NCBI RefSeq assembly: GCF_006543045.1
Contig: NZ_RBZW01000006.1
Coordinates: forward strand, 1-32,773
From: Salinadaptatus halalkaliphilus
GTDB lineage: Archaea > Halobacteriota > Halobacteria > Halobacteriales > Natrialbaceae
Direction of reading: 5' to 3'
Length of the DNA stretch: 32,773 nt
The position numbers were made by a program, and so were the translations under genes. Shown piece after piece: positions 1-32,773 of this stretch. The notes beneath the pieces were generated by a model. It had not been told where the DNA came from. It searched no databases and was given only the letters and a program-made list of their open reading frames with translations. Numbering within the stretch: the stretch's first letter is position 1; each line of letters begins with the position of its first letter.

Positions 1-51
1 GAGATCGTCCTCACTGAGGTGACGGACGATCTCTTTTTCCTGTCCCGCCAT
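1..51 (-). CDS. IS630-type transposase, N-terminal 17 codons (runs off window)
   Basis: Read on the minus strand, an ATG at 51 opens MAGQEKEIVRHLSEDDL and runs off the left edge without a stop. From memory this matches the N-terminus of haloarchaeal IS630-family orfA/helix-turn-helix proteins; that recognition is not a search result. The palindrome at 1-34 is part of this coding sequence. The AT-richer 52-85 stretch between this start and the IS66 fragment would be the IS630 terminus. IS630 elements insert at TA, and a TA lies at 76-77, where IS66-like coding sequence resumes. IS630 therefore probably jumped into the IS66 gene and removed its front from this side. Confidence 0.55.
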   Translation of the reverse strand, partial: MAGQEKEIVRHLSEDDL

Positions 52-85
52 TACCCTACCAACTCAAAGCATACCTAAATCTTCT

Positions 86-1329
86 GTGAACCACTACGAG
101 TCCCCGACCTCGCAGGATGACGAAGACGACGATCTCCGAACTGACGGCGGCACTCCCGGCCGGAAGAACGGGCACGACCCGGAGTGGCGTTCTACAACTG
201 ATCCTGACGAAGAAGTCGAGGTCACCTACGACTGTTGTCCTGGTGTGGCGAACACTTCGACGAGTCGGTGGGCGTCAGCCCCCGACTCGTCGAGGAGATC
301 CCGGACCCGCAGCCTCCAGAGGTTACCCAGTACAACCGCCACTGCTACCAGTGCCACTCCTGTGGGACAGAGACAGTTGCGACACACCCCGACTGCCCCG
401 ATGAGGGGCAGTTCGGGGTGAACGTCATCGCTCAATCAGCACTTTCTCGGTACGATCACCGCTTTCCCTACCGGAAGATCGCTGATCGCTTCGAGCAACT
501 GCACGGACTGGAACTGTCTGGTGCGTCCGCGTGGCACGCGACCGAGCGCGCTGCGCGCGCCGGTCGCTGTGAGTATGAGCAAATCCGTCGAGAGATCCAA
601 GATGCTGACGTGGTTCATATTGACGAAACAGGCATCAAACGCGACGGTGAACAAGCGTGGATCTGGACTTTTAGTACCGCCCAGCACACGTTGTACGCGG
701 TCAGAGAGAGTCGTGGGAGTGATGTTCCCGCGGAAGTCCTCGGCGAGGACTTCGCGGGAACGGTCATCTGTGACGGGTGGACGGCGTATCCGGCCTTCAG
801 CAGCAATCTTCAGCGGTGTTGGGCGCATATTCTGCGGGAGGCTAAAGACGCAGCCGAAAAACAGGTAGAAGGCGAACCGATCTACCGCGCTCTCACACAG
901 TTATACGTCGCTCTCCAGACCCAACTGGAGAGCGACTTGACAGTACGCGAACGGGCAGAACTACAGCGTGTGGCGCGCAGAGAACTTGAATCACTGATTG
1001 AACGGTCAGTTCCCGACGGACCAGTGGCAACACTCCTCGAGAAGATCGAAGGAGGTCTCGACCACTGGCTCACCTTCGTCGGTGAGCCAGCGGTCTCCCC
1101 AACGAACAACGCAGCTGAGAACGCGCTTCGTGAACCAGTTGTTCTCCGGAAAATCATCGGGACACTCCGCAACGATCGAGGCATGTTCGTCCACGAGACG
1201 ATCTTGTCCCTGCTGGCGACGTGGCGCCAGCAGGGACGCAATCCCTACGAAGAACTTCGCCGAGTCGTCAGCTGCAATGAGATGATCTCACGGGCTCACG
1301 CTGTGCCGGCTGTCGAGACCTCGGGGTAA
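86..1329 (+). pseudogene. IS66-family transposase, 5'-truncated and frameshifted
   Basis: The main open frame (235-1329, about 364 codons) is an IS66 DDE transposase. It contains VVHIDETGIK (first catalytic Asp), the VICDGWTAYPAF block (second Asp), the CWAHILRE block and the NNAAENALR block with the catalytic Glu. The zinc-binding N-terminal domain lies in another frame. Frame 2 from 86 reads TPGRKNGHDPEW...VEVTYDCCP and then breaks, while frame 1 resumes with SWCGEHFDESVG. One base lost at about 239-241 explains this: adding it restores CCPWCGEHF, a CxxC finger. The usual coiled-coil N-terminus before residue NHYE is absent, replaced by IS630 sequence. The copy is probably inactive. The C-terminal part is intact down to a TAA that abuts the broken PNPOx gene. 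Confidence 0.85.
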
Positions 1330-1683
1330 ACACATACGTTTACGTTTTCACCGGATGACGAGGATTTCTACTTTCGACTCGGCTATGCCATGGAAAGCCG
1401 CAAGCGAGAGTACATCGAAGCGACCGAGCGCGCGACGTTCGTCGTCGCTGCCGAAACGAACGCAGGGTGGAAAAGCGTCGTAGCACGGGGAGAACTCGGA
1501 CACCGCAACACCGTGGAAAACCTGGATCGAGTGACTCCACCCGATAGGTCGGTCAGCGATGCAGAAGCCGAACTCGATATCCCGTTCTACCACGTCTTTG
1601 ATGAACCGTCGGAACTGCTGTTTACACTTGCCCGTCTTCGCACGACCGAACTTACTGGAATCGCAGAAGCAGCTGACAACTGA
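1330..1683 (+). pseudogene. Pyridoxamine-5'-phosphate-oxidase-like (FMN split-barrel) protein, 5'-truncated
   Basis: The frame continues directly from the IS66 stop codon as TFSPDDEDFYFRLGYAMESRKREY, then EATERATFVVAAETNAGWKSVVARGEL, and ends with FTLARLRTTELTGIAEA. This is the pattern of small haloarchaeal PNPOx-like flavin-binding proteins: a beta strand with R/K before the alkylated-surface segment, then the W-x-SV-V-G strand. The normal N-terminal 40-50 residues are missing and no start codon precedes the conserved part; the in-frame ATG at 1390 lies inside the domain. The IS66 insertion therefore took the 5' end. Family assignment is from pattern memory. Confidence 0.6.
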
Positions 1684-1773
1684 TTCGGGTCATATCGATT
1701 AGCTGAATTGAGGCGCTAAGCCCCCTTCCTCAGCGAGCGTCTTCGGCGCGAGCAGGGAGGGGATACAGCGTCC

Positions 1774-1914
1774 CCAGAAATCGGAGATTTCTGGTGTGCG
1801 AACGAGACGCGAAAGCGTCTCGTCAACGCCGCAAGAGTTTCTTGGACTGTTCTACAGCAGGCCCACAGGCCTACGTTCCACAACAGTTAACTACACAACG
1901 TGTGTAACTTGTGG
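1774..1914 (+). other. Four consecutive hairpins in the TnpB element leader
   Basis: The leader before the small ORF is almost continuously self-complementary. CCAGAAATC/GATTTCTGG spans 1774-1782 with 1786-1794 (9 bp, 3-nt loop). ACGAGACGC/GCGTCTCGT spans 1802-1810 with 1815-1823 (9 bp, GAAA tetraloop). AGGCC/GGCCT spans 1859-1863 with 1868-1872. A bulged 10-bp stem pairs 1878-1889 with 1905-1914 and contains an inner ACAC/GTGT hairpin. The last stem ends one base before the GTG start at 1916. Possible roles are a structured 5' leader, an operator for the small protein, or single-stranded left-end structures. Which of these applies cannot be told from sequence. Confidence 0.6.
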
Positions 1915-1915
1915 T

Positions 1916-2041
1916 GTGGCAAAGCGCAAGAACATCTCAATCCGGGACGACCAAGAGGAGTGGATTCAGGAGAACCACCTGAATCTCTCGTCTTTCGTCC
2001 AGGAGAAACTCGATGAGCTCATCGAGGAACGCGAAAACTGA
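1916..2041 (+). CDS. Small ribbon-helix-helix-like protein paired with TnpB
   Basis: GTG at 1916 encodes a 41-residue protein beginning VAKRKNISIRDDQEEWI and ending EKLDELIEEREN. The layout of a short basic beta-strand (KNISIR), then a helix (DDQEEWIQEN) and a second helix (LSSFVQEKLDELIEE) is that of a minimal ribbon-helix-helix DNA-binding protein of the CopG/Arc type. Its stop overlaps the tnpB start by one base (TGATG), so the two are translationally coupled. The longer reading from 1796 is rejected because it runs through the hairpins and gives no family-like sequence. I recall similar small ORFs before tnpB in other haloarchaea. A regulator of tnpB or an accessory factor is the natural guess, but no function is shown. 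Confidence 0.7.
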   Translation: MAKRKNISIRDDQEEWIQENHLNLSSFVQEKLDELIEEREN

Positions 2042-3285
2042 TGTACTACGCCTACAAGTATCGCCTCGAGCCGTCCGACGCCCAGCGCAAGGAGTTGGAC
2101 CGCCACCGCGATATCTGTAGGCAACTGTACAACCACACTCGCTACCGCCTCAACGAGTACCGAGAAAACCACGATGAACTGCCGTCCATGACCACGCTTC
2201 GGTCAGAACTCCCCGACCTCAAGAAGTGGTGGGACGGTCTCTCGGACGTGTACTCGAAGGTTCTCCAAACTGTCGTGGAACGGCTGTTCAACAACCTCAG
2301 TAGCCTGTCTGCACTCAAGCAGAACGGCTACGGCGTCGGCCAACTCAAGTGGAAACCGCCACGGGAGTTTCGCAGTTTCACATACAACCAGTCTGGCTTC
2401 AAGCTCGACAAGAAGGGCGGTCAGACTGTCCTGTCACTCTCGAAACTCGCGGACATTCCAATCCGACTCCACCGAGAGATTCCTGAGGACGCCACACTCA
2501 AGCAGGTCACGCTCAAAAAGGAGTCGACCGGCGAGTGGTTCGCCACGTTCGGCGTTGAAGTCGACCGAGAGCCGCCAGAGAAGCCAGACCAACCGAAGAA
2601 CGCCGTCGGGATCGACGTGGGCATTCTCAAGTACGCACATGAGACCGATGGTCACGCGGTCGAATCGGTCGACCTCTCGGACGAACGCGACCGACTCGAG
2701 CGAGAGCAACGCAAGCTCTCGCGCAAAGAGCACGGCTCGAACAACTACGAGAAGCAACGCCGTCGCGTGGCCAAGTGTCACTTCGACCTGAAGCGCAAGC
2801 GCCGGGACTTCCTTCACAAGCTCTCGAACCACTACGCTCAAGAGTACGATCTCGTGGCGGTCGAAGACCTTGACGCGAAAGGCTTGGTCGAACGTGACGG
2901 CAACTCTCGGAACCGCGCTGGAGCGGCGTGGGGAACGTTGCTCCGAATGCTCGAGTACAAGTGCGAACGCGAAGGCACGCACTACGTGGCCGTCGATCCG
3001 GCTGGGACGACCAAAGAGTGTGCGGCCTGCGGTGTCTCGACCGACAAACCGCTATGGGTCCGCGAACACTCGTGTCCCTCGTGCGGTTTCACGGCGGATA
3101 GGGATTGGAATGCAGCGTGGAACATTCTTTCTCGCGGTATCAAGCAGTTAGGAGCGGGATACTCCGAATCAACGCCTGTGGAGACTACGCTCCCTACGGG
3201 AACCACTTCGGTTCCTGCAAAGCGCGTCCTCGAAGCAGGAAGCCCCTCCCTCAAGGAGCGAACGGCGTTAGCCGTGAGCGAGTAG
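2041..3285 (+). CDS. tnpB: RNA-guided nuclease TnpB (IS1341-type)
   Basis: A protein of 414 aa. The N-terminal helix-turn-helix-like segment (YYAYKYRLEPSDAQ) is followed by the OrfB wedge region. The RuvC-like nuclease is complete: GIDVGILKYA carries the first Asp (about residue 192), VAVEDLDAKGL carries the Glu (about 280), and TADRDWNAAWNIL carries the last Asp (about 354). A zinc ribbon lies between the last two (CAACG and CPSCG). TnpB proteins are reRNA/omegaRNA-guided DNA nucleases that cleave the empty donor site and so favour retention of the element. Nothing in this copy looks broken. The last 100 nt of the gene are strongly structured and double as the guide-RNA scaffold. Confidence 0.93.
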   Translation: MYYAYKYRLEPSDAQRKELDRHRDICRQLYNHTRYRLNEYRENHDELPSMTTLRSELPDLKKWWDGLSDVYSKVLQTVVERLFNNLSSLSALKQNGYGVGQLKWKPPREFRSFTYNQSGFKLDKKGGQTVLSLSKLADIPIRLHREIPEDATLKQVTLKKESTGEWFATFGVEVDREPPEKPDQPKNAVGIDVGILKYAHETDGHAVESVDLSDERDRLEREQRKLSRKEHGSNNYEKQRRRVAKCHFDLKRKRRDFLHKLSNHYAQEYDLVAVEDLDAKGLVERDGNSRNRAGAAWGTLLRMLEYKCEREGTHYVAVDPAGTTKECAACGVSTDKPLWVREHSCPSCGFTADRDWNAAWNILSRGIKQLGAGYSESTPVETTLPTGTTSVPAKRVLEAGSPSLKERTALAVSE

Positions 3286-3320
3286 GGTGGGGTAGTTCAC
3301 GGCTCTTTCTGGCAGTCGCG
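3190..3320 (+). ncRNA. Predicted reRNA/omegaRNA scaffold overlapping the tnpB 3' end, with guide
   Basis: Three stems cluster here: GGAACC/GGTTCC (3199-3204 with 3210-3215), CCTGC/GCAGG (3214-3218 with 3235-3239, competing with the first by two bases), and a long right-end hairpin with outer stem 3243-3251/3284-3292 and inner stem ACGGC/GCCGT (3262-3266/3271-3275). TnpB guide RNAs come from the element's right end and continue into flanking DNA. Sense-overlapping transcripts of this kind are known from haloarchaeal IS1341 elements. The guide would be the 16-20 nt from 3301, beginning GGCTCTTTCTGGCAGT, which lies in the membrane-protein stump. The extent is inferred. Confidence 0.55.
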
Positions 3321-3566
3321 GCGGCCGGAATTCTCGCGCCGTTACTCGTCGCCACCGGCGTCACGTACATCGCGCGCGATCGGTACCACGCTCTCGGGGT
3401 CGATCGCCGGACGTGGGCATTCGCGGTTCCCTCACTGCTGCTCGCCCCACTATTCGCCTTTGCTGGGATCGTGCGCCCGACGTTCGTCTGGGGCGGCCGG
3501 CGGCACCGGTGGCACGATACGTTCGACGTGACCGTGGTGGAGGACCACTCCTATAGTAACTATTGA
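3301..3566 (+). pseudogene. C-terminal stump of an unrecognised membrane protein
   Basis: In the frame ending at 3566 the sequence downstream of the TnpB element reads LFLAVAAAGILAPLLVATGV (hydrophobic helix), a loop RDRYHALGVDRRTW, a second helix AFAVPSLLLAPLFAFAGIV and a polar tail ending EDHSYSNY. These are two transmembrane helices and a short C-terminal tail. No start codon belongs to it, because the open frame upstream of 3300 is the element's right end in another frame. The gene was cut when the element arrived or in a later rearrangement. The tail (W-GGRRHRW) is faintly like the ends of membrane glycosyltransferases, but that is not enough to name it. Confidence 0.6.
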
Positions 3567-3636
3567 AAGTCAATACACACTCGACCGCAGAACGGCGTTA
3601 CGATCGATGTGTAAATCGTTTCAAGAGCTACTATAG
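3551..3636. repeat. Inverted repeat between convergent ends
   Basis: CTATAGTAAC (3551-3560) is repeated inverted as GCTACTATAG (3627-3636), 9 of 10 matching, in an AT-rich gap between the end of the membrane-protein stump (+) and the end of the USP gene (-). The arm at 3626-3638 is itself an AGCTA/TAGCT palindrome. It could act in transcript ending for both sides or be left from an element. It has no U-tract typical of a clear terminator. Confidence 0.3.
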
Positions 3637-3656
3637 CTATCGTCGGCGACGACTGA

Positions 3657-4142
3657 TCAACCATCGCTATAGAACTCCGCGTGTGGTTCGAGTGCGTCGA
3701 CCCGGGGTGGTCCCGATTGGCGGACAACGAACACGTCGTAGGACTCCTTGTCGGCGACATGAACGCCGACACTGGTCAGGGGAGTCACGATGCGACCGAC
3801 GTTGTCGCTGCCGAGAAAGATCACGCTCGGGTCGTGGCGCCTGGCCAGGCGTTCGACGTGTTCGGCGAGTTGATCTTCGGGCGGAAACTCCCTGATACGT
3901 TCGGCGTCGAAGTCGGCGTCAGGAGCCACGGAACGGACCTGTGCTCGGAGATCGTCGACGATTGTATCGACGTCGATCGATTCGTCCGGTCCGATCCAGC
4001 CTTTTTCACGCGCATAGCGCTTTCGTTCGGGGACGACCGTGACAGCGGTCACGTCCTCGTCGAGTGCGGTCCCGTACTCGACAGCCCTGACGAGCGCCAC
4101 CGATGCGAGTTCTGATCCATCGAACGGTACGACGAAGGTCAT
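3657..4142 (-). CDS. Universal stress protein, nucleotide loop degenerate
   Basis: A protein of 161 aa from ATG 4142, whose first residues MTFVVPFDGSELASVALVRA are the normal first strand and helix of the UspA fold. An upstream in-frame start at 4226 would overlap the end of the CBS gene and add 28 residues unlike the family. The second half ends DPSVIFLGSDNVGRIVTPLTSVGVHVADK. The ATP-binding signature G-2x-G-9x-G-S/T seen in the other USPs of this window is not kept here (GSDNVGR...), so this is probably a non-nucleotide-binding member. The CBS/hibernation-like gene lies 80 bp upstream on the same strand, and co-transcription is possible. Confidence 0.85.
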   Translation of the reverse strand: MTFVVPFDGSELASVALVRAVEYGTALDEDVTAVTVVPERKRYAREKGWIGPDESIDVDTIVDDLRAQVRSVAPDADFDAERIREFPPEDQLAEHVERLARRHDPSVIFLGSDNVGRIVTPLTSVGVHVADKESYDVFVVRQSGPPRVDALEPHAEFYSDG

Positions 4143-4222
4143 AGACAGCGTGCCCACGCCTCGGGTCATAATTCCACAGGGTACCGAGGTCCGTGAGACG
4201 TCGAACCGCTGCTGGCCATCAG

Positions 4223-5440
4223 TCACTCTTCCAAAAGCCAGCCGAAGCGCTTCTCCCAGAATTCCTCACCCGGCGGTTTCTTCGTGCGGCCGTCAGTCTT
4301 CGCGTCGCGGATCTGGCGCTCTAGTTTCTCCCGCGCCTCGTTGATCGCGTGCTTGGCGCCGTAGCCCTCCCCCGACGCGATGAACAACCCGCTGTCGGTG
4401 AAGAGGCGAACGCGGGCGAGCAGAAGCGACCGGCCACGCCGTGTCTCGTCGTGTTCTTGCAGGTGAATGTTCGCATCGAGGACGTTCATCCCGTGATCAC
4501 GGTCGTCGAACTTCTCGACCATCGCGACGATCTCGTCGTAGGAGAGGTCGTCGACCAGGCTGGCACCGTAGAGTTGCACGCCGCGATTTCCGCCGGCTTC
4601 CCAGGTGAGTGAGTCCAGCACGTCTGTCTTGGTCACGATGCCGTGAGGCGAGCCGTCGTCGGTCACGACCAACGAGGATGCATCGATCTCGAACATTTCT
4701 TCGACGGCTGTCTCGAGCGTTTCGGACGGCGAGATAGTGCGAACTGGCGACGTCATGAGATCCCGGACCGGCAGGTCGAGCATGTGCTCGATTTCTCCCT
4801 CTCGAGCGCCGAAACCGCCGCGACGCGCACGGGCCGTGCTCGAGGAGATTTCGCCGCCGAACGGGTCCACGCCGCCGGCGTCACCGCCCTGGCTCTGGAC
4901 CTCGGCCCGGACAGTTAGGTCGGTGACGTCGTAGAGACTCAGGATGCCGACCGCCGCCCCGTCTTCGACGACGGGCAGGTGTGTGATACGGTTCTCCCGG
5001 AAGGTGTTCAGTGCCTCGCCGAGTTGTGACTCCGGCGCGAGCGAGAGCAGGTCCGTCGAGGCGGCTTCGGCGACCGTCGCCGCATCGAGGTGCGGCTGGA
5101 CTGCCTCGAGAATGCCGTCGACGGTGACAACGCCGCGCAGTTCGTCGTCCTCGAAGACGGGCAGCAGCTGGGAGTCACTGTCGATCATCAGCTGTGCGAC
5201 TTTGCGGACGTCCTCGTCGGGGGTGAGCCGGGGGACATGCCAGACCAGCGAGCCGAGTTTTTCGTTCGGCTGGCGGTGTGACGTCGCCAGTTGTCTGCGG
5301 GTGACGACACCCTCGAATTCGTCGCCGTGAACGACGACCCCTCTGACGTCGGCGTCTGCGAACGTGCCGACGAGCTTCGAGACGGTGGTATCTGGGGCGA
5401 ACTCGACGTAGTCTTCCGAAATGATGTCTTCGATATTCAT
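4223..5440 (-). CDS. Four-CBS-domain protein with C-terminal HPF (S30AE)-like domain
   Basis: A protein of 405 aa. There are four CBS repeats, at about residues 5-56, 63-118, 120-176 and 222-278, each with the GVV/GIV-T-x-x-D/L closing motif. An acidic/glycine linker (180-221) separates the third and fourth. CBS pairs usually bind adenosine nucleotides and sense energy state. The last 100 residues are unusual: about 286-380 alternate strands and helices and include NVLDANIHLQ, LARVRLFTDSGLFIASGEG and AINEAREKLERQI. This matches the pattern of hibernation-promoting factors (S30AE fold), where the final helix A-I-D-x-A-x-x-K-L-x-x-Q is diagnostic. The inferred role is an energy-sensing ribosome-silencing factor. 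The HPF assignment rests on pattern alone. Confidence 0.88.
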   Translation of the reverse strand: MNIEDIISEDYVEFAPDTTVSKLVGTFADADVRGVVVHGDEFEGVVTRRQLATSHRQPNEKLGSLVWHVPRLTPDEDVRKVAQLMIDSDSQLLPVFEDDELRGVVTVDGILEAVQPHLDAATVAEAASTDLLSLAPESQLGEALNTFRENRITHLPVVEDGAAVGILSLYDVTDLTVRAEVQSQGGDAGGVDPFGGEISSSTARARRGGFGAREGEIEHMLDLPVRDLMTSPVRTISPSETLETAVEEMFEIDASSLVVTDDGSPHGIVTKTDVLDSLTWEAGGNRGVQLYGASLVDDLSYDEIVAMVEKFDDRDHGMNVLDANIHLQEHDETRRGRSLLLARVRLFTDSGLFIASGEGYGAKHAINEAREKLERQIRDAKTDGRTKKPPGEEFWEKRFGWLLEE

Positions 5441-5462
5441 GATGATCGGTTGTGGAGCAGTC

Positions 5463-5520
5463 GTCCGGACGGTACAACCACAAGCGTTCAGTCGTACTCG
5501 ATAGTTCGTCGGACGGTATC
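5463..5520 (-). promoter_or_regulatory. Direct repeat upstream of the CBS gene
   Basis: On the plus strand GTCCGGACGGTA (5463-5474) is repeated as GTCGGACGGTA (5508-5518), with starts 45 bp apart, in the 190-bp gap before the CBS gene. The first copy also contains the palindrome CGTCCGGACG. The spacing is close to four helical turns, as for paired regulator sites. No regulator is recognised and no clear TATA box stands nearby. Confidence 0.25.
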
Positions 5521-5632
5521 AAATACCCGGTGGTCATTCCCGGTTTTCGGTACAATCGGTTTTCTTGAGACCTGGGACGATCGGTTCTCTCTAGTTCGGG
5601 GGCGATCGATTTTCTCGAGAGACACCAGCGTG

Positions 5633-6301
5633 TCACGACTCGAGATACGTCATCGCTTCCTCGTCGGATACCTGCCCGAAGTCAGCGTAGAACTGCCCGA
5701 CGCCCCTGAACCCGGCGGGGGTCTCGAGGCAGACGACCTCGTCGACCTGCGTCTCGAGGCAGACGACCTCGTCGACCTGCGTCTCGAGGTCGGCGATCGT
5801 ATCCGGCGGGCCGACCGGGACGGCGAGGACGACCCGGGCGGCATCGGACCCCTGAAGTTTCGAGAGGCAGGCCCTGAGGGTCGAGCCCGTCGCGACACCA
5901 TCGTCGACGACGACTACTGTCTTGTCGGGTAATTCGGGAGGCGATCGACCGTCGCGATAGCGTGCTTCCTTCTGTCGGGCGTTCTCGGCTTCGATCTCGC
6001 GCCGTCCCTGGAAGTACTCCTCGTCGGTTCGGGTGCCGCTGATCGCCCGTTCGTTTCGCCAGACGCTTTCGTCGCTCGCCACGGCACCGATAGCGTACTC
6101 CGGATTCCCCGGTGCGCCGATCTTCTTCGCAACGACGATATCCAGCGGCGCCTCGAGTGCGTCCGCGACCGCACGGCCGAGCGGGAGCCCGCCGCGCGGA
6201 ATCGCGAGGACGATGTCGGCGTCGATGCCGCGCTCGAGCAGGGCGTCGCCGAGTCGTTCCCCGGCGTCGGTTCGATCGGTGAACTGTCGTGTGCTGGCCA
6301 T
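5633..6301 (-). CDS. Phosphoribosyltransferase-family protein with internal 10-residue duplication
   Basis: A protein of 222 aa from ATG 6301 (MASTRQFTDRTDAGERLGDAL). A GTG at 6319 is closer to the TATA box than a transcription start allows, so 6301 is preferred with a very short leader. The type I PRTase core is clear: IVLAIPRGGLPLGRAVADAL, AKKIGAPGNPEYAIGAV and the PRPP loop TVVVVDDGVATGSTLRA. Proteins of this branch commonly sit beside, or fused to, dienelactone-hydrolase-like proteins, as with the divergent gene at 6396; their true substrate is unknown. Near the C-terminus LETQVDEVVC occurs twice in a row, encoded by an exact 30-bp duplication. The copy lies after the PRPP loop on the outer part of the fold and may be tolerated. 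Confidence 0.9.
   Translation of the reverse strand: MASTRQFTDRTDAGERLGDALLERGIDADIVLAIPRGGLPLGRAVADALEAPLDIVVAKKIGAPGNPEYAIGAVASDESVWRNERAISGTRTDEEYFQGRREIEAENARQKEARYRDGRSPPELPDKTVVVVDDGVATGSTLRACLSKLQGSDAARVVLAVPVGPPDTIADLETQVDEVVCLETQVDEVVCLETPAGFRGVGQFYADFGQVSDEEAMTYLES
5721..5780. repeat. Exact 30-bp tandem duplication inside the PRTase gene
   Basis: The 30-base unit starting GTCTCGAGGCAGACGACC occupies 5721-5750 and again 5751-5780 without a mismatch, followed by the first nine bases of a third copy (GTCTCGAGG). The unit length is a multiple of three, so the PRTase frame stays open and gains ten residues. Absence of divergence between copies indicates a recent event. Confidence 0.97.
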
Positions 6302-6330
6302 CGTCTCGGGCGTGTCCACGTGACGAGAGC

Positions 6331-6340
6331 CTATATAACA
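6331..6340 (-). promoter_or_regulatory. TATA box of the PRTase gene
   Basis: Minus-strand TGTTATATAG is centred at about 6335. An archaeal start site about 25 nt downstream would fall near 6310, giving a leader of about nine bases before ATG 6301. This decides the start against the GTG at 6319. Confidence 0.6.
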
Positions 6341-6395
6341 GGGAGTCGATCACGACCGACCCCACCATCAAGACCACTGGCGGTGTGGTCTCGTT

Positions 6396-7049
6396 ATGGC
6401 CCACGAGACCGAAACTGACAGCATCGTCTCGATCCCGGTCGACGACGGCGATATCGAACTCGAGGGAGCGCTCGAGGCGCCAGCAGATGCACCAGGGATC
6501 GTCGTCTTCGCCCACGGTAGCGGCTCGAGTCGGAAGAGCCCGCGGAACAACTACGTCGCGAGCGTGATCCGCGAGCGCGGACTCGGGACACTACTATTCG
6601 ATCTCCTGACCGAGGCCGAAGACCAGCGGCGCGAGAACCGGTTCGACATCCCGTTGCTCACGGATCGGCTCGTCGCGGTGACCGAGTGGCTGTGGGCGCG
6701 CGAGACGACACCGGCTGCCAACGTTGGCTACTTCGGCTCGAGCACGGGTGCTGCGGCCGCACTCCGGGCAGCCACACGCCTCGAGAGCGATGTCGACGCC
6801 GTCGTCTCTCGAGGCGGTCGTGTCGACATGGCCGAGGAACTTCTCGACGAGGTTCGGGCGCCGACGCTGTTCATCGTCGGCGGCGAAGACACGCAGGTAC
6901 TCGAATACAACCGCGAGGCGCGCGAGCAACTCGACTGCGAGAACGACCTTCACGTCGTCGAGGGCGCGGGCCACCTCTTCGAGGGCGACGGGGAACTCGA
7001 GGACGTCGCCGACGTGGCGGCCGACTGGTTCGTCGACACACTGGTGTGA
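6396..7049 (+). CDS. Dienelactone-hydrolase-like alpha/beta hydrolase
   Basis: A protein of 217 aa. The alpha/beta hydrolase landmarks are the oxyanion region VVFAHGSGSSRKSPRN, the nucleophile elbow GYFGSSTGAAAALRA (G-x-S-x-G), the acid strand TLFIVGGEDTQVLEYN and the catalytic His in VEGAGHLFEGDGEL. The family covers small cytoplasmic esterases and hydrolases. This branch is typically found next to a PRTase of the type encoded divergently at 5633-6301, and in some bacteria the two are one polypeptide, so the pair probably acts on one pathway of unknown chemistry. The start is ATG 6396, 94 bp from the PRTase start; the intergenic DNA is shared by both promoters. Confidence 0.87.
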   Translation: MAHETETDSIVSIPVDDGDIELEGALEAPADAPGIVVFAHGSGSSRKSPRNNYVASVIRERGLGTLLFDLLTEAEDQRRENRFDIPLLTDRLVAVTEWLWARETTPAANVGYFGSSTGAAAALRAATRLESDVDAVVSRGGRVDMAEELLDEVRAPTLFIVGGEDTQVLEYNREAREQLDCENDLHVVEGAGHLFEGDGELEDVADVAADWFVDTLV

Positions 7050-7110
7050 CCTCATCCGTCGGCGCTGTCATCGACGAAACGTTTCAGATATCTGCTGTAG
7101 TCGATGACCA

Positions 7111-7172
7111 CCGATCGCTGACCCCGGTGCTGGCGATCGGCGGTACATAGGTACAGCAAACCGTATCAGACG
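7111..7172 (-). repeat. Dispersed repeat, copy A (with hairpin)
   Basis: Read on the minus strand this copy has TGATACGGTTTGCTGTACC followed by TATGTACCG and then an 8-bp perfect stem CCGATCGC/GCGATCGG (7111-7118 with 7133-7140) with a 14-nt loop. It shares the core of copies B, C, D, F and G but has its own stem sequence. It lies in the 271-bp gap between the hydrolase and DUF2267 genes. Confidence 0.75.
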
Positions 7173-7220
7173 GACTGTGTTGGAGGGCAGTATCGTCGCG
7201 AGTATCCGAAAATCACGCCG

Positions 7221-7249
7221 CTACATCGGTATAGCAGTTCGTATCAGTG
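7221..7249 (-). repeat. Dispersed repeat, copy B (core only)
   Basis: Minus-strand TGATACGAACTGCTATACC followed by GATGTAGCGG matches the core of the other copies. No convincing hairpin follows. It stands 50 bp from copy A in the same orientation, so the gap carries a pair. Confidence 0.65.
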
Positions 7250-7320
7250 CCCCCGATAGTAGCGAATACGGACCGATTCCCCATAGATTGACACCCTTGC
7301 TCGGCGAGCGAACGAGTGTA

Positions 7321-7791
7321 ATGAACTTCGACGAGTTCACCGGCGAGATACAGCACCGACTCGAGTTTCCGGACACGGGTCGAACCGTGCGGTCGATCCG
7401 GGCCACGCTCATGACACTCGGCGAGCGGATTCCCGAGGGCGCGGCCGAAGACCTCGCGGCATCGCTGCCGATAGAGATCAAGTGGTACATGACCGGGGCG
7501 GTACAGGACCACGGTCAGCGATTCGACTGGCAGGAGTTCATCTCGCGGGTCAGCGACCGCGAAGGCGACCGAACCGACCGCTCGGAGGCCGCCTACCACT
7601 CCCGGATCGTCGTCGATTTCGTGGAATCGCAGGTTCCCCCGTCGGACTTCCAGCAACTCCGGGATCAGCTGCCCGAAAGCGCGGACGACGAGAACTGGGG
7701 CAAACTGTTCGAGGTGGTCGACAGCGGCGGCTGGGGTGACGCCCAAGAGGCCCAGACCGGCGGCGGACCGCAGCCGGAAACTGAAGAGTGA
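7321..7791 (+). CDS. DUF2267 protein
   Basis: A protein of 156 aa from ATG 7321 (MNFDEFTGEIQHRLEF). An open frame extends upstream to 7177 but runs through repeat copy B, and its sequence has no family likeness. The segments RSIRATLMTLGERIPEGAAEDLAASLP, GQRFDWQEFISRV and YHSRIVVDFVESQVP are characteristic of DUF2267, an all-helical family of unknown function often found near USP, CBS and P-type ATPase genes. The C-terminus has an acidic, low-complexity tail. A paralogue lies at 22686. The USP gene at 7838 follows after 46 bp and may share a transcript. Confidence 0.85.
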   Translation: MNFDEFTGEIQHRLEFPDTGRTVRSIRATLMTLGERIPEGAAEDLAASLPIEIKWYMTGAVQDHGQRFDWQEFISRVSDREGDRTDRSEAAYHSRIVVDFVESQVPPSDFQQLRDQLPESADDENWGKLFEVVDSGGWGDAQEAQTGGGPQPETEE

Positions 7792-7837
7792 GGCGCTCGA
7801 GCACCGGTATCACGGCCACCTCAAGACGAGAGATACG

Positions 7838-8296
7838 ATGTACGACACCATCCTCGTTCCGACCGACGGGAGTCCCGGCGCCGAGCCGGCGATCGACAAC
7901 GCGCTCGACCTCGCACGGCAGTACGGCGCGTCCGTTCACGCGCTCAGCGTGATCGACGTCGCCGAACTCGTGGAACTGGACTATCTCGGCGATCGGACTG
8001 ACTTCGAGCAGACGATCGAGCCCCTCGAGGACGCGGCCAAAGACGCGGTCCGAGCGGTCGAGGCGCAAGCGAGAGAGGAAGACACCGATTTCGAGGTCGT
8101 CACCGTCGTTCGCCAGGGAACGCCCTTCGAGACGATCCTCGAGTACGCCGACCACGTCGATGCTGACCTGATCGTAATGGGGACTCACGGTCGCCGCGGG
8201 CTGTCACGATACCTCCTCGGGAGCACGACCGAGCGAATCGTGCGGGCCTCGCCCGTTCCTGTGCTAACCGTCCGATTCTTCGCGGATACTGAGTAA
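7838..8296 (+). CDS. Universal stress protein (ATP-binding type)
   Basis: A protein of 152 aa from ATG 7838 (MYDTILVPTDGSPGAEPAIDNAL). The UspA fold is complete and the nucleotide signature is intact: IVMGTHGRRGLSRYLLGSTTERIVRAS gives G-2x-G-9x-G-S. UspA proteins of this class bind ATP and accumulate in starvation, hypoxia or other stress, and their direct activity is usually unknown. The central helix region (GDRTDFEQTIEPLEDAAKDAVRAVEA) is of normal length. It follows DUF2267 closely on the same strand. The longer frame open from 7736 is the preceding gene's region read out of phase. Confidence 0.93.
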   Translation: MYDTILVPTDGSPGAEPAIDNALDLARQYGASVHALSVIDVAELVELDYLGDRTDFEQTIEPLEDAAKDAVRAVEAQAREEDTDFEVVTVVRQGTPFETILEYADHVDADLIVMGTHGRRGLSRYLLGSTTERIVRASPVPVLTVRFFADTE

Positions 8297-8345
8297 ACTG
8301 CCTCGTGGCCGTCACCCCGGCTTCCAGCCGTCGAATCGGCTCACC

Positions 8346-8462
8346 TCACTCGGTTTCGACCTCGATATCGCCGACCTGTGTCGACTCGTGGTACGCACAG
8401 ATGTAGGTCACCATCTCCTCGGCGGCGACGACACCCTCGAGCGTCGAAGTCGTCACTTCCAT
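8346..8462 (-). CDS. Small unrecognised protein downstream of gldA
   Basis: ATG 8462 gives a 38-residue acidic peptide, MEVTTSTLEGVVAAEEMVTYIC and then AYHESTQVGDIEVETE; a GTG at 8474 would add four residues. It starts 17 bp (or 5 bp) after the gldA stop on the same strand, with GGAG about 14 bases before the ATG. The composition (acidic, no Arg) is that of haloarchaeal coding sequence rather than a shadow frame. It has one Cys and one His, which is not enough for a metal site. It is not recognised as any family and could be a real small protein or a chance frame. Confidence 0.4.
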   Translation of the reverse strand: MEVTTSTLEGVVAAEEMVTYICAYHESTQVGDIEVETE

Positions 8463-8479
8463 CAGTTCCGTCACTCCCG

Positions 8480-9592
8480 TCAATCCCCGTCGCGTCCGCC
8501 CGCCGAGAGACGGTGACCGATCGCGTCCGCACCGACGAGCGCGTCGCGAACGTCCGCAGGTACCACCGGGAACGGCTCGTTGTGGATCGTCTCCTCCGTA
8601 GCGCAGGCTACGTCCGCTACGACCTCGAGGTTCTCGGTCGAGGGGTCCTCGAGCCCGATTTCGGCGAGCGTCGTCGGCAGCCCCATCGATGCTGCGAAGC
8701 CGGCAACGTCCTCGACGAACGCATCGTCGTGTCCCTCGAGGACGAGCTGGGCGATCGTGCCGATCGTCACCTTCTCGCCGTGGGTCGCGTCGTGGGTCGC
8801 CTTGAGCTGGGTCAGGCCATTGTGGATCGCGTGCGCCGCGGCGAGCCCGCCGCTTTCGAAGCCCAGCCCGCTCAACAGGGTGTTCGCTTCGACGACGGCC
8901 TCGACACTCTCGGTGACGGCGTCGTTCTCGACGGCATCGACCGCTGACCGGCCGTGTTCTCGCAACGTCGTGTACGCGAGTCTGGCAATCTGCTGGGCCG
9001 TTCGTGTCGAGCGCGTGCCGAAGATCGTGGTCGCCCCCGACTGGTGGGCTGCCTCGGCCTCGAACCAGGTCGCGAGCGCGTCGCCGATCCCGCCGCGGAA
9101 CAGCCGCGTCGGTGCCTCGGCGACGATCTCGGTATCGACGAGGACGAGTTCGGGGTGGCGCTCGTAGACGTGGAACTCGACGAACTCGCCGTCCTCGGTA
9201 TAGATAACGGCGACGGAACTCGTCGGCGCGTCGGTCGAGGCGACCGTCGGCAGTGAGATGAGTGCTCCGCCAGTGTGCTCGCGGGCGGCCCGCGCGGTGT
9301 CGATGGCCTTCCCGCCCCCAGCGCCGACGATCACGTCGGCTCCGAACTCCTCGTGGACGCCGGCGACACGTTCGATTTCCGTCTCCGAACATTCCTCGTT
9401 GAACGCCTCGAGCGTGACGTCGAATCCACCCGCCTCGAGCCCGTCCCGAACGCGGTCGCCGACGAGATCGAGGACGAGTTCATCACCGAGGACGACGGCG
9501 TTGTCCCCGAGGTCTGCGGCATGCTCGCCGAGTTCGTCGATAGCGTTTCGGCCCTGTACGTATCCTGCTGGAGATCTGAATACCTGTGTCAC
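8480..9592 (-). CDS. gldA: Glycerol dehydrogenase (NAD-dependent, GldA type)
   Basis: A protein of 370 aa from GTG 9592 (VTQVFRSPAGYVQGRNAIDELG). The much longer open frame upstream crosses the promoter. Signature blocks of GldA are present: the NAD-binding glycine turn VGAGGGKAIDTA, the STDAPTSSVAVIYTEDGEF stretch, and metal ligands D (GGIGDALATWFEA), H (AAAHAIHNGL) and H (DATHGEKVTIGT). GldA oxidises glycerol to dihydroxyacetone. Archaeal glycerol-1-phosphate dehydrogenase is a relative, but its STDAP-type block differs, so GldA is favoured. In halophiles glycerol is a major carbon source and dihydroxyacetone metabolism is common. A 38-residue ORF may follow in the same transcript. Confidence 0.88.
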   Translation of the reverse strand: MTQVFRSPAGYVQGRNAIDELGEHAADLGDNAVVLGDELVLDLVGDRVRDGLEAGGFDVTLEAFNEECSETEIERVAGVHEEFGADVIVGAGGGKAIDTARAAREHTGGALISLPTVASTDAPTSSVAVIYTEDGEFVEFHVYERHPELVLVDTEIVAEAPTRLFRGGIGDALATWFEAEAAHQSGATTIFGTRSTRTAQQIARLAYTTLREHGRSAVDAVENDAVTESVEAVVEANTLLSGLGFESGGLAAAHAIHNGLTQLKATHDATHGEKVTIGTIAQLVLEGHDDAFVEDVAGFAASMGLPTTLAEIGLEDPSTENLEVVADVACATEETIHNEPFPVVPADVRDALVGADAIGHRLSAGGRDGD

Positions 9593-9647
9593 GCGTTCTC
9601 CTCGAGACTGGTGTCTCGAACCCGCTCGGGCCGCTACCACAGGAACG

Positions 9648-9658
9648 ACTAAATAAGC
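9648..9658 (-). promoter_or_regulatory. TATA box of gldA
   Basis: Minus-strand GCTTATTTAGT is about 60 bp before GTG 9592. It gives gldA its own promoter, separate from the lipid-kinase gene upstream on the same strand (137-bp gap), and implies a leader of about 30 nt. Confidence 0.5.
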
Positions 9659-9728
9659 GGGCGGTGTGTCAAACTTCGAATAAAAGGGGCGGTTCGATCC
9701 AGGGATGGAGTCCCCGTTGGAGACGTCG

Positions 9729-10883
9729 CTACTGATCTCGAACGGGATTCTCAGGGCCGACCAGCACGGACAGACTCCGCTCGCGAATCGACACCTCGAG
9801 GTCGGTCGCCGAGAGGGGTTCACCGTCGAGGCTGAAGTTCACGGGACCGCGGTCGTCCGCACGAGTCGTGATCGACACCGACGACGCCTCGACCCTGGTG
9901 ATCGGTCCTGGAATCACGTCGCGATCGACGTCGAACACGCTCGGCGCGTCCTCGGCGCCGACTGCGAGCGACTCGCCGTCGCGCCCCCGCTCGAGGACGA
10001 CCACCTCGAGGGCGCCGTCCGCGATAGGATCCCGCGAGCGTCTCCTGACCGTCGGGAGGCGGAAGGCGTTCCCGACGAGCACGAGCAACGCGTTTCCGCG
10101 CCACGTCGACGGCGTTCCGTCATCATTGGCGTTATCGACGTCGTTAGCGTTACCACCGTCCTCGGCATCAGTGGCGTCAGCGTTGCCATCAACGCCAGTA
10201 TCGGTGCTGCTACCGAACTCGGACCCCACAACAGACTCGGTACCGGTACCGACAACGGAACCAGCATCACCGTCCAGTCCGCTCTCGTCGAATCGAATCT
10301 CGAGCGGTAGCCCCTCGTACTCGGGGAGGAATCGGAGCGTCGTGAGTACGTAGGCGAGCGGTCCGAACTGGCGCTTCCACTCGTCGGGTGTCGATGCGTT
10401 CGCCTCGGCGGAAAGGCCGGCCAGACACGTGTTAAGAAACGGCCGTCCGCCGGCGACGCCGACGTCGACCCGTCGGCTGGTGTCGGCATCGATCGCCTCG
10501 AACCCGGCATCGAGGTCCGGAATGTCGAGCGTTCTGGCGAAGACGTTGGCGGTGCCTGTCGGCAACACCGCGATGTCGACTTGGTCGAGCGCGTCCGCCT
10601 CGAGGAGGCCGTGGATGACTTCGTTGACCGTGCCGTCGCCGCCGGCGACGGCGATCAGTGAGATGTCATTGGTGTCGCCGTTGCCGTTGTCGTCACCGTC
10701 GGCCGCCTCACGAGCGAACCGGCGCGCATCGCCCGCCGCTTCGGTCTCGCGCACCTCGAAGCCCCGCTTTGTGCCCCGCGTTCGAACGTCGGGAGCGTGA
10801 TCGCCCGACCCGCTTGCGGGATTGCAGACGAGTAGCCGATCGGTGCGGGATTCAGACGCTGACTCGGACCGCCGTTCGTTCAT
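9729..10883 (-). CDS. Diacylglycerol-kinase-family lipid kinase (YegS/DgkB type)
   Basis: A protein of 384 aa from ATG 10883 (MNERRSESASESRTDRLLVCNP). A GTG at 10904 is possible; the frame beyond is unlike the family. The N-terminal domain has LLVCNPASGSG and the kinase signature ISLIAVAGGDGTVNEVIHGL, then AVLPTGTANVFAR. The C-terminal beta domain includes NALLVLVGNAFRLPTVR, ADGALEVVVL and the closing FSLDGEPLS. These enzymes phosphorylate diacylglycerol, ceramide-like or archaeal isoprenoid lipids, and the substrate cannot be told here. An insert of about 50 residues rich in Gly, Asp, Asn, Ala and Thr (encoded at about 10115-10280) splits the C-terminal domain after EIRFDESG; it is probably a disordered surface loop. 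Confidence 0.87.
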   Translation of the reverse strand: MNERRSESASESRTDRLLVCNPASGSGDHAPDVRTRGTKRGFEVRETEAAGDARRFAREAADGDDNGNGDTNDISLIAVAGGDGTVNEVIHGLLEADALDQVDIAVLPTGTANVFARTLDIPDLDAGFEAIDADTSRRVDVGVAGGRPFLNTCLAGLSAEANASTPDEWKRQFGPLAYVLTTLRFLPEYEGLPLEIRFDESGLDGDAGSVVGTGTESVVGSEFGSSTDTGVDGNADATDAEDGGNANDVDNANDDGTPSTWRGNALLVLVGNAFRLPTVRRRSRDPIADGALEVVVLERGRDGESLAVGAEDAPSVFDVDRDVIPGPITRVEASSVSITTRADDRGPVNFSLDGEPLSATDLEVSIRERSLSVLVGPENPVRDQ

Positions 10884-11102
10884 GTCCGTCGTTGAATTCG
10901 ACACCTCATAGGAGCGGCGATCGGGCGATCGAACGGTCCGTGACTCGAGTCGGAGCCGCCGCCGCCCGACGCGCTGCAGAACGAACGAGTCGTGGCGCAA
11001 AAAACGCGAAAAGCCGAAAGGCACGAGAAGACGAGCACGCGAGGACGACGGCCGATCGAGAGAACGAAGGTGAGAACGAAAACGAGAACGGGAGCCGAAC
11101 GG

Positions 11103-11864
11103 CTACTGAAACATTCCCGTCTGTACTTGCTGGTGCTGTTGGCCCTGTTCCTCAGCCATCTGCTGGTACTGCTGGGCGACCTGTTGCATCCGTTGTTGGA
11201 TCTCGTCGGCCTGCTCGTCCAGCGCGGCCGTGTCGATTTCGAAGTCGACGAGGGGCTCGAGCGCGTTCTCGATTACCGATTTGGCGGCCTGCGGATCCGG
11301 GAGGAACGGATGAGACCGGACGATCAGCAGGGCTGCGGGGACGTCGGCCTGGTAGCACTCGCGGACCAGCGAGCCAGTGATGCCGCCGACCAGTCCCCGT
11401 TCGTCGGGGACAGTAATGCCAGCATCGCGCAGATCAGCGCGAATCTCGTCGGTCGTCGCGACGCCAGTCACGTCGCCAATCTCCTCCTCGGACTGCGCCG
11501 GCGCGCCTGCGAGGAAGATCGCCCGGCCGAAGTCGTCGGCCAGTTCCTCGAGGACGCACCGCGAGAGAGGTTCGAACGCCGGCTCCGGGAGCGCGAGGTC
11601 GCTCTCGAGGGTCATCACGGCCGGATCGTCACCAGCGTAGACCCGGACCAGATCCTGAACGAGGCCGTCCTCGAAGGTCACGACCGGCGGGAACTCGTCC
11701 GACGCGACGTTCCCGTAGTGCTCGAGGCCGAGCTGGTCGGTGACCTGATCGACGGCGATGGCTGCGACGAGCCCGTGTCCTGGGAGCCCCTCGATCAGCG
11801 TCGGAGTCTCCGCGGAGACGTCTGCAACCTGTTCGAACGATGCGGATGGGGTCTGGTCGGCCAT
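11103..11864 (-). CDS. PAC2-family protein (archaeal proteasome-assembly-chaperone-like)
   Basis: A protein of 253 aa from ATG 11864. The PAC2 fold is shown by LIEGLPGHGLVAAIAVDQVTDQLGLE at the start, FPPVVTFEDGLVQDLVRVYAGD, the AIFLAGAPAQSEEEIGDVTGVATT block and GLVGGITGSLVRECYQ. Relatives in eukaryotes (PAC1/PAC2) help assemble the 20S proteasome; the archaeal members (PbaB-like) are less well understood. The last 30 residues are Gln-rich (QQRMQQVAQQYQQMAEE and onward), a predicted coiled coil suitable for oligomer contact. It lies between the lipid kinase and a small Cys/His protein, all on the minus strand, with gaps over 90 bp. Confidence 0.88.
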   Translation of the reverse strand: MADQTPSASFEQVADVSAETPTLIEGLPGHGLVAAIAVDQVTDQLGLEHYGNVASDEFPPVVTFEDGLVQDLVRVYAGDDPAVMTLESDLALPEPAFEPLSRCVLEELADDFGRAIFLAGAPAQSEEEIGDVTGVATTDEIRADLRDAGITVPDERGLVGGITGSLVRECYQADVPAALLIVRSHPFLPDPQAAKSVIENALEPLVDFEIDTAALDEQADEIQQRMQQVAQQYQQMAEEQGQQHQQVQTGMFQ

Positions 11865-11963
11865 GTGTGAGCGGAGCTACAACATCGGAGAGTAAGATAG
11901 TATGGCTGGGTCCCGATTCATCAACAGGTCCGCCGGGAGAGACCGATCGGACAGCGATCCGTC

Positions 11964-12212
11964 TTAGTGCAGACGCGTGGACTCGTCCTCCAGTTCGAAC
12001 TCGAACGCCCGCTCGTGGATCGACAGGCCGTCCTCGTCGTCGGGTCGCCAACTGGTCCCCTCACGGTCAAGGAGCTTGATCGCGGCACAGCGAACGCATC
12101 GGAGCGGGTAAACCGGACTGATGTCTTCCGTAACGACGACCTCGTGGTTCCACGGGTGGTGCCAGTCGTGGCCGTACAGCCGGCATTGCCAGTTGACGTT
12201 CAGGGGAGCCAT
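11964..12212 (-). CDS. Small Cys/His-rich protein, unrecognised
   Basis: A protein of 82 aa from ATG 12212 (MAPLNVNWQCRLYGHDWHHPWNH). C10 with C39 and C42 (PLRCVRCAAIKLL), and several His residues between them (H15, H18, H19, H23), could form a zinc site of ribbon type. The second half is acidic (DREGTSWRPDDEDGLSIHERAFE). The spacing and composition are those of a genuine haloarchaeal small protein. The CxxC pair is single, so a mixed Cys/His site or a dimeric site is needed if zinc is bound. It is divergent from the USP-ferredoxin gene (97-bp gap). No function is assigned. Confidence 0.75.
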   Translation of the reverse strand: MAPLNVNWQCRLYGHDWHHPWNHEVVVTEDISPVYPLRCVRCAAIKLLDREGTSWRPDDEDGLSIHERAFEFELEDESTRLH

Positions 12213-12273
12213 ACAGTAGGATACGGACTCACGGGTAGTAAGTCGCTCGCCGACCGACGATTGGTGGGTGACT

Positions 12274-12283
12274 GGGGCTATTT
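12274..12283 (+). promoter_or_regulatory. Possible TATA box of the USP-ferredoxin gene
   Basis: GGGCTATTTC stands about 27-30 bp before ATG 12310, so a start site would be close to the start codon and the message nearly leaderless. Confidence 0.4.
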
Positions 12284-12309
12284 CACTTCGAGCATTGTAG
12301 GGGCCCCTG

Positions 12310-13560
12310 ATGTACGAGACGATCCTCGTCCCGACCGACGGGAGTACGGTGGCAGCAGACGCTGGAGACTACGCGATCCGACTTGCAGAGCGATTCGGCG
12401 CGACGCTCCACGTGCTCTCAGTCCTCGAGCAGGGACTCGTCGGCGGCGACGACGAAGACGAGGGCGAACGAGCGGTCGAGGAACTGGCCGAGCGAGCGAG
12501 CGATCGCGGCCTCGAGGTGACGACGGAACTTCGCGAGCAGGAAGACAACGTCCACGAAGAGATCCTCACGGCGGCCGACGACCACGACGCCGATCTGATT
12601 ACGATGGGGACGACCGGCCGCAGCGGTCTCGGTCGATTCCTGCTGGGCAGCGTCGCCGAACAGACGCTCCAAGAGTCGACGATCCCGGTTGTGACCGTTC
12701 ACGAGGAGACTACTCTCGAGGGCGAGTTCGAGCGCATTCTGGTCCCCACCGACAGGAGCCACAGCGCGACGACGGCACTCGAGCACAGTATCGATCTCGC
12801 GGTCGAGACTGGCGCACGGCTCCACGTCGTCCACGTCAGTGACGAGGAGACCGTCGACGGAACCGAAACGTTCGACGTTGCGGAGACGACTGCGGACGGC
12901 GACGATACCGACGAATTCGACCTCGATCCGATCGACGACGCGCTCGAGCGACTACGCGAGTCACCGCTGGAGACCGTCGACGTGTCGGTGCCCGACGGTC
13001 GCGTCGACCAGCAGATTCTGGCAATAGCAGCCACGTACGACGCTGACTGCATCGTGATGGGGACCCACGGCGAGACCGGCCTGCGGCGGTATCTCCTCGG
13101 GGGTTCGACCGAGCGGGTCGTCCGTTTCGCCGGCGTACCGGTGATCGGCATTAGCGCACCGCGTGCCGAGACCGCGACCGTCGAGTATCTCGACTATCAG
13201 GTCGTCGACGAACGCGGGTGGTCGCTCGAGGATGACCACCTCCTCGAGCGTGCCGCAGACGCGGATCTCGACACAGAGGCCCACGGTACGTTCGAGGTGG
13301 CACGCGACGAGTACGTCCTCGACGCCGCCGAGGCAGCCGGTCACGCCTGGCCGTTTCACTGCCGGGCCGGCGGCTGCGTGAACTGTACTGCTGTGGTGCT
13401 CGAGGGGGACCTCGAGATGGACGTCCAGCGGAGCCTCTCCGAGGAAGAGGTAGAAGAGAGAGGATTTCGATTGACCTGTGTCGGCACGCCAGCAAGTGAC
13501 TCTATCGAGTTGGTCTACGGTGCGAAACACCTCGACGAGTTGCGAGACCGAGTCATCTAG
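12310..13560 (+). CDS. Fusion protein: two universal stress domains and a [2Fe-2S] ferredoxin
   Basis: A protein of 416 aa from ATG 12310. Residues 1-133 are a UspA domain with an intact ATP signature (TMGTTGRSGLGRFLLGSVAEQ). Residues 141-282 are a second UspA domain (ILVPTDRSHSATTALEHS, VMGTHGETGLRRYLLGGSTER; the last turn is GG rather than GS). Residues 288-416 are a complete halobacterial-type plant-like ferredoxin: VEYLDYQVVDERGW, cluster ligands C351, C356 and C359 (FHCRAGGCVNCTAVV) and C390 (FRLTCVG), and the usual end LVYGAKHLDELRDRVI. The acidic N-terminal ferredoxin insertion typical of halophiles is also kept. Nucleotide binding coupled to electron transfer is inferred. The next gene is a ferric-reductase-like membrane protein. 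Confidence 0.95.
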   Translation: MYETILVPTDGSTVAADAGDYAIRLAERFGATLHVLSVLEQGLVGGDDEDEGERAVEELAERASDRGLEVTTELREQEDNVHEEILTAADDHDADLITMGTTGRSGLGRFLLGSVAEQTLQESTIPVVTVHEETTLEGEFERILVPTDRSHSATTALEHSIDLAVETGARLHVVHVSDEETVDGTETFDVAETTADGDDTDEFDLDPIDDALERLRESPLETVDVSVPDGRVDQQILAIAATYDADCIVMGTHGETGLRRYLLGGSTERVVRFAGVPVIGISAPRAETATVEYLDYQVVDERGWSLEDDHLLERAADADLDTEAHGTFEVARDEYVLDAAEAAGHAWPFHCRAGGCVNCTAVVLEGDLEMDVQRSLSEEEVEERGFRLTCVGTPASDSIELVYGAKHLDELRDRVI

Positions 13561-13576
13561 AGTTCCAGACCGGGAC

Positions 13577-13590
13577 TAGCTTTATTTGAG
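13577..13590 (+). promoter_or_regulatory. TATA box of the ferric-reductase-like gene
   Basis: TAGCTTTATTTGAG lies 45-58 bp before ATG 13635. The expected start near 13610 leaves about 25 nt of leader. The gene therefore has its own promoter although it follows the USP-ferredoxin gene by only 74 bp. Confidence 0.5.
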
Positions 13591-13634
13591 CGATCGATGT
13601 CCGTGTAGTCATAAGTACGTGACACGAAGAGACA

Positions 13635-14285
13635 ATGACAGCAGACACCAATAACGAACTCACCCATCATCTGGGTGTAGCGGTCGGAAGCATCGTCATT
13701 GCAGTCCTGCTGTGGGGAGTCGGCTACCGCGGACAGCGAGTTGTCGCCGCCATCCCCTTCTTCATTCTGTTTGTCGTAATGATCATCGGGCCGTTGGTTC
13801 GTATCCGGCCGTCGATCAGGCGTCGGTTTTCCGGGAACTTCCCCGTGAACTGGCGGTCGGAACTCGGCATCTGGTTTGCCATCTGGTCCGTGATCCACGT
13901 CCTGTTCGTGTTCGCTGCGCGCGACTGGGACGTCGTCGGCTATCTCGTCGACATGAGTCCCTGGGCGTTCGGTGCCTTCGTGGCCGTCCTCATCGCGATC
14001 GCTCTGGCCTTCACGTCAAACAACATAGCCTACGACTACCTCGGTCCGAAAGCCTGGAAGTGGCACCAGAGCCACGGCACGTACGTGATCTTCTGGCTCG
14101 TGGCCGTCCACGGCTACGACCGGGCGTACCTCCGCCCGTACGAGGAGCTGGGCTTCCCATCGGACGATCCGCTCCACCTGCTCTACCTCGCGATGATCGT
14201 CGTGGTCGTCCTGCTCCACGTGGTCGCGTTTGCGGCGGTCGTTTCCGAATATCGGAAGACCGGCGAGTATCCGCCGGATCTATGA
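13635..14285 (+). CDS. Ferric-reductase-like transmembrane haem protein (MsrQ/FRD type)
   Basis: A protein of 216 aa with about six hydrophobic segments (VAVGSIVIAVLLWGVGY, IPFFILFVVMIIGPLV, IWFAIWSVIHVLFVF, FGAFVAVLIAIALAFTSN, YVIFWLVAVHGYD, LLYLAMIVVVVLLHVVAFAAVV). Candidate haem-b ligands are paired His in IWSVIHVLF and in WHQSHGTYVIFWLVAVHGYD. The block NIAYDYLGPKAWKWHQSHGTY is the ferric-reductase-like domain signature (MsrQ: LG..W..LHRL.Y). MsrQ passes electrons from the respiratory chain to periplasmic methionine sulfoxide reductase; no MsrP is present here. Its neighbour is a USP-ferredoxin fusion, so a ferredoxin-to-membrane electron path is a reasonable inference. The stop codon begins repeat copy D. 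Confidence 0.8.
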   Translation: MTADTNNELTHHLGVAVGSIVIAVLLWGVGYRGQRVVAAIPFFILFVVMIIGPLVRIRPSIRRRFSGNFPVNWRSELGIWFAIWSVIHVLFVFAARDWDVVGYLVDMSPWAFGAFVAVLIAIALAFTSNNIAYDYLGPKAWKWHQSHGTYVIFWLVAVHGYDRAYLRPYEELGFPSDDPLHLLYLAMIVVVVLLHVVAFAAVVSEYRKTGEYPPDL

Positions 14286-14346
14286 TCGATCGAATTGCTA
14301 TACCGATCTCCGGTCCCAACAGCTGCCCCGGTCGCGGTCGGACCGG
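14283..14346 (+). repeat. Dispersed repeat, copy D (with hairpin, starts at stop codon)
   Basis: The repeat starts at the TGA of the preceding gene (14283-14285), runs through ATTGCTATACCGATCTCCGG and is followed by a 7-bp stem CCGGTCC/GGACCGG (14310-14316 with 14340-14346) with a 23-nt loop containing GGTCGCGG. It sits between convergent genes and may help end one or both transcripts. Confidence 0.7.
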
Positions 14347-14368
14347 AACTACCGGGTAATAAACCGTC

Positions 14369-17182
14369 TCAATACCGCTCGAAGTACCGATCCTGAACCT
14401 TCACGAAGATCGCCATCAGTAGTGCGAAGACGATCGCTGCGACGGCGATCTGGGCCCAGTGAACCAGTGCCAGCGGTTCGACGTCGAACAGGAGCTGACC
14501 AGTCGACGTGTAGAGCACGAGCAGTTGGAGTGTGATCGCGATGGCGACGGCGAGTACGAGCCAGTTGTTCGAGAACAGGCCGAGTCCGTACCGGTAGCGG
14601 ATCGCCTGAATGCGGACGATTTCGAAGACGACGAAGCCGGTAAACACCATCGTCTGGGCGAGGTCTCGACCCACCTCGTAATCGGGGCTCCAGCCGAGGA
14701 TCGCCCCGGTAACGTCGTACCCCGGGATCACCTCCCCGTAGAAGTTGAGCGTGAAAAGCGGGAGCAGACAGACCGTCATGAACAGCGCGATGCCGACGAT
14801 GGAAGTGACGATCCGCTCCGTGATCACGCCTTCCTCGGGCGGGCGCGGGTCCCGTTCCATAACGTCGGAAGCAGCCGGATCGACGCCCATCGTGAGCGCG
14901 GGAATGCCATCGGTCACGACGTTGATCCAGAGCACCTGGATCGGTGTGATAACGAGGCCGAGTCCCGCCAACGTCCCCGAGAAGATCATCGTCACCTCAC
15001 CGCCGTTGCCCGACAGCAGGTAGTTGACGAACTTGCGGACGTTGTCGAAGATGCGGCGGCCGCCCCTGACCGCGTCGCGGATCGTCGCGAAGTTGTCGTC
15101 CAGCAGGACGATGTCGGAGGCCTGTTCGGTGACGTCGGTGCCGCGGATCCCCATCGCGACGCCGACGTCAGCGTTCTTGACTGCGGGGGCGTCGTTGACA
15201 CCGTCGCCAGTCATCGCAACGGTGTGGCCTTTGTCCTGGAGTGTCTGGAGGATCCGTGTCTTGTGCTCGGGTGACGTTCGTGCGAAGATATCGACATCGT
15301 CGACCACGTCGCGAAGTTCTTCGTCGCTCATCGCCTCGAGATCGGAACCCGTAATCACCGTCGCCGAACGGAGCCCGACCTCCTTGCCGACCGCCCGGGC
15401 GGTAACGGCGTTGTCGCCGGTGATCATGACGACGTTGATGCCGGCGTCGAGACACCCCGCGAGTGCGTCGGGGACCTCGGGGCGGGGCGGGTCGAGCATC
15501 CCTTGCAGGCCGAGAAAGACCATCCCCTGCTCTATGCCTTCGTCGGGATCGGTCGCCTGCGAGTCGGGAACGTCGGGCCGATAGGCAAAGCCCATCACGC
15601 GCAGGGCGTCTTCGGCGAACGCCTCGTTTCTGTGCTCGAGTTCGTCACGGCGCTTGTCGGTCAACTCGACGACGTCGCCGTCGACAAGTTCGCGGTCACA
15701 GCGCTCGATGACCGTTTCGGGTGCGCCTTTCATGTAGGCGGCCGTCCCCCCGTCGGGGGTCTCGTGAACGGTCGTCATCCGTTTGCGCGCGGAGGTGAAG
15801 TCGACCTCGCCGGTCCGGGGATACGCCGTGGCGATTTCCTCGTGATCGAAGCCGGCCTTCTGGGCGGCGACGAACAGTGCGATCTCGGTCGGGTCGCCGA
15901 GATACGTCCGCTCTTCGTTCCCGGCGTCGCCGGCGGCGTTCCCGTCGTCCTCCCCTTCGCGGGTGCCGACGTCGACGTTGTTACAGAGCATCCCGCAGCG
16001 CAGTACCTCGGCGACCCGGTCGGCGTCGACGGGGTCGTCGTCCTGAAGAAACTCGCCCTCGGTGTCGTAGCCGGTCCCGGTCACCTCGTAGGTCTCGCGG
16101 TTGGCGACGATCCGCTGGACCGTCATCTCCTCCTCGGTGAGCGTCCCGGTCTTGTCCGTACAGACGACGTCGACTGACCCCAGCGCCTCGACGATTGGCA
16201 GCCGGCGCACGAGTGCGTTCTTCTCGGCCATGCGCCGAGCCCCGAGCGCGAGCGAGAGCGTCACGACCGCCGGCAACCCCTCGGGAACCGCGGAGACGGC
16301 GATCCCGACCGCCGTCAGAAACACCTGCAGCGGCTGCGTGTCGCCAATCACCAGTTCGGTGATCGCGATGATCGAGACGATCCCGACGACCCCGAGCGCG
16401 ATGAGTTTGCCCAGTCGGTCCATCTCGGCCTCGAACGGCGTGTCACGGTCCTCTGCCTCCTCGAGCGCCGTCGCGATCTGCCCGATCTCCGACTCGGGAC
16501 CGGTCTCGACGACGACCGCCGTCCCGGAGCCGCGTTCGACGACGGTGTCCTTGTAGAGCATGTTCTCGCGCTCGGCCAGCGACGTCTCTTCCTCGATCTG
16601 GCCGACCTCCTTCGAGACGCCGACGCTTTCGCCAGTCAACGCCGCCTCGTCGACACTGAGGTTCGACTCCGCGACGATCCGGGCGTCGGCAGGGACGATG
16701 TCGCCGGATTCGACGAAGATGACGTCGCCGGGGACGACGTTGGTCGCGTCGATCTCGGTTTTCTCACCCTCGCGCCTGACCAGCGCGTGCGTCGTCGACA
16801 TCTCCTTGAGCGCCTGGATGCTCTGTTCGGCGCGGTAATCCTGTAGAAAGCCGAAGACGGTGATGAACACGACGACGCCAGCGATGACGGCTGCGTCGAT
16901 CGTGTGACCGACGACCGCCATTACAGCCGTGGCGACGATCAACACCCAGATCAGCGCTGGCTTGTACTGATCGACGAAGATCTGTAGCGGCGAAATGCCC
17001 TCCTCGCCTTCGATCTCGTTCGGCCCCTCGCGCTCGAGCCGCTCGCGTGCCTCGTCGGTCGACAGCCCCTCCTCGGTGGTCTCAAGGGTTTCGTACACGT
17101 CTTCGAGCGAACGTGCGTGCCAGTCGCTTTCGGATTCGATCTCGACTTCCTCGTAGTATTCCGAATACGCTGATCGTGCCAC
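14369..17182 (-). CDS. P2-type cation-transporting ATPase (Ca2+/PMR1-like, CtpF-type)
   Basis: A protein of 937 aa from GTG 17182. The N-terminal cation-ATPase domain ([33 protein letters not shown]) is followed by TM1-2, the actuator motif TGES (183-186), the TM4 PEGLP (300-304), the phosphorylation site DKTGTLT (D343), KGAPE in the nucleotide domain, and [21 protein letters not shown] in the hinge. The C-terminal six-helix block starts at [18 protein letters not shown] with this overall length fits P2A/P2B-like pumps (Ca2+, Mn2+ or Na+); the ion cannot be fixed from the motifs I checked. Close bacterial relatives sit with USP genes. Start: the GTG lies about 25 bp after a weak TATA-like stretch (CCTATGCG), suggesting a leaderless message. 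Confidence 0.93.
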
Positions 17183-17671
17183 GGATATACTATTTTGGGC
17201 GCATAGGTTTCATCGAAATATGATAGATGGTCGATGGGTTGTCGGAACTGCTCTCGCGAGATCGATTACGGCCCGTCACCCGGTGGGTGAGAACGTGACG
17301 AGCTAGTCACCGTCGCGTTCCTCGGCTCCGACACCGACTCACTCGTCAGGTTCGACGCTGTCGCCGTCCCGGAGTTGACCCGTGAGCCAGACGCCGTCGT
17401 CGAATGTCGCGACGACGACCGGGGTGGCTCGTCGTCGGACTTCGGGATCGAACTGAAGATCGTCGTTTCTGCAGTTGCGGTCGACAGTTCCTGGGTCGGC
17501 GAGTCAGAGTGTTCGCCGAACTCGGTGCTGGCTATCCCAGCGATCTGGACTGTCATGCGCCCCCGCTACGACGATCCCGTATGTAAAGTCCCCTGCAACG
17601 AGTACCACCCCTGATCCATCACGTATCGTGACGTTCCGATTGCTAGTCTGATACGAACGTATTTGTAGTGG
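17183..17671. other. Gene-poor stretch with decayed coding sequence
   Basis: No intact gene is seen. On the minus strand a frame ending at 17339 reads DLQFDPEVRRRATPVVVATF and continues DDGVWLTGQLRDGDSVEPDE before a TGA. The same frame is interrupted by a stop at 17504-17506, above which GSGVVLVAGDFTYGIVVAGAH appears. The plus frame 17291-17614 is also open and acidic but lacks an early start. The composition suggests an old coding region broken by at least one stop; the family is not recognised. A TGATACG fragment at about 17648 resembles the head of the dispersed repeat. Confidence 0.35.
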
Positions 17672-17884
17672 TTCGGCAGACTCGACGTGATGGTCAACAA
17701 GGACGGCATCTCGAGTGGTACCTCCGTCGAGGAGATGGAACTCGAGGAGTGGGAGGCGGTGGTCGAGACCATCCTCGACCGCGTTATGCACGGAACGAAA
17801 GCAGCCCTGCCCTATCTCAAGGCAAGCAAGGACGTCATCACGGGCGCGAACATTTCGATCGACGGCGGGTGGACAGCGTTGTGA
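17672..17884 (+). pseudogene. Short-chain dehydrogenase remnant with large internal deletion
   Basis: The frame reads FGRLDVMVNKDGISSGTSVEEMELEEW, then DRVMHGTKAALPYLKAS and directly DVITGANISIDGGWTAL before the stop. The first part is the SDR middle (normally LDVLVNNAGI, then NLxGVxxGTKAALPYM), the last is the standard SDR C-terminus (FVTGAxxxVDGGWTA). About 75-90 codons that should carry the catalytic S-Y-K triad are missing, as is the N-terminal Rossmann glycine motif. NNAG has become NKDG. The two pieces were joined in frame. It cannot be an active dehydrogenase. A peptide starting at GTG 17687 or ATG 17690 could still be translated. Confidence 0.75.
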
Positions 17885-17929
17885 GACAAAACGAGGATGC
17901 GAGTGGGTTCACCGAGGGCACCCCGTGGA

Positions 17930-17940
17930 AGCTATTATGG
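17930..17940 (+). promoter_or_regulatory. TATA box of the USP pair
   Basis: AGCTATTATGG ends about 24 bp before ATG 17964. Transcription would begin close to that ATG, supporting it over the in-frame ATG at 17937, which lies inside the TATA box. Confidence 0.5.
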
Positions 17941-17963
17941 GGTCGTTCGTCGTAGTCTCGCTC

Positions 17964-18389
17964 ATGACCGATCATATCCTAGTTCCGTACGACGGGTCGG
18001 AGCCGGCCGAACACGCGCTCGAGTACGCTCTGGAAATGTTTTCCAACGCCGACGTGACAGCCCTCTACGTCGTGCCGACGCCCGAAGGCTACTGGGGTTC
18101 GTTCGACGGGCCGGAGGAACGCGTACCCAACGCCGAGAAAGCTCGCGAGCGCGGCGAGGAGATACTCGAGGAGGCGACGGACGTGTCGGACGAGTACGAC
18201 GCCGAGATCGATACGGCGGTTCGACTCGGGACGCCGGATCACGAGATCGTCGCCTACGCGGAAGACGAGGCGGTCGAGACGATCGTAATGGGGAGTCACG
18301 GCCGGGAGGGCATCGAGCGCGTATTGCTCGGCAGCGTCGCAGAGAACGTCGTGCAACGCGCGCCGGTCTCGGTGATGGTCGTCCGATAA
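17964..18389 (+). CDS. Universal stress protein (ATP-binding type)
   Basis: A protein of 141 aa from ATG 17964 (MTDHILVPYDGSEPAEHALEYALEMF). The nucleotide loop is intact: IVMGSHGREGIERVLLGSVAENVV (G-2x-G-9x-G-S). The middle (TPEGYWGSFDGPEERVPNAEKARERGEEILEE) is of normal USP length. It is the first gene of a tight pair: the next USP starts four bases after its TAA. A TATA box 24-34 bp upstream suggests a leaderless transcript. Confidence 0.93.
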   Translation: MTDHILVPYDGSEPAEHALEYALEMFSNADVTALYVVPTPEGYWGSFDGPEERVPNAEKARERGEEILEEATDVSDEYDAEIDTAVRLGTPDHEIVAYAEDEAVETIVMGSHGREGIERVLLGSVAENVVQRAPVSVMVVR

Positions 18390-18393
18390 ATCG

Positions 18394-18843
18394 GTGACTC
18401 GAGACGTGCCGGAGCCGCCGTCTGCAGTGCTGGTGGGCGTCGACGGCAGCGACGCCGCTCGCGCAGCACTGGAGCGAGGGCTAGCGATCGCCGCGCGCAC
18501 CGACGCCACCGTCCACCTGCTCGCGGTCGTCGATTCCAGTGCGGCCCCGCTCCGATTCGACGTTGCAACCGTCGCCGAACTCGAGCGTGCGAAACGGAAC
18601 CTCCTCGAGACAGCCCGGGACGTGGCCGATGGCGAAGGTGTCGAGGTGACCGGTGCCGTCCGGCGGGGGCGGCCCGCACGAGAGATCGTCCGCTACGCGA
18701 CTGCTCACGACGTCGATCTCATCGTCGTCGGTCGAACAGGGCTGCGAGGAGTCGCCGCCCCGTTGCTCGGGAGTACCGCCGACCGGGTTCTCAGGCGAGC
18801 ATCAGTCCCCGTGATCGTCGTCCCGCCGCCGACCGACGACTGA
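18394..18843 (+). CDS. Universal stress protein, second gene of a pair
   Basis: A protein of 149 aa from GTG 18394 (VTRDVPEPPSAVLVGVDGSDAARAAL). The ATP signature is VVGRTGLRGVAAPLLGSTADRVL, intact. It differs from its neighbour at 17964 in having RTG rather than SHG/THG in the loop and in a Pro-rich C-terminus (VIVVPPPTDD), so it belongs to another USP subgroup. It is co-transcribed with 17964 (4-nt gap). The TGA stop is the first three bases of repeat copy C. Confidence 0.9.
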   Translation: MTRDVPEPPSAVLVGVDGSDAARAALERGLAIAARTDATVHLLAVVDSSAAPLRFDVATVAELERAKRNLLETARDVADGEGVEVTGAVRRGRPAREIVRYATAHDVDLIVVGRTGLRGVAAPLLGSTADRVLRRASVPVIVVPPPTDD

Positions 18844-18899
18844 TACGGGTGCTGTACCGATGTACCGGCGCACCCGCGACCCAGGCGGCGGATGCGCCG
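18841..18899 (+). repeat. Dispersed repeat, copy C (with hairpin, starts at stop codon)
   Basis: TGATACGGGTGCTGTACC followed by GATGTACCGG begins at the TGA of the USP gene. A 7-bp perfect stem CGGCGCA/TGCGCCG (18866-18872 with 18893-18899) follows, its loop containing GCGACCC. The loop block GCACCCGCGACCC recurs in copy G. Confidence 0.75.
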
Positions 18900-18919
18900 A
18901 AATGATGCACAGTAGTCCC

Positions 18920-18965
18920 TACGAGACGGATTGCTGAACGTCTGCCGTGGAGCCCGCGAACAGAC
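18920..18965 (+). repeat. Dispersed repeat, copy F (partial core with hairpin)
   Basis: ACGAGACGGATTGCTGAACG is a variant of the core (compare GAGACGGATTCCTGT in copy G). A 5-bp stem GTCTG/CAGAC (18940-18944 with 18961-18965) follows. It lies in tandem with copy C in one gap of 183 bp upstream of the next USP. Confidence 0.5.
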
Positions 18966-19026
18966 CGTGGACGACCCATTGGAACTGACAGGTGGCTTTA
19001 CCATGCCGCTCGTCCTATCCGATGGT

Positions 19027-19458
19027 ATGTCGCGAACGATCCTCGTCGCTTACGACGGCTCCGAGCACGCACAGCAAGCGCTCGAGTACGCCCTCGAGAC
19101 CTTCACCGGCGAGCGGATCGTCCTCTTTCACGCGATCGATCCGTTCGCCAGAGTGACCGAAGACGACGACACGGAACTAACGCCGCTGAGCGAAGCGTGG
19201 CTCGAGGATCGACGCGACGCCGCCGAGGAGTTACTCGAGCAAGCGATCGACGGCGTCGAGACGGGAGACGCCCAGGTCGAGATCGATACGGGCGTCGGAT
19301 CGCCGCCGCAGACGATCGTCGCTGCGGCAGCGGAGATCGACATCGACGGAATCGTCCTCGGGACCCGGGGCCGAACCGGTGCCGGCGGCGCACAACTCGG
19401 CAGTGCCGCCGACACCGTCGTCAAACGCGCCAACGTTCCGGTGACGGTCGTCAGGTGA
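19027..19458 (+). CDS. Universal stress protein (ATP-binding type)
   Basis: A protein of 143 aa from ATG 19027 (MSRTILVAYDGSEHAQQALEYALETF). The nucleotide signature is IVLGTRGRTGAGGAQLGSAADTVV, intact. The middle (FARVTEDDDTELTPLSEAWLEDRRDAAEELL) is typical. A TATA-like GGCTTTACC at about 18995 predicts a start near 19022, so the message is probably leaderless; the longer frame open from 18931 covers that promoter and the repeat. It is the third USP in a row on this strand but has its own promoter. Confidence 0.92.
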   Translation: MSRTILVAYDGSEHAQQALEYALETFTGERIVLFHAIDPFARVTEDDDTELTPLSEAWLEDRRDAAEELLEQAIDGVETGDAQVEIDTGVGSPPQTIVAAAAEIDIDGIVLGTRGRTGAGGAQLGSAADTVVKRANVPVTVVR

Positions 19459-19740
19459 CTCCCTGCGCCGTGGCCCGTTACCACACCACGTGTTAGTCCA
19501 ACGGAAATCACGTACATGTTCTTCACAGGCGCACGTGAGTTCCCCTACAGCTTCGGGCCCGGCGACTGTATCAGTCACCCAATAGTTATCCCCGGGTCGT
19601 AGAAGCATGGTGGCCACAGCGGGTACGACGCCCCGTCTTTCGCCCCGATCACGTCCTGGCCCCACGAGACCGGGGACTGATCGACGAGTCGTCCCTCGCC
19701 TCGAGACAGGCAGCCCAGTCGGACGGTTTGCCGTCGGTCA
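19459..19740. other. Intergenic region without a recognised gene
   Basis: The region lies between convergent USP (+) and reductase (-) genes. Minus-strand frames carry protein-like scraps (for example DQSPVSWGQDVIGAKDGASY near 19610-19680 and EAVGELTCACEEHVRDF near 19510-19560) in different frames, possibly decayed coding DNA. Nothing is supported as a gene. Confidence 0.4.
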
Positions 19741-19746
19741 GTTCCA

Positions 19747-19804
19747 GCGCACCCGCGACCCGGGCAGTGGGTGTGCCGGTCCATCGGGACAGGAATCCGT
19801 CTCA
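19747..19804 (-). repeat. Dispersed repeat, copy G (with hairpin, starts at stop codon)
   Basis: Read on the minus strand it begins at the reductase stop TGA (19804-19802) as TGAGACGGATTCCTGTCCC and GATGGACCGG. An 8-bp stem GCGCACCC/GGGTGTGC with one G-U pair (19747-19754 with 19769-19776) and a 14-nt loop follow. The stem and loop share GCACCCGCGACCC with copy C. Confidence 0.7.
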
Positions 19805-20890
19805 TACCATCGCTTCGTCGCCGACGTCCGGGTTCTCCTCGACGAACGCGACCAGCCGATCGACGTAGGACTCGAACGGCGGGACCTCAAGCCCGCTGCC
19901 TGCGAGGGCCCGTTTCGTCGCCGGGCAGGCGTACCGCGTCGGGTGATCCAGGTACTCGAGCGTCTCCGGTTCGACCGACGTACCCGAGTCCTCGAGTTGC
20001 TCGAGGACCCGCCGGGCGAGCAGCTTCGGCGTCGGAACCGACACGACGCGATGGCCAGCCGCGGCGGCCAGGGCGTCGACGAAGTCCGGGACCGATAGCG
20101 GGGTCGGATCGCACAGCTGGTACACCTCGCCGACCGAGGATTCGCGGTCGCTCAGGTACGCGATGGCGTCGACGACGTAATCCCGCGGGACGACGTTCAA
20201 CTCGGCGTCGCTCGAGCCCGGCAGGGAGAACGTGACCGAGAGCCACGACGGCTGGGTGCGAATCGACTCGAGCAGGTAGTAGGGGCCGTCGTACTTGTCG
20301 GTCTCGCCCGTCCAGCTGTCGCCGACGGTGATGGCCGGGCGGTAGATCGTCGCGGGCAGGCCCACGTCCATCCGGTCCTGGACGGCGACCTCGGCGCGGT
20401 ACTTGGTCTCCTCGTAGTGGTTGTTGAACGACTGGCCCTCCTGCAGGTGGTCCTCGGTGAACACGCCGTCGTACCGGCCGCTGACGTAACAGGTGCTGAC
20501 GTAGTGGAACTGCTCGAGGTCGACGTCCTCGGCGAAGTCGAGGACGTGTTCGGTCCCCCCGACGTTGACCGCCTCCGCCAGGTCGCGGTCGACGCCGAGG
20601 TCGTAGACGGCTGCGAGGTGGTAGACCTCGCTGACACCCTCGAGGTCAGCGGAGTCCTCGAGTCCCAGATCCGGTTCCGTGATATCACCCTCGTGGAGAC
20701 TGATCGCGTCCTCTCGGTCGACGCCGTCGAGGCCATCGGCGATCTCCCGAGCTCGCTCCCGTGCCGTCTCGAGGTATTTCGGCTGGACCAGACAGGCGAC
20801 CGGCCCGTCGCCGCGCGCGAGGACGCGCTCGAGCAGCGCCGAGCCCAGGAAGCCGGGGAAGCCGGTGAAAAAGACCTGTGGGTCGCTCAC
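19802..20890 (-). CDS. Extended SDR, thioester-reductase / fatty-acyl-CoA-reductase-like
   Basis: A protein of 362 aa from GTG 20890, which overlaps the aldehyde dehydrogenase stop as GTGA; a GTG at 20899 would add three residues. The Rossmann motif is VFFTGFPGFLGSALLERVLARG (TGxxGxxG), then LHEGDITEPDLGL, YHLAAVYDL, VNVGGTEHVLDFA, HYVSTCYVSG and the catalytic YEETKYRAE (YxxxK), with YRPAITVGDSWTG. The order and the TCYVSG/YxxTK spacing are those of NAD(P)H-dependent carboxyl/thioester reductases and FAR-like enzymes, which turn acyl thioesters into aldehydes or alcohols. The upstream coupled gene oxidises aldehydes, so the two may handle the same long-chain or toxic aldehyde. The substrate is unknown. 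Confidence 0.82.
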   Translation of the reverse strand: MSDPQVFFTGFPGFLGSALLERVLARGDGPVACLVQPKYLETARERAREIADGLDGVDREDAISLHEGDITEPDLGLEDSADLEGVSEVYHLAAVYDLGVDRDLAEAVNVGGTEHVLDFAEDVDLEQFHYVSTCYVSGRYDGVFTEDHLQEGQSFNNHYEETKYRAEVAVQDRMDVGLPATIYRPAITVGDSWTGETDKYDGPYYLLESIRTQPSWLSVTFSLPGSSDAELNVVPRDYVVDAIAYLSDRESSVGEVYQLCDPTPLSVPDFVDALAAAAGHRVVSVPTPKLLARRVLEQLEDSGTSVEPETLEYLDHPTRYACPATKRALAGSGLEVPPFESYVDRLVAFVEENPDVGDEAMV

Positions 20891-22473
20891 GGCAACCACT
20901 TCCGGAGACGGCGCTGGAGCGCCGTCGTTCCCGCCATGATGCGAGCGAACCAGCGTGGCGAGACGCCTGGCGGAGCGTCGATCGGTCCGATTCGCGAGGT
21001 CGCGATCGTTTTCGCGTCGACGTAACGCCTGAGGCCTTCGGGGCCGTGACGCCGCCCGAGTCCGGAGTCGCCGACCCCACCCATCGGCGCGTCGATGGCC
21101 GCCCAGCCGACCGTGTAGGGGTCGTTGACACAGACCGTCCCACAGTCGATCTCGCGTGCGATCTCGCGGCCTCGGTCCCGGTCCGTCGTCCAGACGCTGG
21201 CGTTGAGGCCGTACTCGGAGTCGTTGGCCCGCTCGATCGCCTCCTCGGTATCGGCGACCGGGTGGACGGTGACGACCGGCCCGAACGTCTCCTCGCAGGC
21301 GAGCTTCGCATCCGGTTCGACGTCGGTCAGGATCGTCGGCTCGTACCAGAAGGGGCCGACGTCCGGCCGTGCGCGGCCGCCCGAGAGCACCGACGCGCCG
21401 TCATCGACTGCCGACTCCACGTACTCTCGAACGGTCTCGAGGTGATCCCCGTCGATAAGCGAGCCGACGTCGGGCCCGTAGTCGAAGGCGTGGCCGAGAC
21501 GGATCTTCCGCGTCGCGCCGACGAAGGCCTCGAGGAACGCCTCGTAGCGGGCCTCGTGGACGTAGATCCGCTCGGGCGCGAGACAGAGCTGTCCGGCGTT
21601 GGTGAACGCGCCCTTGACCGCGCCGCGGGCAGCGGTTTCGACGTCGGCGTCCTCGAGGACGACCATCGGGTTCTTGCCGCCGAGTTCGAACGAGCAGCCG
21701 ATCAGGTTGCGACCCGCCTGTTCGGCTACCGTTCGCCCGGTTTCGGTACCGCCCGTGAAGGCGACGTAGTCGACGGCGTCGATCAGCGCCGGGCCGACCG
21801 TCGCTCCCTCGCCGGTGACGATCCCGAAGAGGCCGTCCGGCAGTCCGGCTTCGGAAAGCAGGTCGGCCAGCGCGAGCGCGATAAACGGCGTTCGTTCGTC
21901 CGGTTTGCAGACGACGGCATTGCCCGCGAGCAGCGCCGGAATGGTGTCGGTCATCGCGAGCGTCAGCGGGTAGTTCCACGGCGAGATCACGCCGACGACC
22001 CCGAGGGGATCGTAGCTGACGGTCGCGTCCGACGCGAGGGGAATCGCCCCCGACCGGCTTTCGTCGGCGAGCATCGACGGCCCCTCGTCGGCGTAGTACG
22101 AACACGTCAGCGGGACGTCGAGCACCTCCTCGAGGGCGTGGTGGCGGGCTTTCCCCGTCTCGAGTTGCACGACGTCGAGCAGCCACTCCCGGTACTCGGC
22201 GACGAGGTCGCCGAAGCGCTCGATCACCGCGGCGCGCTCGGCGACGGAGCGGGACGCCCAGTTCGATTGCGCTCGGCGCGCCCGCTCGACGGCAGTCGTG
22301 ACGTCGGTCGCCGTACACGCTGGGACGGAGCCGATCGGCTCGTCCGTGATCGGCGTCCGAACGGTGATCTCGTCTTGGTTACCGGTCGTCCGGACGCGAG
22401 CCGAGAGAGTCTCGAGCGTGTCACCCGATACGCCCGCATCCTCGAGCGTCCCGACAGTCGTCTGTGGTGACAT
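20887..22473 (-). CDS. Aldehyde dehydrogenase (succinate-semialdehyde-dehydrogenase type)
   Basis: A protein of 528 aa from ATG 22473 (MSPQTTVGTLEDAGVSGDTLE). Catalytic and cofactor residues are in place: N167 (SPWNYP), K190 (VVCKPDERTP), E263 (SFELGGKNP) and C297 (NAGQLCLAPERIYV). The EETFGPVVTV and GGVGDSGLGRRHG blocks complete the fold. A basic/hydrophobic C-terminal extension (SPRWFARIMAGTTALQRRLRKWLP) past the usual end is like that of GabD2-type mycobacterial enzymes and could touch the membrane. The open frame begins 46 codons earlier, but that part overlaps the promoter region. It is translationally coupled to the reductase downstream. Confidence 0.88.
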   Translation of the reverse strand: MSPQTTVGTLEDAGVSGDTLETLSARVRTTGNQDEITVRTPITDEPIGSVPACTATDVTTAVERARRAQSNWASRSVAERAAVIERFGDLVAEYREWLLDVVQLETGKARHHALEEVLDVPLTCSYYADEGPSMLADESRSGAIPLASDATVSYDPLGVVGVISPWNYPLTLAMTDTIPALLAGNAVVCKPDERTPFIALALADLLSEAGLPDGLFGIVTGEGATVGPALIDAVDYVAFTGGTETGRTVAEQAGRNLIGCSFELGGKNPMVVLEDADVETAARGAVKGAFTNAGQLCLAPERIYVHEARYEAFLEAFVGATRKIRLGHAFDYGPDVGSLIDGDHLETVREYVESAVDDGASVLSGGRARPDVGPFWYEPTILTDVEPDAKLACEETFGPVVTVHPVADTEEAIERANDSEYGLNASVWTTDRDRGREIAREIDCGTVCVNDPYTVGWAAIDAPMGGVGDSGLGRRHGPEGLRRYVDAKTIATSRIGPIDAPPGVSPRWFARIMAGTTALQRRLRKWLP

Positions 22474-22611
22474 AGGCGATTCATCGATCCCCAGACACCT
22501 GTAGGTTCGCCACCCACCCCTCCAGTCTCGGTCCGTCAGTGTCTCCAAACTCGGGATCTCGGGTGCCTGTTCCTCGAACCGATCGTTCCACAATCCTGCA
22601 GTTCTCTCCAC

Positions 22612-22620
22612 ACCTTTATG
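22612..22620 (+). promoter_or_regulatory. TATA-like box upstream of the second DUF2267 gene
   Basis: ACCTTTATG stands 66 bp before ATG 22686. A start site near 22643 would leave a 40-nt leader. Confidence 0.35.
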
Positions 22621-22685
22621 TCCCGTGTTGACACACTGGAGCCTGTATCGGACGGACGATCGACCAGCTGGGACAACGACACATC

Positions 22686-23075
22686 ATGAACTACAAGGAA
22701 TTCGTTGGTCAAGTACAGCACCGACTCGAGTACGCGGAGTTCGGCCAGGCCGTCCGGGCGACGCGAGCGGTTCTGACGACGCTCGGCGAACGACTCCAGG
22801 AGGGAGAAGCGACCGACATCGCGAGCCCCCTCCCGATGGAGATCGACCGCTACCTTACCGAGGCCGAACACGGTCAGCGCTTCGATTATCAGGAGTTCCT
22901 CGACCGGGTTGCCGAACGGGAGGGCGTCGACCGGTCCGATGCCAACTACCACTCCCAGCAGCTCCTGGCCGTCGTCGCGGATGTCGTGCCACCGGGCAAC
23001 ATCGAGAAGGTGGATGGACAGCTTCCCGAAGACTTCGACGGATTGTTCGAGTTGATCGACGACCCGGAGTCGTAA
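22686..23075 (+). CDS. DUF2267 protein, second copy
   Basis: A protein of 129 aa from ATG 22686 (MNYKEFVGQVQHRLEYAEFG). It shares the whole DUF2267 pattern with the gene at 7321: RATRAVLTTLGERLQEGEATDIASPLP, the tyrosine-rich EIDRYLTE, GQRFDYQEFLDRVAEREG, YHSQQLLAVVADVVPPG and the final LFELIDDPES. It lacks the acidic tail of the first copy. It lies between the divergent aldehyde dehydrogenase and a methyltransferase 63 bp downstream. The function of the family is unknown. Confidence 0.87.
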   Translation: MNYKEFVGQVQHRLEYAEFGQAVRATRAVLTTLGERLQEGEATDIASPLPMEIDRYLTEAEHGQRFDYQEFLDRVAEREGVDRSDANYHSQQLLAVVADVVPPGNIEKVDGQLPEDFDGLFELIDDPES

Positions 23076-23138
23076 CCCGGACGGTAGCGACCGATCGCGA
23101 CCGGGAGAGGCAGACCCAGCCGGAGCATCGCGACCGGA

Positions 23139-23851
23139 GTGAGCCGACCCACTCACGCCGGTCCGGCTTCCCGCCGGGCCCGATCGCATCCGTACAACGG
23201 TCGAAAGCGGCCGCTCGAGACTGGTACGACGCTATTAGCGATCAGTACGACGTCTTCGCCGACCCGTTCGAGGCGTCGACCCGATCGCGCGGGCTGGACC
23301 TGCTCGCGGCGACCCCCGGCGAGCGCGTCCTCGACGTCGGCTGTGGAACGGGCCAGGCCCTCCTCGAGCTTTCGCGGGCGGTCGGCCCCGAAGGAGCTGC
23401 AGTCGGCCTCGACATCGCACCGGGGATGTGTCGTACTACGCGCCAGCGGCTCACGAACGGCGGTCACGAACCGCTCGTCGTTCAGGGCGACGCGGCGTCG
23501 CTCCCGTTCCCGGACGACCGGTTCGACGCTGTCTTCGCGAGTTTCGTGCTCGAACTTCTCGACACGCCCGAGATCGGATCGGCGCTGCGAGAGTGGTACC
23601 GCGTGCTCGACCCGAACGGGAGACTCTGTGTCGTCTCGCTGTCCAGACGCCGCGCTGGCCCCCTGACGTGGCTCTACGAGGCGATCCACGATCGCTGGCC
23701 GACGTACGTCGACTGCCGGCCGATCTACCTTCGGGAGACACTGCTCGAGACCGGCTTCGCGGTTCGGGACCACCGGACGACGGACATTTGTGGGCTTCCA
23801 GTCGAAGTAGCGCTGTGCGAGCCGGGATCGTCGAGAGAGCGATTCGGCTGA
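23139..23851 (+). CDS. Class I SAM-dependent methyltransferase (UbiE-like) with broken or missing start
   Basis: The methyltransferase domain (23192-23851, 219 codons) is complete: VQRSKAAARDWYDAISDQYD, motif I ERVLDVGCGTGQALLELS, acidic GLDIAPGMC, VQGDAASLPFPDDRFDAVFASF and EWYRVLDPNGRLCVVSL. It resembles UbiE/menaquinone-type and small-molecule methyltransferases. No ATG, GTG or TTG exists in this frame from 22982 to the start of the domain (I checked each codon). The best start is GTG 23139, with GGAG before it, but it lies in another frame. One base lost between 23139 and 23192, for instance in the GGGCCC at about 23177, would join them. Either a sequencing slip or a real frameshift is possible. 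Confidence 0.7.
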
Positions 23852-23927
23852 GAGCGCTCCAACGGACAGGAATAGCTATTTCGGGCTCCCTGTGGTACGC
23901 GGTATTCCGAGTGACTCCGTGATCAGT

Positions 23928-24311
23928 ATGGCACGCTACTCGCGATATGGGCGATACGTGGCCGCGTTCGCGATCGGCGTTCACGGACTGATCCACTTTC
24001 TCGGGATCGGCGTGTACTTCGAACTGGCCGAGTTCGCCGACCTCCCCTACAAGACGACCCTCGCTGGGGGTGCGATCGACGTCGGCTCCGTCGGCATCCG
24101 GATCTTCGCCGTGGCGACTGCCGTCGCCGGTTTCGGGTTCGTCGTCGCAGCGGTGGCGCTGCTGGGAAACTGGCGCCGGTGGCGGCAGTTGCTGCTCGCG
24201 GTGACGTTGCTGTCGGTCGTCCTGACGGCACTGGACTGGACGGTCGCGTCCATGGGCGTACTGGCCAACCTGGCGATTCTGTTCGCTTTGCTCGCCGAAC
24301 GGTACGCGTGA
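23928..24311 (+). CDS. Four-helix membrane protein, unrecognised
   Basis: A protein of 127 aa from ATG 23928 (MARYSRYGRYVAAFAIGVHGLI). Hydrophobic segments are VAAFAIGVHGLIHFLGIGVYF, IRIFAVATAVAGFGFVVAAVALL, LLLAVTLLSVVLTALDWTVA and ANLAILFALLAERYA, giving four predicted helices with short loops and basic residues (NWRRWRQ) at one side. A His pair (GVHGLIHFL) in the first helix could bind a metal or haem, but this is speculative. No family is recognised. The frame open from 23892 adds 12 residues of non-hydrophobic sequence and is not preferred. It ends 11 bp from the convergent USP gene. Confidence 0.7.
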   Translation: MARYSRYGRYVAAFAIGVHGLIHFLGIGVYFELAEFADLPYKTTLAGGAIDVGSVGIRIFAVATAVAGFGFVVAAVALLGNWRRWRQLLLAVTLLSVVLTALDWTVASMGVLANLAILFALLAERYA

Positions 24312-24322
24312 GTCTCGAGCGG

Positions 24323-25204
24323 TTAGCTCGTCGGATCGCCACGCACGAGGGTAACCGTCCGCGGTGATCGACGTGCGACTCGCTCGGCGACGGTCCCCGT
24401 GACCAGGCGTGCAGCTAGCGACCGGCCGTGGCTCCCCATGACGATCTGATCGAATTCATCGTTTACGGCAGTGTCGACGATGGCCTTTGCAGGGGCTTCG
24501 TTCCCGGTCGCCGTCTCGATCGTCGCGTCGTACTCGTCGGTCACCGCGCGAGCCGTCTCGAAGACCGCCGCGGCGCGGGCCTCACGCTCGTCGAGGATGT
24601 CGACCAGATAGGTGCCCTCGACCTCCTCCCGGGGCCGATCGAACGGCAGCGAGAGCGCGTGCAAGACCGTGTAATTCGCCTCGGGAAACGCTTCGAGAGC
24701 GAACGACAGCGCCGCCCGAGCTTGCTCCGAGCGATCCATCGGGACCAGCACGTCACCGGGGAGGTCCCGATCCTGGATCGCCGCCCGTGATTCGGGGACG
24801 ATCGTCGTCGAAACCGGGGCCCGACGGACGACGGCCTCGCTCACGCGTCCGAGGAAGGGCCGGGAGATCGGTGACTCACCGTGACTTCCCATGACGACGT
24901 GATCGACGTCGGTGTTGGTGAGGCCGAGGATCTCCGTATGTGGTGTGCCGGTCCGGCGGGACGTCTGCATTTGACAGTCGTAGTCGGCCGCGTACTCGGT
25001 CGCCTGCTCGAGCACCCGCTGTGCGTAGGCTTCGGCGCGCTCGTCGGCCGAATCGGGGCCGCCCGCAGTCGCCTCGTGGTCGTGTTCGGGGTCAACGACG
25101 TAGAGCGCAGTGGTCGTAACGTCGGGAAACGACGCGAAGCAGTACTCCAGTCCGGCAAAGGCGTGATCCGATCCGTCGATCGGAACAAGAACGTGTTTTG
25201 GCAT
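24323..25204 (-). CDS. Tandem (two-domain) universal stress protein
   Basis: A protein of 293 aa from ATG 25204 (MPKHVLVPIDGSDHAFAGLEYCFASF); the 40 codons upstream in the open frame cover the promoter. Domain 1 (about 1-145) ends HVVMGSHGESPISRPFLGRVSEAVV, where the last G-S is G-R, so nucleotide binding may be weak. Domain 2 (about 150-293) starts DVLVPMDRSEQARAALSFALEAFPEAN and has an intact loop QIVMGSHGRSLAARLVTGTVAERVA (G-T). This tandem arrangement is the same as that of Rv2623-like proteins and of the first part of the USP-ferredoxin fusion. Confidence 0.9.
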   Translation of the reverse strand: MPKHVLVPIDGSDHAFAGLEYCFASFPDVTTTALYVVDPEHDHEATAGGPDSADERAEAYAQRVLEQATEYAADYDCQMQTSRRTGTPHTEILGLTNTDVDHVVMGSHGESPISRPFLGRVSEAVVRRAPVSTTIVPESRAAIQDRDLPGDVLVPMDRSEQARAALSFALEAFPEANYTVLHALSLPFDRPREEVEGTYLVDILDEREARAAAVFETARAVTDEYDATIETATGNEAPAKAIVDTAVNDEFDQIVMGSHGRSLAARLVTGTVAERVARRSPRTVTLVRGDPTS

Positions 25205-25259
25205 GGGTTGATCTGTGCGTACTGCGTGGCGAGTTCTGGCCGTGAGAGCTACTACAGCG

Positions 25260-25272
25260 ATGCAAATAAAGG
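25260..25272 (-). promoter_or_regulatory. TATA box of the tandem USP gene
   Basis: Minus-strand GCCTTTATTTGCA is about 60 bp before ATG 25204, leaving a leader of about 30-35 nt. Confidence 0.5.
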
Positions 25273-25339
25273 CACCTCGCCGGCGTACCGGCCAGTGCAA
25301 TCCGTGCGGCTGTGTGCAGTCCATCCCGAGTCACGGAGG

Positions 25340-25552
25340 GTGACTGGCCTCGCCGTCGGTGATCGGCGAAAATCATGCGTCGTCGACGGTGCCGAATCAT
25401 ACGTACTCGAGGACTGGTCGGTCCGTCAGGAGATGTGGGCGATCGATATTCCGACGGTCGACATGTTCGACCGGCCGCGCAAGGAAATTGTCTTTTACGA
25501 TTATCGACTCGATCTGGAGACGCTGACTGGCCGAAAGAGCGTTCCCAAGTGA
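25340..25552 (+). CDS. Small unrecognised acidic/aromatic protein
   Basis: GTG 25340 gives 70 residues: VTGLAVGDRRKSCVVDG, then AESYVLEDWSVRQEMWAIDI and PTVDMFDRPRKEIVFYDYRL and a tail ending GRKSVPK. The second half looks like real protein (regular D/E spacing, hydrophobic pattern, aromatic core), but the first part is less so. The SD-like GGAGG directly abuts the GTG. It may be a whole small gene or the C-terminal remnant of a larger one. The open frame upstream runs back through the USP promoter into the antisense of the USP gene and is not coding. The rest of 25205-25731 holds only promoters. Confidence 0.4.
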   Translation: MTGLAVGDRRKSCVVDGAESYVLEDWSVRQEMWAIDIPTVDMFDRPRKEIVFYDYRLDLETLTGRKSVPK

Positions 25553-25693
25553 ACAGATTCCGTTCGGTCCGACAGTTCGGGGCGAAACACGACGTTGCTA
25601 CAGTGGGCGCCAAACGGGTCGACGAAGTCGCTTGCTTCTCGATGGATACAACTAGGAGTGACGTAGTATGTACGTCCATCACATTATCAATAG

Positions 25694-25708
25694 GCTAATA
25701 ATTATTCA
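25694..25708 (+). promoter_or_regulatory. TATA box of the sulfatase gene
   Basis: GGCTAATAATTATTC stands 24-38 bp before ATG 25732. The predicted start lies within a few bases of the ATG, so the transcript should be leaderless. This is the most AT-rich promoter in the window. Confidence 0.6.
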
Positions 25709-25731
25709 TCGGGCCCTCGTACAACGGAAGT

Positions 25732-27150
25732 ATGGGATCATCGAGACCCAACGTCCTCTTGATTCACGGGCACGATATTGGCCGGTACCTGGGCTGCTAC
25801 GGCGTCGATATCGAGACGCCGAACATCGACGCACTCGCAGCTGATGGTGCGCTGTTCGAACGCCACTTCGCGACCGCGCCACAGTGTTCGCCCAGCCGCG
25901 GGAGCCTCATGACCGGCCGCGTTCCCCACGTCAACGGCCTCATGGGTCTCGCCCACGGCAACTGGGAACTCCACGACGACGAACGAATCCTTCCCCAGTA
26001 TCTCAGCGACGCCGGCTACGAAACACACCTGTTTGGACTCCAGCATATAACACAGGATACGGATCGCCTCGAGTACGATCGCGTCCACTCCGAAGGGAAC
26101 CTCTACCCGGGCGTCTCGCCGGCGGTCCACCAGGCGAACCGAGCCCGTAACGTGGCGTCGGTCGTCTCGTCGTTCTTGGACGCCTCGGGATACGAGGAGC
26201 CGCTTTTCGCGTCGATCGGCTTCTTCGAGTGCCATCGGGCCGAAGAAGACGACGGACGATTCGGGTTCGACGCCGACTACTACGGAGGCGACGATCCAGA
26301 CGACGTCCGTCCGCTTCCGTATCTGCCGGACAGACGGGGCCTTCGTCACGATCTCGGCGAAATGCACGGAATGATGTACGCGTTCGACGCGGGCGTTGGG
26401 ACGATTCTCGAGGCGGTAGCCGAGAACGGGCTGGAGGAGGACACGCTCGTTCTCGTGACGACCGAACACGGGATCGCGTTCCCGCGTGCGAAGGGAACGT
26501 GCTACGACGCGGGAATCGAGGCGGCGCTCGTGATGCGGTACCCTGATGTTATCGACCCCAACCAACGGTACGACGAACTCGTCAGTAACGTCGACGTCTT
26601 GCCGACGATCCTCGACCTCGTCGGTGTGGAGGTTCCCGATGCGGTCGACGGTCGGAGCGTCGCCGGGCTGATCTCCGACCGTGGGGAGGGTTCCCCTGAC
26701 CGTGGGGACACCTCCGCTGAGAGTGAGGGCACCTCCGCTGACCGTGGGGACGCCTATACGGAACGTGACCGAATCTTCGCCGAGATGACCTGGCACGATA
26801 TGTACAACCCGGTCCGAGCCATCCGTACTGATCGATACAAGTACATACGAAGCTTCTGGCACCTCCCAACCGTCTACCTGCCCGCCGACGTGTTCGCGAG
26901 CGAATCCGGCCGCGAGGTTCGTGAAACAGATGGTGTTCCGCTGCGTCGGTACGAGGAGTTGTACGACCTCCGTGATGCGCCCCAGGAAGACGACAACGTC
27001 GTCTACGAACCCCGCTATCAGGACGTCCGGCAGGAACTCTCTCGAGAACTGTACGAGTGGATGGACGACACCGACGATCCGCTCCTCGAGGGACCCGTCC
27101 TGCCTGGCGACTACGACGATATTCAATCGTGGCCACACGAGTCGTCGTAG
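25732..27150 (+). CDS. Sulfatase-family hydrolase (type I, FGly-dependent) with repeat insert
   Basis: A protein of 472 aa from ATG 25732. The N-terminus RPNVLLIHGHDIGRYLGCYG carries a metal-binding Asp, and the formylglycine motif is C52-S-P-S-R56 (APQCSPSRGSLMTGR). LVTTEHGIAFPRAKGT has the expected metal and Lys positions, and SNVDVLPTILDLVGV closes the catalytic domain. TDRYKYIRSF and LYDLRDAPQEDDN belong to the C-terminal subdomain. Substrates could be sulfated polysaccharides, including sulfated glycans of haloarchaeal origin, or other sulfate/phosphate esters. FGly needs a maturase not seen here. No signal peptide is visible, so a cytoplasmic enzyme is implied. Residues 316-343 are a four-fold 7-residue repeat between the two subdomains. 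Confidence 0.9.
   Translation: MGSSRPNVLLIHGHDIGRYLGCYGVDIETPNIDALAADGALFERHFATAPQCSPSRGSLMTGRVPHVNGLMGLAHGNWELHDDERILPQYLSDAGYETHLFGLQHITQDTDRLEYDRVHSEGNLYPGVSPAVHQANRARNVASVVSSFLDASGYEEPLFASIGFFECHRAEEDDGRFGFDADYYGGDDPDDVRPLPYLPDRRGLRHDLGEMHGMMYAFDAGVGTILEAVAENGLEEDTLVLVTTEHGIAFPRAKGTCYDAGIEAALVMRYPDVIDPNQRYDELVSNVDVLPTILDLVGVEVPDAVDGRSVAGLISDRGEGSPDRGDTSAESEGTSADRGDAYTERDRIFAEMTWHDMYNPVRAIRTDRYKYIRSFWHLPTVYLPADVFASESGREVRETDGVPLRRYEELYDLRDAPQEDDNVVYEPRYQDVRQELSRELYEWMDDTDDPLLEGPVLPGDYDDIQSWPHESS
26677..26760 (+). repeat. 21-bp coding minisatellite in the sulfatase gene
   Basis: Four consecutive 21-bp units encode DRGEGSP, DRGDTSA, ESEGTSA and DRGDAYT. Units share GACCGTGGGGA and ACCTCCGCTGA blocks, so they arose by tandem duplication with later changes. 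The length is a multiple of three, so copy-number change would leave the frame open. The segment is hydrophilic and probably a flexible loop. Confidence 0.85.
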
Positions 27151-27207
27151 TCGACGCTCGGTCGAGCATCGTTCCCCAACCGGCAGCAGTTGTCTGTGAC
27201 ACGTTTG

Positions 27208-28611
27208 CTACGGGTCACCAGGCCCCGATTTATCGCGGTCGTTGGCGACGGCGAGTTCGAGGACGAAACTCGAGGAGGAGACGATATCACCGATGCCGAC
27301 CGTTCCCGCGGGTTCCTCGACGACGCGGTTGGGGCAAGCGGCGACCGTCGGGGTCGAGAGGACACCGTCCTCGGCCGTTTCGTCGAGGTGGTCCGCGAGA
27401 AGGGAAATCGCCTCCCGGCCCTTCGCTGAAGGCTCGTACTCCAGGCCGGTTTCGAGATCCGCCGGTGACGAGATGTCGCCCAGTGATGCCTTCGTCGCCG
27501 CGTTGACGGCCGAAAACTCGAGACCGCGTGCGACCGCTTCCGGGTGGGGATACGACGACATGACGGCGAGGTGGTACTCCATCGCGTGTAACTGAATGCA
27601 CCCGACGCCGAGTTCGTCTCGGATCGCATCGAGCATGCGATAGTGCGTGAGGATTTCCTCTGGTTCGAACGGCGTCGCTTCTGTAGGGGGCGTCTCGACT
27701 GCTTCGAGTTCGGCGTCGTCGTGCAGAAGAGTGAGTTCGTGTGTATCCGCGCCGACGACGTCGGCCTCCGGAAGGATCCACTCGTACATACTCTCCCGGA
27801 GGGCTTCGTCGTGGGTCACGGCGTACTCGATGTGGACCTGGAGGCCGTCCTCGCTCCCGGACCGAAGCCGACGGATGACGTCTCGAGCGTGACGATGGGC
27901 CTGCTCGTAGCTCTCCTCGACGTGGTCGGGTGTGAGGTTGTGATAGCCGGCGAGCAGCGCCCCGTCGACGACGGCTCCGACCTGATCGACGTGGGCGTCG
28001 AGATCGCCGGCGACGAGGTCGAACTCCGGAGGCCGGGAGGCCGCGATGAATCGCGTGTCTTCGGTCGCACGGGCGCCGAACAACTCGTCGTCGACGCGAA
28101 ATTCGAACACCCAGTTGATCTTCGTCCGCTCCGTGTTGATCGCCTCGTCCAACGGAACGAACTCGACCTCGCCGTTCTCGACCTTCGGATACTCCACAGT
28201 ATCGGAGTGGTCGAACATCGAGAGCTGGCGATCAGAGAGCAGGTACGTGTACGTAACCGGCGACGCACCGAGCGCGGAGACGAGATTGGTCATGATGCCC
28301 GTCTGACCACCCATCTGCTGACTATCGGGCTCGAACTCCGCCTCGAGCGTGGCCGAAAATTCGTCCGTCATCGCGACTTCGTCACCCCGCCCGGCCGCCA
28401 TCGTGTGCGTGATCGCCGTCGCGAGGTCCCGTTTCGATGCGAGTGGGCTCGGCGGGTGGCGCTCGCCGGGGTCGGACGGTCGGTCGAGGAACGCCTCGAG
28501 GTCCTCGTCGACCCGAACGATCGCATCGACGTTTGCGTTGTACGCGACGAACACCGATAGCCCCTCCAGTGCTCGGATATCTGCCTCTAACTGGGAGTGC
28601 TCGTCCACCAT
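27208..28611 (-). CDS. pfkC: ADP-dependent phosphofructokinase/glucokinase
   Basis: A protein of 467 aa from ATG 28611 (MVDEHSQLEADIRALEGLSVFVAYNANVD). Family marks are AYNANVDAIV near the start, QMGGQTGIMTNLVSALG (sugar site), the HIEYAVTHDEALRESMYEWILP block, GADTHELTLL, GVGCIQLHAMEYHLAVMS and the anion-hole/catalytic loop GTVGIGDIVSSSSFV (GxGD) near the C-terminus. ADP-dependent sugar kinases use ADP instead of ATP and are found in Thermococcales, methanogens and some haloarchaea; specificity for glucose or fructose 6-phosphate cannot be decided here. It lies 64 bp downstream of the FBPase gene on the same strand, so kinase and opposing phosphatase may share one transcript. Confidence 0.88.
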   Translation of the reverse strand: MVDEHSQLEADIRALEGLSVFVAYNANVDAIVRVDEDLEAFLDRPSDPGERHPPSPLASKRDLATAITHTMAAGRGDEVAMTDEFSATLEAEFEPDSQQMGGQTGIMTNLVSALGASPVTYTYLLSDRQLSMFDHSDTVEYPKVENGEVEFVPLDEAINTERTKINWVFEFRVDDELFGARATEDTRFIAASRPPEFDLVAGDLDAHVDQVGAVVDGALLAGYHNLTPDHVEESYEQAHRHARDVIRRLRSGSEDGLQVHIEYAVTHDEALRESMYEWILPEADVVGADTHELTLLHDDAELEAVETPPTEATPFEPEEILTHYRMLDAIRDELGVGCIQLHAMEYHLAVMSSYPHPEAVARGLEFSAVNAATKASLGDISSPADLETGLEYEPSAKGREAISLLADHLDETAEDGVLSTPTVAACPNRVVEEPAGTVGIGDIVSSSSFVLELAVANDRDKSGPGDP

Positions 28612-28675
28612 GGTAGGGGTGCTCCCAGCCCCAGCGAGTTAATGGTATGCGTGTCTCGTCGATACTTCCCAGCAG

Positions 28676-29554
28676 TTATCCCGAGTCCGGGGCGAGCGCG
28701 GCCTCGAGGCGGTCGATCAACTCGGCATTGCCGACGTGAAGTGGCACTCGATCGTGTAGATCGGTCGGCTCGACCTCGAGAAGTGATTTGTTCCCGTCGG
28801 AGGAGCGTCCACCGGCCGTCTCGATGACGTATCCGATCGGGTTTCCTTCGAACTGAAGGCGTAGTTTTCCCTCGGGGCTGTCCTCGAGGGCGGGGTAGGC
28901 GAAGATGCCGCCGTCGGTGAGGACCTGGTTGATGTCGTTGATCATCGCGCCGCTGTAGTGCATCTCGAGCCCGAGCGCTTCGTCCGTCTCGATCGTGCGG
29001 ACGAACTCGTGGAACGCATCCGTCCAAGTTGGAACCCGGCCGCCAAACCCGTAGACGGCGGGATCCGCAGGAATCGTGACGTCGTCGCGGACGACGGTTC
29101 GTTCGCCGCCGGCGAGTTCGTACTCGGTAACGGTACCCTCGCGAGCCACCATCATGGTCGTGATCGGTCCGTAGAGGACGTATCCCGCCGCGACGAGGGC
29201 CGTTCCCTGAGCAGGAAGTTCCTCGTCGTAGATGCCGAACACCGTTCCCAGCGTGTTGTTCGAAGGCAAGTTCGACGTCCCGTCGACGGGATCGGCGGCA
29301 ACGGCAAGATGGCCGGTACCGCAATCGACGATTTCGGCTCGCTCCTCGCTGGCGTACTGAGCGACGCCGTCGACCGACGATAGCCGATCGACGAGCAACT
29401 CGTCTGCGAAGAGGTCCGCCTCGAACTGCGTTTCGCCGCTGGGGTTCTCGTCGTCGGCCGTCACCCGGCGGCCGACCAGACCCTGATGAATTTCACTCGC
29501 TGTCCGAGCAATCGTCGCGAGGACAGTGTCAGTGGGGGAATTCGTGGCGTTCAT
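28676..29554 (-). CDS. fbp: Class I fructose-1,6-bisphosphatase
   Basis: A protein of 292 aa from ATG 29554 (MNATNSPTDTVLATIARTASEI). The longer open frame overlaps the aldolase remnant. Diagnostic blocks are DPVDGTSNLPSNNTLGTVFGIYD (metal and phosphate site), GYVLYGPITTMMVA, HYSGAMINDINQVLTDGGIFAYPA and EGKLRLQFEGNPIGYVIETAGG. Class I FBPase removes the C1 phosphate in gluconeogenesis. It starts four bases after the stop of the gutted aldolase frame, which suggests an ancestral aldolase-fbp operon, still expressed from the promoter at about 29856. Confidence 0.9.
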   Translation of the reverse strand: MNATNSPTDTVLATIARTASEIHQGLVGRRVTADDENPSGETQFEADLFADELLVDRLSSVDGVAQYASEERAEIVDCGTGHLAVAADPVDGTSNLPSNNTLGTVFGIYDEELPAQGTALVAAGYVLYGPITTMMVAREGTVTEYELAGGERTVVRDDVTIPADPAVYGFGGRVPTWTDAFHEFVRTIETDEALGLEMHYSGAMINDINQVLTDGGIFAYPALEDSPEGKLRLQFEGNPIGYVIETAGGRSSDGNKSLLEVEPTDLHDRVPLHVGNAELIDRLEAALAPDSG

Positions 29555-29558
29555 GAGT

Positions 29559-29829
29559 TTACCTGTCGAGAACTGTGCCGCCGATCGGTTCCCCGGAGAC
29601 GGTTCCGTCGAAGGCATCGAAGATCTGGGTCGGGTCCCCTCGTTGCCAGACGTTGCGGCCGACAGCGATCTCCGTTGTACCGGCGTCCATCACGGCTTCG
29701 ACGGTCGCCAGATCGAGTTCTTCCCGGGAAGTTCACGAAATCGACCAGCCTATATCTGAAGCGATGATCCATCGCGGGAATCAGGGGTCGTCCATCACGG
29801 ACGATAGGGGCCTCGTCGATCGGCATCAT
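29559..29829 (-). pseudogene. Class I fructose-bisphosphate aldolase, gutted by internal deletion
   Basis: ATG 29829 opens MMPIDEAPIVRDGRPLIPAM and then DHRFRYRLVDFVNFPG, which is the N-terminus of archaeal-type (FbaB/DhnA) aldolases, normally ...IVRDGKSLILAYDHGLEHGPVDF. From about 29727 another frame gives EELDLATVEAVMDAGTTEIA and VGRNVWQRGDPTQIFDAFDG, the aldolase C-terminus (GRNxWQR). Roughly 180-200 codons, including the Schiff-base Lys, are missing and the two ends are out of frame. AYDHGLEHG has decayed to AMDHRFRYR. The promoter and the fbp junction remain intact. The enzyme is dead; the region now acts as an odd 270-nt leader or start-proximal peptide for fbp. Confidence 0.75.
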
Positions 29830-29851
29830 TTGCCGAGTTCTCCACCGAGGA

Positions 29852-29861
29852 GCTATATACT
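29852..29861 (-). promoter_or_regulatory. TATA box before the aldolase remnant (drives fbp-pfkC)
   Basis: Minus-strand AGTATATAGC lies 23-32 bp before ATG 29829, the normal spacing for a leaderless haloarchaeal gene. It is the only clear promoter upstream of fbp. Confidence 0.6.
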
Positions 29862-30140
29862 GTTTGTGGTGGGGTCGGAGATCGATTCGCCACTGGGCGT
29901 ATCGAAGGCGAGTGGTTCCACCACCGCTCGTTCCAGAGCCAGGTGTGTCGAGGGCGGTGTCGATGATGAACCATCAGCGCGGCCGGTGGTCGGCAGTCGC
30001 CACTTGAGTCCGGTTTTGGTCCCTCTTGACGTGTTGCCACCCGTGTGGTCAACTCGACAGAACGATGGGAGAGGTGAGGAGCATCAGACGACGAAGAGTC
30101 GACGATAACTGACTACAGCAGACCGTCTGAAACCCTATCG
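29862..30140. other. Intergenic region without a recognised gene
   Basis: The region lies between the aldolase promoter and the end of the phosphate transporter gene. Frames on both strands are short or have low-complexity, Arg-rich translation. Scraps such as DTALDTPGSGTSGGGTTRLR on the minus strand are not convincing. No hairpin or repeat was recognised. Confidence 0.4.
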
Positions 30141-31313
30141 TTAGACGATCCCCGGAACCGACACGAAAAACGCGTACGCAAGAATCGTCGAGATCGAGGG
30201 CCCGACGACCCACATCGTAACGTATCTGATGACGGCTTCCGGTTTGAAGAGCTCGTCCGCCTCGAGGACCTCCTCGGGTTCGTTCACGCCGATCGGCGCC
30301 AACTCCTCGATCGCGTCTTCGGCAGTCAATGCCCCCATCACCACCTCGGCGTCTGCCGTCTTCCTCGAGACTGCTTCGCGGGCAGCGATCGGTCTGCTTG
30401 CACGTCCCCAGCCGAGACCGACGATGGCGCCGACCGACGACAGGACGAGACTGATCGGAATCCCAATATAGGAGAGTGCGGTCGTAATCGAGGCAGCCGT
30501 GAACATGATGATCAGTGCGCCGAGCAACGGAATGTCGCTGATATCGCTCCCGACCGATTCCATCGTCCGCCGGGCGATCGTGAACCCACCCAGGCCGATC
30601 GCGGCCGTCGCCACGATGATTGCCGGTTCGGCTGCCAGCGTCCCCCCGCTAACGAGGGGCGCGGCGGCGTTCGGGACATTGCTCGCACCCGCACTGAACG
30701 CCATGTAACAACCGAGGACGACGACACCGGTCGTCCCAGCGATCTCTCGCCGGGTCGTGTTGGGCCCGAATGCGGGCGTCGGAAGCAGGCCCGACTCGTC
30801 GAGAACGAGGAGCGGCCCCGCCGAGTTCTCGATCTGGACACGACGACTGAGATTTGCGTAGACGTACCGGCCGACGATCGCACCGATCAAGAACGCGAAG
30901 ATGGGTGTGAAGATCCACCACGAGAGGATCCAGGCGATGGTTTCGTAATCGAGCGTGTCCGTCGCCAGTCCAAGCCCTGCAATCGCCCCGACAGTCGTCA
31001 TCGACGTTGGAACTGGCACGCCGAAGACGTTGGCGACGAGAATGCCCAGCCCGATAAAAAAGAGGACGGCGACCCCCGCCGTGAGCGAGATGTCGATCGT
31101 AATGATCCCTTCGCTCAGCGTCTCCATCACGTTCCGGCCGACGGTCCAGCCGCCCAAAAAAACGAATCCCGTCATGATGGTCGCCGCCGTCGTCTTGCCG
31201 ATCAACCCCGCGCCCACGGCAGGTCCCCAGGCGATTCCGGTCGAGGATCCGCCGATGTTGAATCCGACGAAAACCGAGACGGCAACACCGATCACCAGGA
31301 CGGACTCGACCAT
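30141..31313 (-). CDS. Inorganic phosphate transporter, PiT family
   Basis: A protein of 390 aa from ATG 31313; a GTG at 31319 would add two residues. About ten hydrophobic helices are seen. The duplicated PiT signature is kept in a haloarchaeal form: GFNIGGSSTGIAWGPAVGAGLI near the N-terminus and AFSAGASNVPNAAAPLVSGG in the second half. VPVPTSMTTVGAIAG and IPISLVLSSVGAIVG are the paired GxPxSxxxxxxG helices. The large cytoplasmic loop (about 310-350) is acidic (TAEDAIEELAPIGVNEPEEVLEADEL). PiT proteins take up phosphate with H+ or Na+. It may supply phosphate for the sugar-phosphate genes, but it is transcribed alone with its own TATA box. Confidence 0.92.
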   Translation of the reverse strand: MVESVLVIGVAVSVFVGFNIGGSSTGIAWGPAVGAGLIGKTTAATIMTGFVFLGGWTVGRNVMETLSEGIITIDISLTAGVAVLFFIGLGILVANVFGVPVPTSMTTVGAIAGLGLATDTLDYETIAWILSWWIFTPIFAFLIGAIVGRYVYANLSRRVQIENSAGPLLVLDESGLLPTPAFGPNTTRREIAGTTGVVVLGCYMAFSAGASNVPNAAAPLVSGGTLAAEPAIIVATAAIGLGGFTIARRTMESVGSDISDIPLLGALIIMFTAASITTALSYIGIPISLVLSSVGAIVGLGWGRASRPIAAREAVSRKTADAEVVMGALTAEDAIEELAPIGVNEPEEVLEADELFKPEAVIRYVTMWVVGPSISTILAYAFFVSVPGIV

Positions 31314-31337
31314 TTGCACATACTGGCGATACGAACG

Positions 31338-31349
31338 CCGAAATAGGTA
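31338..31349 (-). promoter_or_regulatory. TATA-like box of the phosphate transporter gene
   Basis: Minus-strand ATACCTATTTCG is about 25-35 bp before the first codons, so the transcript should start within a few bases of the coding sequence. Confidence 0.45.
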
Positions 31350-31532
31350 TTCTAGCGATCGATGAACGGGCCGGCCTGAATCACTACACGGGTGAAAGCT
31401 TTACCACGAGTGTCGTGGGAAGTCGCACCCGGGACCGCTCCAGATTCGCATGAGTACGAACCGACCAGCGATTCAGTCGACCGTGACACGGTATCGGCGT
31501 CGAACGCCGTCTGTCGGGGGCGAGACGAGCCG

Positions 31533-32507
31533 ATGAAAGCCGTCGTTCTCGCCGGAGGCTACGCCACGCGATTGTGGCCGATCACGAGACAGCGACCGAA
31601 GATGTTCCTCCCGCTCGGAGGGACGACCGTCATCGAGCGAATCTACGACGAACTCGAGGGGGTAGATCGTATCGAAGAGGTCTACGTCAGCACGAACGAA
31701 CGGTTCGCCCCTGACTTCGAGGCACAGCTGGCGGACGGTACCTACGAAAAACCGCAGCTCTCGATCGAGGAGACACGTGACGAGGACGAGAAACTCGGCG
31801 TTGTCGGCGCGCTCGCCCAACTGATCGACCGCGAAGACATCGACGACGATCTGCTGGTGATCGCCGGCGACAATATCTTCGATTTCGCGATCGAGGACTT
31901 GCTGGAGCATTACGAGCGAACCGACGCACCGACGATTGCCGCCTACGACGTCGGCTCACCGGAGCGGGCAACAGCGTACGGCGTCGTCGAACTCGAGGAC
32001 GACCGCGTGGTCGACTTTCAGGAGAAAACCGACGAGCCACCTGGGACGCGTGTCTCGATCGGCTGCTACGTGTTTCCAGCGGAGACGCTCGAGCTCCTCC
32101 CGACATATCTCGAGGAAGGTAACGATCCCGACGAACCGGGCTGGTTCGTGCAGTGGCTCCAGTCACGGGAACCGACGTTCGCCTACACGTTCGACGGGAC
32201 ATGGTTCGACATCGGCACGCGCGAGAGTTATCTCGACGCCGTCGCCTGGACCCTCGACGGCGACTCGCACGTGGCCGACTCGGCAACACTCGAGGGCGCC
32301 TCGATCGGACCGAACGTTCACGTTATGGCGAACGCGACGCTCGTCGATACCGACGTCGAACGATCCGTGATTTTCCCGGACGTGACGTTGGAGGCGACCA
32401 CCGTCCGCCGATCGATCGTCGACGAGGGCGCTCGTCTTGGGGCGTTCGACCTTCACGACGCGATGATTGGTGCGTACACACAGCTTCCTGGCGGGCCGCG
32501 AACGTGA
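31533..32507 (+). CDS. Sugar-1-phosphate nucleotidyltransferase
   Basis: A protein of 324 aa from ATG 31533 (MKAVVLAGGYATRLWPITRQRPKMFLPLG). The nucleotidyltransferase signature GG-x-x-T-R-L-x-P-x-T-x-x-x-P-K is complete. LLVIAGDNIFDF gives the metal Asp, and GVVELEDDRVVDFQEKTDEP and SIGCYVFPAETLELL belong to the sugar site. From about residue 255 hexapeptide repeats (ADSATLEGASIGPNVHVMANATLVD) form a short left-handed beta-helix. This fits glucose-1-phosphate thymidylyl/uridylyl or mannose-1-phosphate guanylyl transferases used for S-layer or exopolysaccharide glycan precursors; the sugar and NTP cannot be told. An in-frame GTG at 31392 would add 47 non-conserved residues and is not preferred. 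Confidence 0.88.
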   Translation: MKAVVLAGGYATRLWPITRQRPKMFLPLGGTTVIERIYDELEGVDRIEEVYVSTNERFAPDFEAQLADGTYEKPQLSIEETRDEDEKLGVVGALAQLIDREDIDDDLLVIAGDNIFDFAIEDLLEHYERTDAPTIAAYDVGSPERATAYGVVELEDDRVVDFQEKTDEPPGTRVSIGCYVFPAETLELLPTYLEEGNDPDEPGWFVQWLQSREPTFAYTFDGTWFDIGTRESYLDAVAWTLDGDSHVADSATLEGASIGPNVHVMANATLVDTDVERSVIFPDVTLEATTVRRSIVDEGARLGAFDLHDAMIGAYTQLPGGPRT

Positions 32508-32520
32508 ATCGGTGATATCA

Positions 32521-32685
32521 TCACGGCGAGTCGGCGCTTACCGGAACGCAAAACACCGGAATGTCAGCCTCTCGAACGACGTTTTCCGTGACGCTCCCGA
32601 GAAACCACTGGCCGATGCCGGTACGGCCGTGCGTGCCCATGACGATCATATCAACGTCGCGCTCGCTTGCGGACGTGAGTAATGA
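32521..32685 (-). pseudogene. Universal stress protein C-terminal remnant, cut by a foreign sequence
   Basis: The minus-strand frame reads LLTSASERDVDMIVMGTHGR, then TGIGQWFLGSVTENVVREAD and IPVFCVPVSADSP with TGA at 32521. It is a USP C-terminal third with an intact G-2x-G-9x-G-S loop. A TGA at 32686-32688 and unrelated, AT-richer sequence replace the N-terminal two thirds (about 90 residues). It is therefore a truncated gene. It is convergent with the nucleotidyltransferase, with 13 bp between the stops. Confidence 0.8.
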
Positions 32686-32773
32686 TCAAGATAACTTTTG
32701 CAAATATGGACTGAGGAACTGGTCGATCCAGGACTTGGCAAATCCAAGTCGATCAGTAAGGGTGTTGAAGAGA
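32686..32773 (-). mobile_element. Probable insertion-sequence fragment at right edge
   Basis: The sequence that interrupts the USP gene has lower GC than its surroundings and a minus-strand frame LFNTLTDRLGFAKSWIDQFL ending SPYLQKLS* that runs off the window. It reads like the end of a helical, transposase-type protein, but I do not recognise the family. The assignment rests on context (an abrupt gene break) rather than on motifs. Confidence 0.4.

Follow-up and report, generated by a model that had tools for sequence, protein, structure and literature searches.

A tandem universal stress protein-ferredoxin fusion is encoded beside a putative haem-binding membrane protein in haloarchaea

The DNA analysed here (the window) is a complete 32.8-kb contig of a 4.5-Mb haloarchaeal genome. 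Two consecutive genes encode a protein in which two universal stress protein (USP) domains precede a ferredoxin, and a predicted six-helix membrane protein of the FRD type (Table 1). Public annotation names the first 'ferredoxin Fer' and the second 'hypothetical protein'. Apart from the fusion, the surrounding stress island (window positions 3657-25324) contains six USP genes, a DAG kinase-like gene and genes for a four-CBS protein and a P-type cation ATPase; genes of the IS66 and IS605 TnpB types lie at the left edge of the window (1-3285).

Table 1. Features of the locus and of related loci, with their positions and the basis of each assignment.
Feature	Position	Strand	Basis or remark
USP-USP-ferredoxin fusion protein, 416 aa	12310..13560	+	Open reading frame, domain profiles, 31 full-length homologous copies
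USP domain 1, residues 1-131	12310..12702	+	Pfam and alignment
USP domain 2, about residues 140-282	12727..13155	+	Pfam and alignment
Complete halobacterial [2Fe-2S] ferredoxin domain, residues 290-416	13177..13557	+	NF041393
74-bp gap between fusion and FRD gene, with promoter-like block CTTTATTTGAGCGATCGATGTCCG	13561..13634	+	Sequence conservation only
Inverted repeat GTCAT-N6-GTGAC, between promoter-like block and FRD start	13608-13623		Sequence conservation only
Six-helix FRD (YedZ/STEAP-type) membrane protein, 216 aa	13635..14285	+	Invariant residues, model, fold matches
Small two-helix b561-like protein	L074:5883-6104, L075:5423-5635, L077:5763-6002, L220:5317-5526		Directly downstream of fusions without an FRD neighbour
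Tat/lipobox [2Fe-2S] ferredoxins (predicted exported, lipid-anchored)	L080:6453-6932, L081:6484-7164, L141:4333-4842, L074:8536-9024 and others		Adjoin fusion-unlinked FRD genes or lie near group B fusions

The first-pass annotation of this DNA had described a single 416-residue protein joining two stress domains to a complete ferredoxin, and our analysis bears this out. The reading frame runs from an ATG start with no internal stops, Pfam detects two Usp stretches (E 4.5e-58) and a Fer2 domain spanning residues 327-392, and the NCBIfam equivalog 'ferredoxin Fer' (NF041393) aligns over positions 2-128 of its 128 with 199 bits against a cut-off of 150. The N-terminus, MYETILVPTDGS, is of a kind typical of USPs. 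The four cluster cysteines, C351, C356, C359 and C390 (C-x4-C-x2-C ... C; codon starts 13360, 13375, 13384 and 13477), lie where that annotation had put them and are invariant across 26 aligned fusions. The best solved relatives of the ferredoxin domain are 1e0z/1e10 and 1doi. A separate free Fer, 55% identical to the fused one, is encoded on another contig of the same genome (L001), together with two further Fer2 proteins elsewhere in that genome. Both USP domains carry the signature of ATP-binding, MJ0577-type USPs (G-2x-G-9x-G-(S/T) plus an Asp after strand 1): D10 and G100-x2-G103-x9-G113-S114 in the first domain and D148, G251, G254 and G264 in the second are invariant in the 26 homologues, and at residue 265 of the second the window copy has Gly (GG) where nearly all others have Ser (GS). 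Judged from its sequence, the Usp-Usp-[2Fe-2S] ferredoxin fusion is real. Fer domains also occur in other fusions, whose partners were assigned by eye: a DnaJ-like (J-domain-like) module in L214, L216 and L219, a DNA-binding-like (HTH-like) segment in L215 and, in one genome, Ser/Thr kinase-like and winged-helix-like regions in a 727-aa protein (L218).

Full-length matches to the fusion were found in 23 of 391 genomes of the class, all but one of them within the window's own family. Combined with 125 family genomes, the search yielded 31 full-length copies of the same domain order in 28 haloarchaeal genomes (one outside the family); none was listed outside the class in a phylum sample of 393 genomes that includes many Halobacteria. 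In a tree of ferredoxin domains, which like the alignment took in 26 of the 31 copies, the fusions fell on one side of a branch and 31 ordinary Fer proteins on the other (support 99/95), consistent with a single fusion event. That the fusion might be an artefact of one genome with a frameshift-like junction, a possibility raised when the protein was first noticed, is ruled out by the recurrence of the architecture in 31 copies and by purifying selection (pairwise dN/dS about 0.15-0.2). Named carriers include Natrialba magadii, N. chahannaoensis, N. swarupiae, several Natronococcus, Natronolimnohabitans, Natrarchaeobius, Halobiforma nitratireducens, Natronorubrum halalkaliphilum and Natronosalvus hydrolyticus, isolates which we take to be haloalkaliphiles; the carriers are salt-loving archaea, mostly of soda lakes. 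We found neither a published description of a USP-ferredoxin fusion nor, in agreement with the first-pass annotation, a characterised protein of the USP-USP-ferredoxin architecture in the open-licence literature, where reviews list archaeal USP fusions with permeases and Na+/H+ exchangers, ferredoxin not being among the partners. The fusion architecture and the pairing described below appear undescribed in that literature; the component parts are of known kinds.

The membrane protein had been read as a six-helix haem protein of the MsrQ/FRD class without its usual MsrP partner. Its modelled structure does have six long helices and its residues follow an FRD pattern, but MsrQ identity was rejected: the MsrQ profile (NF003831) gave 23.5 bits against a cut-off of 130, with weak matches far under cut-off in 15 of 31 family members, and no MsrP was found above cut-off in the window genome (best 56.5 versus 207 bits). 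MsrP is indeed missing, as claimed, but the protein belongs to a distinct FRD family that elsewhere lies beside an exported ferredoxin. No Pfam family matched the window protein itself; the Ferric_reduct profile matched 7 of the 31 family members (best E 3e-4), and a profile of the family matched nothing among PDB sequences.

Residue conservation and fold comparison nevertheless point to a more specific assignment. Across 31-32 sequences H12, R74, H88, H144, Q145 and H159 are invariant, and pairwise dN/dS is about 0.07-0.1. In YedZ/STEAP proteins an Arg replaces the first TM3 haem His, and many short FRD forms retain the outer haem ligands only, with Arg and Gln at the inner side (PMC3591440). 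Here R74 and H88 are spaced by 14 in TM3, as are 101 and 115 of NOX2, and the invariant H159 in TM5 matches the surface-proximal haem His; Q145 precedes H159 by 14 residues, against 13 expected from NOX2 numbering, and thus lies near the inner-His position, for which the invariant H144 is an alternative ligand. Fold matches to the model were headed by STEAP2, STEAP4, STEAP1, SpNOX and NOX5 at Z 9.7-8.3, a range in which helical bundles (Z below about 13) can match by chance, and Foldseek returned a probability of 1.0 with E 0.013 (model pLDDT 72). The R74/H88/Q145/H159 pattern, taken with the STEAP/NOX structural matches, lends moderate support to a single-haem FRD protein of YedZ/STEAP type, not MsrQ.

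Relatives of this gene were also seen in other settings. A second FRD gene remnant in the window genome (G000:C72:8845-9003; residues 164-216, 87% identical), near a P-type ATPase-like fragment, is probably a decayed duplicate of the locus. FRD relatives of 45-72% identity (L112, L116, L118, L122, L123, L132-L135, L138-L140) lie on contigs that were binned to Chloroflexota, Spirochaetes, Aenigmatarchaeota and candidate-phylum bacteria, with low GC in those of the last two groups; assembly names suggest soda-lake sediment for several, and either wide gene transfer or mis-binning would account for them. A 424-aa hypothetical protein (L151:7962-9236), encoded on a plasmid in Alkalihalophilus pseudofirmus OF4, an alkaliphile, resembles the FRD protein in its N-terminal part (31% identity).

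Co-occurrence of the membrane gene with the fusion in other genomes, a check that the first-pass annotation had suggested, was borne out. Of the 31 fusions, 26 have an FRD gene no more than 3 kb away, in co-directional, divergent, swapped and interrupted orders. In most group A genomes (fusions about 67-82% identical to the window fusion) it follows on the same strand 73-317 bp downstream; in group C (about 50% identical) it is divergent from the fusion at 165-530 bp in all eight genomes, with flanks that differ almost everywhere. A TrkA-type gene separates the two in Natronococcus occultus, and the FRD gene lies 2.8 kb downstream of the fusion in one genome and 1.8 kb upstream in another. Four of the five remaining fusions are followed at 108-215 bp by a b561-like protein of 70-79 residues with two conserved His; the one that was scanned matched cytochrome b561, DUF4079, DUF4405 and PepSY_TM weakly, and by its sequence the small protein looks like a replaced haem partner. 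Only in G029 is neither partner adjacent, and there an FRD gene lies elsewhere in the genome. Among the 125 family genomes, 25 of 27 with the fusion have an FRD gene, as against 6 of 98 without it (Fisher p about 2e-18, with genomes counted regardless of shared ancestry), and in genera g3, g7, g9, g10 and g14 the two genes are mostly present or absent together (exceptions G283, G408 and G345). In the FRD tree a 100/100 branch separates groups A and C, together with two others, from eight fusion-unlinked proteins. In Natronococcus sp. A-GB1 the group A FRD gene is split over two frames (G365:C2:63221-63867; L082, L110) and the group C pair is intact.

Shared location could in principle produce such a pattern if both genes were carried along in plasmid-borne, USP-rich stress islands with no functional link, the fusion being an ordinary spare ferredoxin. 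Natrialba magadii and Natronococcus occultus do carry the pair on plasmids, and USP genes crowd the window. Against this, the pairing persists through changed order, orientation and flanks, and fusions without an adjacent FRD gene usually have a different putative haem membrane gene next to them; we regard mere hitch-hiking as very unlikely. The neighbours themselves, among them P-type cation ATPases, ClC, TrkA-type K+ proteins and many USPs, raise the further idea of a redox sensor for ion transport, in which the ferredoxin half would sense the electron pool, the USP half would relay its state to cation transporters, and the FRD protein would supply or drain electrons, and the pair would regulate K+/Na+/Ca2+ transport instead of exporting electrons in bulk. 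FRD relatives beside Na+/H+ exchangers in L068, L071 and L125, and directly downstream of one in L138, fit this idea. The transporter neighbours nevertheless change from genome to genome as the putative haem partner is retained, and transporters and USPs are abundant in these genomes anyway, and on balance we consider a sensor of this kind unlikely.

Conserved sequence ahead of the FRD gene suggests how the pair may be expressed. In nine group A genomes a shared block around TTTATYTGAGCGATCGRTGTCCG precedes the FRD start by about 50 bp, and in 7 of the 9 an inverted repeat, RTCAC-N6-GTGA, follows it (GTCAT-N6-GTGAC in the window). The promoter-like block is retained where another gene intervenes (L079), and the FRD gene probably has its own promoter. 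The inverted repeat is a candidate repressor site; a TCAC-N6-GTGA box was found neither upstream of the fusion nor upstream of the divergent group C pairs. Since each gene has a separate conserved promoter-like block, the pair is better described as a module than as a strict, tight operon.

FRD genes that stand apart from the fusion have a ferredoxin neighbour of a different kind. In L080, L081, L128 and L131 an FRD gene of the unlinked clade closely follows the gene for a small Fer2 protein, as does a 43%-identical homologue in L141. In those small Fer2 neighbours whose sequences were read, the Fer2 domain is preceded by a twin-arginine motif and a lipobox Cys. The FRD family therefore has two different [2Fe-2S] neighbours, the soluble fusion and the Tat/lipobox ferredoxin, which are predicted to lie on both sides of the membrane. 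Of the 391 genomes of the class, 29 have an FRD gene and 17 a close Tat ferredoxin, 13 of the latter with an FRD gene; the close Tat ferredoxin is absent from many genomes with the fusion/FRD pair, in the Tat ferredoxin of the window genome an Arg replaces the fourth Cys, and FRD relatives in several lineages have no ferredoxin in the flanking sequence examined. Frames of about 300-330 aa with two tandem Tat-ferredoxin-like domains (G283:C102:29024-29641, G033:C1:2681713-2682465, G318:C2:1213297-1213923 and others) encode a possible exported di-ferredoxin.

The first-pass annotation suggested a nucleotide-gated electron shuttle to or from the membrane, and this idea is partly supported. We propose that the fusion and the FRD protein are, respectively, the cytosolic and the membrane component of a transmembrane electron-transfer module whose USP half ties electron flow to energy state or stress, a reading to which we give slightly better than even odds (about 0.55). 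It builds on architecture, motif conservation, retained pairing and co-occurrence; from these we infer cofactor binding, direct contact, direction, nucleotide control and the final acceptor. The fusion would act as a soluble [2Fe-2S] ferredoxin for which the USP tandem serves as a platform. This platform very likely forms dimers and binds an adenine nucleotide, ATP or another; it may bind ATP as does TTHA0350, a tandem USP, in both of its domains (PMC12159084). The fused ferredoxin would be charged in the cytosol like an ordinary halobacterial ferredoxin and, once reduced, would pass electrons to the FRD protein. An FRD protein that lacks a flavin or NAD(P)H domain, as this one does, should depend on a soluble donor in the cytosol, for which the fusion ferredoxin is the natural candidate, and the pairing of the two is naturally read as an electron link; electron-transfer domains attached to FRD proteins are modular, Fer2 included (PMC3591440). 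The FRD protein would most likely bind a single b-haem close to the outer face, held between H88 and H159, and electrons would probably flow outward from it to an acceptor such as the exported Tat/lipobox ferredoxin or Fe(III).

Another reading is that the pair works as an assimilatory ferric reductase, reducing Fe(III) on the outside of the cell to serve iron uptake in alkaline brines, which hardly dissolve Fe(III). The named fusion-bearing isolates are presumably haloalkaliphiles, and the fold matches of the FRD model include STEAP4 with Fe(III)-NTA and Dcytb. Ferric reductases are also part of the FRD/STEAP family (PMC3591440). No iron transporter or regulator was recognised among the annotated neighbours of the pair, however, and the inverted repeat is not tied to any regulator; we consider a dedicated role in iron uptake quite unlikely. 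Returning to the electron-transfer module, its most specific form would have ATP or ADP on the USP tandem gate the flow from the protein's own ferredoxin through the outer-face haem to an exported ferredoxin, a nucleotide-controlled relay of haloalkaliphilic archaea. We offer this form tentatively, as an unlikely elaboration which, if true, would mean that universal stress proteins can act directly in redox chemistry.

USPs are abundant in haloarchaea but have few established functions. For a conserved USP that is covalently joined to a ferredoxin and has a retained putative haem membrane partner, electron transfer is a concrete biochemical output and a nucleotide a candidate input. The analysis also defines an FRD-type membrane family that recurs beside two topologically different [2Fe-2S] ferredoxins, one in a soluble fusion and one in an exported lipobox form.

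Each part of the proposed module resembles a known system. With halobacterial Fer (NF041393; 1e0z/1e10, 1doi) the fusion shares the whole 128-residue domain and the four Cys, but here Fer sits behind two USP domains and is encoded beside a membrane protein. With the tandem USPs TTHA0350 (3ab8) and A. fulgidus 3loq it shares two USP folds with ATP-type motifs; unlike the fusion, neither of these has a redox domain. The membrane protein has the six helices, R74-H88 in TM3 and H159 in TM5 in common with MsrQ/YedZ and STEAP of the FRD superfamily, and probably a STEAP/NOX-like fold, but differs in scoring far below the MsrQ cut-off, in lacking MsrP and a flavin/NAD domain, and in having [2Fe-2S] ferredoxin neighbours. 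MsrQ may use the flavin reductase Fre as its donor (PMC5676040), and STEAP1 can use cytochrome b5 reductase (PMC10659578). Like these systems, MsrPQ with Fre and STEAP1 with cytochrome b5 reductase, the proposed module would pair a one-domain FRD protein with a separate soluble cytosolic donor; in contrast to them, the donor proposed here would be an iron-sulfur protein on a nucleotide-binding stress platform.
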